DNA from: Nitrospirota bacterium
GTDB taxonomy: Bacteria > Nitrospirota > Thermodesulfovibrionia > SZUA-242
Reading direction: 5' to 3'
Length of the DNA stretch: 49,286 bases
Assembly (NCBI GenBank): GCA_027021335.1
Contig: JALUUO010000029.1
Coordinates: 1 to 49,286 of the forward strand
Made by a program: the position numbers and the translations under genes. Every line of letters begins with the position of its first letter. Position 1 is the stretch's first letter. The notes under the pieces are model-generated. The model was given only the letters and a program-made list of their open reading frames with translations. It was not told the origin of the DNA and made no database searches. This document shows, piece by piece, positions 1 to 49,286 of this stretch.

Positions 1-23
1 TTTTCAATCTTTGATTTCTGGCC

Positions 24-62
24 AAAAAAATCCCCGGACCTAAATCACATTAGGTCCGGGGA
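24..62 (-). terminator. Intrinsic terminator downstream of the minus-strand B12 riboswitch
   Basis: Read on the minus strand, a perfect 13-bp stem (arms 50-62 and 31-43, loop 44-49) is followed by seven U residues (the A run at 24-30). It lies about 80 nt past the 3' end of the minus-strand cobalamin riboswitch, the position expected for an expression platform that stops transcription when B12 is bound. The controlled gene lies beyond the left edge. Confidence 0.88.
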
Positions 63-134
63 TGCCGTTTTTCATCCTCGGTTATAACCTCTACATACAG
101 TTCCCCTGCTCCACGAGAGGAACGGCTATGCTCT

Positions 135-325
135 GTTTTCGTATTAGGTCTTCCGGCTTCCGGATCAGTCTACTTACCGCGCCTTCCCATCTTTTTCATC
201 TTTTTTAGACAGTGGCTTTACTGCGGCTTTCGTTCCCGGTTACGGCGGCGGGTCCGCGACGGAATTTCACCGTACTTCCCTTTAGGCCCTGACGGGCCGT
301 CCACGATTATTCTCGTAGTAATTTA
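135..325 (-). promoter_or_regulatory. Cobalamin (B12) riboswitch, minus strand
   Basis: Read on the minus strand this shows the ordered cobalamin-riboswitch landmarks: a GGTGAAATTCCGTCGCGGA-type segment, CCGCCGTAACCGGGAACG, GCCACTGT, GGGAAGGCGCGG, and the B12 box AGCCGGAAGACCTAA (near 143-160). The outer boundaries are approximate. It precedes the terminator at 24-62, so it probably controls a B12 uptake, synthesis or B12-independent isozyme gene to the left of the window. That gene cannot be seen. Confidence 0.9.
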
Positions 326-349
326 ATTTAACACAACAGTGTTTCTCAA
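321..349 (-). promoter_or_regulatory. Candidate promoter for the minus-strand B12 riboswitch
   Basis: On the minus strand TTGAGA (344-349) and TTAAAT (321-326) are separated by 17 nt. The predicted start of transcription, near 314, falls just before the 5' end of the riboswitch. Each hexamer is only a partial match, so support comes mainly from position. Confidence 0.5.
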
Positions 350-395
350 TGAAATAGAGAAAGAAATAGATAAAGCTTTCCTTTATTAAAAATTG

Positions 396-424
396 TTGCA
401 AAAAACAAAAGTGTCTGCTAATGT
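396..424 (+). promoter_or_regulatory. Candidate promoter for the nrdDG riboswitch leader
   Basis: TTGCAA (396-401), a 17-nt spacer and TAATGT (419-424), preceded by TGC as in an extended -10. Transcription would start near 431, about ten bases before P1 of the plus-strand riboswitch. It is back to back with the minus-strand promoter at 321-349. Confidence 0.55.
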
Positions 425-441
425 ACATTTACAATTTGACC

Positions 442-600
442 ATATGGCTGGATGCCAGGGAAGAGGGGTGAAATCCCCCCGCTGCCCCGCAGCCGTGAAG
501 GGAACGAAAACCCGTAAAAACCACTGTCATTGGATAACACCATGATGGGAAGGTGGGTGAGTAGGCAGCCCTAAGCCGGAAGACCTATCCAGACCGTATA
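442..600 (+). promoter_or_regulatory. Cobalamin (B12) riboswitch upstream of nrdD
   Basis: The sequence carries GGGGTGAAATCCCCCC, GCTGCCCCGCAGCCGTGAAG, GGGAACG, CCACTGTCA, GATGGGAAGGTGGG and the B12 box AGCCGGAAGACCTATCC. CTGGAT near 449 pairs with ATCCAG near 587 to close P1. No terminator follows; a hairpin over the nrdD ribosome-binding site at 718-757 suggests translational control. B12 riboswitches before B12-independent ribonucleotide reductases are established: the switch is expected to turn the gene down when cobalamin allows a B12-dependent NrdJ to work. Confidence 0.93.
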
Positions 601-645
601 AAAATTCGCTAAAACTAATATCTTTTCGCGCGGGAGGAAAAGAGT

Positions 646-792
646 ATGGTATCTACACGTCTGCTTTATTATGCAGAATCACATGCAGTATCAACTTTAA
701 CTGTTACTGTCTTACCAATTTTCTCCTCCTTGCCTGAACTGTTAAGGAGGAGAAAATGTTTAAGGAAATACGGAAACGAGACAGCAAAGTAG
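646..792 (+). CDS. Possible 48-residue leader ORF overlapping the nrdD start
   Basis: An ATG at 646 sits behind a strong ribosome-binding site (GGGAGGAAAAG, 632-642) and opens a 48-codon frame that runs through the hairpin at 718-757 and stops at TAG 790-792, 37 bp inside nrdD in another frame. The product (begins MVSTRLLYYAESHAV) resembles nothing I recognise. If translated, ribosomes would melt the hairpin that covers the nrdD start, coupling nrdD to the leader. The length is not unlikely by chance, so the case rests on the ribosome-binding site and the placement. Confidence 0.35.
   Translation: MVSTRLLYYAESHAVSTLTVTVLPIFSSLPELLRRRKCLRKYGNETAK
718..757 (+). promoter_or_regulatory. Hairpin sequestering the nrdD ribosome-binding site
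   Basis: TTTTCTCCTCCTT (719-731) is perfectly complementary to AAGGAGGAGAAAA (744-756), with A718-T757 extending the stem to 14 bp around a 12-nt loop. The 3' arm contains the whole Shine-Dalgarno and the first bases of the nrdD ATG (756-758). With no U run after it, this is a translation-blocking stem, not a terminator. Confidence 0.8.
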
Positions 793-2849
793 TAAGGTTC
801 GATGCAGAGAAGATTACAAGTGCGATTGCAAAGTCCGGCTCTGCAACCGGAGAGTTTAATGGCGACGTTGCCGGGCGGCTGACGCTCAGGGCGCTGAATC
901 TGGCAGCTCAGGTTATAGGCGATAGAATTCCCGCTGTTGAGGAGATTCAGGACATTGTAGAAGAGGTCCTGCTGTCTTCAGTCTACCGCAGAACCGCCAA
1001 GGCATATATACTCTACAGGGAGCAGCATGCCAGAATCAGGCAGATTACCACAAAATCGGATATTGATCTTGTAGATCATTACCTGAAGCAAATTGATTGG
1101 AAGGTCAATGAAAACAGCAATATGGCCTTCTCTCTTCAGGGACTGAACAACTACATTTCTTCAGAGATCAGTAAGATATACTGGCTGAACAAGATATACC
1201 CTCCTGAGATCAGAAAATCTCATATTGACGGTGATTTTCATATTCATGATCTAAGCATACTTTCTGTTTATTGCGTCGGGTGGGATCTTCATGATCTTCT
1301 TAGTCATGGATTTAAGGGTGCCCCAGGCAAGATAGAGAGTAGTCCCGCAAAGCACTTCCGGAGTGCTCTGGGCCAGGTGGTTAACTTCTTTTACACCCTT
1401 CAGGGAGAGGCGGCCGGCGCGCAGGCATTTTCTAACTTTGACACACTTCTCAGCCCGTTTATAAGATACGATGGCCTTAGTTTCAAAGAGGTGAAGCAGG
1501 CTCTTCAGGAGTTTGTTTTCAATATAAACGTTCCTACAAGAGTTGGTTTTCAGACCCCTTTTACAAACATTACTCTTGATCTTACGGTTTCGAAAAATTT
1601 CGCAGACCAGCCTGTTATTGCAGGCGGCAGGCTGCGGGATGAAACCTACGGGGAGTTCCAAAAAGAGATGGACCTCTTTAATAGAGCCTTTTTAGAGGTG
1701 ATGTTTGAAGGCGATGCAAAGGGCAGAGTCTTTACCTTTCCCATACCCACCTACAATATTACGAAAGATTTCGACTGGGACAATCCCAATATCGACATCC
1801 TGTGGAAGGTGACCGCCAGGTACGGTATTGCCTATTTCTCAAACTTTATCAACTCTGACATGAAGCCGGAAGATGCCCGTTCAATGTGTTGCAGGCTGAG
1901 GCTTGACAACCGTGAGCTTCAAAAAAGAGGGGGCGGGCTCTTTGGTGCAAATCCACTGACCGGTTCGATTGGTGTGGTCACAATCAATATGCCGAGGCTT
2001 GCTTATGCAGCTAGAGATGAAGGTGAGTTTATTACTCTTCTGGAGAAGTTGATGGTTATGTCCAAAGAGAGTCTTGAAATCAAGAGAAAAGTTCTGGAGA
2101 AGTTTACAGAGGGCGATCTCTATCCATACTCAAAATACTACCTTAGAAGTGTTAAAGAACGTTTTGATAAGTACTGGAAAAACCACTTTTCGACCATAGG
2201 TCTTATTGGAATGAACGAAGCGTGTTTGAACCTATTAGACAGGGAAATTGCGTCTCCTGAAGGGCATGCCTTTACTCTCAGGGTAATGGATTTCATGCGA
2301 GGTAAAATGTTGGAATTTCAGGAAGAAACAGGCAATAACTACAACCTTGAGGCAACGCCGGCAGAAGGAACCTCATACCGGCTGGCAAGGATTGATAAGG
2401 AAAGCTTTCCGGGTATTATCTGCGCCAACGAAGTTCAGTACCGAACACTTAATGCAGAACCGTTTTATACAAATTCCACTCAGTTACCTGTGGATTTTAC
2501 GAATGATATGTTTGAGGTGCTTGAACACCAGGATATGATACAGGAGAGATATACCGGTGGAACAGTACTGCATCTCTTTGTAGGTGAGAAGATAGAAGAT
2601 ACCGGATCCCTTAAAAAACTGATAAAAACAGTCTGTGAACAATATCATCTCCCATACTTTACTGTTACTCCTACGTTCAGCGTATGCCCTGTAGACGGAT
2701 ACATTGCCGGAGAGTTTGCAGAGTGCCCAAGCTGTCATGAGGAAACAGAAATTTATTCCCGCATAGTGGGGTATCTTCGTCCTGTGAGACAGTGGAACAA
2801 AGGAAAAAAGGAGGAGTTCAGTACCAGAAAGGAGTTTGAGCTGGTATGA
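756..2849 (+). CDS. nrdD: Anaerobic (class III) ribonucleoside-triphosphate reductase
   Basis: Reduces ribonucleoside triphosphates to deoxyribonucleotides without oxygen, using a glycyl radical. The 697 residues show an N-terminal ATP-cone (about 3-93, allosteric), the catalytic barrel with adjacent cysteines at about 378-379 in MCCRLRLD, and a C-terminal metal site (C644, C657, C660). The glycyl-radical motif RIVGYL has the radical glycine at about 672. The first half of the metal site reads CPVDGY rather than the common CPxHGY or CxxC. Start ATG 756 follows a strong AAGGAGGAG. The stop overlaps the nrdG start by four bases (ATGA), so the pair is translationally coupled. Expression should be controlled by the upstream cobalamin riboswitch and hairpin. 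Confidence 0.96.
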   Translation: MFKEIRKRDSKVVRFDAEKITSAIAKSGSATGEFNGDVAGRLTLRALNLAAQVIGDRIPAVEEIQDIVEEVLLSSVYRRTAKAYILYREQHARIRQITTKSDIDLVDHYLKQIDWKVNENSNMAFSLQGLNNYISSEISKIYWLNKIYPPEIRKSHIDGDFHIHDLSILSVYCVGWDLHDLLSHGFKGAPGKIESSPAKHFRSALGQVVNFFYTLQGEAAGAQAFSNFDTLLSPFIRYDGLSFKEVKQALQEFVFNINVPTRVGFQTPFTNITLDLTVSKNFADQPVIAGGRLRDETYGEFQKEMDLFNRAFLEVMFEGDAKGRVFTFPIPTYNITKDFDWDNPNIDILWKVTARYGIAYFSNFINSDMKPEDARSMCCRLRLDNRELQKRGGGLFGANPLTGSIGVVTINMPRLAYAARDEGEFITLLEKLMVMSKESLEIKRKVLEKFTEGDLYPYSKYYLRSVKERFDKYWKNHFSTIGLIGMNEACLNLLDREIASPEGHAFTLRVMDFMRGKMLEFQEETGNNYNLEATPAEGTSYRLARIDKESFPGIICANEVQYRTLNAEPFYTNSTQLPVDFTNDMFEVLEHQDMIQERYTGGTVLHLFVGEKIEDTGSLKKLIKTVCEQYHLPYFTVTPTFSVCPVDGYIAGEFAECPSCHEETEIYSRIVGYLRPVRQWNKGKKEEFSTRKEFELV

Positions 2850-3565
2850 CGATAGGAGGTTTTCATAAATTTTCCTTAATAGATTATCCCGAAAAAATCA
2901 GTGCTGTTATTTTCACCCGGGGATGTAACTTCAGATGTGCTTATTGCCATAACCATGCCTTGATCCATCCGCGCTTACTTGAGAGTCAAGTGCATGAAGA
3001 AGATGTTCTATCGTTTCTAAATAGCAGAAAGGGCTTGCTTGACGGTGTAGTTGTGAGTGGTGGCGAGCCACTGCTTCAGGTTGATATCGAGGTTTTTATC
3101 AAAGAGGTGAGGTTAATGGGCTATAAGGTAAAACTGGATACAAACGGCTCTGAGCCAGAGAGGCTTACCGGCTTATTGAAGGAAGGTTTAATTGACTACG
3201 TTGCAATGGACTACAAGGCCCCGCTTAAAACTTACAAAAGGGGTGCGGGAGTTGACGTTGATACAGCCCGGATCAAAAAATCCCTGAATATGATCACGGA
3301 ATCTGATATTCCTTATGAGGTAAGAACGACCATGTTCAGTGGTCTTGGGGTGGACTGCATTTTTGATATGATGAGTGAGTTAAGTTCCATGAATGTAAAG
3401 AGTTATTTTCTACAGTTTTTTAAACCCTTTCCGGGATGTACTGAAGATCTCTCTGTTGAATATAAAAATATTGAGCGCTTAAATAAGGAGCTTAAGAGCC
3501 GTTTCAAAAGGTATGGTATCAGAAACATTAAATTAGAAGGAGATATATTTACTATGCTATGCTGA
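2846..3565 (+). CDS. nrdG: Anaerobic ribonucleotide reductase activating protein (radical SAM)
   Basis: Radical-SAM enzyme expected to generate the glycyl radical on NrdD by reductive cleavage of S-adenosylmethionine. In its 239 residues the cluster motif is C27-x3-C31-x2-C34, followed by a VVSGGEPLLQ segment (SAM binding). The opening GGFHKFSLIDYPEKISAV is typical of the longer NrdG form found in many anaerobes, larger than the roughly 155-residue E. coli NrdG. It overlaps nrdD by four bases and is the last recognisable gene of this operon. Confidence 0.93.
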   Translation: MTIGGFHKFSLIDYPEKISAVIFTRGCNFRCAYCHNHALIHPRLLESQVHEEDVLSFLNSRKGLLDGVVVSGGEPLLQVDIEVFIKEVRLMGYKVKLDTNGSEPERLTGLLKEGLIDYVAMDYKAPLKTYKRGAGVDVDTARIKKSLNMITESDIPYEVRTTMFSGLGVDCIFDMMSELSSMNVKSYFLQFFKPFPGCTEDLSVEYKNIERLNKELKSRFKRYGIRNIKLEGDIFTMLC

Positions 3566-3824
3566 TCAATGGTTATTGAGATGGCAAAAACCGTAAAACT
3601 TCTGTGTGCAGATGGTATCTACTACTGCGATGCTTATCTTTGCGGATAAAATCAAATCAATATAAAAACACCCCAATTTAGCGATTTCCGGCAAAGCTTT
3701 TAGTTTTTTATCAAACAGACAATTTCTTGATAAAACCACTCAAGTCTGGTGTTAATCTCCACGTATGCTCGGAATTTATCCTTAATTTGTTCTTTTCTTC
3801 AGAAAACATTGAGAAAGCACTGGA
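3566..3824. other. Intergenic stretch between nrdG and the yceD promoter
   Basis: No confident gene. It holds a 26-codon frame (3569-3649, beginning MVIEMAKTVKLL, ending CDAYLCG) with no good ribosome-binding site, and a perfect 9-bp inverted repeat TTTTATCAA (3706-3714) / TTGATAAAA (3727-3735). No U run follows the repeat, so it may be a protein-binding site or a weak 3' hairpin. Confidence 0.4.
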
Positions 3825-3854
3825 TTGACAATAAAGAGGAGTAATTCTTATAAT
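3825..3854 (+). promoter_or_regulatory. Sigma70-type promoter of the yceD-rpmF-plsX-fabH operon
   Basis: Consensus hexamers TTGACA (3825-3830) and TATAAT (3849-3854) are separated by 18 bp. Transcription would begin near 3861, leaving a leader of about 28 nt before the yceD ATG at 3889. This is the best housekeeping-type promoter in the window. Confidence 0.8.
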
Positions 3855-3888
3855 TCCATTTCTTTTGGGCCTAGGTTGAATTTGGTTG

Positions 3889-4419
3889 ATGCGGGTCTTT
3901 GTCTCCAATATCCCTGAAGAGGGGATCAAGCTTAACACCCGGGAACCCCTGCTGATAGAGGGTGTTACGTTGGCCGGTCCTGTTACCGTTAGTCTCAACG
4001 TACAGAAAGTCGGTAGTAGAGTGATCGTAAGCGGCGGTTTCTCATGCAGTGTGGAAAAGCTTCAGTGTGGTTACTGCCTTGAGTTTTTTACCGCTGCGAT
4101 AGAGTCGGACTTTTACGTTGAATGTCAGCCCGTGACCGCTATTGACATGGAAGAAGGAGAGCATGAGCTATGCGCTTCTGATCTTGATGTTGCATTCTAT
4201 GAGAATGATGAAATAGATCTTACCGAACTGGTCAGAGAACAGGTTCTGCTCGGGATTCCTATGAACCCTGTATGCAGCCGGTCGTGCAAGGGCCTTTGTC
4301 CGGTATGCGGAGTTAACCGCAACAAGCAGAATTGTGACTGTAGTACAGCCGCTGTAGACTCGAGATTTAAAGTATTAATGAAGCTAAAAGGAGAAAAAAA
4401 TGGCGAACCCAACAAGTAG
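3889..4419 (+). CDS. yceD: YceD/DUF177 family protein
   Basis: Member of the DUF177 family, which almost always sits immediately before rpmF; in E. coli and plants it has been linked to 23S rRNA accumulation. The 176 residues contain paired cysteines in CSVEKLQCGYCLEFF and a C-terminal cluster CSRSCKGLCPVCGVN followed by CDC, typical of zinc-binding bacterial members. I chose ATG 3889 over the TTG three bases upstream; the ribosome-binding site is weak for both. The gene's end overlaps rpmF by 20 bp. Confidence 0.88.
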   Translation: MRVFVSNIPEEGIKLNTREPLLIEGVTLAGPVTVSLNVQKVGSRVIVSGGFSCSVEKLQCGYCLEFFTAAIESDFYVECQPVTAIDMEEGEHELCASDLDVAFYENDEIDLTELVREQVLLGIPMNPVCSRSCKGLCPVCGVNRNKQNCDCSTAAVDSRFKVLMKLKGEKNGEPNK

Positions 4420-4585
4420 ACATTCCAAGTCCAGGCGAGATAAGCGCCGCGCCAACTGGAAGCTTGAAGCTCCCAATCTGTCGCTGTGTTCAAACTGCCA
4501 GGAGCCCAAGATGCCTCACCGCGTCTGTCCGAGTTGCGGAACATATAAAGGTCGCAAGGTACTGGAAGTCGAAGAGGTTGTATGA
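4400..4585 (+). CDS. rpmF: Ribosomal protein bL32
   Basis: Small zinc-binding protein of the large ribosomal subunit, 61 residues, beginning MANPTSRHSKSRRDKRRA, the canonical bL32 N-terminus. Four cysteines (C30, C33, C43, C46) form the zinc site, so this is the zinc-bound form. ATG 4400 follows AAAAGGAG. It overlaps yceD upstream and plsX downstream (ATGA), the conserved arrangement linking ribosome and membrane-lipid synthesis. Confidence 0.97.
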   Translation: MANPTSRHSKSRRDKRRANWKLEAPNLSLCSNCQEPKMPHRVCPSCGTYKGRKVLEVEEVV

Positions 4586-5592
4586 TAATAGCCCTCGATG
4601 CCATGGGTGGGGACACAGCTCCCGCCGTGACAGTACGAGGGGCGCTCGAAGCGGTGGAGTCTTTCGGGCTGGAGGTTGTTCTCGTTGGTGACGAGGATCG
4701 TATCAGGCAGGAACTGGGCTCCGGCAGGAAAGTTTCCGGTATCAGCATTCAGCATTCCAGCGAGGTGGTGGCGATGGATGAGCCTCCGGCCTCCGCGCTT
4801 AGGCGAAAAAAGGATTCTTCGATCCGTGTAGCCGTAGATATGGTAAAGTCCGGCAAAGCCGATGCAGTGGTGAGCGCCGGTAATACAGGAGCTGCAATGG
4901 CTACGTCTTTTTTCAGGTTGGGGCTTGTTCAAGGGGTAGGCAGGCCCGGAATCGCCACGGTGATGCCGGGTGTTGAAAAACCTTTTATTTTGATAGACGT
5001 AGGAGCCACCGTGGATTGCAAGCCTGTTCATCTGCTTCAATTTGCCGTGATGGGAAATATTTATGCCGGCACAGTGCTTGGAAGAGCAAACCCGCGTGTC
5101 GGGCTTTTAAGTATAGGTGAAGAGGCCGGCAAGGGCAATGAGCTTACCAAAGAGTCGTTTAAACTACTTGAGGATTCAAGGCTTAATTTTGCAGGCAATG
5201 TGGAAGGCAAAGAGATATTTTCCGGAACAGTGGATGTGGTGGTCTGTGACGGCTTTACGGGCAATGTTGTTCTTAAAACCGCTGAAGGTCTTGTAGAATC
5301 TCTTGCACAGATGTTTCGCCAGGAGATAGCAAAAAGTATGCTCGGTAAAATTGGATATCTTTTCCTGCAAGCCGGTCTGCCGGATGTGAAAAAAAAGCTG
5401 GACTACTCCGAATATGGAGGAGCCCCTCTTCTGGGCATTAACGGAATCTGTATTATAAGTCACGGACGATCGACTTCCAAGGCCATAAGAAACGCTCTGA
5501 GAGTGGCTGCCGACTCTGTTGAAAAGGGCCTGAAAGAAACCATTCGGACCGGAATTCAGGAGGCAATGGAAGAGGTGTTTGTTGCATCTTAG
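4582..5592 (+). CDS. plsX: Phosphate acyltransferase PlsX
   Basis: Makes acyl-phosphate from acyl-ACP for the PlsX/PlsY route to phosphatidic acid; a peripheral membrane enzyme. The 336 residues start MIIALDAMGGDTAP, the family signature, and contain DEPPASALRRKKDSS, VSAGNTGA and CDGFTGNVVLK. It overlaps rpmF by four bases and fabH by 14, consistent with one translationally coupled operon. Confidence 0.96.
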   Translation: MIIALDAMGGDTAPAVTVRGALEAVESFGLEVVLVGDEDRIRQELGSGRKVSGISIQHSSEVVAMDEPPASALRRKKDSSIRVAVDMVKSGKADAVVSAGNTGAAMATSFFRLGLVQGVGRPGIATVMPGVEKPFILIDVGATVDCKPVHLLQFAVMGNIYAGTVLGRANPRVGLLSIGEEAGKGNELTKESFKLLEDSRLNFAGNVEGKEIFSGTVDVVVCDGFTGNVVLKTAEGLVESLAQMFRQEIAKSMLGKIGYLFLQAGLPDVKKKLDYSEYGGAPLLGINGICIISHGRSTSKAIRNALRVAADSVEKGLKETIRTGIQEAMEEVFVAS

Positions 5593-6568
5593 CTCTACAA
5601 TCACCGGTACGGGTTCTTACCTGCCGGAACGGGTGCTTACCAACCATGACCTGGAAGCCATGGTTGATACCACGGATGAATGGATCATTGAGCGAACCGG
5701 TATAAAAGAGCGGCGTATAGCGGCAGATGACCAGACCACTTCCGACTTGGCTTGTGAGGCTTCCAAGGCCGCGCTACGGTCGGCGGGCCGGCAGGCGCAG
5801 GAGCTGGACCTTATCATCGTGGCCACAACCACGCCGGATATGCTTATGCCGTCCACAGCGTGCATGTTGCAGGCCAAGCTTGGTGCTTCCAGGGCGGCGG
5901 CCTTTGATGTATCTGCAGCCTGCTCGGGTTTCTTATACGCTCTTGCAGTGGCCAATGGCATGATTCGCTCGGGTTCACACAAACGGGTGCTTGTGGTAGG
6001 AGCCGAGGTCCTCTCACGTTTTATGGATTGGCAAGACCGTTCGACCTGTGTGCTTTTTGGAGACGGCGCAGGTGCGGTTCTGCTTGAGGCTTCCGATGAT
6101 AAAAACCGTGGCATAATGTCGGTCAAATTGCATGCGGACGGAAAGCTTTGGGAACTGCTCCATATACCCGGTGGCGGATCGACAGAACCGATATCGCACA
6201 AGATGATCGAAGACAGGCTTAACTTTATAAAAATGAGGGGAAATGAAACCTTCAAAGTTGCTGTTCGTGCTCTTGAGTCTCTTGTGGTGGATTCGCTCAA
6301 GGAAAACGGCCTTAAGGCATCCGACATAGCGCTTTTGATCCCTCACCAGGCAAACATCAGAATTATACTTGCCACTGCCAGCAGGCTTGGTATGCCTATG
6401 GATCGTGTGATGCTTAACCTGGAAAGGGTTGGAAACACATCGGCGGCCTCTATTCCGATAGCCATGGACGAAGCGGCAAAGCAAGGCCGTATAAGCGAAA
6501 ACGATTATATCCTGCTCGAAGCCTTTGGCGCAGGACTTACTTGGGCTTCGGCTTTAATTAAATGGTAA
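5579..6568 (+). CDS. fabH: 3-oxoacyl-ACP synthase III (KAS III)
   Basis: Condenses an acyl-CoA with malonyl-ACP to begin fatty-acid synthesis. The 329-residue thiolase-fold protein has the triad C115 (AACSGF), H256 (PHQANIR) and N286 (GNTSAAS). The start is a TTG at 5579 or 5582 inside the end of plsX, preceded by GAAGAGG; no ATG lies near the conserved N-terminus (TGTGSYLPERVLTN). About 118 bp follow before the acyl-CoA dehydrogenase gene, including a T-rich tandem TTTTTTTGA stretch but no good terminator. Confidence 0.95.
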   Translation: MLHLSSTITGTGSYLPERVLTNHDLEAMVDTTDEWIIERTGIKERRIAADDQTTSDLACEASKAALRSAGRQAQELDLIIVATTTPDMLMPSTACMLQAKLGASRAAAFDVSAACSGFLYALAVANGMIRSGSHKRVLVVGAEVLSRFMDWQDRSTCVLFGDGAGAVLLEASDDKNRGIMSVKLHADGKLWELLHIPGGGSTEPISHKMIEDRLNFIKMRGNETFKVAVRALESLVVDSLKENGLKASDIALLIPHQANIRIILATASRLGMPMDRVMLNLERVGNTSAASIPIAMDEAAKQGRISENDYILLEAFGAGLTWASALIKW

Positions 6569-6686
6569 CCGGCAACCGGATGGCTTCGTCACGGTATTAT
6601 CTTTTTGATTTTTTTGATTTTTTTGACGGAGGGGGGCAGGCCCGAATGTCTGCTCTGATGTTGACAATAGTTTCAGGGAGGAATTA

Positions 6687-7847
6687 ATGGATTACCTTTT
6701 AACCGAAGAGCAGATTATGATTCGGGATCTTGCAAGACAGATCGCCCGAGAGAAGGTTGTACCAGTTCGTGCGGAGCTTGACGAAAAGTCGGAGTTTCCG
6801 TGGAAGGTAATCAAGGTGTTGGCAGAGTCAGACCTAATGGGCCTGCACATCCCTGAGACCTATGGAGGAATGGGAACGGGCTCTCTAGCCCATCTTGTCG
6901 CTTTGGAGGAGCTCTCAAAGGCCTGCCTAGGGGTGTCTACCACTTACGCTGCAAACGCGCTTGGAACGTTTCCCCTCCTTTTTTTCGGCTCGGATGAGCA
7001 GAAGAATAAATACCTCCCGGATATAGCTGCCGGAAAAAAGATCGTGGCCTTCGCTCTTACCGAGGCCAATGCCGGAAGTGATGCAAGCGGTATAAAGACA
7101 TCTGCCCAACTGGACGGAGACGAGTATATATTAAATGGAACCAAGCAGTGGATTACGAACGCTGGTGAAGCCGAAATATACACGGTTATTGCTATGACCA
7201 ATAAAAGTCGTGGGGCCAGGGGAGCATCGGCTTTTATTGTGGAGAAAGGCACGCCAGGTTTTTCATTTGGAAAAAAAGAAGACAAGATGGGGATAAGGGC
7301 TTCTGTTACCAGGGAGTTGATTTTTGAAAATTGCCGGGTGCCCAAGCAGAATATTTTAGGAAGAGAAGGGCTGGGGTTTATAGTTGCCATGAAAACCCTG
7401 GATCAATCCCGAACCGGTGTTGGAATGCAGGGTGTCGGCGTAGCCCAGGGAGCTCTTGATGAAGCGGTTAAATTTGCCAGGGAACGTGTCCAGTTCGGTC
7501 ACCCTATAATCGGCTTTCAGGCTATTCAGCATATGCTGGCTGATATGGCCACGGCTGTTGAGGCGGCGCGTGCGTTGGTATACAGCGTGGCCCGTCACAT
7601 GGATTCCGGAGCTAAAGAGTTTTCGAAGGAGTCGGCCATGGCCAAGGTTTACGCCACTGATGTTGGTATGCGTGTGACAACAGACGCCGTACAGATCATG
7701 GGAGGTTCAGGCTACATGAAGGAGTATCCTGTAGAAAAGATGATGCGGGACGCTAAGATTCTCCAGATATTCGAAGGTACAAACCAGATACTCAGAAACG
7801 TCATAGGCCAGACTCTTAACAAGGAAGCCGCCCGGGTAGCGAAGTAG
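6687..7847 (+). CDS. Acyl-CoA dehydrogenase, short-chain/butyryl type
   Basis: FAD enzyme that interconverts acyl-CoA and 2-enoyl-CoA. It is 386 residues, the usual length. FAD/substrate motifs include FALTEANAGSDASGIKT and QWITNA, and the catalytic base is Glu363 in IFEGTNQI, the butyryl/short-chain position. ATG 6687 follows AGGGAGGAA. It is directly followed by etfB and a ferredoxin-fused etfA, so electrons would pass to that flavoprotein. Insertion between fabH and fabD is unusual. Chain-length preference cannot be settled by eye. Confidence 0.92.
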   Translation: MDYLLTEEQIMIRDLARQIAREKVVPVRAELDEKSEFPWKVIKVLAESDLMGLHIPETYGGMGTGSLAHLVALEELSKACLGVSTTYAANALGTFPLLFFGSDEQKNKYLPDIAAGKKIVAFALTEANAGSDASGIKTSAQLDGDEYILNGTKQWITNAGEAEIYTVIAMTNKSRGARGASAFIVEKGTPGFSFGKKEDKMGIRASVTRELIFENCRVPKQNILGREGLGFIVAMKTLDQSRTGVGMQGVGVAQGALDEAVKFARERVQFGHPIIGFQAIQHMLADMATAVEAARALVYSVARHMDSGAKEFSKESAMAKVYATDVGMRVTTDAVQIMGGSGYMKEYPVEKMMRDAKILQIFEGTNQILRNVIGQTLNKEAARVAK

Positions 7848-7871
7848 AGGAGCAGCTATCAATCCAATATC

Positions 7872-8654
7872 ATGAAAATAGTAGTATGCATAAAACAGGT
7901 GCCGGACACATCTGAGGTGAAGCTCAATAAAGAAACTAACACCCTCATACGGGACGGTATTCCAAGTATAATTAACCCCTATGACAGACATGCCCTGGAG
8001 GCGGCGCTTTTGATTCGTGACGATGTGGGCGGTCGTGTGACAGTGCTTAGTATGGGGCCGCCGCAGGCGGAAGACTCCCTTCGCGAAGCGATCGGGCTTG
8101 GGGCAGATGAGGCGGTTCTTCTCACTGACCGTGCCTTTGCAGGTTCGGACACTCTCGCCACATCCAGGATTCTTTCCAGGGCGATCGAGATACTTGGAGG
8201 CGCTGACCTTATCTTCTGCGGAAAACAAGCGATTGACGGTGATACCGCCCAGGTGGGGCCCGAGGTTGCGGAATTTCTTGGTATCCCGCATGTGGCTTAT
8301 GTTCGTAAAATATTGTCGGTTGGTGACAATGTTATAAAACTCGAAAGATTGATGGATGACGGCTACGATATTATAGAGGCTGAAACACCGGTCTTGCTTA
8401 CTGCTGTTAAGGAGCTTAATACACCCAGACTTCCATCGCTTCGCGGCAAAATGGCTGCTAAAAAAGCGCAGATCAAGCGGCTTTCATCTGTTGATCTCAA
8501 CCTTTCAGAAGCGGAGATGGGTCTTAAGGGTTCACCGACACAGGTAAATAAAGTTTTCACACCAGAAGCACGTGCACAAAAAAAGGAACTCACCGGTACA
8601 TTGGAAGAGCAGGTCACCGCTCTGGCAAACGAACTTAAAAACATGTTGGTTTAA
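7872..8654 (+). CDS. etfB: Electron transfer flavoprotein, beta subunit
   Basis: Small subunit of the ETF that takes electrons from the neighbouring acyl-CoA dehydrogenase. The 260 residues begin MKIVVCIKQVPDT and contain SMGPPQAEDSLREA, DRAFAGSDTLATS and KQAIDGDTAQVGPE. These segments resemble EtfB of flavin-based electron-bifurcating complexes, as in clostridial Bcd/Etf and caffeyl-CoA reductase, more than mitochondrial-type ETF. Assignment to the bifurcating class is an inference from motifs and context. Confidence 0.94.
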   Translation: MKIVVCIKQVPDTSEVKLNKETNTLIRDGIPSIINPYDRHALEAALLIRDDVGGRVTVLSMGPPQAEDSLREAIGLGADEAVLLTDRAFAGSDTLATSRILSRAIEILGGADLIFCGKQAIDGDTAQVGPEVAEFLGIPHVAYVRKILSVGDNVIKLERLMDDGYDIIEAETPVLLTAVKELNTPRLPSLRGKMAAKKAQIKRLSSVDLNLSEAEMGLKGSPTQVNKVFTPEARAQKKELTGTLEEQVTALANELKNMLV

Positions 8655-8763
8655 AAGAAAAGGACTGAGTAAAAAGAATTTGAGGAGTAAGGGGAAAAGA
8701 TAGGACTGAGGGATCAAATACCGCTTTTTATTCTGACTCCTGACTTCCGACTCCTGTTTTAGT
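8655..8763. repeat. Intergenic spacer with short GACTCCTG-type repeats
   Basis: The spacer between etfB and etfA has no gene. It contains TGACTCC, TGACTTCC and GACTCCTG in tandem (8734-8756), a low-complexity repeat unlike the coding neighbours. The tight operon spacing seen elsewhere is broken here, although the etf subunits are expected to be co-transcribed. Confidence 0.45.
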
Positions 8764-9969
8764 ATGTTTATCAAGGTAAATACAGATAAGTGCGTAGGCT
8801 GTGAGGCCTGCCTGGACTCTTGCCCTTACGATTCCATCGTCATGCAAGGCGACGTGGCCTTCATAAGCGAGACCTGCCAGCTCTGCCGCGCTTGTCTGTC
8901 CGAGTGCCCGGAAGGGGCGATTTCGGAGGTTGACGAGTTGGGCGATCTTCAGCCGGTCCGCCCCAAAGGGGAAGGCGAAGGTGTGCTGGTATTTGCTGAA
9001 CAGCGGCACGGCCGGCCGGCCGATGTGGCTTTCGAGCTTCTTGGCACCGGCAGAAAGCTGGTTGCGCAGATCAAAAAACGGCGAAATAAAGATGTCACCC
9101 TATCGGCGCTGCTGCTTGGCTGCGGCCGTGATGTGGCTGATGAGCTTATCTGCTACGGCGCCGACCGGGTCTACTATGCCACGGGAGAGTACCTGGAGAG
9201 TTTTCATGACGAGGCCTATACCGAGATGCTTGTCAGGGCTATCGAGCAGGCGAAACCGGAGATTGTTCTTGCCGGTGCAACCGCCATAGGCCGGTCGTTT
9301 CTGCCCAGGGTGGCGGCGCGTCTGAAAACAGGTCTGACAGCGGACTGTACCTCTTTGGAGATGGACGAAAAAGCAGAGAATCTGCTTCAGGTCCGTCCGG
9401 CCTGGGGAGGCAATATCATGGCTTCGATTCTCACCCCTTTTTGCCGTCCGCAGATGGCAACTGTCCGGCCCAAGGTGATGAAACCCGGAGATTATAATGA
9501 AAACGCAACCGGAGAGATCGTGGATTTACCGGCCGACGGCATTACTGTAAGGGCCCGGGTGGTGGATTTTGTAAAAGAGATGACCATGAGCGTCAATATC
9601 GCGGAGTCGGATGTTATAGTGTCCGGCGGCCGGGGTGTTGGCGAAAAGGGTTTTAAGATGCTTTTTGAACTGGCAGAGCTTCTTAACGGCACGGTGGGCG
9701 CCTCCAGGGCTGCTGTGGACGAGGGCTGGATACCTTACGGCCATCAGGTGGGACAGACCGGCAAAACCGTCTCTCCCAAGCTCTACATCGCTTGTGGTAT
9801 ATCAGGGGCTGTTCAGCACCTGGTGGGGATGCAGTCATCCGATGTTATTGTGGCGATAAATAAAAACCCCGACGCACCTGTCTTCAATATTGCAACTTAC
9901 GCAATAGTCGGGGATGTAGAAGAGGTTCTGCCAATACTTATCAGAAAACTTAAAGAGGCCGGGCCATGA
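8764..9969 (+). CDS. etfA: Electron transfer flavoprotein alpha subunit with N-terminal 2x[4Fe-4S] ferredoxin domain
   Basis: The 401 residues are longer than ordinary EtfA (about 320). Residues 1-55 carry two complete [4Fe-4S] motifs, C10/C13/C16/C20 and C38/C41/C44/C48. The ETF alpha domain follows, with a C-terminal FAD region (GRGVGEKGF, YGHQVGQTGKTVSP, ACGISGAVQHLVG, AINKNPDAPVFN). The same fusion occurs in CarE of Acetobacterium woodii caffeyl-CoA reductase and in LctC, both electron-bifurcating systems. It may therefore couple NADH, acyl-CoA and ferredoxin, although the direction is unknown. Its stop overlaps fabD by four bases. Confidence 0.94.
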   Translation: MFIKVNTDKCVGCEACLDSCPYDSIVMQGDVAFISETCQLCRACLSECPEGAISEVDELGDLQPVRPKGEGEGVLVFAEQRHGRPADVAFELLGTGRKLVAQIKKRRNKDVTLSALLLGCGRDVADELICYGADRVYYATGEYLESFHDEAYTEMLVRAIEQAKPEIVLAGATAIGRSFLPRVAARLKTGLTADCTSLEMDEKAENLLQVRPAWGGNIMASILTPFCRPQMATVRPKVMKPGDYNENATGEIVDLPADGITVRARVVDFVKEMTMSVNIAESDVIVSGGRGVGEKGFKMLFELAELLNGTVGASRAAVDEGWIPYGHQVGQTGKTVSPKLYIACGISGAVQHLVGMQSSDVIVAINKNPDAPVFNIATYAIVGDVEEVLPILIRKLKEAGP

Positions 9970-10901
9970 GCATAGCATTTGTGTTTCCGGGCCAGGGGTC
10001 CCAGGCGGTCGGGATGGGCAAGGATCTTTACGAGCGTTTTGATGCGGTGAGGCGGGTATATCACATTGCCGATGATACTCTCGGTTTTTCCCTTTCCCGG
10101 ATCAGCTTCGAGGGGCCGGTCGAGGAGCTTAACCGTACAGAGATTACACAGCCGGCTCTTCTTGCTGCAAGTATTGCGGCCTATACGGTTTTAAAAGATG
10201 CAGGAGTCGAGCCTGCAATTGCAGCAGGGCATAGCCTGGGAGAATGCAGCGCACTTTGCGCGGCAGGTGTTTTCAGCCTTGAAGATGCGCTTCGCCTTAC
10301 GCATGAGCGGGGCCGCCTGATGCAGTCGGCTGTTCCGGAGGGAAAGGGGCTTATGGCTGCCGTGCTGGGCCTTGAGCGCGACCTGATCGAAGAAACACTT
10401 TCGAGTGTATCTTCAGGTTATGTGGCTGCGGCTAATTTCAACTGTCCGGGCCAGGTGGTGATCTCCGGTGAAAAGAATGCTGTTGAGGAGGCCATGGCAC
10501 TGCTTAAAGACAAGAGAGCCAAAAGAGTTCTGCCTCTTCCGGTTTCAGTGCCCTCTCATTGCCGGCTTATGGATGAGGCCGCTGAGTCCCTCGGCCGGTT
10601 TATAGATTTAATGGCGTTGAGCGACCCGGTATTTCCTGTGGTAAACAACGCTGATGCCAAGCCTATTTCGAACAAAAACTCTGTTTGCAACTCTTTAGTT
10701 CGTCAACTTAAAACTCCTCTTTACTGGGAGGATTCAATAAAACGAATGGTATCGGACGGGGTGGATACTTTTGTGGAGGTTGGACCCGGCCGGGTTTTGT
10801 CCGGTTTGATCAGGCGGATTTCAAGCGACGTGCGGGTTTTGAACGTGCAGGATCTGCCGAGTTTGGAAAAGACACTAACTGCACTTGGAGGGAATAAGTA
10901 A
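9966..10901 (+). CDS. fabD: Malonyl-CoA:ACP transacylase
   Basis: Loads malonyl groups onto acyl carrier protein. The 311 residues show the family motifs FPGQGSQ, GHSLGE with nucleophile Ser90, and His198 in VPSHCRLM, matching the Ser-His dyad. The ATGA overlap with etfA ties the electron-transfer block to the fab block in one transcript. fabG begins immediately after its stop codon. Confidence 0.96.
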   Translation: MSIAFVFPGQGSQAVGMGKDLYERFDAVRRVYHIADDTLGFSLSRISFEGPVEELNRTEITQPALLAASIAAYTVLKDAGVEPAIAAGHSLGECSALCAAGVFSLEDALRLTHERGRLMQSAVPEGKGLMAAVLGLERDLIEETLSSVSSGYVAAANFNCPGQVVISGEKNAVEEAMALLKDKRAKRVLPLPVSVPSHCRLMDEAAESLGRFIDLMALSDPVFPVVNNADAKPISNKNSVCNSLVRQLKTPLYWEDSIKRMVSDGVDTFVEVGPGRVLSGLIRRISSDVRVLNVQDLPSLEKTLTALGGNK

Positions 10902-11642
10902 ATGAAGCTTAAGGATAATGTTGCTCTTGTTACAGGAGCCGCTCAGGGAATAGGAAAAAACATAGCTCTTGCGCTGGCAGGACAGGGAGCGCATGTGGTA
11001 GTTTCGGATGTTTCCATGGAAAAGGCGGAAGAGACCGCAAAGGAGTGCGCCGGTCTTGGAGTAAAGTCTAAGGCCGTAAGGTTTGATGTATCTGATGCCG
11101 GCGAGGTTGCCTCAGCCATAGGTGAAGTCATGAGCGAGTTCGACCGCCTGGATATTATGGTGAACAATGCGGGTATTACCCGGGACGGGCTGCTTATGCG
11201 GATGAAGGAAGATGACTGGGACGCTGTTATAAAAATCAACCTGAAGGGAACATTTCTATGCACTAAAGAAGCTGTTAAGGTCATGGCGAAAAAACGCTAT
11301 GGACGTATAGTGAATATAGCATCCGTGGTCGGTTTTACCGGAAATGTGGGCCAGGCCAATTACGCTGCATCAAAGGCCGGAGTTGTGGGGCTGACAAAAA
11401 CCGCGGCCAAAGAGTACGCCGCAAGAAAAATAACCGTTAACGCAGTGGCTCCCGGGTTTATTCAGACGGCTATGACTGATGTTTTGCCTGAAAGGATTAA
11501 AGAAGAACTTCTTAGGGCTATACCGCTTGGTAGGCTGGGAACCGTGGATGATGTGACAAATGCCGTGCTTTTTCTTGTCTCGCCTGAAGCCGCCTATATC
11601 ACCGGGCAGACGATTCATGTAAATGGCGGAATGTACATGTAA
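10902..11642 (+). CDS. fabG: 3-oxoacyl-ACP reductase
   Basis: NADPH-dependent short-chain dehydrogenase that reduces 3-ketoacyl-ACP. It is 246 residues, the classic length, with TGAAQGIG (nucleotide binding), NNAG at 88-91, and the catalytic Ser141, Tyr154 and Lys158 (YAASKAG). It starts directly after fabD. A 134-bp spacer precedes acpP; I see no strong terminator in it. Confidence 0.96.
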   Translation: MKLKDNVALVTGAAQGIGKNIALALAGQGAHVVVSDVSMEKAEETAKECAGLGVKSKAVRFDVSDAGEVASAIGEVMSEFDRLDIMVNNAGITRDGLLMRMKEDDWDAVIKINLKGTFLCTKEAVKVMAKKRYGRIVNIASVVGFTGNVGQANYAASKAGVVGLTKTAAKEYAARKITVNAVAPGFIQTAMTDVLPERIKEELLRAIPLGRLGTVDDVTNAVLFLVSPEAAYITGQTIHVNGGMYM

Positions 11643-11776
11643 AGTAGCCCTTTGATAAAAAAACCTTTGACTTTTTAGGTTGTGTTGTCGTAAATTTCTT
11701 GGTTTTGATATTCAGAAGTATTCTGGTTGAATATGTTTAACTTAATCATTGTAGTTACAAACAGATCGGGAGGATC

Positions 11777-12013
11777 ATGACTATGTCTGTAGTAGAAAAA
11801 GTTAAGGAAATTATTGTAAAACAGCTTGATGTGGATGCGGCTAAAGTTACGGATGATGCATCCTTTGTGGATGACCTTGGTGCTGACTCTCTTGACACTG
11901 TAGAGTTGGTAATGGCGTTTGAGGAGGAGTTCGGGATCGAAATTCCTGACGAGGATGCCGAGAAAATCCTTTGTGTAAAGGATGCTCACGAGTACATAGC
12001 AAAGAAACAATAG
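11777..12013 (+). CDS. acpP: Acyl carrier protein
   Basis: 78-residue acidic carrier protein with the phosphopantetheine attachment motif GADSLD, Ser38. ATG 11777 lies after GGGAGGATC; an in-frame ATG two codons later is also possible. Its place between fabG and fabF is the conserved order. Confidence 0.97.
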
Positions 12014-12093
12014 CAGTATGTCAGACTCAGTTTTTTATTCCGTGATTCCTACTGGTTGCTATTATTTTTGCTCAGGAGGCTGATCGAAACGAT

Positions 12094-13374
12094 ATGTCAG
12101 ACAACTCCAATGGAGGAGGCCGACTTGTCCGGTTAAGAAGAGTTGTTGTCACAGGGCTTGGCCTGATTACACCGCTTGGGATTGGTGTGGAGGAGTCGTG
12201 GTCCGCCATGCTGGCCGGCCGTTCGGGTATAGGGCCTATAACCCATTTTGATGCTTCTGCCTTTTCTACACAGATTGCGGGTGAGGTGAACGGGTTTGTG
12301 CCTGAAAACTATATCGAACCCAAGGAAGTAAAAAAAATGGACCGCTTTATTCAGTTTGGAATTGCGGCTGCTGATATGGCTTTGAAAAACTCCGGGTTGA
12401 ATATCGACGCCGGCAATGCTGAGCGTGTGGGTGTGGCAATAGGCGCTGGTATGGGAGGGCTGCCTATTATAGAGAAGTGTCATTCTGTTTTTTTAAATCG
12501 TGGACCTCGCAGGATCACACCGTTTTTCATACCGAGTGTTCTTATTAATCTGACTTCCGGTCAGGTATCTATGAAGTTTGGAGCCAAGGGGCCGAACCTT
12601 GCAGAGGTTACAGCTTGTGCTACAGGCAGCCACTCAATAGGCGACTCTTTCAGGATTATCGAGCGAGGTGATGCGGACGTGATGATCACCGGAGGTTCCG
12701 AGGCCTGCATAATATCGCTGGGAATCGGAGGCTTTAATGCAATGAAAGCACTTTCTACACGAAACAGCGAACCAGAGCTCGCCAGCCGGCCTTTTGATAT
12801 CGGGCGTGATGGATTTGTGATGGGCGAGGGTGCGGGTGTTTTGATCCTGGAAGATCTTGATCATGCAAGGGCAAGGGGGGCCGAGATATATGCCGAGATC
12901 GTGGGCTATGGTATGACTGCTGATGCTTACCATATGACCACACCAGACCCCAATGGCGATGGAGCTGCCCGGTGCATGGCTATGGCTCTTAGAGGTGCCG
13001 GTATACAACCAACGGATGTACAGTACATAAATGCTCATGGAACCTCAACCAAGTATGGCGACGAGCTGGAAACAAAAGCCATAAAGAGGGTCTTTGGCAA
13101 TTACGCAAAGGGTGGTTTGGCTGTTAGTTCCACTAAATCCATGACCGGCCACCTGCTTGGCGCCGCGGGTGGTGTCGAGGCTGCCGTGAGTGTGCTGGCT
13201 ATTCGTGATGGTAAGATTCCTCCTACAATCAACCTCGACAACCCGGATCCTGAGTGCGACTTGGATTACGTTCCAAATACTTACCGTAAATCGAACGTTT
13301 CTGTTGCCATGTCAAATTCCTTTGGCTTTGGGGGAACTAATGCCTGTCTCATCTTCAGCAAACTCTCTCACTAA
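12094..13374 (+). CDS. fabF: 3-oxoacyl-ACP synthase II (KAS II)
   Basis: Elongating condensing enzyme of fatty-acid synthesis, 426 residues. It has nucleophile Cys175 (TACATGSH) and the two histidine motifs [11 protein letters not shown] and [11 protein letters not shown], plus [10 protein letters not shown] near the end. The first dozen residues ([13 protein letters not shown]) extend beyond the usual start; a later start is possible, but ATG 12094 has AGGAGG upstream. The gene's end overlaps rnc by 35 bp. Confidence 0.95.
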
Positions 13375-14074
13375 TAAGAACTCTCTCACTGAACTGGAGA
13401 ACTCCATCGGATATTTTTTTGAGAGGGAGGCCCTTCCTCTTGAGGCTTTAACCCACCGCACGTTCTCCCATGAACATCCTTCTGAGGCACGGTATTTTAA
13501 TGAAAGACTCGAATTTCTCGGGGATTCGGTCCTGGGAATGGTTATCAGTGAGGAACTTTTTAAACGTTTTCCCAGCTGGAATGAAGGTAAGTTGTCAAAA
13601 CTTAAAGCAGCCGTGGTACAGGATAAAAGACTTGCGCTGATTGCCGGAAAGGTAAACCTTGGAGCACACGTAAAACTAGGAAAAGGTGAAGAACTAACAG
13701 GTGGGCGCAGTAAGCCGTCGTTGCTGGCTGATGCGTTTGAAGCCCTTATTGCAGCAGTATACCTGGATGGCGGATTGGAATCGGCTCGCGCAGTAATTCT
13801 GAGGCTTTTCGATGCCGAAATAGATGATGTCGTCAAACAGGGCGGATTGTGTGACCCCAAGACCAACCTGCAGGAGCTTGCCCACCGTATGTTTGGAGAA
13901 CAACCCGAATACAGGCTTGTCGGTCAAAGCGGACCAGATCACAAAAAGGTCTTCCACGTAGAGCTTATACTTGCCGGACAAATACTTGGAGATGGCAGCG
14001 GCAGCAGTAAAAAGGTGGCAGAGCAAGAGGCGGCAAAAAATGCTCTGGAGAGCTTGAGAAAAAATAAAAAATAA
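13340..14074 (+). CDS. rnc: Ribonuclease III
   Basis: Double-stranded-RNA endonuclease for rRNA and mRNA processing. I place the start at ATG 13340 ([12 protein letters not shown]), inside fabF; the frame is open much further upstream, but that part is fabF read out of frame. The 244 residues contain the RNase III signature [12 protein letters not shown] and a C-terminal dsRNA-binding domain (about 170-240, ending [16 protein letters not shown]). The fabF-rnc order is conserved in many bacteria. Confidence 0.95.
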
Positions 14075-14107
14075 GGATTAATAGAATTTTCAGGAATTTA
14101 AGTTAAG

Positions 14108-14251
14108 TCAACCCGGAAAAAACGTCCCCAGAAAGTCCAAAATACACCCTGAAATAATGTACAGGGAACTTAACACCACATACGGTCTCATGTCCATGCC
14201 GGGCGCATACAAAATTGGCGCAATTCCTACAAAAATGTAGGAATATGTCAT
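14108..14251 (-). CDS. Doubtful small membrane-protein ORF
   Basis: 47 codons from the ATG at 14251 (63 from an earlier ATG at 14299), with AGGAAGGAG directly upstream of the inner start. The product (MTYSYIFVGIAPILYAPG...) would have two hydrophobic segments. I do not recognise it. It may be a chance frame or a gene remnant in the amt leader, and the inverted repeat at 14223-14244 lies in its first codons. Confidence 0.2.
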   Translation of the reverse strand: MTYSYIFVGIAPILYAPGMDMRPYVVLSSLYIISGCILDFLGTFFPG

Positions 14252-14293
14252 CTCCTTCCTACAAAACCCCAGTAAATACAACAATCTACAAGC

Positions 14294-14309
14294 CGGCATG
14301 ATGTTTGTA
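14294..14309 (+). promoter_or_regulatory. Weak candidate sigma54 promoter for the amt operon
   Basis: CGGCAT-N5-TTGTA keeps the 10-nt spacing between the -24 GG and the -12 element, but the normally invariant GC is GT. The downstream genes (amt, glnB) are often NtrC/sigma54-regulated, which is the main reason to list it. Confidence 0.2.
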
Positions 14310-14530
14310 TAAAGAGTTTAAGTTACCAAACCACACCACCACGGTTGAACATTTTGTTGCACAGGGACCCGCTGAGATATTAATCGGTCTGACCGGGCTG
14401 ATTTAAACCAACCCTCCAGTGTAACTCCAGCAAAAAACAGAGGATCAGCGTGGTGAAGAAGGGGTAACACCTAAACAATCGGACCTTAGGTCCGAAAAAT
14501 CATAGCATATGTCTTAAGGGAGGAGTACCA

Positions 14531-15247
14531 ATGAAAAAAGTAGTATTTTTTGTAGCAGGTCTTTTATTTTTATTTGCCCAGGCGTCACTTGTCCATGCCA
14601 CACCATCAACCCAGATATGGATTCCATCAACGGATATCCAGGAGTTCGGCGTGGTTCACCTTGGAGTGGACAACTACAACACACTAAATAAAGATCTAAC
14701 AACGGATGACGGTAAGATGGATTTGGTTTACGGCTTAACCGTTGGTGTGGTTCCATCCGAAGCAGTAAGCGATAAGTTCGGCATTGAGATTGGAATAGAC
14801 TGGAAAGAAGCAGCTGACGATAACCTTTACTTCAACGCCAAAGCCGGCCTTTATGAAGACGCCATATTTAAAGGCTCGCCATCACTTGCGTTTGGCGGGT
14901 ATGATTTCGGCACAAAAAGCGATGTAACCAACGTTAACATCCTCTACGGTCTAGCAGCAAAAACTTTTGGAGAAATAGGGCGTCTATCAGCCGGCTACTA
15001 CTTTGGCAACGAAGATCTACTAGGTGCCAATGATGACAGCGGAGTTTTGCTTTCTTTTGACCGTTCGTTCGGAGAAAAGTTCTGGGGCGCCATCGACTAC
15101 ATGGGAGGCAATAACAGCTACGGCGCATTTAGCTTCGGCGTGTCCTACGCGCTTTCGGATAAATCCAGCTTTATCGTCGGCTATGACATTTATAACGCAT
15201 CTGGAGCCAAGGACACTTTCACCTTCCAACTGGATATAAATTTCTAA
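14531..15247 (+). CDS. Outer-membrane beta-barrel protein of the amt operon
   Basis: 238 residues with a Sec signal peptide (positive start, hydrophobic core, cleavage near AxA at VHA-TPS, about residue 24). Alternating amphipathic strands follow, rich in Gly, Tyr and Asp (for example KFGIEIGIDWKE, RLSAGYYFGNEDL, SSFIVGYDIY), and the terminus FQLDINF has the aromatic last residue typical of outer-membrane barrels. A strong GGGAGGAG precedes ATG 14531. It lies 42 bp before amt and is probably co-transcribed, suggesting a role in uptake of a nitrogenous solute across the outer membrane. I cannot name a family with certainty. Confidence 0.8.
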   Translation: MKKVVFFVAGLLFLFAQASLVHATPSTQIWIPSTDIQEFGVVHLGVDNYNTLNKDLTTDDGKMDLVYGLTVGVVPSEAVSDKFGIEIGIDWKEAADDNLYFNAKAGLYEDAIFKGSPSLAFGGYDFGTKSDVTNVNILYGLAAKTFGEIGRLSAGYYFGNEDLLGANDDSGVLLSFDRSFGEKFWGAIDYMGGNNSYGAFSFGVSYALSDKSSFIVGYDIYNASGAKDTFTFQLDINF

Positions 15248-15289
15248 GCAAAACATCTATTTGAAGTCTTTTATAAGGAGCAACGATTC

Positions 15290-16642
15290 ATGAAACGAAT
15301 ACCTGTTTTTTTGATTTTGTTAACTGTCTTGGTGTTGTGGACCGTGCCGGCCTTTGCAGAAGAGGCGGCCCCGCCCACGATCGAAGGCAATGCACAAGCT
15401 ATAGCCGGCGTACAAAAACACGCTGACTATCTCTGGACACTGATTGCAGCATTTCTGGTCTTTTTCATGCAGGCAGGTTTTGCAATGGTGGAGGCAGGAT
15501 TTACCCGTGCAAAAAACGCCGTAAACATAATGATGAAAAACCTCATGGATTTCTCCATAGGTTCACTTGGCTTCTGGGCACTCGGATTCGGCCTTATGTT
15601 CGGAACAACAAACGGCTTGTTCGGAACGACCAGTTTTTTTCTGAGTGATTTTACCACTGACAAAGATCCATGGATATTCGCCTTCTGGATGTTCCAGACG
15701 GTCTTTGCAGCCACCGCCGCTACCATAGTATCCGGCGCCATGGCCGAGCGTACAAAGTTCGTGAGCTACATGGCCTATAGCGTAGTGATAAGCGCCATAA
15801 TATATCCTGTTTTCGGCTCATGGGCATGGGGAAGCCTTTATAAAGGATCCGGTTGGCTTGAAGGAATGGGCTTTATAGATTTTGCCGGTTCAACCGTAGT
15901 TCATTCGGTCGGCGGCTGGGCCGCCCTGGCAGGAGCAATGGTTCTGGGTCCGAGAATAGGTAAATACGGACCGGATGGAAAAGCCAAGGCTATTCCAGGT
16001 CACAACATGACATTAGCGGCATTGGGAGTATTCATTCTCTGGTTCGGCTGGTTCGGGTTTAACCCGGGAAGCACCACAGCAGCAAACACGGATATAGCCC
16101 TTATAGCCGCAAACACCAACCTGGCGGCGGCAGCCGGAGCAGTATCGGCAATGTTCACAGCATGGATAATGTTTAAAAAGCCGGAAGGCTCAATGGCACT
16201 AAACGGCGCGCTTGCCGGCCTGGTGGCAATTACAGCCGGGTGTGCGAACGTCACACCTTCAAGCTCGGTTCTGATCGGTTTGATTGCAGGAGTTCTGGTG
16301 GTTGTTTCTGTGGTATTCATTGACAAAACTCTCAAAATCGATGACCCGGTCGGTGCTATATCCGTACACGGCGTATGCGGCGCATGGGGAACTCTGGGCG
16401 CTGGTCTTTTCGACAGCGCCGGTTTTTCCGCCAAGGTTGTCATGGTGCAACTTATCGGAATAGGAGCGGCGTTTTTATGGGTGTTTCCTGTAGCGTTTAT
16501 CCTTTTTAAGACCATCAAATCAACCATTGGCCTCAGAGTCACGCCAGAAGAGGAACTTGAGGGGCTCGACTTTAGCGAACACGGAAATGTGGCATACCCC
16601 GATTTTCAGACACACCCGTCTGCGAGTAACTCAGGAATTTAA
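15290..16642 (+). CDS. amt: Ammonium transporter
   Basis: Amt/MEP/Rh channel of the inner membrane, 450 residues. An N-terminal cleavable signal (ending PAFAEE) is followed by eleven hydrophobic segments. Family motifs include MQAGFAMVEAGFTRAKN, the HNMTLAALGVFILWFGWFGFN segment and VHGVCGAWGTLGAGLF, which carry the pore histidines. The C-terminal tail (RVTPEEELEGLDFSEHG) is the PII-binding region, fitting the glnB gene 12 bp downstream. Confidence 0.96.
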   Translation: MKRIPVFLILLTVLVLWTVPAFAEEAAPPTIEGNAQAIAGVQKHADYLWTLIAAFLVFFMQAGFAMVEAGFTRAKNAVNIMMKNLMDFSIGSLGFWALGFGLMFGTTNGLFGTTSFFLSDFTTDKDPWIFAFWMFQTVFAATAATIVSGAMAERTKFVSYMAYSVVISAIIYPVFGSWAWGSLYKGSGWLEGMGFIDFAGSTVVHSVGGWAALAGAMVLGPRIGKYGPDGKAKAIPGHNMTLAALGVFILWFGWFGFNPGSTTAANTDIALIAANTNLAAAAGAVSAMFTAWIMFKKPEGSMALNGALAGLVAITAGCANVTPSSSVLIGLIAGVLVVVSVVFIDKTLKIDDPVGAISVHGVCGAWGTLGAGLFDSAGFSAKVVMVQLIGIGAAFLWVFPVAFILFKTIKSTIGLRVTPEEELEGLDFSEHGNVAYPDFQTHPSASNSGI

Positions 16643-16993
<351 letters not shown>

Positions 16994-17097
16994 ACTCTTT
17001 CATGAATGTATAAAACACTATATAAATTTTCTATAGTGCATTGTGCAATCAAGAATGAAGGCTTATTGGTTTTCTAACCTGAACCTCCCTTTTCTTC

Positions 17098-17131
17098 CGG
17101 GTGGACAACTAACTGTCCACCCGTTTTTTTT
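17098..17131 (+). terminator. Intrinsic terminator of the amt-glnB operon
   Basis: CGGGTGGACA (17098-17107) pairs perfectly with TGTCCACCCG (17114-17123) around a 6-nt loop, followed by eight T residues. It ends the OMP-amt-glnB transcript and separates it from the NifA-like activator gene. Confidence 0.93.
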
Positions 17132-17202
17132 AAATGCTGGCAAGTTGCTGCTATTATTTTAGATAATAGCCTTTAAAATCCACTCAGAAAACAGGAGCCA
17201 CC

Positions 17203-18699
17203 TTGACAAGACCCAGACATATAGAGCTCATTACCCTCCTGGAAATAAGCAAGGTACTTGCAGCCACATCTCCCATTGGCAGAAGGCTTTACTCAGCCAT
17301 GCGCATACTGGGTGATTACCTTGACATGCACCGTGGAACCGTAACCCTCAGGGACCTGACTACAGGAGAGCTGAGAATCGCGGCGGCATACGGGCTGACA
17401 CGCCAGGAGATTAAGCGAGGAAAATACAGAATAGGAGAAGGAATAGTAGGAAAAGTTGTAAAGTCCGGTTCACCAACGGTCATACCGCTGGTAAAGGACG
17501 AACCGCTGTTTCTGAATAAAACCAAGTCCCGCAACGATATACTTAAAGGCGATATCTCGTTTCTCTGCGTCCCGATAAAGGACAAGAACGAGGTTCTAGG
17601 CGTTCTAAGCGTAGATAGGCTTTTTGAAGCAAAAGTTACATTCGAAGAAGATCTAAGAGTGATGAAAATGGTGGCTCAGCTTATCGCCCAGACGGTCAGA
17701 CTTGAAAACCTAATAAGCGCCGAAAGACAGGAAAAAGAATCATTAAGGATGGAACTTAAGGCCAAGTACCGTCTTGGAAACCTGATAGGATCATCAAAGG
17801 CTATGCAGGAAGTTTTCAGAACGGTTCTTAAAGTGGCCAAAAGCCGCGCCACGGTTCTCCTTCGAGGAGAGTCAGGCACAGGAAAAGAACTGATAGCAAA
17901 GGCTATATATTCCCATAGCGAGCGGGCCGACAAACCGTTTATTAAAGTCAACTGTGCGGCCATACCCGAGAATCTTCTGGAGTCCGAATTTTTCGGTCAT
18001 GAAAAAGGCGCCTTTACCGGCGCAATCACGACCAAGAAAGGTAAGTTCGAACACGCAGACGGAGGGACCATTTTTCTTGATGAAGTAGCAGAGCTGGCCC
18101 CGCAGCTCCAGTCTAAACTTCTAAGAGTGCTTCAGGAGCGCGAGTTCGAACGTGTGGGAGGAAATAAAACGATAAGCGTAGATGTACGCCTAATAGCCGC
18201 TACCAATCGTGATCTTGAGTCTGCAATGTCCAGCGGCAACTTCAGGGAGGATCTTTACTATAGACTGAATGTTGTCCCGATATTTCTGCCTGCACTAAGG
18301 GAAAGGCTTGAGGATATACCGATTCTTATAGAATACTTCCTTACGCACTTCAACAAAGAAAATGGACGTTCGGTCTCTCTGGACGTAAAAACACTGGAAA
18401 CTCTAACAAAATATAACTGGCCAGGCAATGTACGGGAACTCGAAAACAGCATAGAGAGACTTGTGGTGCTAGCCGAAGATAATATCATTTGCCAGAGCGA
18501 TCTGCCCATGCATATGCGAAACAGTCAGACCACTGTGTCATCCGGGCTTAAAGGTAGTGTTGAAACGCTCGAAAAAGAGCGTATAGTAAAAACCCTCGAA
18601 GCAAACGGTTGGATTTACGCACGTGCGGCACGCAGCCTGGGCCTTACCGAGCGGCAGCTTGTTTACCGTGTAAAAAAGTACGGAATCGCAAAGAAATAA
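17203..18699 (+). CDS. NifA-like sigma54-dependent transcriptional activator
   Basis: 498 residues: GAF-type sensor domain (about 20-165), AAA+ domain with Walker A GESGTGKE (222-229) and the sigma54-contacting GAFTGA (269-274), Walker [11 protein letters not shown], and a C-terminal Fis-type helix-turn-helix (about 465-495). The order matches NifA, and the place after amt-glnB is common in nitrogen-fixing anaerobes. No nif genes lie in the window, and the cysteine-rich linker of oxygen-sensitive NifA is not apparent. The start is TTG 17203 behind ACAGGAGCC. It could instead regulate nitrogen assimilation more broadly. Confidence 0.85.
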
Positions 18700-18804
18700 A
18701 TTTAACGGCATGCTTTCAAACGTCGAAAGAATAAGGAAACAAAGAGTCCATTTGATTTTTAACCTCTTTTAAGCTCTGATTCCCCGCTGCTTGTGCCGTG
18801 AAAA

Positions 18805-19575
18805 TTATTTTTCCTTAACCCCCAGCATAGCCATAACCTGCTGCACGTCTTTCCAGACAGTCTCTTTTGCCCTTGGGTACCTAAGAAGATAAGCCGGGTG
18901 ATAGGTCGGCATCACCGGGATACCGTGGAACTGGCGGAATTTGCCTCTTAAGGAACCTATTTTTTCATCTGTTTCAAAAATAGACTGAGCAGCCACCCGT
19001 CCAAGGGCTATAATTACGCCCGGCGCTATAATTTCAATCTGTTTTTTTAAAAATTCAATACAGGTTTCCACCTCGTCCGGCTCTGGATCGCGGTTTCCGG
19101 GTGGCCGGCATTTAACTACGTTGGCTATATAAACCTCCCGGCGTTTTAACCCCATAGCCATTATTATTTTTGTCAGAAGTTCTCCGGCAGCTCCAACGAA
19201 AGGCTGTCCCTGCAAATCTTCGTCTCTGCCCGGTCCCTCACCGATAAACATCACTTTTGCACATGGATTACCGGCTCCAAAAACAAGATGAGTGCGTTTA
19301 GCGGCAAGTCCGCAACGATGACAATCGCCTATCGTGGCCCTAAGTTCGAAGAGCTGTTTCTCCTTGAGTGTTTCATCACCCGGGGCTGGACAGGAGTCGG
19401 GCAGGTCAGGTATTGGAATATCTGCTGAGGATTTTTCCTTTCCTACAATTGAGTTTAATTGTTCCAACACTTCTATTGGAACAGATTCAACTCCAAGTGC
19501 ATGATAGAATTTAAATGCATGATGAATCTCCCGAACTATATCTTTCTGCTCCACTATTTTCAACGCTCTCCCCAC
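18805..19575 (-). CDS. udg: Uracil-DNA glycosylase, family 4 ([4Fe-4S])
   Basis: Removes uracil from DNA. The 256 residues show family 4 motifs: GEGPGRDED (about 112-120), HPAYLLR near the C-terminus, and four cysteines C85, C88, C156, C172 placed to hold the iron-sulfur cluster. Residues 1-75 form a variable low-conservation extension. GTG 19575 overlaps the end of nadK by 16 bp, so the two are probably co-transcribed. It is the last gene of a minus-strand operon. Confidence 0.9.
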   Translation of the reverse strand: MGRALKIVEQKDIVREIHHAFKFYHALGVESVPIEVLEQLNSIVGKEKSSADIPIPDLPDSCPAPGDETLKEKQLFELRATIGDCHRCGLAAKRTHLVFGAGNPCAKVMFIGEGPGRDEDLQGQPFVGAAGELLTKIIMAMGLKRREVYIANVVKCRPPGNRDPEPDEVETCIEFLKKQIEIIAPGVIIALGRVAAQSIFETDEKIGSLRGKFRQFHGIPVMPTYHPAYLLRYPRAKETVWKDVQQVMAMLGVKEK

Positions 19576-20408
19576 TTTAGTTTTGTACGTAATATCCGGA
19601 AATAATCGCGTTCGTGCGGAATCAAAAGCCGGGTGGTATGCTTGGATTTTACCACCTCCACCATATCACCGGGATGCAGTGAAAAGCTTACCTGTCCGTC
19701 CATAGTCAGGAAAACATCTTCGTCGGCTGTAATTGCGGCTGTAATGGTTACACTATCCGGAAGCACTATGGGACGGTTGGCAAGAGCGTGCGGGCATATG
19801 GGGGTAAGAAGCAGGCACCCTAACGTAGGGTATAAGATAGGGCCACCTGCCGAAAGCGAGTAAGCCGTGGAGCCGGTGGGAGTCGAAACTATCAGGCCAT
19901 CGGCGTTGAATGTTGTAAGATGCTGGCCGTCGACAGCGGTCTCTATGTGAATAATACGTGCGGGGACGCTCTTATTTATCACAACATCATTTAGAACACT
20001 GCATTGAGAAATTTTTTCACCCTTTCTGTGTACGCATGCTGTAAGCATCACACGTTCCTCGACACTACAGCGGCCCGTCAGGGCCTTTTCTACAGCTGAG
20101 CGCATCTCCTCCATAGGCGCTTCTGCCATAAAACCCAGTCCACCCAGATTAACACCTAGAATAGGTATCCCCCTGCCCTCCACAAGCCGTGTGGCGGACA
20201 AGAGCGTGCCGTCGCCTCCAAATACTATTATTACGTCGGATATCGCCGAAATCTCGGAACGCCGGTACCCGGATGTGTTAAGCGCACGGGCAGCATCATC
20301 TTCCACAACCGGCTCATAGCCGTGTTTTCTTAACCACGGCAGAAGTTCCCCTACCATTTCCACAGCCTTGGAACTGTCTTTCTTTGTGATAACACCTACA
20401 CGCTTCAT
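19560..20408 (-). CDS. nadK: NAD kinase
   Basis: Phosphorylates NAD to NADP. GGDGTLL (catalytic Asp), NADGLIVSTPTGSTAYSLSAGGP and a C-terminal beta-sandwich region are all present. I start at ATG 20408 (MKRVGVITKK, 282 residues), the usual family start; an upstream in-frame ATG at 20423 would add five residues. The ribosome-binding site is poor for both. It follows tsaE after a very AT-rich spacer. Confidence 0.94.
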   Translation of the reverse strand: MKRVGVITKKDSSKAVEMVGELLPWLRKHGYEPVVEDDAARALNTSGYRRSEISAISDVIIVFGGDGTLLSATRLVEGRGIPILGVNLGGLGFMAEAPMEEMRSAVEKALTGRCSVEERVMLTACVHRKGEKISQCSVLNDVVINKSVPARIIHIETAVDGQHLTTFNADGLIVSTPTGSTAYSLSAGGPILYPTLGCLLLTPICPHALANRPIVLPDSVTITAAITADEDVFLTMDGQVSFSLHPGDMVEVVKSKHTTRLLIPHERDYFRILRTKLKWGER

Positions 20409-20423
20409 GGTTTCTCTGCTCAT

Positions 20424-20490
20424 ATAATTTTTTCTAAAAGTTTTTTCTAAAAATTTTCTAAATTTTTTCTAAATTTTTTTTAAAAAAAGT
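20424..20490. repeat. AT-rich tandem repeat between tsaE and nadK
   Basis: Imperfect copies of TTTTTTCTAAA recur four times (about 20428-20475), followed by mixed T and A runs. The stretch is almost pure A/T within a region of mixed composition. On the transcribed minus strand it reads as A-rich leader just before nadK. Confidence 0.55.
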
Positions 20491-20979
20491 TTAAAAAGAA
20501 AGCGGCTTCAGGGATTCGATTTCAAGAGTCCTCCCCGCTTGTTCAATATTTATGCGTACGTTTATTCTTTCTTCCGGTATTATTGATTCTCCACGCTCCG
20601 GCCATTCTATTACCGTGATTCCGTCATGATCGAAACACTCCTCTACTCCGATACCTTCGACACCACCGTCTTCCAATCTGTATAAATCCACGTGATAGAA
20701 CGGCAAACGGCCGTAATGTTCAGCAATTATGGTAAAACTTGCGCTGGTTATCTCGCGCTCTGGTATATCGAGGGATGATGCTATCGCTTTAGCAAGAGTT
20801 GTTTTGCCGGCACCCAGGCATCCATACAGACAGACCACGTCTCCAGGTTGAAGCTGTCTGCCAAGCTGCCTGCCTATCTTGAGCATAGCAGCTTCGTCTT
20901 CTGCAAAAAGCCTGATCAGGCCGGCTTTGGAACAAGCAAATTCGTCTGACCGTATATCTTTTTTATGAAAGCCTTGCAC
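20491..20979 (-). CDS. tsaE: tRNA threonylcarbamoyladenosine biosynthesis ATPase TsaE
   Basis: P-loop ATPase partner of TsaD/TsaB in making t6A37 of ANN-decoding tRNAs. Walker A GCLGAGKT is at 53-60, and YHVDLYRLED and VIEWPERGE are the family's later motifs. The 162 residues include roughly 20 extra N-terminal residues; the start is GTG 20979, 8 bp after the CBS gene, with AAAGG nearby. No tsaB or tsaD in the window. Confidence 0.92.
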   Translation of the reverse strand: MQGFHKKDIRSDEFACSKAGLIRLFAEDEAAMLKIGRQLGRQLQPGDVVCLYGCLGAGKTTLAKAIASSLDIPEREITSASFTIIAEHYGRLPFYHVDLYRLEDGGVEGIGVEECFDHDGITVIEWPERGESIIPEERINVRINIEQAGRTLEIESLKPLSF

Positions 20980-20987
20980 ATGGTATT

Positions 20988-21449
20988 TTAACCTTTATCA
21001 GTTTTTGAGGAAAGAGCACGCACCATATCGGCCTTGCCTATAATACCGACGATTTCACCAGCCTCAACCACAGGAAGCAGGTGTACGTTTTTATCTGTCA
21101 TTATGGTTGCGATTTCAGAGACAGTGGTATCTGGTTCAATAGTGACCACGTCCTTGGTGCATATTTCATCCACTGTGGTGGCCGCCATTCGCTTCATTTC
21201 ATCCAGCATTTCGCCCGGCCTGTCAAATGTAATGACTGCGTCGAAAATCCTGAAAAACGTGGGAATATGCAGGCGTGAGTTCTGTCTGATCAAATCCTTT
21301 TCCGTCACGATTCCAACAAGCAATCCGTCATCACTTACCACTGGTGTGCCACTGATGCGGTTATCTGCCAGGCTGTTTGAGAGCTCTTCAATTGATGTAC
21401 CTGGTTTTACAGTAATGACGTCTCTGGTCATTATGTCTTTTGCCGTCAT
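20988..21449 (-). CDS. Tandem CBS-domain protein
   Basis: 153 residues made of two CBS motifs (about 1-60 and 85-150), each with the xxTGxPVV-style nucleotide pocket (NRISGTPVVSDDG, KNVHLLPVVEAG). No fused enzyme or transporter domain is present. CBS pairs bind adenine nucleotides or SAM and usually act as energy sensors; the partner is unknown. ATG 21449 follows GAGGAAATT. It heads the CBS-tsaE-nadK-udg run. Confidence 0.85.
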   Translation of the reverse strand: MTAKDIMTRDVITVKPGTSIEELSNSLADNRISGTPVVSDDGLLVGIVTEKDLIRQNSRLHIPTFFRIFDAVITFDRPGEMLDEMKRMAATTVDEICTKDVVTIEPDTTVSEIATIMTDKNVHLLPVVEAGEIVGIIGKADMVRALSSKTDKG

Positions 21450-21510
21450 AAAATTTCCTCGTATTTTTCAGAAGTAAGCCGACACTTCTTGCCCGGTTGC
21501 AGATATACGA

Positions 21511-21578
21511 TGAGGAATGAGGAGTTATTTAAAAAAAGAAAAATAAAAAATACGTTGATTAGTACTCCTCATTCCTCA
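21511..21578. repeat. Long perfect inverted repeat between HU and CBS genes
   Basis: TGAGGAATGAGGAGT (21511-21525) is perfectly complementary to ACTCCTCATTCCTCA (21564-21578): a 15-bp stem around a 38-nt A/T-rich loop. It sits past the stop of the HU gene on the minus strand. It could be the HU 3' structure or a mobile repetitive palindrome; there is no U run after the stem. Confidence 0.75.
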
Positions 21579-21609
21579 CACCGCTCTGCCGGTTGATTGT
21601 TTAGTTGTA

Positions 21610-21909
21610 TTATTTTTTAGCGGGAATCACTGTGTCTTTAAATGCCTTTAGTGGAGTAATTTTGAGTACTTTTTTAGCAGGGATTTTGATTTTTTCGCCT
21701 GTAGCAGGGTTTCTTCCCGTACGGGCTTTTCTCGACTTAAGCTCAAAGTTAGCAAAACCGCTTATCGCGACCTTCCTCTCTTTGCCTTTGCTTAGAGCTT
21801 TAGTAACCACATCGATTAGTGTCTCGAGATATTTTTTGGACTCAGCTTTTGATATATCAAGAGCTTGAGCTACTTCGGTAATTACTTGGGTTTTGTTCAG
21901 TTTTGCCAT
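21610..21909 (-). CDS. hup: HU/IHF-family DNA-binding protein
   Basis: Nucleoid protein that bends DNA as a dimer. From ATG 21909 (MAKLNKTQVITEVAQ) it is 99 residues, slightly longer than HU. It has the core GFANFELKSRKARTGRNP, including the DNA-intercalating proline arm, and a lysine-rich end. An earlier in-frame start (21927) would add six residues not seen in the family. It stands alone with its own promoter. Confidence 0.94.
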   Translation of the reverse strand: MAKLNKTQVITEVAQALDISKAESKKYLETLIDVVTKALSKGKERKVAISGFANFELKSRKARTGRNPATGEKIKIPAKKVLKITPLKAFKDTVIPAKK

Positions 21910-21939
21910 ACCTGATTCAACCTCCACAAAATTAAAATA

Positions 21940-21956
21940 CAGCGTTTAAAACGCTG
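21940..21956 (-). promoter_or_regulatory. Palindrome in the hup leader, possible operator
   Basis: CAGCGTTT and AAACGCTG flank one central base (17 bp in all). The palindrome begins just after the predicted transcription start of hup, where a repressor or autoregulator, or an RNA hairpin, would act. Confidence 0.4.
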
Positions 21957-21964
21957 ATCCGGCG

Positions 21965-21994
21965 AGCATAATATGTGTTTACATACAAAGTCAA
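21965..21994 (-). promoter_or_regulatory. Candidate hup promoter
   Basis: On the minus strand, TTGACT (21989-21994) and TATGCT (21965-21970) are 18 bp apart. Transcription would start near 21958, about 50 nt before the hup ATG. Confidence 0.6.
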
Positions 21995-22035
21995 GAAAAA
22001 TGTTGATTCGCTTTGATCCATCCGCTTTTTATAAC

Positions 22036-22123
22036 TGGTGCCCGAGGCCGGAATCGAACCGGCACGACCGATAGGGTCGAGGGATTTTAAGTCCCTTGCG
22101 TCTACCAATTCCGCCACTCGGGC
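22036..22123 (-). tRNA. tRNA-Leu (anticodon TAA)
   Basis: Minus-strand cloverleaf of 88 nt including encoded CCA. Acceptor GCCCGAG pairs with CTCGGGC, the anticodon loop is CTTAAAA (TAA, reading UUA), there is a long variable arm as in class II tRNAs, and the T loop is GGTTCGATTCC. Confidence 0.97.
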
Positions 22124-22135
22124 TTAAACCTTATG

Positions 22136-22165
22136 TTTCTAACATTTTATTAGGGATATGGTCAA
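22136..22165 (-). promoter_or_regulatory. Candidate promoter of tRNA-Leu
   Basis: TTGACC (22160-22165) and TAGAAA (22136-22141) are spaced 18 bp on the minus strand, ending 12 nt before the tRNA 5' end. The -10 is a partial match. Confidence 0.4.
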
Positions 22166-22246
22166 TAATGTGTTAAGATTAACCTGGTATTAGAATTACC
22201 TGTTCACTTTAAATTTTAAATTAAACTGTAAAGGAGATTTACTATT

Positions 22247-22459
22247 ATGGATCGTGATGTCATTAAAGCAACCGGCATGACATGTCAACACTGTGTGATG
22301 CGCGTTACCAAAGAATTGAAGGCTCTGGGTGGTGTAAAGGATGTTGCCGTGGATCTGCCGACAGGAAACATTACGGTAGATTACGAAAGCGCCAAGACCT
22401 CGAAAGAACAACTTGAAGGTGCTGTAAAACAGGCTGGATATCAAGTGGTTTCCTCCTGA
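22247..22459 (+). CDS. Heavy-metal-associated (CopZ-like) metallochaperone
   Basis: 70 residues, a single HMA domain with GMTCQHC (C13, C16), the Cu(I)-binding loop, and a typical ferredoxin-like beta-alpha pattern (VKDVAVDLPTGNITVDYE). AAAGGAGAT precedes the ATG. It is a lone plus-strand gene whose last 19 bp overlap the phosphomannomutase gene tail to tail. No copper ATPase is nearby, so copper delivery is inferred from the family. Confidence 0.88.
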   Translation: MDRDVIKATGMTCQHCVMRVTKELKALGGVKDVAVDLPTGNITVDYESAKTSKEQLEGAVKQAGYQVVSS

Positions 22460-23826
22460 ACGTCATGAACAGAAACTCCCTCATTTTCCAGGAAGTCAGC
22501 AACTTCCTGCCGGTATTTTTTTAGGTCTGCCGGCGAGGTGGCTTCGAATCTAAGTACAATTACCGGCTGTGTGTTCGAAACCCTTATAAGGCCCCATCCG
22601 TTTTTAAATAGGATTCTGATTCCATCCACGGTTATTGTTTCGTAACGCTTGCGAAAATGCCGGACGGCTTTGTCCACTACGCCAAACTTAATATTATCCG
22701 GGCACTCCAGACGTATCTCCGGCGTGCTTACAGCCGGAGGAATATCCGAGAGCCGCTCTGAAAGTCTTAGGATAGTTGAACTGTCATCCGAAAGAATCTC
22801 GAGCAGGCGCAGTGTTGCATAACAGGCGTCGTCGAACCCGAAGTACCTGTCACGGAAAAATACATGGCCGCTCATTTCACCTGCCAGAAGAGCATTTTCT
22901 TCCTTAAGTTTTTCCTTTATAAGTGAGTGGCCTGTTTTCCACATTATGGCACGTCCGCCATGCGCTGTTATATCGTTGTACATGCGATGGGAGCATTTTA
23001 CCTCGCCTATAACAGCAGCTCCGGGATGTTTCTTCAAAAGCTGCCTGGCATAGAGCACCATCAGCATATCACCAAAAATAACGTTTCCCCTCTCATCCAA
23101 AACTCCAAGACGATCGGCATCTCCGTCATAGGCTATGCCCAGGTCCAGCTCTTTCTCGATCACAAGCTTTTTTAGACTCTTCAAATTACTGACAACCGTA
23201 GGGTCAGGATGGTGGTTAGGAAAACTTCCATCAGGCTCCTGAAAAAGAGAATGGACCTCACACCCAAGTTGCTCCAGTACAGGAATTGTGGTGAGCGCAC
23301 CTGTGCCGTTACCAAAATCCAGGCCGACACGAATACCAGGCCGGATATTTACAGAAGATTTAACCTGTTCACAGTAAGATGCTATTAAGTCTTCTTCCTT
23401 GAGATTCCCCGCACCGTGTTCAAAATCTTCGGCCTCTATGAGCTTAAGCAGCTTCTGTATTTCTTCACCATGGATAGTGTCACGCCCTATAAGAATTTTG
23501 AAGCCGTTCATGTCCGGAGGGTTGTGACTGCCTGTTATCATAACTCCACCATCAACAGGCCTGGTGAAAACAGAATAATAAAGCAACGGTGTGGTTGAAA
23601 GCCCAATATCCAACAGATCAGTTCCGGTTGATAGCAGGCCATCCATTAACGCTTTTCCAAGATCGCCGGAAGACAGGCGGCAGTCACGTCCGACCGCAAC
23701 AGAGCCACCTCCGGACCTAAGGATTGTTGTGCCAATAGCCTTTCCTATCAGCTCTGCTGTCTTTGGGTCCAGATCCAGGCCAACTGTGCCACGGATATCA
23801 TATTGTCTGAAAATATTCGGATACAT
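22441..23826 (-). CDS. Phosphomannomutase/phosphoglucomutase
   Basis: Alpha-D-phosphohexomutase for sugar-nucleotide and envelope polysaccharide synthesis. The 461 residues have phosphoserine Ser100 in TGSHNPPDMNG, metal site DGDADRLG, sugar loop GEMSGHVFF and a C-terminal phosphate-binding segment (LIRVSNTQPVIVLRFE). The profile resembles Pseudomonas AlgC-type dual-specificity enzymes. It starts 23 bp downstream of the tRNA-Phe gene. Confidence 0.92.
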   Translation of the reverse strand: MYPNIFRQYDIRGTVGLDLDPKTAELIGKAIGTTILRSGGGSVAVGRDCRLSSGDLGKALMDGLLSTGTDLLDIGLSTTPLLYYSVFTRPVDGGVMITGSHNPPDMNGFKILIGRDTIHGEEIQKLLKLIEAEDFEHGAGNLKEEDLIASYCEQVKSSVNIRPGIRVGLDFGNGTGALTTIPVLEQLGCEVHSLFQEPDGSFPNHHPDPTVVSNLKSLKKLVIEKELDLGIAYDGDADRLGVLDERGNVIFGDMLMVLYARQLLKKHPGAAVIGEVKCSHRMYNDITAHGGRAIMWKTGHSLIKEKLKEENALLAGEMSGHVFFRDRYFGFDDACYATLRLLEILSDDSSTILRLSERLSDIPPAVSTPEIRLECPDNIKFGVVDKAVRHFRKRYETITVDGIRILFKNGWGLIRVSNTQPVIVLRFEATSPADLKKYRQEVADFLENEGVSVHDVQEETT

Positions 23827-23848
23827 TATGGAGGCGGGTAAAAAAATA

Positions 23849-23924
<76 letters not shown>

Positions 23925-24010
23925 ACGAATTTGGTGGAAAATCTTAACCTATCATCGAATTTGTTGTCAATTTTTGCTCTAGTTGGAAGCTTTAGCTCAA
24001 ACAATAAAAC

Positions 24011-25321
24011 CTAATTTTCACCAGCCTCCACTCGTATCATTATAGCGCCTTCGTCTACAACCTGAAGCGAGCTGATTTCCGACATTGCCTTTAAGACGTT
24101 GTCTTCAAGGGCTTCGTGGGTAAGGATAACCAAGGGTACCGAACCACCCTCTTTTCTGCCTTTCTGTATCACAGACTCTATACTGATATTATGCTCACCA
24201 AGCACGCCTGCAATTTTTGACAGCACCCCGGGTTTGTCATGGACGGAAAAGCGGAAATAGTAACGTGAAGAAACGTCGTTCATCTTCTTAACGGGCAGTG
24301 CTTCATCTGCTGGCCGTCCAAAGGCTGGGACCCTGTTAACAGCATCTGACCTTATGTTTCTGGCTATATCCACAATATCGGCCAGCACAGCGCTTCCGGT
24401 TGGACGGTCTCCTGCGCCACGACCATAATACATCGTGGCTCCCACAGCGTCTCCTTCCACGTAAAGAGCATTGTATACTCCGTCAACCTTGGCCAGCATC
24501 TGAGTCTTTGGCAGCATTGTGGGATGCACCCTTAACTCTACCTGTTGACCATCGGATTTAGCGATCGCCAGCAACTTAATCCTATATCCGAACTCCGAGG
24601 CAAAAGCTATATCCAGAGGTGTAATCTTTGAGATACCCTCTGTATATAGCTGATCATAAGAAAGCGGTATACCGAAAGCCAGGCTGGCTAAAATAGCAAG
24701 TTTATGGGCTGAATCCACACCTTCGACATCAAAGGTGGGGTCCGCTTCAGCATAGCCGAACTTCTGTGCCTCGGAAAGCACATCCGAAAAAGAGACTCCT
24801 TCACTTGTCATTTTCGAAAGTATATAGTTGGCCGTTCCATTTATGATTCCATAGACTGAAAAAATACGATTGCCGACCAGTCCCTCTTTCATCACCTTGA
24901 TTATCGGAATGCCGCCGGCTACCGATGCCTCAAAACCAACCTCTACGCCTGCTTGCTCAGCAGCCGTAAAAATATCACTACCCTCGAGCGCAAGCAGAGC
25001 CTTGTTGGCCGTCACCACATGCTTACCGGCTTTAATGGCGGCGATGGTCAGGTCTTTGGCAAAACCGGTGCCACCCACAAGCTCAACCAGTATATCTATA
25101 TCCGGGTTCTGCACTACATCTGAGACATCCGTTGTTAAAATGCCTTCAGGTAGAGTGATGCCGCGATCACGAACAATATCCTTATCCACTATCTTTGCAA
25201 GCCTGAGGTTAAAACCCAGTTTTTTTGAAAGTTCACTTGCAGGGTCCAACATTATCGAGACAAGGCCGGACCCGACGGTTCCAAATCCTACAAGAGCAAC
25301 ATTGATAATATTTTTTTTCAT
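24011..25321 (-). CDS. hom: Homoserine dehydrogenase
   Basis: NAD(P)H-dependent reduction of aspartate semialdehyde to homoserine for threonine and methionine synthesis. From ATG 25321 (MKKNIINVALVGFGTVGSG, 436 residues; GGGG ahead of it) there is an N-terminal Rossmann fold, the catalytic region with GINGTANYILSKM-like and EADPTFDVEGVDSAHKLAIL segments, and a C-terminal ACT domain (about 355-430) for feedback by threonine. leuD lies 30 bp upstream. Confidence 0.95.
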   Translation of the reverse strand: MKKNIINVALVGFGTVGSGLVSIMLDPASELSKKLGFNLRLAKIVDKDIVRDRGITLPEGILTTDVSDVVQNPDIDILVELVGGTGFAKDLTIAAIKAGKHVVTANKALLALEGSDIFTAAEQAGVEVGFEASVAGGIPIIKVMKEGLVGNRIFSVYGIINGTANYILSKMTSEGVSFSDVLSEAQKFGYAEADPTFDVEGVDSAHKLAILASLAFGIPLSYDQLYTEGISKITPLDIAFASEFGYRIKLLAIAKSDGQQVELRVHPTMLPKTQMLAKVDGVYNALYVEGDAVGATMYYGRGAGDRPTGSAVLADIVDIARNIRSDAVNRVPAFGRPADEALPVKKMNDVSSRYYFRFSVHDKPGVLSKIAGVLGEHNISIESVIQKGRKEGGSVPLVILTHEALEDNVLKAMSEISSLQVVDEGAIMIRVEAGEN

Positions 25322-25351
25322 TTTTTCCCCGATTGACAATTATTTCTTTGA

Positions 25352-25885
25352 TCAGTATCTTGACGCAGCAAACCCAACCCAACCCTCGGCTTCAACAAGG
25401 GTTCTGTCGAACTCAGACAGCTTAAAGCTGAAAGTTTCTTCTTCCTTATTTTCGGAAGTGACGGTGAAACAATCAGCCTGAAGATCGAAGCTTATCACTG
25501 TTTCTTGCCGTTCGTGTTCAAATAAACGCTCAATTACAGTATCATCAACCTCAATAGCCAACATACCGCAGTTAAACATATTCTGTCGGAAGATCCGAGC
25601 GAAACTCGGCGCTATAACAGCAGTTATGCCGTTAACCTCTAAAACCCATGCCGCATGTTCCCTCGATGATCCACAGCCGAAGTTGGCTCGTGTCACGATC
25701 ACTCCTGCTGCAGACAAACGCAACTGCTTTGAGGCATGATCAAACCCCTTAAGATTCAGGTCCTCGAAAAGGTGCGGTTTCAGTGCCTCTTTCGATATTT
25801 CGGTAAGGTATTTAGCCGGAATTATATCGTCAGTATTTATATCGCTTCTATCCAAAAACAGTACGTGTCCACCGAATTTTTTCAT
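25352..25885 (-). CDS. leuD: 3-isopropylmalate dehydratase small subunit
   Basis: Swivel domain of the leucine-pathway isomerase. It is 177 residues, the short archaeal-type form, with SDINTDDIIPAKYL and the signature FGCGSSREHAAW. GGGAGGAAT lies before the ATG. The large subunit LeuC, which carries the iron-sulfur cluster, is not in the window. Homoaconitase or 2,3-dimethylmalate dehydratase small subunits look similar and cannot be excluded. Confidence 0.85.
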   Translation of the reverse strand: MKKFGGHVLFLDRSDINTDDIIPAKYLTEISKEALKPHLFEDLNLKGFDHASKQLRLSAAGVIVTRANFGCGSSREHAAWVLEVNGITAVIAPSFARIFRQNMFNCGMLAIEVDDTVIERLFEHERQETVISFDLQADCFTVTSENKEEETFSFKLSEFDRTLVEAEGWVGFAASRY

Positions 25886-26012
25886 GCGTAATATTCCTCC
25901 CAGAATTCGCCTGAAATAATATTATTTTATTACTGCGCACTTCATATAGTACCGGCTTGCGGAGTTTCGGTGCAAGGATTAAAAAATACAGAAGACAACT
26001 TTTTTAGAGCCT

Positions 26013-26966
26013 TTATGAATTTATCCGGAAGTGAGAGGCAATAATAGAGTAGGAAACATCCGGAACACCGCGTTCCACCCAGTGGATTTTTAGGCCCTTT
26101 CGCTCCATACCCCGAAACCATGTCTCTTGTCTTTTAGCAAACCGGCAAATAGCCGTATTCAACTTCTGAAACATCTCGTTACGGCTGGTTTTTCCCTGCA
26201 GGAAAGCGGCCACAAACCGGTACTCAAGACCGAAAGAATGGAGTTTTTCCCAGCTAAGACCCTTGTTGTGAAGGTTCTCCACCTCTTCTATCATACCCTG
26301 CTCAAGACGTTGGTGGAGACGGGTTTTTATCCGCTCCCGAAGCTCCCTGCGTGGCCATGAAATTCCTATTATAAGAGGTTTAATACGTGGGTACGGCCCG
26401 TTGAAAACAGGGTTTGCACGTGAATATTCAGCTATTTCTATAGCGCGCACCAGCCGCTCTCTTTTTTTGAAATCACTGGTGGTGTGATAGTCAGGCTTTA
26501 GTTTGATAAGCCTTCCCTTTAACTCTTCAAGAGAAAGGGGCTGAAGTTCCAGGCGTAGTTCCGGGTTTTCCGGCGCTTTGACCATCTTATATCCTCTTAG
26601 TACAGCATCAAGGTAAAGGCCCGTACCACCGCATAGAATCGGAACAACGTCCCTGTCATTAAGCTCTGTTATACATCTAAACGCATGTTGCTGGTAGTCA
26701 AAAAGGCTGAAATCGGTGGAGGGATCCACTATGTCTATTAGATGATATGGAACCTTACTCCTGCCTGTCCCGTACTCATGAAGATCCTTGCCGGTGCCGA
26801 TATCCATGCCCCTGTAAACTTGGCGTGAGTCGACAGATATAATTTCATAAGTTTTTTTAAAGATCTTTTTAAGGCTTTTTTTAGAAGAGCTTCCGGAGTT
26901 GAGCAGACGAGCCAGTTGCACAGCCAGAGCCGTCTTGCCGGAAGCGGTGGGACCGACTATTACAAT
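26013..26966 (-). CDS. miaA: tRNA dimethylallyltransferase MiaA, with apparent non-canonical start
   Basis: Transfers a dimethylallyl group to A37 of UNN-decoding tRNAs. The P-loop GPTASGKT is encoded just upstream of the first canonical in-frame start (GTG 26921), so that start would remove the active site. Going upstream, the frame meets a stop at 26997-26999, and the only start-like codons are ATT at 26966 (giving IVIVGPTASGKT, 317 residues, normal length) and ATA at 26981. Later motifs SVDSRQVYRGMDIGT, GGTGLYLDAVLRG and RQETWFRG are normal. It lies directly behind folK (stop at 26978-26980), so coupled translation is likely. Confidence 0.85.
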   Translation of the reverse strand: MVIVGPTASGKTALAVQLARLLNSGSSSKKSLKKIFKKTYEIISVDSRQVYRGMDIGTGKDLHEYGTGRSKVPYHLIDIVDPSTDFSLFDYQQHAFRCITELNDRDVVPILCGGTGLYLDAVLRGYKMVKAPENPELRLELQPLSLEELKGRLIKLKPDYHTTSDFKKRERLVRAIEIAEYSRANPVFNGPYPRIKPLIIGISWPRRELRERIKTRLHQRLEQGMIEEVENLHNKGLSWEKLHSFGLEYRFVAAFLQGKTSRNEMFQKLNTAICRFAKRQETWFRGMERKGLKIHWVERGVPDVSYSIIASHFRINS

Positions 26967-26977
26967 GAGATTATGGT

Positions 26978-27469
26978 TTATTTTATATCGAGTTTTTTAA
27001 CCCAGAGCGGGTCTTTACATTTTTTTGCCATCTGCGAAATAGTTTTTTTTGTCAGCGGATGAACAACGTTTGGCACTATTTCGGCAAGCGGTTCTAATAC
27101 AAACATTCTTTCATGCATAAGCAGATGAGGTATGGTAAGGTTATCAGAGCGCATAACAAGATCGTCATAGAGCAGTATATCGATATCAATATCTCTGGAA
27201 CCCCATTTAACCAGTTTTCGCCGCCCCATCAATGTCTCAACTTCCCTTATAGCACGCAAAAGCGACATTGGCGGTAGATCGGTCTGGATTTCAAGCGCCA
27301 TGTTGATGTAGTCTTTTTGATCAGCAGGGCCCATAGCCTGGGTTTCATAAAACGAAGAAACCTTTTTTATCTCCGCAGGGAACCTTTCCTTGATATGCTC
27401 AATGGCTCCACGGCATTGTTTTATGCGGTCACCTTGATTTGACCCTAAGCTTAAAAGTACAGTAACCAT
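26978..27469 (-). CDS. folK: 2-amino-4-hydroxy-6-hydroxymethyldihydropteridine pyrophosphokinase
   Basis: Folate-pathway kinase, 163 residues, with the HPPK motifs LSLGSNQGDR and KWGSRDIDIDILLYDD followed by IPHLLMHERMFVLEPLAEI. It starts at ATG 27469 and is followed by miaA. A possible minus-strand promoter (TTGACA 27502-27507, TATATG 27480-27485, 16-bp spacer) would give an almost leaderless mRNA. Confidence 0.94.
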   Translation of the reverse strand: MVTVLLSLGSNQGDRIKQCRGAIEHIKERFPAEIKKVSSFYETQAMGPADQKDYINMALEIQTDLPPMSLLRAIREVETLMGRRKLVKWGSRDIDIDILLYDDLVMRSDNLTIPHLLMHERMFVLEPLAEIVPNVVHPLTKKTISQMAKKCKDPLWVKKLDIK

Positions 27470-27479
27470 AACAACTTAA

Positions 27480-27507
27480 CATATACTAAAAGCGCATATT
27501 ATGTCAA
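27480..27507 (-). promoter_or_regulatory. Candidate folK promoter
   Basis: Minus-strand TTGACA (27502-27507), 16-bp spacer, TATATG (27480-27485). The predicted start falls about four bases before the folK ATG, so the transcript would be nearly leaderless. Confidence 0.4.
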
Positions 27508-27569
27508 CTTTTTGTCGTAAGGTGTCTTCTTGACATCCAACTTTATTATACGGCCCAGATCGAACTAAA

Positions 27570-27782
27570 ATGTTAAAAGACCCTATTACCTGCCCTTTTT
27601 GCGGAGGAAATCTGTTGCAGGCGCTTGAACCCTCTGAGCTTGGAATTGATCAAAGCATCTGGACCATACTACACTGGCAATGTATTGAGTGCGGGGAAAC
27701 ATTCGATAAAATAATAGAGGAAACTTACAGTGACGAATTCTATGAAGACGACGAAGGTACAAATCTCGGCACAGACAACTGA
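27570..27782 (+). CDS. Small zinc-ribbon protein
   Basis: 70 residues with CPFCGG (C8, C11) and CIECG (C38, C41), a typical zinc-ribbon spacing, followed by an acidic tail (YSDEFYEDDEGTN). I do not recognise a named family. Its last codons overlap the start of the methyltransferase gene by about 40-50 bp, implying co-expression. The ribosome-binding site is weak. Confidence 0.7.
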   Translation: MLKDPITCPFCGGNLLQALEPSELGIDQSIWTILHWQCIECGETFDKIIEETYSDEFYEDDEGTNLGTDN

Positions 27783-28281
27783 GCCTCATACAGCTGCAAC
27801 GGCTGACTACTACTGCCTGGTAAACTACCCGCCGATCCATATCTGTCTGTTTTTCATCAACAATGCTGTTGTTAGAATACTCATCAGCGGAAAAGAGGAC
27901 ATATTTCCTGTAGCAATAGAGGATATACCCCAAAAGACTTTACCTCCTTTAATTAAGCACGAAATGGACCAATACTTTGAGGGCATACCGGTAAAGTTCA
28001 CCTACCCTACATACTTTCTAAAAGGCACGCGTTTTCAATTAGACATATGGAAATCCCTTAAAAAAATACCTTACGGCAGAACACAAAGTTACGCATGGCT
28101 TGCACAACAGGCAGGGTATCCCAAAGCGGCTCGTGCCGTGGGAAACGCGCTTGAAAAAAATCCAATACCCCTGATATTTCCATGTCATAGAGTTGTTTTA
28201 TCCAGTGGCGGGCTGGGAGGGTATTGCCCCGGAACTCATATCAAACAGTTTCTTCTTGAGCTTGAAGGGCGGAGAAAATGA
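27742..28281 (+). CDS. ogt: Methylated-DNA--protein-cysteine methyltransferase
   Basis: Suicide repair protein for O6-alkylguanine. ATG 27742 gives 179 residues; an upstream in-frame GTG (27730) is also possible. The methyl-acceptor motif IPLIFPCHRVV (Cys148, His149) and the helix-turn-helix recognition helix AARAVGNALEKNP are intact, and FQLDIWKSLKKIPYGRTQSY is the family's DNA-binding entry. The N-terminal domain is divergent, as usual. Confidence 0.92.
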   Translation: MKTTKVQISAQTTEPHTAATADYYCLVNYPPIHICLFFINNAVVRILISGKEDIFPVAIEDIPQKTLPPLIKHEMDQYFEGIPVKFTYPTYFLKGTRFQLDIWKSLKKIPYGRTQSYAWLAQQAGYPKAARAVGNALEKNPIPLIFPCHRVVLSSGGLGGYCPGTHIKQFLLELEGRRK

Positions 28282-28297
28282 CAGTCACCATGGCTTG

Positions 28298-28345
28298 ACA
28301 GGTGGCTTTCACCTGTTTGACAGCCAGTCATACTTCTGCTAGATT
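28298..28345 (+). promoter_or_regulatory. Promoter with adjacent hairpin before the Cys-rich 60-residue gene
   Basis: TTGACA (28317-28322), 17-bp spacer and TAGATT (28340-28345) form a good promoter. Directly upstream, ACAGGTG (28298-28304) and CACCTGT (28310-28316) make a 7-bp hairpin abutting the -35, perhaps an operator or the 3' end of the ogt transcript. Confidence 0.55.
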
Positions 28346-28375
28346 GGGAACATACTTCTGAAGGAGGTGTTGTAA

Positions 28376-28558
28376 ATGGCTGAAAAGAAACAAAAGGAAT
28401 GCCCCATGTGCAGGGGGGAAAAGACTCTTCCTGGAACCTGCGTGTGTGACAGCGAGTGGAGAGGCACCCAAACAGAAGAGGATTGGAACGACTGTCAGTG
28501 CAACCCGGACATTGAGTGTACGCTCTGCCACGGAACAGGCTTTATACTGGAAGAATAA
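28376..28558 (+). CDS. Small eight-cysteine protein
   Basis: 60 residues with C9-C12 (CPMCRG), C22-C24, C40-C42 and C48-C51 (CTLCHGTG). Two of these pairs are CxxCxG units of the kind found in the DnaJ zinc finger, suggesting binding of one or two zinc ions. Very strong ribosome-binding site (GAAGGAGGTG) and its own promoter point to a real gene. No named family recognised. Confidence 0.75.
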   Translation: MAEKKQKECPMCRGEKTLPGTCVCDSEWRGTQTEEDWNDCQCNPDIECTLCHGTGFILEE

Positions 28559-28586
28559 GAGTCGTCACTTGTCAGAACCATTGCCG

Positions 28587-29333
28587 TTATTTTCTGCTTG
28601 TCTGTTTTGCCACCGACTCAACCGCTTTTTTAAGTGCTTCCTGGTCTCCAAGGTAGTAATGCCCAAGTGGTTTTAATTCTTTATCCAGCTCATATACAAG
28701 CGGAATGCCGGTTGGTATGTTAAGGTTGACGATTTCTTCTTCGGATACGTCGTCCAGGTATTTCACCAGGGCCCGCAGACTGTTTCCATGGGCTGCGATA
28801 ATCACTTTTTTACCTTCCTTGATTGAAGGAGCTATAACATTGTGCCAATGCGGAAGAAACCTGTTTATCGTATCCTTAAGTGATTCGGCAAGCGGAATTT
28901 CAGTCTTCTCAACGCTTTGAAAACGGGGATCACGTCCAGGATACCGCTCATCATCCGTAGTAAGAGCCGGTGGTGGAGTTGAAAAACTTCTTCTCCAGAC
29001 AAGCACCTGTTCTTCACCATACTTTTCGACAGTCTCCAACTTGTTTAGGCCCTGGAGCGCACCGTAGTGCCTTTCATTTAAGCGCCATGACCTGTGAACC
29101 GGTATCCACATAAGGTCCATATCTTCAAGAACTATCCAAAGTGTTTTTATCGCCCGCTTTAAAACAGAAGTATATGCTGTATCAAAAGTATAGCCGCCTT
29201 CCTTAAGCACCTTTGCTGCAGCGTGCGCTTCACTTACACCTTTGTCGGAAAGGCCGACATCAGTCCAGCCTGTAAACCTGTTTGCCAGGTTCCAGAGGCT
29301 TTCGCCATGTCTCAACAAAACCAGTTTATGCAC
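28587..29333 (-). CDS. gpmA: 2,3-bisphosphoglycerate-dependent phosphoglycerate mutase
   Basis: Glycolytic interconversion of 3- and 2-phosphoglycerate via a phosphohistidine. The start is GTG 29333, not the more distant in-frame ATG: AAGGAGG lies five bases upstream and the product, 248 residues, then matches the family length. [10 protein letters not shown] (His9), [28 protein letters not shown] and [14 protein letters not shown] are diagnostic. Confidence 0.95.
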
Positions 29334-29414
29334 TCTAACCTCCTTAGTCTCAGCATCTTTCTTCGCGAGAAACAGCTTAACTTGGGTATAATTATAAAAC
29401 ATGTGGAACAAAGT

Positions 29415-30626
29415 ATGCTAACGGAATATAGAAAAACCTGCTACATAGACTGCTCTTGCGGTATTAGTGGCGATATGATGCTGGGCGCCTTGATAGACGC
29501 AGGGCTACCTATCTCCCGCTTAAAAAGAGAACTTCGTAAGCTTGGCTTAAAGGGTTATTCCATTAAGGCACGAAAAGTGACCAGAGGCGGTCTTGAGGCC
29601 ACAAAGGTGGATATAGTTGCAGGAGCCCAGCCTATAAGAAAGTGGCTGGATGTCAGACGCATTATTGCCGAAAGCAGCCTGAAGACCGGGATAAAAACGG
29701 ATTCACTGGCGATAATGAAAAGAATATTCGAAGCCGAGGCCTCGGTTCATGCAAAAAATATTCGTAGTGTCCGTCTTCACGAACTGGGCGCAGTTGATTG
29801 CCTTTTAGATGTTGTAGGCTCTGTAACAGGGCTTGATTTTTTCGGCATTGAATTTATTTCGGCCTCCAAGATTAATACCGGAGGATCTCTGGTTAAAACA
29901 GAGCACGGTATTCTTCCTGTACCTGCACCGGCCACGGCAGAGCTGCTAAAAGGGGTTCCGATCTACGCATTGGATGCAAAACACGAGCTTGCTACTCCGA
30001 CCGGCGCAGCCATCGTCTCCACGCTATGCCGGGATTTCGGCAGACTTCCTGAGATGGAGCTTAAACTCATAGGAGCCGGCGCTGGAAGCCTTGACCCTCC
30101 GGGCCGTTCAAATATTTTAAGAATTTTAATAGGAGAATCCCCTCAAATAGAGATCGACGATGAAGTCATCCTGGTAGAGACAAATATAGACGATATGGAT
30201 CCGAGGGTTTACGAGCATTTGATGGACAAACTCCTGGAGGCAGGAGCCCTTGATCTGTTTTTGACTCCGATTATTATGAAAAAATCAAGGCCTGCTGTCC
30301 GGCTGAGCGCCATATGCAAGCTGGAGGTTATCAACAGCATTACCGCTATTATACTTAAGGAAACAACAACCTTTGGAGTCCGCGTTTACGGCGCAGGCCG
30401 ACGCATACTTGAGCGCAAGATAGTCAAGGTTAAGACCCGTTATGGAGTTATCCGGGTCAAGTTCGGATCTCTTGAGGGTAGGATTATCAAGAGAACTCCT
30501 GAGTACCTTGACTGCAGCAAAGCAGCCACAAAGCATGGTGTACCGCTTCTAACGGTAATAAAAGCCGCCGAGCGGGCCGCACCAGAGCAGGCATTGCATA
30601 AAAAGAAGACTCATTGTAGAATTTGA
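29415..30626 (+). CDS. larC: Nickel-pincer cofactor biosynthesis protein LarC
   Basis: LarC/DUF111 protein, 403 residues from ATG 29415; the open frame extends further left, but that part is gpmA antisense. Motifs include [45 protein letters not shown] and [19 protein letters not shown]. LarC inserts nickel into the pyridinium dithiocarboxylate cofactor of lactate racemase-type enzymes. No larA, larB or larE lies in the window. It is divergent from gpmA, with two overlapping TATAAT-like -10 elements (29387-29396) between them. Confidence 0.9.
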
Positions 30627-30648
30627 GAAAGCATTCAGTATCCATATT

Positions 30649-31944
30649 ATGTGGCTAGAGATCCTTCTTATCTTCATTTTCATCCTGTTAAACGGCTTTT
30701 TCGCCGGAAGCGAAATTGCAGTAATAACTGCCAGAAAAACGCGCATAAAAGAACTGGCTGAGCAGGGCGATTCAAAAGCCCGTCTACTCGAAGAGATACA
30801 GAAAGACCCGGACCGTTTTATGGCTACTGTACAAATCGGCGTGACACTTCTGGGAGCAATGGCCTCAGGCGTAGGCGGAGCAGCAGCTGTAGAGCGGCTT
30901 AAACCGGCAATTCAGAAGGTTCCGGTCGCATTTATAAAGGAAGCTGCAGGTCCTGTTTCCATCGGCGTCGTGGTGGTGCTTATCACATTTTTTTCGCTTA
31001 TTCTGGGCGAGCTTGCTCCGAAATCCATAGCGCTACGAAATCCCGAAGGGGTAGCTCTAAGGATATCCCGCCCGATAAGCTATTTTTCATGGGCGGCTTC
31101 GCATGTTGCCGATTTTCTCTCCTTCTGCACCAACCTGCTTCTGAAACCCTTTGGTATTCCTTCAGCCGGAAAACATGCGTTTTTCTCCGAAGAGGAGCTT
31201 AAGCAGATAATACAGGAGGGCAGAGAACAGGGCATCTTCGAGGAGACAGAACAGAAACTTATCCACAGCGCGTTTGAGTTTTCCGATATATCGGCAAAGG
31301 AGGTTCTCGTTCCGGCCACACAGATGGTGGCTGTAGAAATGGAAACTCCGATGGATGAAATACTTAAACTGATCACTACAGAGCATTATTCACGCTACCC
31401 TGTTTATGAAAAAGATGCAAATAACATTAAAGGAATTCTTTACCAGAAAGACCTCCTTACCCAGCTTGCGCAGAACAAAAATCCGAAGCTCAGGGATCTT
31501 CTGCACAAGGCCTACTTTGTTCCGGAGTCGATCAAAATCAGCCATATGCTGAAAGTAATGCAGCGTGGCAGAACCCATATCGCCATTGTTCTTAACGAGT
31601 ACGGCGGTGTGGCAGGCATAGTTACACTTGAGGACCTGATAGAGGAACTAGTAGGCGAGATAAAAGATGAGTACGATGAGGAATCACCAGTACAGCGCGT
31701 CCGAGGCGGGGCGCTGATCGCGGATGCAAGCATTTCGATACGGGACTTAAAAGAAGATCACAAGATCGACCTGCCCGATTCCGGGGACTACGAAACTCTT
31801 GGAGGCTTTATACTGGCCGAACTTCAGAAAATACCTCGTGGAGGAGAGACCGTAGATGTTTCACCCTACAGGCTGACTATAGTTAACATGGACGGGAAAA
31901 GGGTGGCAAAGGTGAAGATCGAAGAGACAGGCCAGCACGGATGA
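30649..31944 (+). CDS. CNNM/CorC-type transmembrane protein with CBS pair
   Basis: 431 residues: an N-terminal DUF21/CNNM membrane domain with about four hydrophobic segments (about 1-200, with [17 protein letters not shown] and [14 protein letters not shown]), then two CBS domains (about 215-330, with [22 protein letters not shown]), then the CorC_HlyC C-terminal domain. Proteins of this layout are often labelled hemolysin; better-studied members act in magnesium or cobalt homeostasis. Its stop overlaps nadE by four bases. Confidence 0.92.
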
Positions 31945-33746
31945 GCCGCCAGCGCAGATCATTGCCCGAGGAGGTTGGCGGCAGGCCTTTTCGCCTGGCA
32001 TTGGCCCAGATCAATCCCACGGTAGGAGACCTTGAGGCCAATACAAAAAAGATAATTCACTACATCAGGGTTGCCCGAAAACTCGGAGTCGACCTGGTGG
32101 CCTTTCCTGAGCTGGCAATAACCGGTTATCCTCCGGAAGACCTGTTGCTTAAGCCGAGCTTTATCAAGGACAACCAGGATCTTGTTAAACGTATTGCACC
32201 TTACTCCAGGCAAATAGCGGTGGTTATAGGTTTTGCATCAGGCGGCGAAACAGGAGGACCGCCTCTCTACAATGCCGCGGCAGTTATGGCCGGAGGCCGG
32301 GTGGTAGATGTCTACCACAAAATTCATCTTCCAAACTACGGAGTGTTCGACGAGGTCAGATATTTTCAGCCGGGACAGCAGTGTCCTGTTTATGAGCACA
32401 GAGGAGTACGCTTCGGAGTAACCATATGTGAGGATATCTGGTATCCCGAAGGCCCCGCCCGTATTCAAGCAGAGGCCGGAGCCGTATTGATCGTAAATAT
32501 AAACGCCTCGCCCTATCATATAGGCAAGATCTATAAACGCAGAAAACACCTTGCCGGCCTCTCCAGAGCAAATACCGCTTGTATCGCCTATGTAAACACC
32601 GTAGGCGGACAGGATGAACTGGTTTTTGACGGTGGCAGCATGGTAATAAGCCATACAGGTAAAACCCTGCTTCTGGCGCCTCAGTTTGAGGAAGACATCT
32701 ATACTGTAGACCTTGATCTAAGTAGTGTCCTTAAGGCCAGGTCTAAAAAAGCACCTTGGAACCAGACAGAGGACTGGCTTGAACCGATAGTTCTTCAAAG
32801 AGGTGCCGGTAAAATCGACAGGCCACCTGTTTCCACCATTATTTCGAAGATTGTTTCTAGGGATTTCAATAAAGGTCCTTCAAAGAATTCCGGCATGGTT
32901 AAGGAAGTTTATCAAGCGTTGGTTCTTGGGACCAGGGATTACACCCGGAAGAACGGCTTTAAAGACGTTCTGGTCGCTATCTCCGGTGGAATCGACTCCT
33001 CACTTGTGGCCTCAATAGCAGTGGATGCCCTGGAGCCAAACAATGTGCACGGCATATTTTTGCCGTCCTGCTTCACATCCAACCAAAGCAGACGGGATGC
33101 TTATGCGCTTGCTGAAAACCTGAAAATTTCTATGGAAGAAATTCCGATTACAGATCTTTTTAATCAACACAAGCTGCTGCTTGAACCGTTTTTTAAGGGA
33201 AGAAAGCCTGATATCACAGAAGAGAATCTTCAAGCAAGAATCCGGGGGACCCTGGTCATGGCGCTATCCAACAAGTTCGGGTGGCTTGTGCTTACAACCG
33301 GCAATAAGTCCGAAATGAGTGTGGGTTACGCAACTCTTTACGGCGATATGGCCGGCGGGTTCGCGGTAATAAAGGATGTGCCAAAAACCCTTGTCTATGA
33401 TTTATGCTCATGGCGAAACCGCACCGGTCGTAAAAAAAACCGGATCCCAGATAGCATACTTCTTAAACCCCCGACAGCCGAGCTAAAAGCCGGGCAGAAA
33501 GATACCGACTCTCTTCCTCCTTATGACGTTCTGGATCCGGTGCTTAAGGCTTACATAGAAGAAGATAAAAGCCTTGAAGAGATAGTAAACTCCGAGTGTC
33601 ACCCGGAGTGTGCAGCCAGGGTCGTTCGGTTGATCGACCTTTCAGAGTATAAGCGGAGACAAGCTCCACCAGGAATAAAAATAACTCACCGGGCCTTTGG
33701 CCGGGACCGGCGTTACCCTATAACCAACAGGTATAGAAACTATTAG
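31941..33746 (+). CDS. nadE: Glutamine-dependent NAD+ synthetase
   Basis: Makes NAD from nicotinate adenine dinucleotide using glutamine as nitrogen donor. The N-terminal nitrilase-type glutaminase has the triad Glu57, Lys127, Cys163 (TICEDIWYP). The C-terminal synthetase has the PP-loop SGGIDSSLVASIA and TTGNKSEMSVGYATLYGD. At 601 residues it is slightly longer than many bacterial homologues. It follows the CNNM gene with an ATGA overlap. Confidence 0.96.
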   Translation: MSRQRRSLPEEVGGRPFRLALAQINPTVGDLEANTKKIIHYIRVARKLGVDLVAFPELAITGYPPEDLLLKPSFIKDNQDLVKRIAPYSRQIAVVIGFASGGETGGPPLYNAAAVMAGGRVVDVYHKIHLPNYGVFDEVRYFQPGQQCPVYEHRGVRFGVTICEDIWYPEGPARIQAEAGAVLIVNINASPYHIGKIYKRRKHLAGLSRANTACIAYVNTVGGQDELVFDGGSMVISHTGKTLLLAPQFEEDIYTVDLDLSSVLKARSKKAPWNQTEDWLEPIVLQRGAGKIDRPPVSTIISKIVSRDFNKGPSKNSGMVKEVYQALVLGTRDYTRKNGFKDVLVAISGGIDSSLVASIAVDALEPNNVHGIFLPSCFTSNQSRRDAYALAENLKISMEEIPITDLFNQHKLLLEPFFKGRKPDITEENLQARIRGTLVMALSNKFGWLVLTTGNKSEMSVGYATLYGDMAGGFAVIKDVPKTLVYDLCSWRNRTGRKKNRIPDSILLKPPTAELKAGQKDTDSLPPYDVLDPVLKAYIEEDKSLEEIVNSECHPECAARVVRLIDLSEYKRRQAPPGIKITHRAFGRDRRYPITNRYRNY

Positions 33747-33809
33747 TGGCGTATACCAATTAAACCGGCCCGTAACTCCTGCTAATGTGAACTGTTAAAC
33801 TTAACTTTA

Positions 33810-34631
33810 ATGTCCGGAATCCTCTACATAGTATCAACACCTATAGGCAACCTTGAAGATATGACGCTAAGATCTCTCAGAGTTCTTAAAGAGGTCGATC
33901 TTATCGCTGCCGAAGACACACGCCGATCCAGAAAACTTCTGACCCATTTCGATATTAAAACCCCGATGATCAGCTACTGGGGAGCAAAAGAGAAGGTGAA
34001 GGCCGAAGAAGTGCTGGCACATCTGCTTAACGATAAAGACGTTGCGCTTATCTCGGATGCCGGCACCCCAGGCATCTCAGACCCCGGATCCGTACTTGTT
34101 AGGCGTGCACTTGAGAAAGCGATGAACGTGATGCCGGTACCCGGCCCGTCTGCAATGATTGCCGCGCTCTCAATCTCGGGACTTCCCACGGAATCATTTA
34201 CATTTATCGGCTTTCTTCCTCCGAAAGCCTCGCAAAGACGAAAGTTTTTATCCGAACTTGCCATAAAGCGCGAGACACTGATCTTCTATGAAGCTCCGCA
34301 CAGAGTTATGGATACCCTGGTTGATATGGAGAGTATTTTCGGAGCTGACAGAAAAGCAGTTGTAGCAAGGGAACTTACAAAGCTGCACGAAGAGATTCTA
34401 CGCGGCACTATTTCATCGGTTATAGATCAGTTGGACAACAGCACAGTGGCAGGCGAGTTTGTTGTAGTTATTGAGGGACGGACAAAGTCAGAGCCCGTTT
34501 CCGAAGACGAGGCTCTTGCCGAAATGAAAACGCTTATGCAAACCGGTGTTTCAAGAAAAGACGCGGCCCGCAAAATATCCTCAACTTATGGTCTGTCGAA
34601 AAAGAGGCTCTACGACCGCAGTCTCGAATGA
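33810..34631 (+). CDS. rsmI: 16S rRNA (cytidine-1402-2'-O)-methyltransferase
   Basis: Methylates C1402 of 16S rRNA with SAM. The 273 residues have the tetrapyrrole-methylase fold motifs YIVSTPIGNLEDMTLR, AAEDTRRSRKLL, ISDAGTPGISDPG and PGPSAMIAALSISGLP. The ribosome-binding site is weak. It is convergent with the ymdB-like gene, whose end lies 6 bp beyond its stop. Confidence 0.95.
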   Translation: MSGILYIVSTPIGNLEDMTLRSLRVLKEVDLIAAEDTRRSRKLLTHFDIKTPMISYWGAKEKVKAEEVLAHLLNDKDVALISDAGTPGISDPGSVLVRRALEKAMNVMPVPGPSAMIAALSISGLPTESFTFIGFLPPKASQRRKFLSELAIKRETLIFYEAPHRVMDTLVDMESIFGADRKAVVARELTKLHEEILRGTISSVIDQLDNSTVAGEFVVVIEGRTKSEPVSEDEALAEMKTLMQTGVSRKDAARKISSTYGLSKKRLYDRSLE

Positions 34632-34637
34632 ACGTTA

Positions 34638-35417
34638 TCACTTTGATAGACTTACCCGTTGAATTTCGAGCGCTCTGCCGGTCTTTTCGTCCAGGTTTAG
34701 AACCACACCGTCCAACCGCCTGGGACCTTTGGCGACTTCAAAGCGCCGGGGCAGCTGTGTAAGAAACTTATCAATTATAATATCAGGTTCGGTACCAATA
34801 ACCGATTCCACCGGGCCGGTCATTCCGGCGTCACTTATGTAAGCGGTTCCCCCTGGAAGCAGCCTTTCATCGGCGGTTTGAACATGGGTATGGGTACCGA
34901 TTACGGCTGTTGCGCGGCCGTCAACCATTCTTGCAAAAGCTATTTTTTCTGAAGTGGCCTCGGCATGGAAATCTATAACCAATACTTTTGTCTCCCTAAG
35001 CATCCGATCCATGTTTTTCATTACATACTGAAACGGACAATCGATTGCAGGCATGAAAACCCTGCCGGCAAGATTCAAAACCCCCAACTTTCCACCGGTC
35101 GGCGTCACAAATACGCCAAAACCCAGACCCGGCACACCATAGGGATAGTTTGCCGGCCTGAGAAGTCTTGGCTCGCTATCGATAAAACCCAGCACATCCT
35201 TTTTGTCCCAGATATGGTTGCCAGATGTGATTAAATGAACACCGGCCGCAAAGATCTGGTCGGCAATGCTCCGTGTAATACCAAATCCACCTGCAGCATT
35301 TTCACCGTTTGCGATCACAAAATCGACATTGTACTTTGAGACAATACCCGGAAGGTATTCCCTAAGCGCCTTGCGTCCAGGCGAACCCACTATATCACCA
35401 GCAAAAAATATTGTCAT
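34638..35417 (-). CDS. ymdB: YmdB-family metallophosphoesterase
   Basis: 259 residues matching the TIGR00282-type phosphoesterases: GDIVGSPGR, ANGENAAGG, SGNHIWDKKD, DFHAEATSEK and GTHTHVQTADE supply the dimetal ligands. Bacillus YmdB hydrolyses cyclic nucleotides and influences RNase Y function; here too the gene follows rny (88 bp downstream on the same strand), supporting a shared role. Substrate in this organism is unknown. Confidence 0.93.
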   Translation of the reverse strand: MTIFFAGDIVGSPGRKALREYLPGIVSKYNVDFVIANGENAAGGFGITRSIADQIFAAGVHLITSGNHIWDKKDVLGFIDSEPRLLRPANYPYGVPGLGFGVFVTPTGGKLGVLNLAGRVFMPAIDCPFQYVMKNMDRMLRETKVLVIDFHAEATSEKIAFARMVDGRATAVIGTHTHVQTADERLLPGGTAYISDAGMTGPVESVIGTEPDIIIDKFLTQLPRRFEVAKGPRRLDGVVLNLDEKTGRALEIQRVSLSK

Positions 35418-35429
35418 CTAACCTGACCA

Positions 35430-35447
35430 GGCTTGCCCCGGCAAGCC
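35430..35447. other. Hairpin between rny and ymdB
   Basis: Perfect 8-bp stem GGCTTGCC/GGCAAGCC around CC. No U run follows on the minus strand, so it may slow or process the rny-ymdB transcript. Next to it (35458-35500) is a low-complexity stretch with several copies of ATTCA-like words. Confidence 0.55.
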
Positions 35448-35505
35448 GCCCTTCCCCATTCACCCTTTAAAATTCACAATTAAAAGCTCAAAATTCATCC
35501 TTCGC

Positions 35506-37071
35506 CTACTTTGCATATTCCACAAACCTGGATTCCCGTATAACCGTCACCTTGATCTGGCCGGGATATGTCATTTCGCTTTCAATTCGCTTTGCAAGAT
35601 CCTTGGACATAAGAAAACAGGCTTCGTCAGAGTTATTCTCAGGCTTCACCATCACTCTTACCTCACGGCCGGCCTGGATCGCATAGCAGTTCTCCACACC
35701 CTCACACGACTTGGCCATTTCTTCTAATTTTTCAAGGCGTTTCATGTAGTTTTCAAGACTTTCACGCCTGGCCCCCGGCCTGGCTGCTGAAAGCGCATCA
35801 GCCACCGCTACAAGCGCCGACTCTACAGAGTTAGGCTCCACATCACCATGGTGAGAAAGGATAGCGTTAAGAACAATGGCTTTTTCTCCGTATTTCTTAG
35901 CAAGGTCCTCTCCGATAGACATATGGGTGCCTTCCAGCTCATGGTCAACAGCCTTGCCTATGTCGTGCAGTAACCCCGCTCTTTTGGCAACTTTCACGTT
36001 TACTCCCAACTCAGCCGCCATTATACCGGCGAAATAAGCTACCTCACGAGAGTGCTGCAGAACATTCTGAGCATAAGACGTTCTGTACTTAAGCCTGCCG
36101 ATAAGCTTGACCAGTTCGGGATGAATGGCATGAAGTCCAAGATCGAAAACTGTTTTCTCACCCTCTTCCTTTATGACAGCCTCTATCTCATTTGCTGTTT
36201 TTTCGACGACTTCCTCTATTCTTGCCGGGTGAATCCGGCCGTCCGAGATAAGTTTTTCGAGGGCTATCCTGGCAACCTGCCGTCTGACAGGATCGAAGGC
36301 CGACAGCACTACCGACTCCGGAGTATCGTCAATAATCACGTCTACACCGGTAGCAGCCTCCAACGCCCGGATATTTCTTCCCTCGCGGCCTATAATACGC
36401 CCCTTCATCTCATCTGAAGGAAGACTTACGGCCGACACCGTAACATCCGCCACATAGTCGCTTGCATATCTCTGTATAGCCAGGCTTACTATCTCCTTGC
36501 TCTTCTTTTTAGCACTTTCGACGGCTTCATCCTCGATACGCTTTGCAAGCCTTGCTGCCTCGAGCCGGCTTTCTTCCTCAACCAAGCTGAGAAATTCCTT
36601 TCGAGCCTCTTCGCTGGAAAGTCCGGATATACGTTCAAGAGCGGCTCTTTGCTTTATCACCACTTCGTCGGCCTGCGAAATCTTCTCGGCCAGAATGCTT
36701 TCTTTTTTCTGATATTCTTTATCCCTGCTTACAAACTCCTGCTCGCGTTTTTCGAGATTGTTCGACTTACGCTCCAGGTTTTCCTCCTTCTGGTAGATGC
36801 GGCGCTCAGCCTGTGTCAGCTCCTTACGCCTCTCCTTAAGCTCCTGTTCCATTTCGGCCTTTGCCTGAAGGATACGGTCCTTCGCTTCAAGGTCGGTCTC
36901 TTTCTTGATTGTTTCAGCTTCCTTTTCCGCCTGCTCTATACGCTTTACGGCCATATCCTCGGCCTCTTTAAGCTTTCTCTCCGCAGCACCCTTTTTCCAG
37001 ACCGTAGCTAAACCGAAACCGGCAACAAGGCCCAAAATCAATAGTGCACCCATTGTTAAAAGGTTATCCAT
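35506..37071 (-). CDS. rny: Ribonuclease Y
   Basis: Membrane-anchored endoribonuclease that starts mRNA decay. The 521 residues contain an N-terminal transmembrane helix (about 5-27), a long charged coiled coil (about 30-190), a KH domain ([15 protein letters not shown]) and an HD domain ([12 protein letters not shown]). Its start overlaps the end of rarA by 8 bp. Confidence 0.96.
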
Positions 37072-38347
37072 GGCGTCTCCTATGCAATCTGTTCTTTATG
37101 ATATGTTCAAAGCCTTCATCAGAAGGCTGGTAATAAGACTTTTGGCCAGGCAGATAGACCTGCTCCACGTAGTGCCCGTCATAGCCGTGAGGATATAAAT
37201 ATCCTTTGCCTGCTCCAAGCCGCTTCGCGCCTGGGTAGTGCGCATCTTTAAGATGCGCCGGAACACTTTGAACATCCCCGGAGCGAACATCGTCAAGCGC
37301 GGAATCTATAGCCTTAATCACGGAATTGCTTTTGGGAGCTGAGGCAATATACGCGGCAGCCTGAGCCAGTGGAATTCGAGCTTCAGGCATACCGGTTTCA
37401 CGTGCGGCCTGTGATGCGGCAGTAGCCACTACAATCGCCATCGGATCTGCGTTTCCCACGTCTTCCGAAGCGCATACCACAATACGCCTGGCGATAAACA
37501 GAGGGTCTTCCCCTCCTTCCAGCATTTTTGCCAACCAATAAATAGCGGCGTCAGGGTCGGTTCCCCGCATGCTTTTTATGAAGGCCGATATAGTGTCGTA
37601 ATGCTCATCCTCACCGTAACAAACAGAGCTTTTCTGAAAAACCTGCATTACCAGGCCTTCATCAATAACCACTGAATCAAAAGCAGGTTTTTCCGCAGAC
37701 AGCACGGCAAGCTCCAAGGCGTTCAACGCCTTTCTGGCATCTCCACCGGCCAGTGACGCTATCCGTTCAAGCGTACCATCATCTATTGCTATCTTTTTGT
37801 TACCGAAGCCGTAATCAGGATCTGAAATAGCACGGCATATGACAGCCCTTATTTGTTCAATAGACAGCGGATTGAACTGGAAGATCATCGACCTGGAAGC
37901 AAGGGGAGGAACAAGCGCGAAAAACGGATTTTCGGTTGATGCACCGATAAGAGTTACAGTCCCCTCTTCAACCTCAGGAAGCAGGGCATCCTGCTGAACC
38001 TTGTTAAAACGGTGTATTTCGTCGATAAACAGAATAGTTTTCCGGCCGGCAAGAGATGCGCTTTTAGCGGTTACTATGGCTTTTCGTATGTCTGGTATTC
38101 CGGATGTGACAGCGTTTAGGCTGAGAAATTCCGATTCCGTGGTCTTGGCTATTATGTGAGCCAACGCCGTCTTGCCGGTACCTGGCGGACCATAAAGAAT
38201 CAGGGATACAAAGGCATCTTCCTCTATAGCACGGCGTAGTACACGGCCCGGACCGAGAAGGTGCTCTTGCCCCACAAAAGAATCCAGCTCCTTAGGCTGC
38301 ATTCGCCATGCAAGCGGCGCCTGCCTTTTTGATGAGAATAACTCCAC
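37064..38347 (-). CDS. rarA: Replication-associated recombination protein RarA (MgsA)
   Basis: AAA+ ATPase of the clamp-loader family acting at stalled forks. The 427 residues have Walker A GPPGTGKT (53-60), Walker [12 protein letters not shown], sensor GASTENPFF, and a C-terminal tetramerisation region with [14 protein letters not shown], the MgsA C-domain signature. It is upstream of and overlaps rny, so rarA-rny is probably one transcript. Confidence 0.94.
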
Positions 38348-38421
38348 GCACCAGCGCCCGCAAAACCGCAGCAGGCTCCTCTCTTATAATTCACTAGTGA
38401 TGTGGACATAGACTAAAGAAA

Positions 38422-38763
38422 CTACAGACCGGTCGGCATTAAAGACGGATATTTTCTCGCGGCAAGAAGGGTGCAATTTCTCCCATGAAAAAAAGCAGGC
38501 ATAAGCCTGATTTCCCATTTCCGCTGCTTCAACCATGGGTTACAGCAGAACAAGAAGTTCAATAAATCAGATCTATTCACAACGTCCTTCTTTGAGAAAA
38601 GAACCTTAACAATTGGCGCGGCCGGTTTCCGAATGCTCCACATCAACATAAAAAACATCCGAAAAAAACCCGCCTTGCCGTGTAAATAAGAATTTGGATC
38701 CCAATCTGCAGGATCAATGGTCACCTCAAAAGGAGGTTTAGGCTTTCTCCAACGTGGAGCCAT
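38422..38763 (-). CDS. Unrecognised 113-residue protein
   Basis: Starts MAPRWRKPKPPFEV after AAAGGAGGG with six bases between, an excellent signal, and a strong promoter lies upstream. Residues 35-60 are hydrophobic and Met/Phe-rich (FFRMFFMLMWSIRKP), possibly one membrane segment. The rest is basic with scattered cysteines and no motif I recognise. The tail may be out of frame relative to an ancestral gene. Role unknown. Confidence 0.5.
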   Translation of the reverse strand: MAPRWRKPKPPFEVTIDPADWDPNSYLHGKAGFFRMFFMLMWSIRKPAAPIVKVLFSKKDVVNRSDLLNFLFCCNPWLKQRKWEIRLMPAFFHGRNCTLLAARKYPSLMPTGL

Positions 38764-38769
38764 GCACAT

Positions 38770-39093
38770 CCCTCCTTTGATATTGGTGTCCGTTTTCTTG
38801 GAGTCGGATCAACATTCCTGTTTATCACGCACAAGGCAGGCGGTTTTTATAACTTCAATATATATTATTATAAAATTTAGAATGTATGAATGCAACAAAA
38901 AAAAGCATAAGGTTGGATAAACAGATAAAAGTCGACCAAAATACATGCTGCTAATAGATCGTTTGCCCCGCGTTTGATTCAAGCATGCGGCCAAAGGCCG
39001 ATACCTGAAAAATCCAACACGGTTGTCTGTACCTGTGTTTGTATGCTATTGTTGATGAATTTGTAAAAAAATACCACTCAAAGGTGGGTTGCA
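38770..39093. other. Intergenic region between the 113-residue gene and rbfA
   Basis: No gene recognised. It contains the minus-strand promoter at 38867-38895, an A/T-rich stretch around it, and a small GGCC-AAA-GGCC palindrome near 38991. I see no clear promoter for rbfA. Confidence 0.5.
38867..38895 (-). promoter_or_regulatory. Promoter for the unrecognised 113-residue gene
   Basis: On the minus strand TTGCAT (38890-38895) and a consensus TATAAT (38867-38872) are 17 bp apart. Transcription would start near 38860, leaving a leader of about 97 nt. Confidence 0.6.
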
Positions 39094-39441
39094 GTGCATA
39101 GATACAAGCGATCGGTTCGCGTTGCCGACCTCATACGCCAGGAGGTTGCCGATATCATCCAGTACCGCCTGAAGGATCCCAGAGTGGGATTCGTCACAGT
39201 GACCGAAGTGAAAATCAGTGATGATTTGAAACACGGATCGGTATATATCAGCATCCTAAACAGAGAAACCCAGGATGAAACATTGAAAATTTTGAACGCT
39301 TCTGCGGGATTTGTAAGATCAGAACTCGGAAAGCGCGTACGCTTGAGATATACGCCGCAACTTGTCTTTCGTATAGACGAGCTTGTGGAGCAGGGAGCCA
39401 AAATAGATCGTCTTCTTAATAAAATCAAGAACGAAGAATAA
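39094..39441 (+). CDS. rbfA: Ribosome-binding factor A
   Basis: 30S maturation factor, 115 residues, GTG start at 39094 behind AGGTGGG. KH-like fold motifs are RVADLIRQEVADIIQ, DPRVGFVTVTEVKISDDLK and LRYTPQLVFRID. It is followed after 11 bp by nrnA and then truB, part of the usual nusA-infB-rbfA-nrnA-truB order, but nusA and infB are absent upstream. Confidence 0.95.
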   Translation: MHRYKRSVRVADLIRQEVADIIQYRLKDPRVGFVTVTEVKISDDLKHGSVYISILNRETQDETLKILNASAGFVRSELGKRVRLRYTPQLVFRIDELVEQGAKIDRLLNKIKNEE

Positions 39442-39452
39442 ACAGCCAATTA

Positions 39453-40415
39453 ATGAAAGTTCCAGATAACCTTGTCAAAGCGATTCTGAAAGCCCGCAGC
39501 TTCCTGATCGTCATACATATCAACCCGGATGGAGATGCCCTGGGCTCTGCGCTGGCATTGGCCCGTGTTCTTAAAAAACATATGGGACGTGAGGTAACCC
39601 TCCTAAACAACGACCCTATTCCCCAAGTATACCGTTTTCTACCCGGATGGGAGGATTTCAGTCATACTCTGCCTCAAACAACACCTGATGTTCTCATCCT
39701 GCTGGACTGCGGAGAAGTCGAACGAACAGGCTTTAAGAACCTGCCGGGCAAACTAAAACTTGTGGTGGATCATCACCTCACCAAGCAGAACTTCGGTGAT
39801 ATAAAATGGGGAATATCCGATGCATCTTCAACCGGTGAGATGGTCTTCAACCTGATACACGCACTCGGCGCACCGCTGGACAAAGATACCGCACTATGTC
39901 TTTATACCGCTATAGTCACAGACACAGGTGGATTCAGATACTCAAGCACATCTCCTTCATCTTTCCGGGCTGCAGCCGAGCTGCTGGAAGCAGGTGTAAG
40001 CCCATGGAATGTAACTGAAAACATCTATGAAAGCATTTCCTCTGAACGCATGGCCCTTATGGGAAAAGCCCTTAACGGACTTAAGCGTAACGGCGAAGTA
40101 GCGGTAATAAGTGTCACTGACAGTATGTATAAAGAGACCGGAACATCGGCTGAAGACACCGAGAACTTCGCTAACCTTGCAAGAAGCATTAAAGGGGTGG
40201 AGGTTGCAGTGTTTCTCAGGCAGATAGGACCTGATTCATTCAAGGTAAGCATGCGATCCAAAGGGCGTGTAAACGTGGCCGCAATTGCTGAAGCCATGGG
40301 AGGCGGAGGACATCACAACGCCGCAGGCGGTCTGATGAAAGGCCGGTTGAACGAGGTGGAGAAAAAGGTTACAACCATGGTAAAGGATGCACTCGGCAGT
40401 CGTAAACCTGAATAA
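39453..40415 (+). CDS. nrnA: DHH-family bifunctional oligoribonuclease/PAP phosphatase
   Basis: Degrades very short RNAs and may dephosphorylate 3'-phosphoadenosine 5'-phosphate. The 320 residues have HINPDGDALGSALAL, LLDCGEVE, VVDHHLT (DHH) and a C-terminal DHHA1 domain with GGGGHHNAAGG. Its end overlaps truB by 29 bp. Confidence 0.93.
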   Translation: MKVPDNLVKAILKARSFLIVIHINPDGDALGSALALARVLKKHMGREVTLLNNDPIPQVYRFLPGWEDFSHTLPQTTPDVLILLDCGEVERTGFKNLPGKLKLVVDHHLTKQNFGDIKWGISDASSTGEMVFNLIHALGAPLDKDTALCLYTAIVTDTGGFRYSSTSPSSFRAAAELLEAGVSPWNVTENIYESISSERMALMGKALNGLKRNGEVAVISVTDSMYKETGTSAEDTENFANLARSIKGVEVAVFLRQIGPDSFKVSMRSKGRVNVAAIAEAMGGGGHHNAAGGLMKGRLNEVEKKVTTMVKDALGSRKPE

Positions 40416-41304
40416 ACCGCCCGGCATAACATCGCAGGAAGCTGTAAACCGCGTAAAACATGTATTCAAGGCCCAAAAAGCGGGACATTGCGGCACACTT
40501 GACCCTTACGCTACCGGTGTGCTCCTTATCTGCCTGAACAAAGCCACACGTCTTGCAGACTACCTCCAGACCCGTCCTAAAAGATACAGAGCGGTCCTCA
40601 AGCTTGGCGAAGTTACCGACACACAAGACGCATTCGGGAGATTGCTTGAAAAGACCGATACCGCAGGTTTGTCCGGTACTGACATTAAAAAGGCAGTTAT
40701 GAGTTTTGTTGGAAAGATCGAACAGATCCCTCCCATGTTTTCCGCACTAAAAAAGAAAGGAACGCCTCTTTACAAACTTGCAAGAAAGGGGATAGTGGTT
40801 GAACGCACAGCAAGACAAGTGGAGATATCTTATATAAACATTGAATCCATCCAGGTGCCTCTTGTAACCTTCACAGTGGAGTGTTCAAAGGGGACATACA
40901 TCCGTACGCTTTGTGACGATATAGGCCGGAAACTCGGTGTTGGAGGTCATTTGGAGTCTCTTGTCAGAACCGCCGTTGGGGACTTCAAAGTGGAATCTGC
41001 AACAGATTTTGAGCAGCTTGGAGAAAGCGATCTCGTACCACTTGATAAAGCTCTCGATTTCCTTAAAATATGCAGGCTCCCCAAAGAGCCGGAGGCTCTA
41101 TCCGGAGAAACAGAAGCTCTATCCAGGGGGCTGCTGACAAAGATTCTTAATGGAGTCAGAGTGCCACTGGACCCGAGCTTTTTCGAAAAAGCACCCAACG
41201 AGGCCGAACCTTTTCAACTACAGGCTCCGGATGGGACCTTTCTGGGTATCGGCCGCCTGGACGGCAACCAAATAAGGGTGGAAAAGCTCATTTTAGATAA
41301 CTGA
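40387..41304 (+). CDS. truB: tRNA pseudouridine-55 synthase
   Basis: Forms pseudouridine 55 in the T loop of tRNAs. The 305 residues have LNKPPGITSQEAV, GHCGTLDPYATGVL with catalytic Asp39, and CSKGTYIRTLCDDIG. The start ATG 40387 lies within nrnA behind AAAGG. rpsO and pnp, the usual next genes, are replaced by smc. Confidence 0.95.
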   Translation: MHSAVVNLNKPPGITSQEAVNRVKHVFKAQKAGHCGTLDPYATGVLLICLNKATRLADYLQTRPKRYRAVLKLGEVTDTQDAFGRLLEKTDTAGLSGTDIKKAVMSFVGKIEQIPPMFSALKKKGTPLYKLARKGIVVERTARQVEISYINIESIQVPLVTFTVECSKGTYIRTLCDDIGRKLGVGGHLESLVRTAVGDFKVESATDFEQLGESDLVPLDKALDFLKICRLPKEPEALSGETEALSRGLLTKILNGVRVPLDPSFFEKAPNEAEPFQLQAPDGTFLGIGRLDGNQIRVEKLILDN

Positions 41305-41407
41305 TAATATTAACCTGGCAGTGTAATTACAAGACAAAAATTTATGCAAAAACTAGGCTAATTCGGCTTATAATTCTTTATTAAATTATCCTGGTCCAAA
41401 GAGAAAA

Positions 41408-44400
41408 ATGCGTATAAACCAGATTCAAATGAACGGATTCAAATCCTTTGCGGATAAAACCGTTTTAGAGATGCATCCCGGTATTACGGCTGTTGTTGGT
41501 CCAAACGGCTGCGGTAAAAGCAACGTGGTAGACGCCCTCCGTTGGGTTTTAGGCGAGCAGAGCGCTAAGAACCTAAGAGGCGAAAAAATGGAAGAGGTCA
41601 TTTTTAACGGCACGGAAAGAAAGAAACAGAAGGGTATGGCAGAGGTCTCTATAACAATATCAGGCGTAAGCCGGGAACTTCCCTCAGGTATGCCTATAGA
41701 TGAGATCAAGGTCAGCCGCAGGCTGTTCCGTTCCGGAGAGAGTGAGTACCTTATAAATAATCAGCAGTGCCGTCTACGGGATATTAGGGATATTTTTCTG
41801 GATACAGGTTTGGAACTGCGTTCCTACGCAATCCTTGAACAGGGAAAGGTGGGTGACATCATAAACTCCAAACCGGTGGACCGACGTTTTCTGATAGAAG
41901 AGGCGGCCGGTGTCGTAAAGTACAAAGTCAGAAAACAAGAGACGGTGTCAAAGCTTGAATCGGCCCGGAACAACCTTCAACGGATTAAAGATATCGTGGG
42001 TGAAGTAAAGCGCCAGATGAACGCGATTGAACGCCAGGCGAAAAAAGCCGAGCGTTACAAGGCAATGGCCGGAGAGGCTAAAGAACTGGAACTTGCGCTT
42101 TCCAGCACGGAGTTCCGGAAACTTTCGTATGAAAAAAACAAGGCAGATACAGAGCGCAGTGACCTGAAAATTAAAGAAGCTGCATCCGCCGCTTTACTTG
42201 AGAGAAAGGATTCCGAAGTAGAAAAACGACGGCTGGTTATGTCGGAAGAGGAATCTAAAATAGAAAAAACACAACAGGATATCTATGCTATCGAGAAACG
42301 TATTACCAGCATGGAAGGACGAATTGAACTACTTAAGAGTGAACACCAAAATATCGAGGAAAGGTATGCCAGAAACGACGGCAGAGAGACCGAATTAAAA
42401 AACCGCGAAACTACGCTATGCCGCGAAATCGAACAACTGGAAGAACAAGAGAAAAATCTTAGGCTGGAAGTCGATAATTTTCAAGACCGGTTGCAAGACG
42501 GAGTCTCAAAAATCAAGGAGGTGGAGGAAAACCTTTTTGATATCGAAGAGGCTCTGGATGAAAAGCGCCGTGGTCTTTTTAGGCAGACAGAGGACCTTGC
42601 GCATACCAGAAACGAACTATCGAACCTGGAACGTGAAAAAGACAATCAGAAACGTAATGAAATCCGTGCTAAAGAAGAAATCGATAGTATCGAATGCAAA
42701 GTTGTTGATGCGGAGCGTGTTCTTACTGCTACCCGCTCAACCCTGGAGGATCAAACCAGGCGGCTGGAGCAACTTAAACAGACACAGATGCAAGCGGCAG
42801 ATGAACTTCAGGCATCGCGCACACGTCTCAAGCAAGTTGAAGACGAGTATCGTCACGCTAAGGAAGAGCTGGTGGCTGCATCCTCCAGGCAAAAATCTCT
42901 TAAAGATATGGAGGACGGGCTTGCAGGGTACAGAAAAGGCATCAGAAACCTTATAAAAGGAAGCGGAAGCGAGCATGATCTCAGGATAAAAGCTCTTGTT
43001 GCAGACTCAATACAAGTGCCTGGAAAGTACGCGGTCGCGATCGAGGCCGTGTTGGGTGAACGCATACAGTCGCTCATCATGCAGGATCACGCCGAGGCGT
43101 GCAGGGCATTAAGTTACCTGAAAAATAAAGGATATGGCCGGGGTGTTTTTCTTCCTGCTTCTGCGCGGCCGGTTGCTCTGGCTGAGATCCCGGAAGGCAA
43201 TGGTGTGATAGGAAGGGCCTCTGACCTGGTTTCGGCAAAATCAGACGAAGATAAAAGCATAGTGACCAATATGCTTGCCAATGCTGTTGTTGTGAGCGAT
43301 ATGGACACAGCGCTTGCTCTTTGGGAAACGTCCGGACCTGTTACTTTCGTCACTTTGGCCGGCGAGGTGCTCGAATCATCCGGAGTACTCCATGGAGGAA
43401 CCGAAAAAGGTATTTTGAGCATGAAAAGGGAGATACAGGACCTTGCATCGGTTGTAAGAAAGCTGGAAAAACAAGCGGAAGGACTGTTTGTTTTACTGCA
43501 AGAGTCCAAGAGCCGGATCGAAACAGTAGAGTCGGATCTGGAAAAAACAAGCAGTCAGGTCAGGGAAGCGGAAGGTAGTATTGAACAGTTGAAAAGACAA
43601 GAATCTTCTGAAGCCGAAACTCTGGCTCAACACCGTCGGAGACTTGAGTTTATGCGGACAGAGAAAGAGCAGGCCGCTTCGGAATTTAAACGGTTATCAA
43701 CAGCCCTGGAGGAAAAAACTCTTTTACTTGATGAGTTAGCCGGCAAGAAAGATGACGCCGAAGAATCGATAAGTTCGCTGCAAGCTGAGCTTATCGATAA
43801 TAAAAAACTTCTCGAAACACTCAGGGAGCAATCTGCCGATCGCAGAGTCGAATTTAATGCTCGCAAAACCAGTCTTGATAACCTTCTGAAAGATAAGCAA
43901 CGGATAAGGCTGACGCTAAAAGAAAACCAGAGACAGCAAGAGGCCATGCAAAACGAGCGAAAAAATATGGATGGTAAAATCCAGGAGATAGAAGCCGCAA
44001 TGCAGCAGACATCGAAGGAACTTTCTGAACTGATTACCCGTGTCAAAAACGAAACCGATGCCCTGCATGCCAAAAAGGATGAATTTAACCTGCGTGCAAT
44101 GGATCTTAAAGCAATGGAGAATGAGGTTCGGGAGCTCCGCCCCCGAGTTGATACGATCAAAAACCGTATCAGTGAACTCGAAGTTCAGATAGCAAAGCTT
44201 GACCTTAAAGTCGAAAATATTTCGAAGAACATTTTTGAAAACTACGGTCTCGATATCGCCGAAATAGAGCCGGCGGACCTGCCTGAAGGGAGCGTTGAGA
44301 GACTCGGTCAACTTCGTGAAAAAATGGCGGCCATGGGACCTGTAAGTCTAGGGTCTCTGGAAGAACACAAGGAGCTTTCTGAAAGGTACGAATTTCTTAT

Positions 44401-44938
44401 GACACAACAGAACGACCTGAACCAGTCGATAAGCAGCCTTGAGGAGGCTATATCTAAAATCAACAAAACCACTAAGGAGCGGCTTACTGAAGCGTATGAA
44501 CTGCTTAGAAAAAAATTTCAGGAAGTATTCCGCACCCTGTTCGGTGGGGGCAGGGCAGACCTTGTCCTGGCAGGTGAAGAAAACATTCTTGAAGCCGGGC
44601 TGGATATAGTCTCCCAACCACCCGGAAAAAAGCTTCAGAACATTACACTTCTTTCCGGAGGCGAAAAAGCCCTTACTGCGGTCGCTATACTCTTTGCGGG
44701 TTTTCTTATCAAGCCATCACCGCTTTGTGTTCTTGACGAAGTTGACGCTCCGCTTGACGAATCAAATACAGAGAAATTCGTAACTATGCTTGGAGAGATG
44801 TCCCAAAACACACAGTTTATAACAATTACCCACAACAGAAGAACCATGGAAAGTGCCGATGTGCTCTATGGTGTTACCATGGAAGAAGCCGGTGTGAGCA
44901 GGCTTTTATCCATGAAAATGACGGATTACAAAGAGTAG
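41408..44938 (+). CDS. smc: Chromosome segregation ATPase SMC
   Basis: 1176-residue condensin ATPase. Walker A GPNGCGKS (31-38), two long coiled coils separated by a hinge (about 520-680), signature LLSGGEKALTAVAILFA and Walker B LDEVDAPLDE near the C-terminus. The family length is about 1150-1200. A TATAAT lies at 41369-41374, but its -35 is poor. No scpA or scpB in the window. Confidence 0.97.
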   Translation: MRINQIQMNGFKSFADKTVLEMHPGITAVVGPNGCGKSNVVDALRWVLGEQSAKNLRGEKMEEVIFNGTERKKQKGMAEVSITISGVSRELPSGMPIDEIKVSRRLFRSGESEYLINNQQCRLRDIRDIFLDTGLELRSYAILEQGKVGDIINSKPVDRRFLIEEAAGVVKYKVRKQETVSKLESARNNLQRIKDIVGEVKRQMNAIERQAKKAERYKAMAGEAKELELALSSTEFRKLSYEKNKADTERSDLKIKEAASAALLERKDSEVEKRRLVMSEEESKIEKTQQDIYAIEKRITSMEGRIELLKSEHQNIEERYARNDGRETELKNRETTLCREIEQLEEQEKNLRLEVDNFQDRLQDGVSKIKEVEENLFDIEEALDEKRRGLFRQTEDLAHTRNELSNLEREKDNQKRNEIRAKEEIDSIECKVVDAERVLTATRSTLEDQTRRLEQLKQTQMQAADELQASRTRLKQVEDEYRHAKEELVAASSRQKSLKDMEDGLAGYRKGIRNLIKGSGSEHDLRIKALVADSIQVPGKYAVAIEAVLGERIQSLIMQDHAEACRALSYLKNKGYGRGVFLPASARPVALAEIPEGNGVIGRASDLVSAKSDEDKSIVTNMLANAVVVSDMDTALALWETSGPVTFVTLAGEVLESSGVLHGGTEKGILSMKREIQDLASVVRKLEKQAEGLFVLLQESKSRIETVESDLEKTSSQVREAEGSIEQLKRQESSEAETLAQHRRRLEFMRTEKEQAASEFKRLSTALEEKTLLLDELAGKKDDAEESISSLQAELIDNKKLLETLREQSADRRVEFNARKTSLDNLLKDKQRIRLTLKENQRQQEAMQNERKNMDGKIQEIEAAMQQTSKELSELITRVKNETDALHAKKDEFNLRAMDLKAMENEVRELRPRVDTIKNRISELEVQIAKLDLKVENISKNIFENYGLDIAEIEPADLPEGSVERLGQLREKMAAMGPVSLGSLEEHKELSERYEFLMTQQNDLNQSISSLEEAISKINKTTKERLTEAYELLRKKFQEVFRTLFGGGRADLVLAGEENILEAGLDIVSQPPGKKLQNITLLSGGEKALTAVAILFAGFLIKPSPLCVLDEVDAPLDESNTEKFVTMLGEMSQNTQFITITHNRRTMESADVLYGVTMEEAGVSRLLSMKMTDYKE

Positions 44939-45050
44939 AGATCCGCTAAAAACAACTTCACACTTCAACACTTAGTTTCCGGAAAATATTTGACCAAAAC
45001 TAAAATTTTCCAAAAAATAAATACGCTAAAAATATGCTAAAGAGGAATAT

Positions 45051-46640
45051 ATGACAAGCAAAAAGACATTTAATGACCTGGGGCTTTCAACAAAGTTACT
45101 GGACGCAATTAATAAAAAAGGGTTTGAGGAACCAACGGCAATTCAGGCTATGACTATCCCTGTAATGCTAAGAGATGACACTAATATTATCGCTCAAGCC
45201 CAAACAGGCACGGGCAAAACAGCTGCATTTGGACTGCCACTGATCGAAATGATTAATGCGGAGTCAAAAACGGTTCAAGCACTGATTCTGGTTCCCACAC
45301 GGGAATTGGCTATTCAGGTATCAGAAGAAATCAATTCCCTTAAAGGAAACAAAAATATCAAGACAGTGCCGATATATGGTGGGCAATCTATTGACGAGCA
45401 GTTCCGTAGACTGAAAAAAGGTGTGCATATTGTAGTCGGCTCTCCGGGCAGAGTAATTGATCATCTTAATAGAAAGACACTAAAGCTCGGAAACATTGAG
45501 CACCTGATACTAGATGAAGCAGATGAAATGCTTAATATGGGATTTATCGAGGATATGGAAGAGATAATGAAGCATACAAATCCCGACAAAAGAACACTAT
45601 TGTTTTCTGCAACAATGCCGGGAAAAATAAAAAGTCTTGCACGCAAATACATGGATGGTTATGAGCTTTTGAAAGTCAAGAAAGAACAACTCACAACCAA
45701 CCTTACTGAGCAAATATATTTCGAAGTAAAAGCCTCTGATAAATTTGAGGCTCTATGCCGAATAATTGATATTGAAGATCATTTTTATGGTCTGGTTTTC
45801 TGCAGAACAAAAATTGATGTTGATTCTGTTGTAAACCACTTAACAGACAGAGGATATGACGCAGAGGCTATTCACGGAGATATATCACAGGCACAAAGAG
45901 AACGAACTCTTAGGAAATTTAAAAAACAAGGAGTAAATATACTTGTAGCAACAGATGTTGCAGCACGCGGAATTGATGTCAATAATCTCACTCATGTTAT
46001 AAACTATTCGCTCCCTCAAGATCCGGAGTCGTATGTTCATCGGATAGGCCGTACCGGAAGAGCCGGAAATGAAGGCACTGCTATTACGTTTATTACTCCA
46101 AGCGAGTATAAGCAATTGATGTTTATACAGCGAATCGCCAAGACTGATATAAAAAAATCAAAAATACCAAATGTAAAAGATATTATCAAAACAAAAAAGA
46201 AAAAAATACATGACGATATAAATTCTATCCTTGAAGATGAAATTGATATTACATATTACAACTGGGCTAAACAATTGCTCAAGGATAAAGATCCGGCAGA
46301 AGTATTATCCGCTACACTTAACTATTGTTTTGAAGAAGAACTTAATCCTGATGCTTATGGTGAAATAAAAGAAATCGGTGCAAAGGGACAGCAACTTGAT
46401 CAACAGGGCAAATCAAGGCTTTTTGTGGCATTTGGTAAAAAAGATAAGATGAATCCCAAAAAACTTGTCGAGCTTATTATGAGCAAGGTCTCAGTTAAGC
46501 CAAAACATATCAGAGATATACAGATAATGGACACTTTCTCTTTTATAACCGTTCCTTTTGATAAAGCAGAGAAAATAGTTGTCAGCTTTAAAGAAAAAGG
46601 GCAGCGGCCTCTTGTCACACATGCCAAGAAAAACAGGTAG
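45051..46640 (+). CDS. deaD: DEAD-box RNA helicase with DbpA-type RNA-binding domain
   Basis: ATP-dependent RNA helicase, 529 residues: Q motif (about 24-31), Walker A AQTGTGKT (50-57), DEAD (155-158), SAT, and HRIGRTGRAG in the second RecA domain. The C-terminal part (about 450-525, RLFVAFGKKDKMNPKKL...) is a DbpA-like RNA-binding domain, placing it near CsdA/DeaD. AGAGGA precedes the ATG. Base composition is strikingly AT-rich: hand counts give 20 G/C in 45061-45120 and 13 in 46201-46260, each of 60, against 36 of 60 in 12781-12840 within fabF. Confidence 0.93.
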   Translation: MTSKKTFNDLGLSTKLLDAINKKGFEEPTAIQAMTIPVMLRDDTNIIAQAQTGTGKTAAFGLPLIEMINAESKTVQALILVPTRELAIQVSEEINSLKGNKNIKTVPIYGGQSIDEQFRRLKKGVHIVVGSPGRVIDHLNRKTLKLGNIEHLILDEADEMLNMGFIEDMEEIMKHTNPDKRTLLFSATMPGKIKSLARKYMDGYELLKVKKEQLTTNLTEQIYFEVKASDKFEALCRIIDIEDHFYGLVFCRTKIDVDSVVNHLTDRGYDAEAIHGDISQAQRERTLRKFKKQGVNILVATDVAARGIDVNNLTHVINYSLPQDPESYVHRIGRTGRAGNEGTAITFITPSEYKQLMFIQRIAKTDIKKSKIPNVKDIIKTKKKKIHDDINSILEDEIDITYYNWAKQLLKDKDPAEVLSATLNYCFEEELNPDAYGEIKEIGAKGQQLDQQGKSRLFVAFGKKDKMNPKKLVELIMSKVSVKPKHIRDIQIMDTFSFITVPFDKAEKIVVSFKEKGQRPLVTHAKKNR

Positions 46641-46720
46641 ATTACGGTTAAATGTGTAATTAGTGCATGTCTATAAACTGGCATGATAGTGGGACTATAC
46701 ACTCTATTTAATAGCGTCTA

Positions 46721-46754
46721 AACCTCCCCCGGTACTAGAAGTCCGGGGAAGGTT
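46721..46754. terminator. Probable transcription-end hairpin between convergent genes
   Basis: AACCTCCCCCGG (46721-46732) pairs with CCGGGGAAGGTT (46743-46754) with one mismatch, around a 10-nt loop. It lies between the converging helicase and secreted-protein genes. No long U run follows on either strand, so the terminator call is tentative. Confidence 0.5.
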
Positions 46755-46790
46755 ATTATCAGACTAAAAACTGAAAACATGGCATATCTA

Positions 46791-47315
46791 CTACTGAGGC
46801 AGTGGTTCACCGCAAGACTGCAAAATGTAGGTAAAATAGGTAGCCCAATTACTGCCCGGGAAATCCAGACCATTACCCCACGCGGTTTCATAACCATCCA
46901 GTTCCACAACAGCGTGAGCTGCCAGGAATAGCTCAGTGCCTTCAAGCCATTCGCTGGAATCTATAGCATATGTATAATCGGTGACAGCCGGATCGTAATC
47001 TGCCTTATACTGAAATTTGCCCGGAATCGGATTACCTGACTTGGTTTGAGGAATACCGTCTAAGGTGTCGGCCACAGAGAGGTGTGTCTCGCTCAACCCC
47101 CAACCTCCGGCAGTGCTATATCTTACGTAAAGAAACGTCTCGTCATTCCAAATGCTGACTGTCCCGACTTCTATCACCTGGCCTCCATAAAGGGGAACAT
47201 CAACAGGAGTATCACACTCGGCCTCAGCCATACCTGTTGACATCAAGACCGAGATGATACTCAACATAACCAAAACCACTAAAGCGAAAAATATGTCTTT
47301 TCTTCTATTGTCCAT
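46791..47315 (-). CDS. Secreted or membrane-anchored protein of unknown function
   Basis: 174 residues with an N-terminal signal sequence (hydrophobic about 8-28, then AEAECDTP) and an exported beta-rich domain (QVIEVGTVSIWNDETFLYVRY, LSETHLSVADTLDGIPQTK). Similar domains occur in cell-surface proteins of methanogens and other anaerobes, without assigned function. GGAGAAATAC lies before the ATG. Two cysteines (one in the AECD segment, one near the C-terminus) could form a disulfide. Confidence 0.65.
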   Translation of the reverse strand: MDNRRKDIFFALVVLVMLSIISVLMSTGMAEAECDTPVDVPLYGGQVIEVGTVSIWNDETFLYVRYSTAGGWGLSETHLSVADTLDGIPQTKSGNPIPGKFQYKADYDPAVTDYTYAIDSSEWLEGTELFLAAHAVVELDGYETAWGNGLDFPGSNWATYFTYILQSCGEPLPQ

Positions 47316-47734
47316 TATGTATTTCTCCTATCTTTTTTCATAGATGTCTAAACCTGTCAATCATCCATAAGCTTTAGATGGTGGATCTTTACCCGTAGTT
47401 ACTCTGTGAATTCGACATTCGATTTCATTGCCGATAACTTTAGAGCATCTTTTTTTATTCATCCTCCATTTATCGTCTTCTTTTATAAAAACTTGAATGA
47501 AGAATCAATGTTCTCTTCAGGTTATTCCGGACAGGGGAATCTATTTACCCAGCCCTTCCTATTCCTCTTATGTCTCCTGTAGATTGTAGATTGACTCGGA
47601 TAGAATATTTCAAGGATAAGGCCGCCGGCATCAGTTTTAACGGCCTATGTATTTCTCCAGGCGGTTTTGACTTGAATAGTCTCCTGCCTCAAGCTCCTTA
47701 TCAAAGGTGTAAAGGACAATCTATCCAACACAAA
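47316..47734. other. Intergenic region, no gene recognised
   Basis: 419 bp without a convincing gene on either strand. The word TATGTATTTCTCC occurs both at the start of the secreted-protein gene (about 47317-47329) and again near 47645-47657. On the minus strand this is a ribosome-binding-site-like GGAGAAATACATA, and the second copy leads to no long frame. It may be a decayed duplicate of the gene start. Confidence 0.4.
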
Positions 47735-48235
47735 TTAGGGTAGTGAAGCAGGATCAGTAAATACCCAGTCACGATCTTTAACAGGCATATGACATGATGT
47801 GCAAATCTCTACCCCTTTCTGAAAAGGTTTTTGTTCCAATCCCACCCATCGTGCCCAGCCCCAATTATATGTGCTAGAGTATTTTTTCGAATCTTTAAAC
47901 ATAAATTCAGCATGTACGAATTTGCTAGGGGCCGTGGCAGCTTTCCAGTCCTTCAACTGTGTCCCTTTCCAGACAACCTTGCCGATGATGGTTCCATCGG
48001 GCCAGGGGTTTGTTTTACCTGCTCTCGCGGCCTTAATTGCGATATCATTACCTAAAATTGACCTGATAGTATTATTGTCTGTGCGATGAGATACGGCGAT
48101 AGTTGCCCAGTTTTGCCACCCCAAAGGGTACGCTATACCATTCGATGATTCAGGCGTAAAATCTGAGCTAAATGCAGTGGCTGTGATTGAAGTTACTGCT
48201 AAAAGCCAGAATATAGTTTTGATCACATTATTCAT
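47735..48235 (-). CDS. Cytochrome P460 family protein
   Basis: 166 residues with a signal peptide (cleavage near AFSS, about residue 22) and one c-type heme motif CTSCH (Cys145, Cys148, His149) close to the C-terminus, followed by MPVKDRDWVF. The order, size and IGKVVWKGTQL-like segment match cytochrome P460, a periplasmic heme protein that oxidises hydroxylamine or nitric oxide in ammonia oxidisers and occurs in other bacteria, possibly for NO detoxification. Which reaction applies here is unknown. Confidence 0.85.
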   Translation of the reverse strand: MNNVIKTIFWLLAVTSITATAFSSDFTPESSNGIAYPLGWQNWATIAVSHRTDNNTIRSILGNDIAIKAARAGKTNPWPDGTIIGKVVWKGTQLKDWKAATAPSKFVHAEFMFKDSKKYSSTYNWGWARWVGLEQKPFQKGVEICTSCHMPVKDRDWVFTDPASLP

Positions 48236-48416
48236 AGATGCTTCCTCCTACTAATTTTTGCTTGTAGCGCTAACGCCGAAATAAGCAGTATTCTTTTCAC
48301 ACCACTGGCGCAAAGCTCCAGGTGGCACTTCCTAAAAGGTGTCCGTGGTCTTTGCCCCAGTAAAGGGATGGATTGAGTAGCAAAACATGCTCAGATCACA
48401 GTCTTTATACTCTATA

Positions 48417-49016
48417 CTACCGTGAACGCCGGTATGTGCCCACCAACCGCGCCTGCCCGATAATTTTACCCTGTATCGCTGCTTCAAGTTGAGCCTTAGT
48501 GGCTTTGCCAAGGTCCGGCAGCATGGTATCGAGAGCATAAAGCTTGTAAAAGTAGCGGTGGCGGCCGATAGGCGGACATGGGCCTCCATATCCTGTCCGT
48601 TTCCAGTCGTTTATGCCTTGCTTTGTCATATTGGGAAGGTCATTTATTCCAATGTTTTCAGACAGGCTGGTTGCGGTTGGAGGAAGATTGTAAAGCAGCC
48701 AATGAACCCAGGTTACCTTCGGGGCCTCCGGGTCAGGAGCATCCGGATCATCCATAATCAGAACAAGGCTTTCGGTTCCCTCGGGCAGGCCGGACCATGA
48801 CAGAGGTGGAGAAATATTTTCACCGTCACAAGTATAACGCTTGGGAATCTCTTCGTTATTAGAAAATGCCGCAGATGTAATAATAAAGCTCATGGACTTC
48901 CCCCTTTCCTTACTGTTTTTTGATGCCGCTGTAGAAACGGCTCCAAATCCTGTCATAAACAAAACAGAGGCAGCAACAAAACATAAGATGACAGAAGGTA
49001 ACGAGATTATTTTCAT
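48417..49016 (-). CDS. Exported YbhB/YbcL-type PEBP protein
   Basis: Raf-kinase-inhibitor/phosphatidylethanolamine-binding-protein fold, 199 residues: signal sequence (about 1-30), then SAAFSNNEEIPKRYTCDG, DDPDAPDPEAPKVTWVHWLL and YGGPCPPIGRHRYFYKLYALD, the ligand-pocket motifs of bacterial YbhB. E. coli relatives are cytoplasmic or periplasmic with no settled function. It is the middle of three exported proteins at this end of the window. Confidence 0.88.
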   Translation of the reverse strand: MKIISLPSVILCFVAASVLFMTGFGAVSTAASKNSKERGKSMSFIITSAAFSNNEEIPKRYTCDGENISPPLSWSGLPEGTESLVLIMDDPDAPDPEAPKVTWVHWLLYNLPPTATSLSENIGINDLPNMTKQGINDWKRTGYGGPCPPIGRHRYFYKLYALDTMLPDLGKATKAQLEAAIQGKIIGQARLVGTYRRSR

Positions 49017-49077
49017 AGTTCTACTTTAAAAAATCTACAAGGGTAACGGATCATTCACCCCCTGCATAGCGGTTACC

Positions 49078-49286
49078 CTAAAACTCCATTTTTAAAAGAG
49101 AAGTTTTATAGGTAGTTCCACGCTTTGTATACTCGATAAGAGGCGTGGGCAAACCTACGGTGACGGTATCCCTTTTTATTGACACCAGGCTGGTGGTTTC
49201 AACTACACCCACTAAAATACCCAGAACAGTTCCTGCCACAACACCTCCACCTATTTTCTGTCCCGGATTATCCTGGTCAATAGCAT
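49078..49286 (-). CDS. Partial glycine-zipper-like envelope protein (5' end beyond the window)
   Basis: Read on the minus strand from the right edge, a frame stays open for 69 codons and ends at TAG (49078-49080). It contains a Gly/Val-rich helix (GGGVVAGTVLGILVGVVE) followed by a charged tail ending LLKMEF. Such Gly-zipper segments occur in small outer-membrane lipoproteins and membrane-spanning peptides. The N-terminus is off the window. Confidence 0.55.
   Translation of the reverse strand, partial: AIDQDNPGQKIGGGVVAGTVLGILVGVVETTSLVSIKRDTVTVGLPTPLIEYTKRGTTYKTSLLKMEF

Follow-up and report, generated by a model that had tools for sequence, protein, structure and literature searches.

Divergent cobalamin riboswitches in a Nitrospirota genome and a possible relay onto nrdDG through an upstream ORF

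Cobalamin riboswitches preceding genes of the anaerobic ribonucleotide reductase have already been described, on nrdDG of Propionibacterium acnes, which also has a B12-dependent NrdJ (PMC3848588), and on nrdD of Chlorobium (PMC8620254). In both cases, as in the locus studied here, a B12 switch lies before a B12-independent anaerobic reductase, whereas neither a divergent partner switch nor an upstream ORF (uORF) is described in excerpts of these two reports. A relay from a cobalamin riboswitch through a uORF was shown by reporter fusions for Mycobacterium tuberculosis ppe2, where deleting the Shine-Dalgarno sequence (SD) or the start codon of the uORF (uPPE2) severely diminished expression (PMC11260477). 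Riboswitches of the Azotobacter plasmid pAcX50f have also been reported (PMC4465626). On this plasmid we find two RF00174 aptamers in head-to-head orientation, separated by 58 bp, with cbtBA on one side and the divergent cobW on the other; both sides are biosynthesis or cobalt genes and, unlike the locus described below, nrdD is not among them.

The DNA that we analysed, hereafter the window, comprises bases 1-49286 of contig C29 in a Nitrospirota genome bin (121 contigs, 2.7 Mb) whose closest nrdD relatives bear Nitrospirae names. Window base 1 is contig base 1, and both cobalamin leaders lie at this left end. A preliminary description made from the sequence had proposed two complete cobalamin riboswitches head to head with promoters between them. 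Searching with the RF00174 covariance model (gathering score 31.5; full length being model positions 1-189) confirmed the divergent pair: the left aptamer (133-313, minus strand) scored 81.8 bits (E = 1e-18) and the right aptamer (434-606, plus strand) 77.2 bits (E = 2e-17), both over model positions 1-189, and chance matches are ruled out as a concern for either one. The two aptamers are 120 bp apart and both promoters could be placed. On the minus strand, the sigma-70-like promoter TTGAGA-18-TAAATT (320-349) matched 9/12 in the promoter scan and predicts a transcription start near 313, the 5' end of the left aptamer. On the plus strand, TTGCAA-17-(TGC)TAATGT with an extended -10 (396-424) fell under the scan threshold, but the motif TTG(A/C)AAAAA...TGCTAnTGTA is kept immediately 5' of the nrdD aptamer in the window, G206, G356 and G299; apart from the -35 and the extended -10, the upstream sequences of these four genomes align little. 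Farther along, at 38663-38845 on the minus strand, the window also contains a 6S RNA (RF00013, 61.3 bits).

The left leader ends, as had been predicted, in an intrinsic terminator (30-63, minus strand; -27.2 kcal/mol), in which a 14-bp stem with 8 G-C pairs is followed by a U-run and which is a near-copy of the terminator in the own-genome paralogue C67a. Between aptamer and terminator, a P13-like hairpin folds at 99-124 (-11.1 kcal/mol), and a similar hairpin is found in the remaining terminator-type leaders. Its loop may kiss L5, the complementarity between the two being a weak 4-bp match only, and the 3' arm GGGGA of P13 (106-102) could pair with the 5' arm UCCCC of the terminator as an antiterminator.

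The right leader is built differently. Downstream of the aptamer, folding and the alignment of leaders identify a P13/L13 hairpin (621-643, plus strand) whose loop GCGCGGGAGG bears the SD GGGAGG at 632-637, with an AUG at 646, 8 nt further on, which is the SD-in-L13 arrangement of a translational SD-masking riboswitch. L5 (CUGCCCCGC) is complementary to GCGGG in the L13 hairpin, a complementarity conserved in six leaders, and both L5 and the L13 loop CGnGGGAGG are invariant across six nrdD leaders. The AUG at 646 opens a uORF of 48 codons (646-792, plus strand), out of frame with nrdD, that crosses the nrdD start, overlaps it by 37 nt and covers most of the 149-nt stretch from aptamer to nrdD. 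Within it, a 15-bp hairpin (718-757, plus strand; 718-732 paired with 743-757; -21.9 kcal/mol) masks both the nrdD SD (AAGGAGG, 744-750) and the nrdD AUG. The preliminary description had placed nrdD under the control of a ribosome-binding-site hairpin; such a hairpin is real, though outside positions 24-600 to which that description referred, but the SD that the riboswitch could mask (632-637) starts the uORF. The cost of opening is 15.2 kcal/mol for the nrdD SD versus 4.5 kcal/mol for the uORF SD, and forcing the nrdD SD and AUG open in the whole leader costs 18 kcal/mol. Because no strand of the aptamer stands out as a convincing competitor for pairing with this strong hairpin, direct switching of the nrdD hairpin appears less likely than a relay via translation of the uORF. 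The leader shows that an SD lying in L13 can be misannotated as that of the gene itself.

The gene behind this leader encodes a class III (anaerobic) ribonucleotide reductase (nrdD, 756-2849, plus strand; TIGR02487), with an NRDD domain (PF13597, 670 bits), an ATP-cone and the adjacent radical-SAM activase NrdG (nrdG, 2846-3565, plus strand; TIGR02495 NrdG2, 210 bits). The only other ribonucleotide reductase of the genome is the B12-dependent class II NrdJ; no further class I or II large subunit was found in the genome, and RF00174 had no match on the NrdJ contig.

Compared with ppe2, the window leader has the same overlapping out-of-frame uORF, which in both systems starts from an SD in the P13/L13 hairpin and overlaps the downstream start. 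Translation of ppe2 depended on that of its uORF (PMC11260477), and we propose the same dependence for nrdD. The two systems differ at the downstream gene, as ppe2 lacks an SD of its own (PMC11260477) whereas nrdD has a strong one locked in the 15-bp hairpin. They also differ at the junction, which is an AUGA overlap in ppe2 (PMC11260477) whereas in the window the uORF extends 37 nt beyond the nrdD start.

Our preferred reading, to which we give a probability of about one half, is that the locus holds two independent adenosylcobalamin OFF-switches, transcribed divergently from the 120-bp region, the left one acting by termination and the right one via a uORF relay onto nrdDG. On the left, B12 binding would let P13 form and free the terminator (63-30), and transcription would end before a gene located beyond the contig edge. 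On the right, binding of B12 would promote L5-L13 kissing, which would conceal the SD at 632-637 and leave the uORF (646-792) untranslated; the hairpin at 718-757 would then stay shut on the nrdD SD and AUG, and no NrdDG would be made. Without B12, ribosomes translating the uORF would pass through the hairpin and so make the nrdD start accessible. When B12, which the class II NrdJ requires, is scarce, the cell would in this way produce the class III reductase, which does not depend on it. This fits the logic known for nrdDG switches, since a B12-independent isoenzyme would be repressed when B12 is present.

Leaders of nrdD in other Nitrospirota give the relay further, if uneven, support. In five genomes (the window, G206, G356, G299 and G030), a uORF at the usual spacing after the L13 SD is open into nrdD or ends exactly at its start: stop and start codons follow each other directly in G206 (TAG-ATG), overlap as ATGA in G299, and overlap by 8 nt in G356 and G030, a stop position partly dictated by nrdD opening with ATG-TTT-AA or ATG-CTT-AA. 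The chance of the frame staying open is 0.12 for the window, 0.03 for G206, 0.02 for G356, 0.13 for G299 and 0.03 for G030, a test that is weak per genome, and the uORFs of the window, G206, G356 and G299 are related. In G027 the L13 SD is nrdD's own start signal, which indicates that, in riboswitches of this lineage, translation is what the masking of L13 affects. Conversely, G198, G025 and L113, which is more distant, have an ORF after L13 that stops well short of nrdD, and the corresponding ORFs of G342 and G005 have their start codon too near the L13 SD. The 15-bp hairpin was found only in the window among the nrdD leaders compared, and no comparable strand aligns in the remaining ones, where L13 and its SD are conserved.

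As for the peptide, the comparison of G206 with G356 gives a dN/dS of about 1.2 for the uORF but 0.05 for nrdD, which, together with no Pfam match for the uORF peptide, rules out a conserved leader peptide. In the same two genomes, the nrdD leader ORFs (L151 and L170) are about 11-13% different at every codon position, which is below the 0.37 of nrdD synonymous sites and hints that constraint on the uORF bears on RNA rather than on peptide. Since the peptide is unconstrained and G198, G025 and L113 lack an ORF running from L13 to nrdD, we regard the case for a uORF relay as moderate. Its extension to the phylum is held a little more tentatively, at somewhat less than even odds: B12 control of nrdDG in Nitrospirota would be a two-gate relay, in which the riboswitch governs the leader ORF only, a ribosome on the leader springs the hairpin lock over the true start codon, and the ORF is kept open while its peptide is free to change. 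Elsewhere, in G005 (contig C102, L136), an intact nrdD-type riboswitch (1103-1336) precedes an nrdD (1501-2004) truncated to its first 140 residues, with the next gene directly after; the switch has apparently outlived the gene that it formerly controlled.

Two other explanations of the right leader have to be considered. The riboswitch could act directly on nrdD, with the L13 strand GGGAGGAAAAG, once out of the kissing loop, pairing with the anti-SD strand UUUUCUCCUCC and thereby freeing the nrdD SD; both switches would still be OFF-switches and the uORF would be incidental. Such a duplex is predicted at -14.5 kcal/mol and could form earlier during transcription, and the lack of conservation of the uORF peptide would be expected. 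However, the local nrdD hairpin is far stronger (-22.5 kcal/mol as a duplex), the 18 kcal/mol needed to open the nrdD SD and AUG would still have to be paid, and the strand that L13 would have to capture aligns in no other leader, whereas L13 with its SD is conserved, which makes direct action rather unlikely. Alternatively, the leader could act mainly on RNA: B12 would stop translation of the uORF, and the naked leader would be terminated by Rho or decay, with uORF translation preserving the transcript. That a uORF of irrelevant peptide sequence fills most of the leader would suit this idea, but it leaves unexplained both the hairpin over the nrdD SD and AUG and the stop/start junctions of G206 and G299, and Rho was judged not to be responsible for the effect on ppe2 (PMC11260477); we consider it improbable. 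Riboswitch-to-uORF relays have been shown in M. tuberculosis (PMC11260477), and the window leader is a small natural system in which their generality can be examined. If confirmed, the relay through the uORF would place such a mechanism in another phylum and on a core enzyme.

On the left, the argument concerns the gene to be controlled. The window starts at contig base 1, and its first 23 bases have no second occurrence anywhere in the assembly, so that a gene to the left of the window is unreadable. In the paralogue C67a, a gene starts about 70 bases past the terminator U-run; with the same spacing, the left gene would sit just beyond the contig edge, and it is probably a corrinoid or cobalt gene. 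Several candidates were rejected: placement at the contig edge does not fit for ThiC/BzaB-like genes, btuB-like receptors or cbiD, metE is absent, and the cbiA cluster on C117, which does not fit the edge either, most likely continues C41, given the identical gene order in G002. The left riboswitch might be a leftover without a gene, its transcript stopping at the terminator, so that only the right switch would matter, as the contig stops 29 bases past the terminator stem and none of the cobalamin genes sought could be placed at its left edge. We find this quite improbable, because every part of the leader (aptamer, promoter, P13, terminator) is intact, a gene follows C67a, whose terminator is almost identical, and the equivalent left switch in G030 drives cbiA.

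The preliminary description had further suggested that a single B12 signal would work by two different mechanisms. A termination platform on the left and a translation platform on the right do occur, but having both side by side is not special in this genome, since, of its four other cobalamin riboswitches, three carry terminators and the one before btuB carries an SD-type platform. Nor are divergent cobalamin pairs unique, as they also exist on pAcX50f and in G030 (bacterium BMS3Bbin09). Among the 41 close genomes listed, such a pair occurs in this genome and in G030 alone. The cbiA-nrdDG pair of G030 likewise combines a terminator-type switch on the left with an SD-type switch and a uORF before nrdDG on the right, but its left gene is identified (cbiA) and its nrdD lacks the 15-bp hairpin. 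A full-text literature search, in which subscription papers were thinly covered, found no study of paired or divergent riboswitches. The novelty possibly sits in a relay variant at nrdD and not in the divergent pair.

The two switches of the window do not descend from one another by inverted duplication, which is ruled out by their 68% identity and their positions in separate parts of the aptamer tree. The right aptamer clusters with nrdD, btuF and cbiK switches of other Nitrospirota and is 88% identical to those of G206 and G356, while the nearest tree neighbour of the left aptamer is C67a of the same genome. nrdD itself is patchy, with a match, sometimes weak, in 32 of the 396 genomes of the phylum, and both of the remaining genomes in its family lack it. 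The different lineages of the aptamers and this patchy distribution suggest that a promoter-riboswitch-nrdDG unit moved in beside a resident switch. The divergent pair looks like two switches for the same ligand that evolved separately and came together by chance, and no joint mechanism is needed to account for it.

Other arrangements of nrdD and cobalamin genes were seen during these comparisons. In six loci of deltaproteobacterial bins (L070, L076, L078, L079, L081 and L083), nrdD is divergent from a TonB-receptor (btuB-like) gene with a cobalamin riboswitch, and no switch is detectable on nrdD. At L040 (G014, contig C10, 3651-11681), nrdDG lies within a cobalt-uptake/cobalamin cluster in the order cbiM ... 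nrdD nrdG cbiQ cbiO cbiD. Finally, at L116 (G000, contig C67) and L001/L002, two terminator-type cobalamin riboswitches lie on the same strand about 0.9 kb apart, one before a small CbtB-like membrane protein and another membrane protein, the other before an OprB-like porin, a beta-propeller protein and an RND metal-efflux-like pump, and this region is possibly a B12-regulated cobalt traffic cluster.
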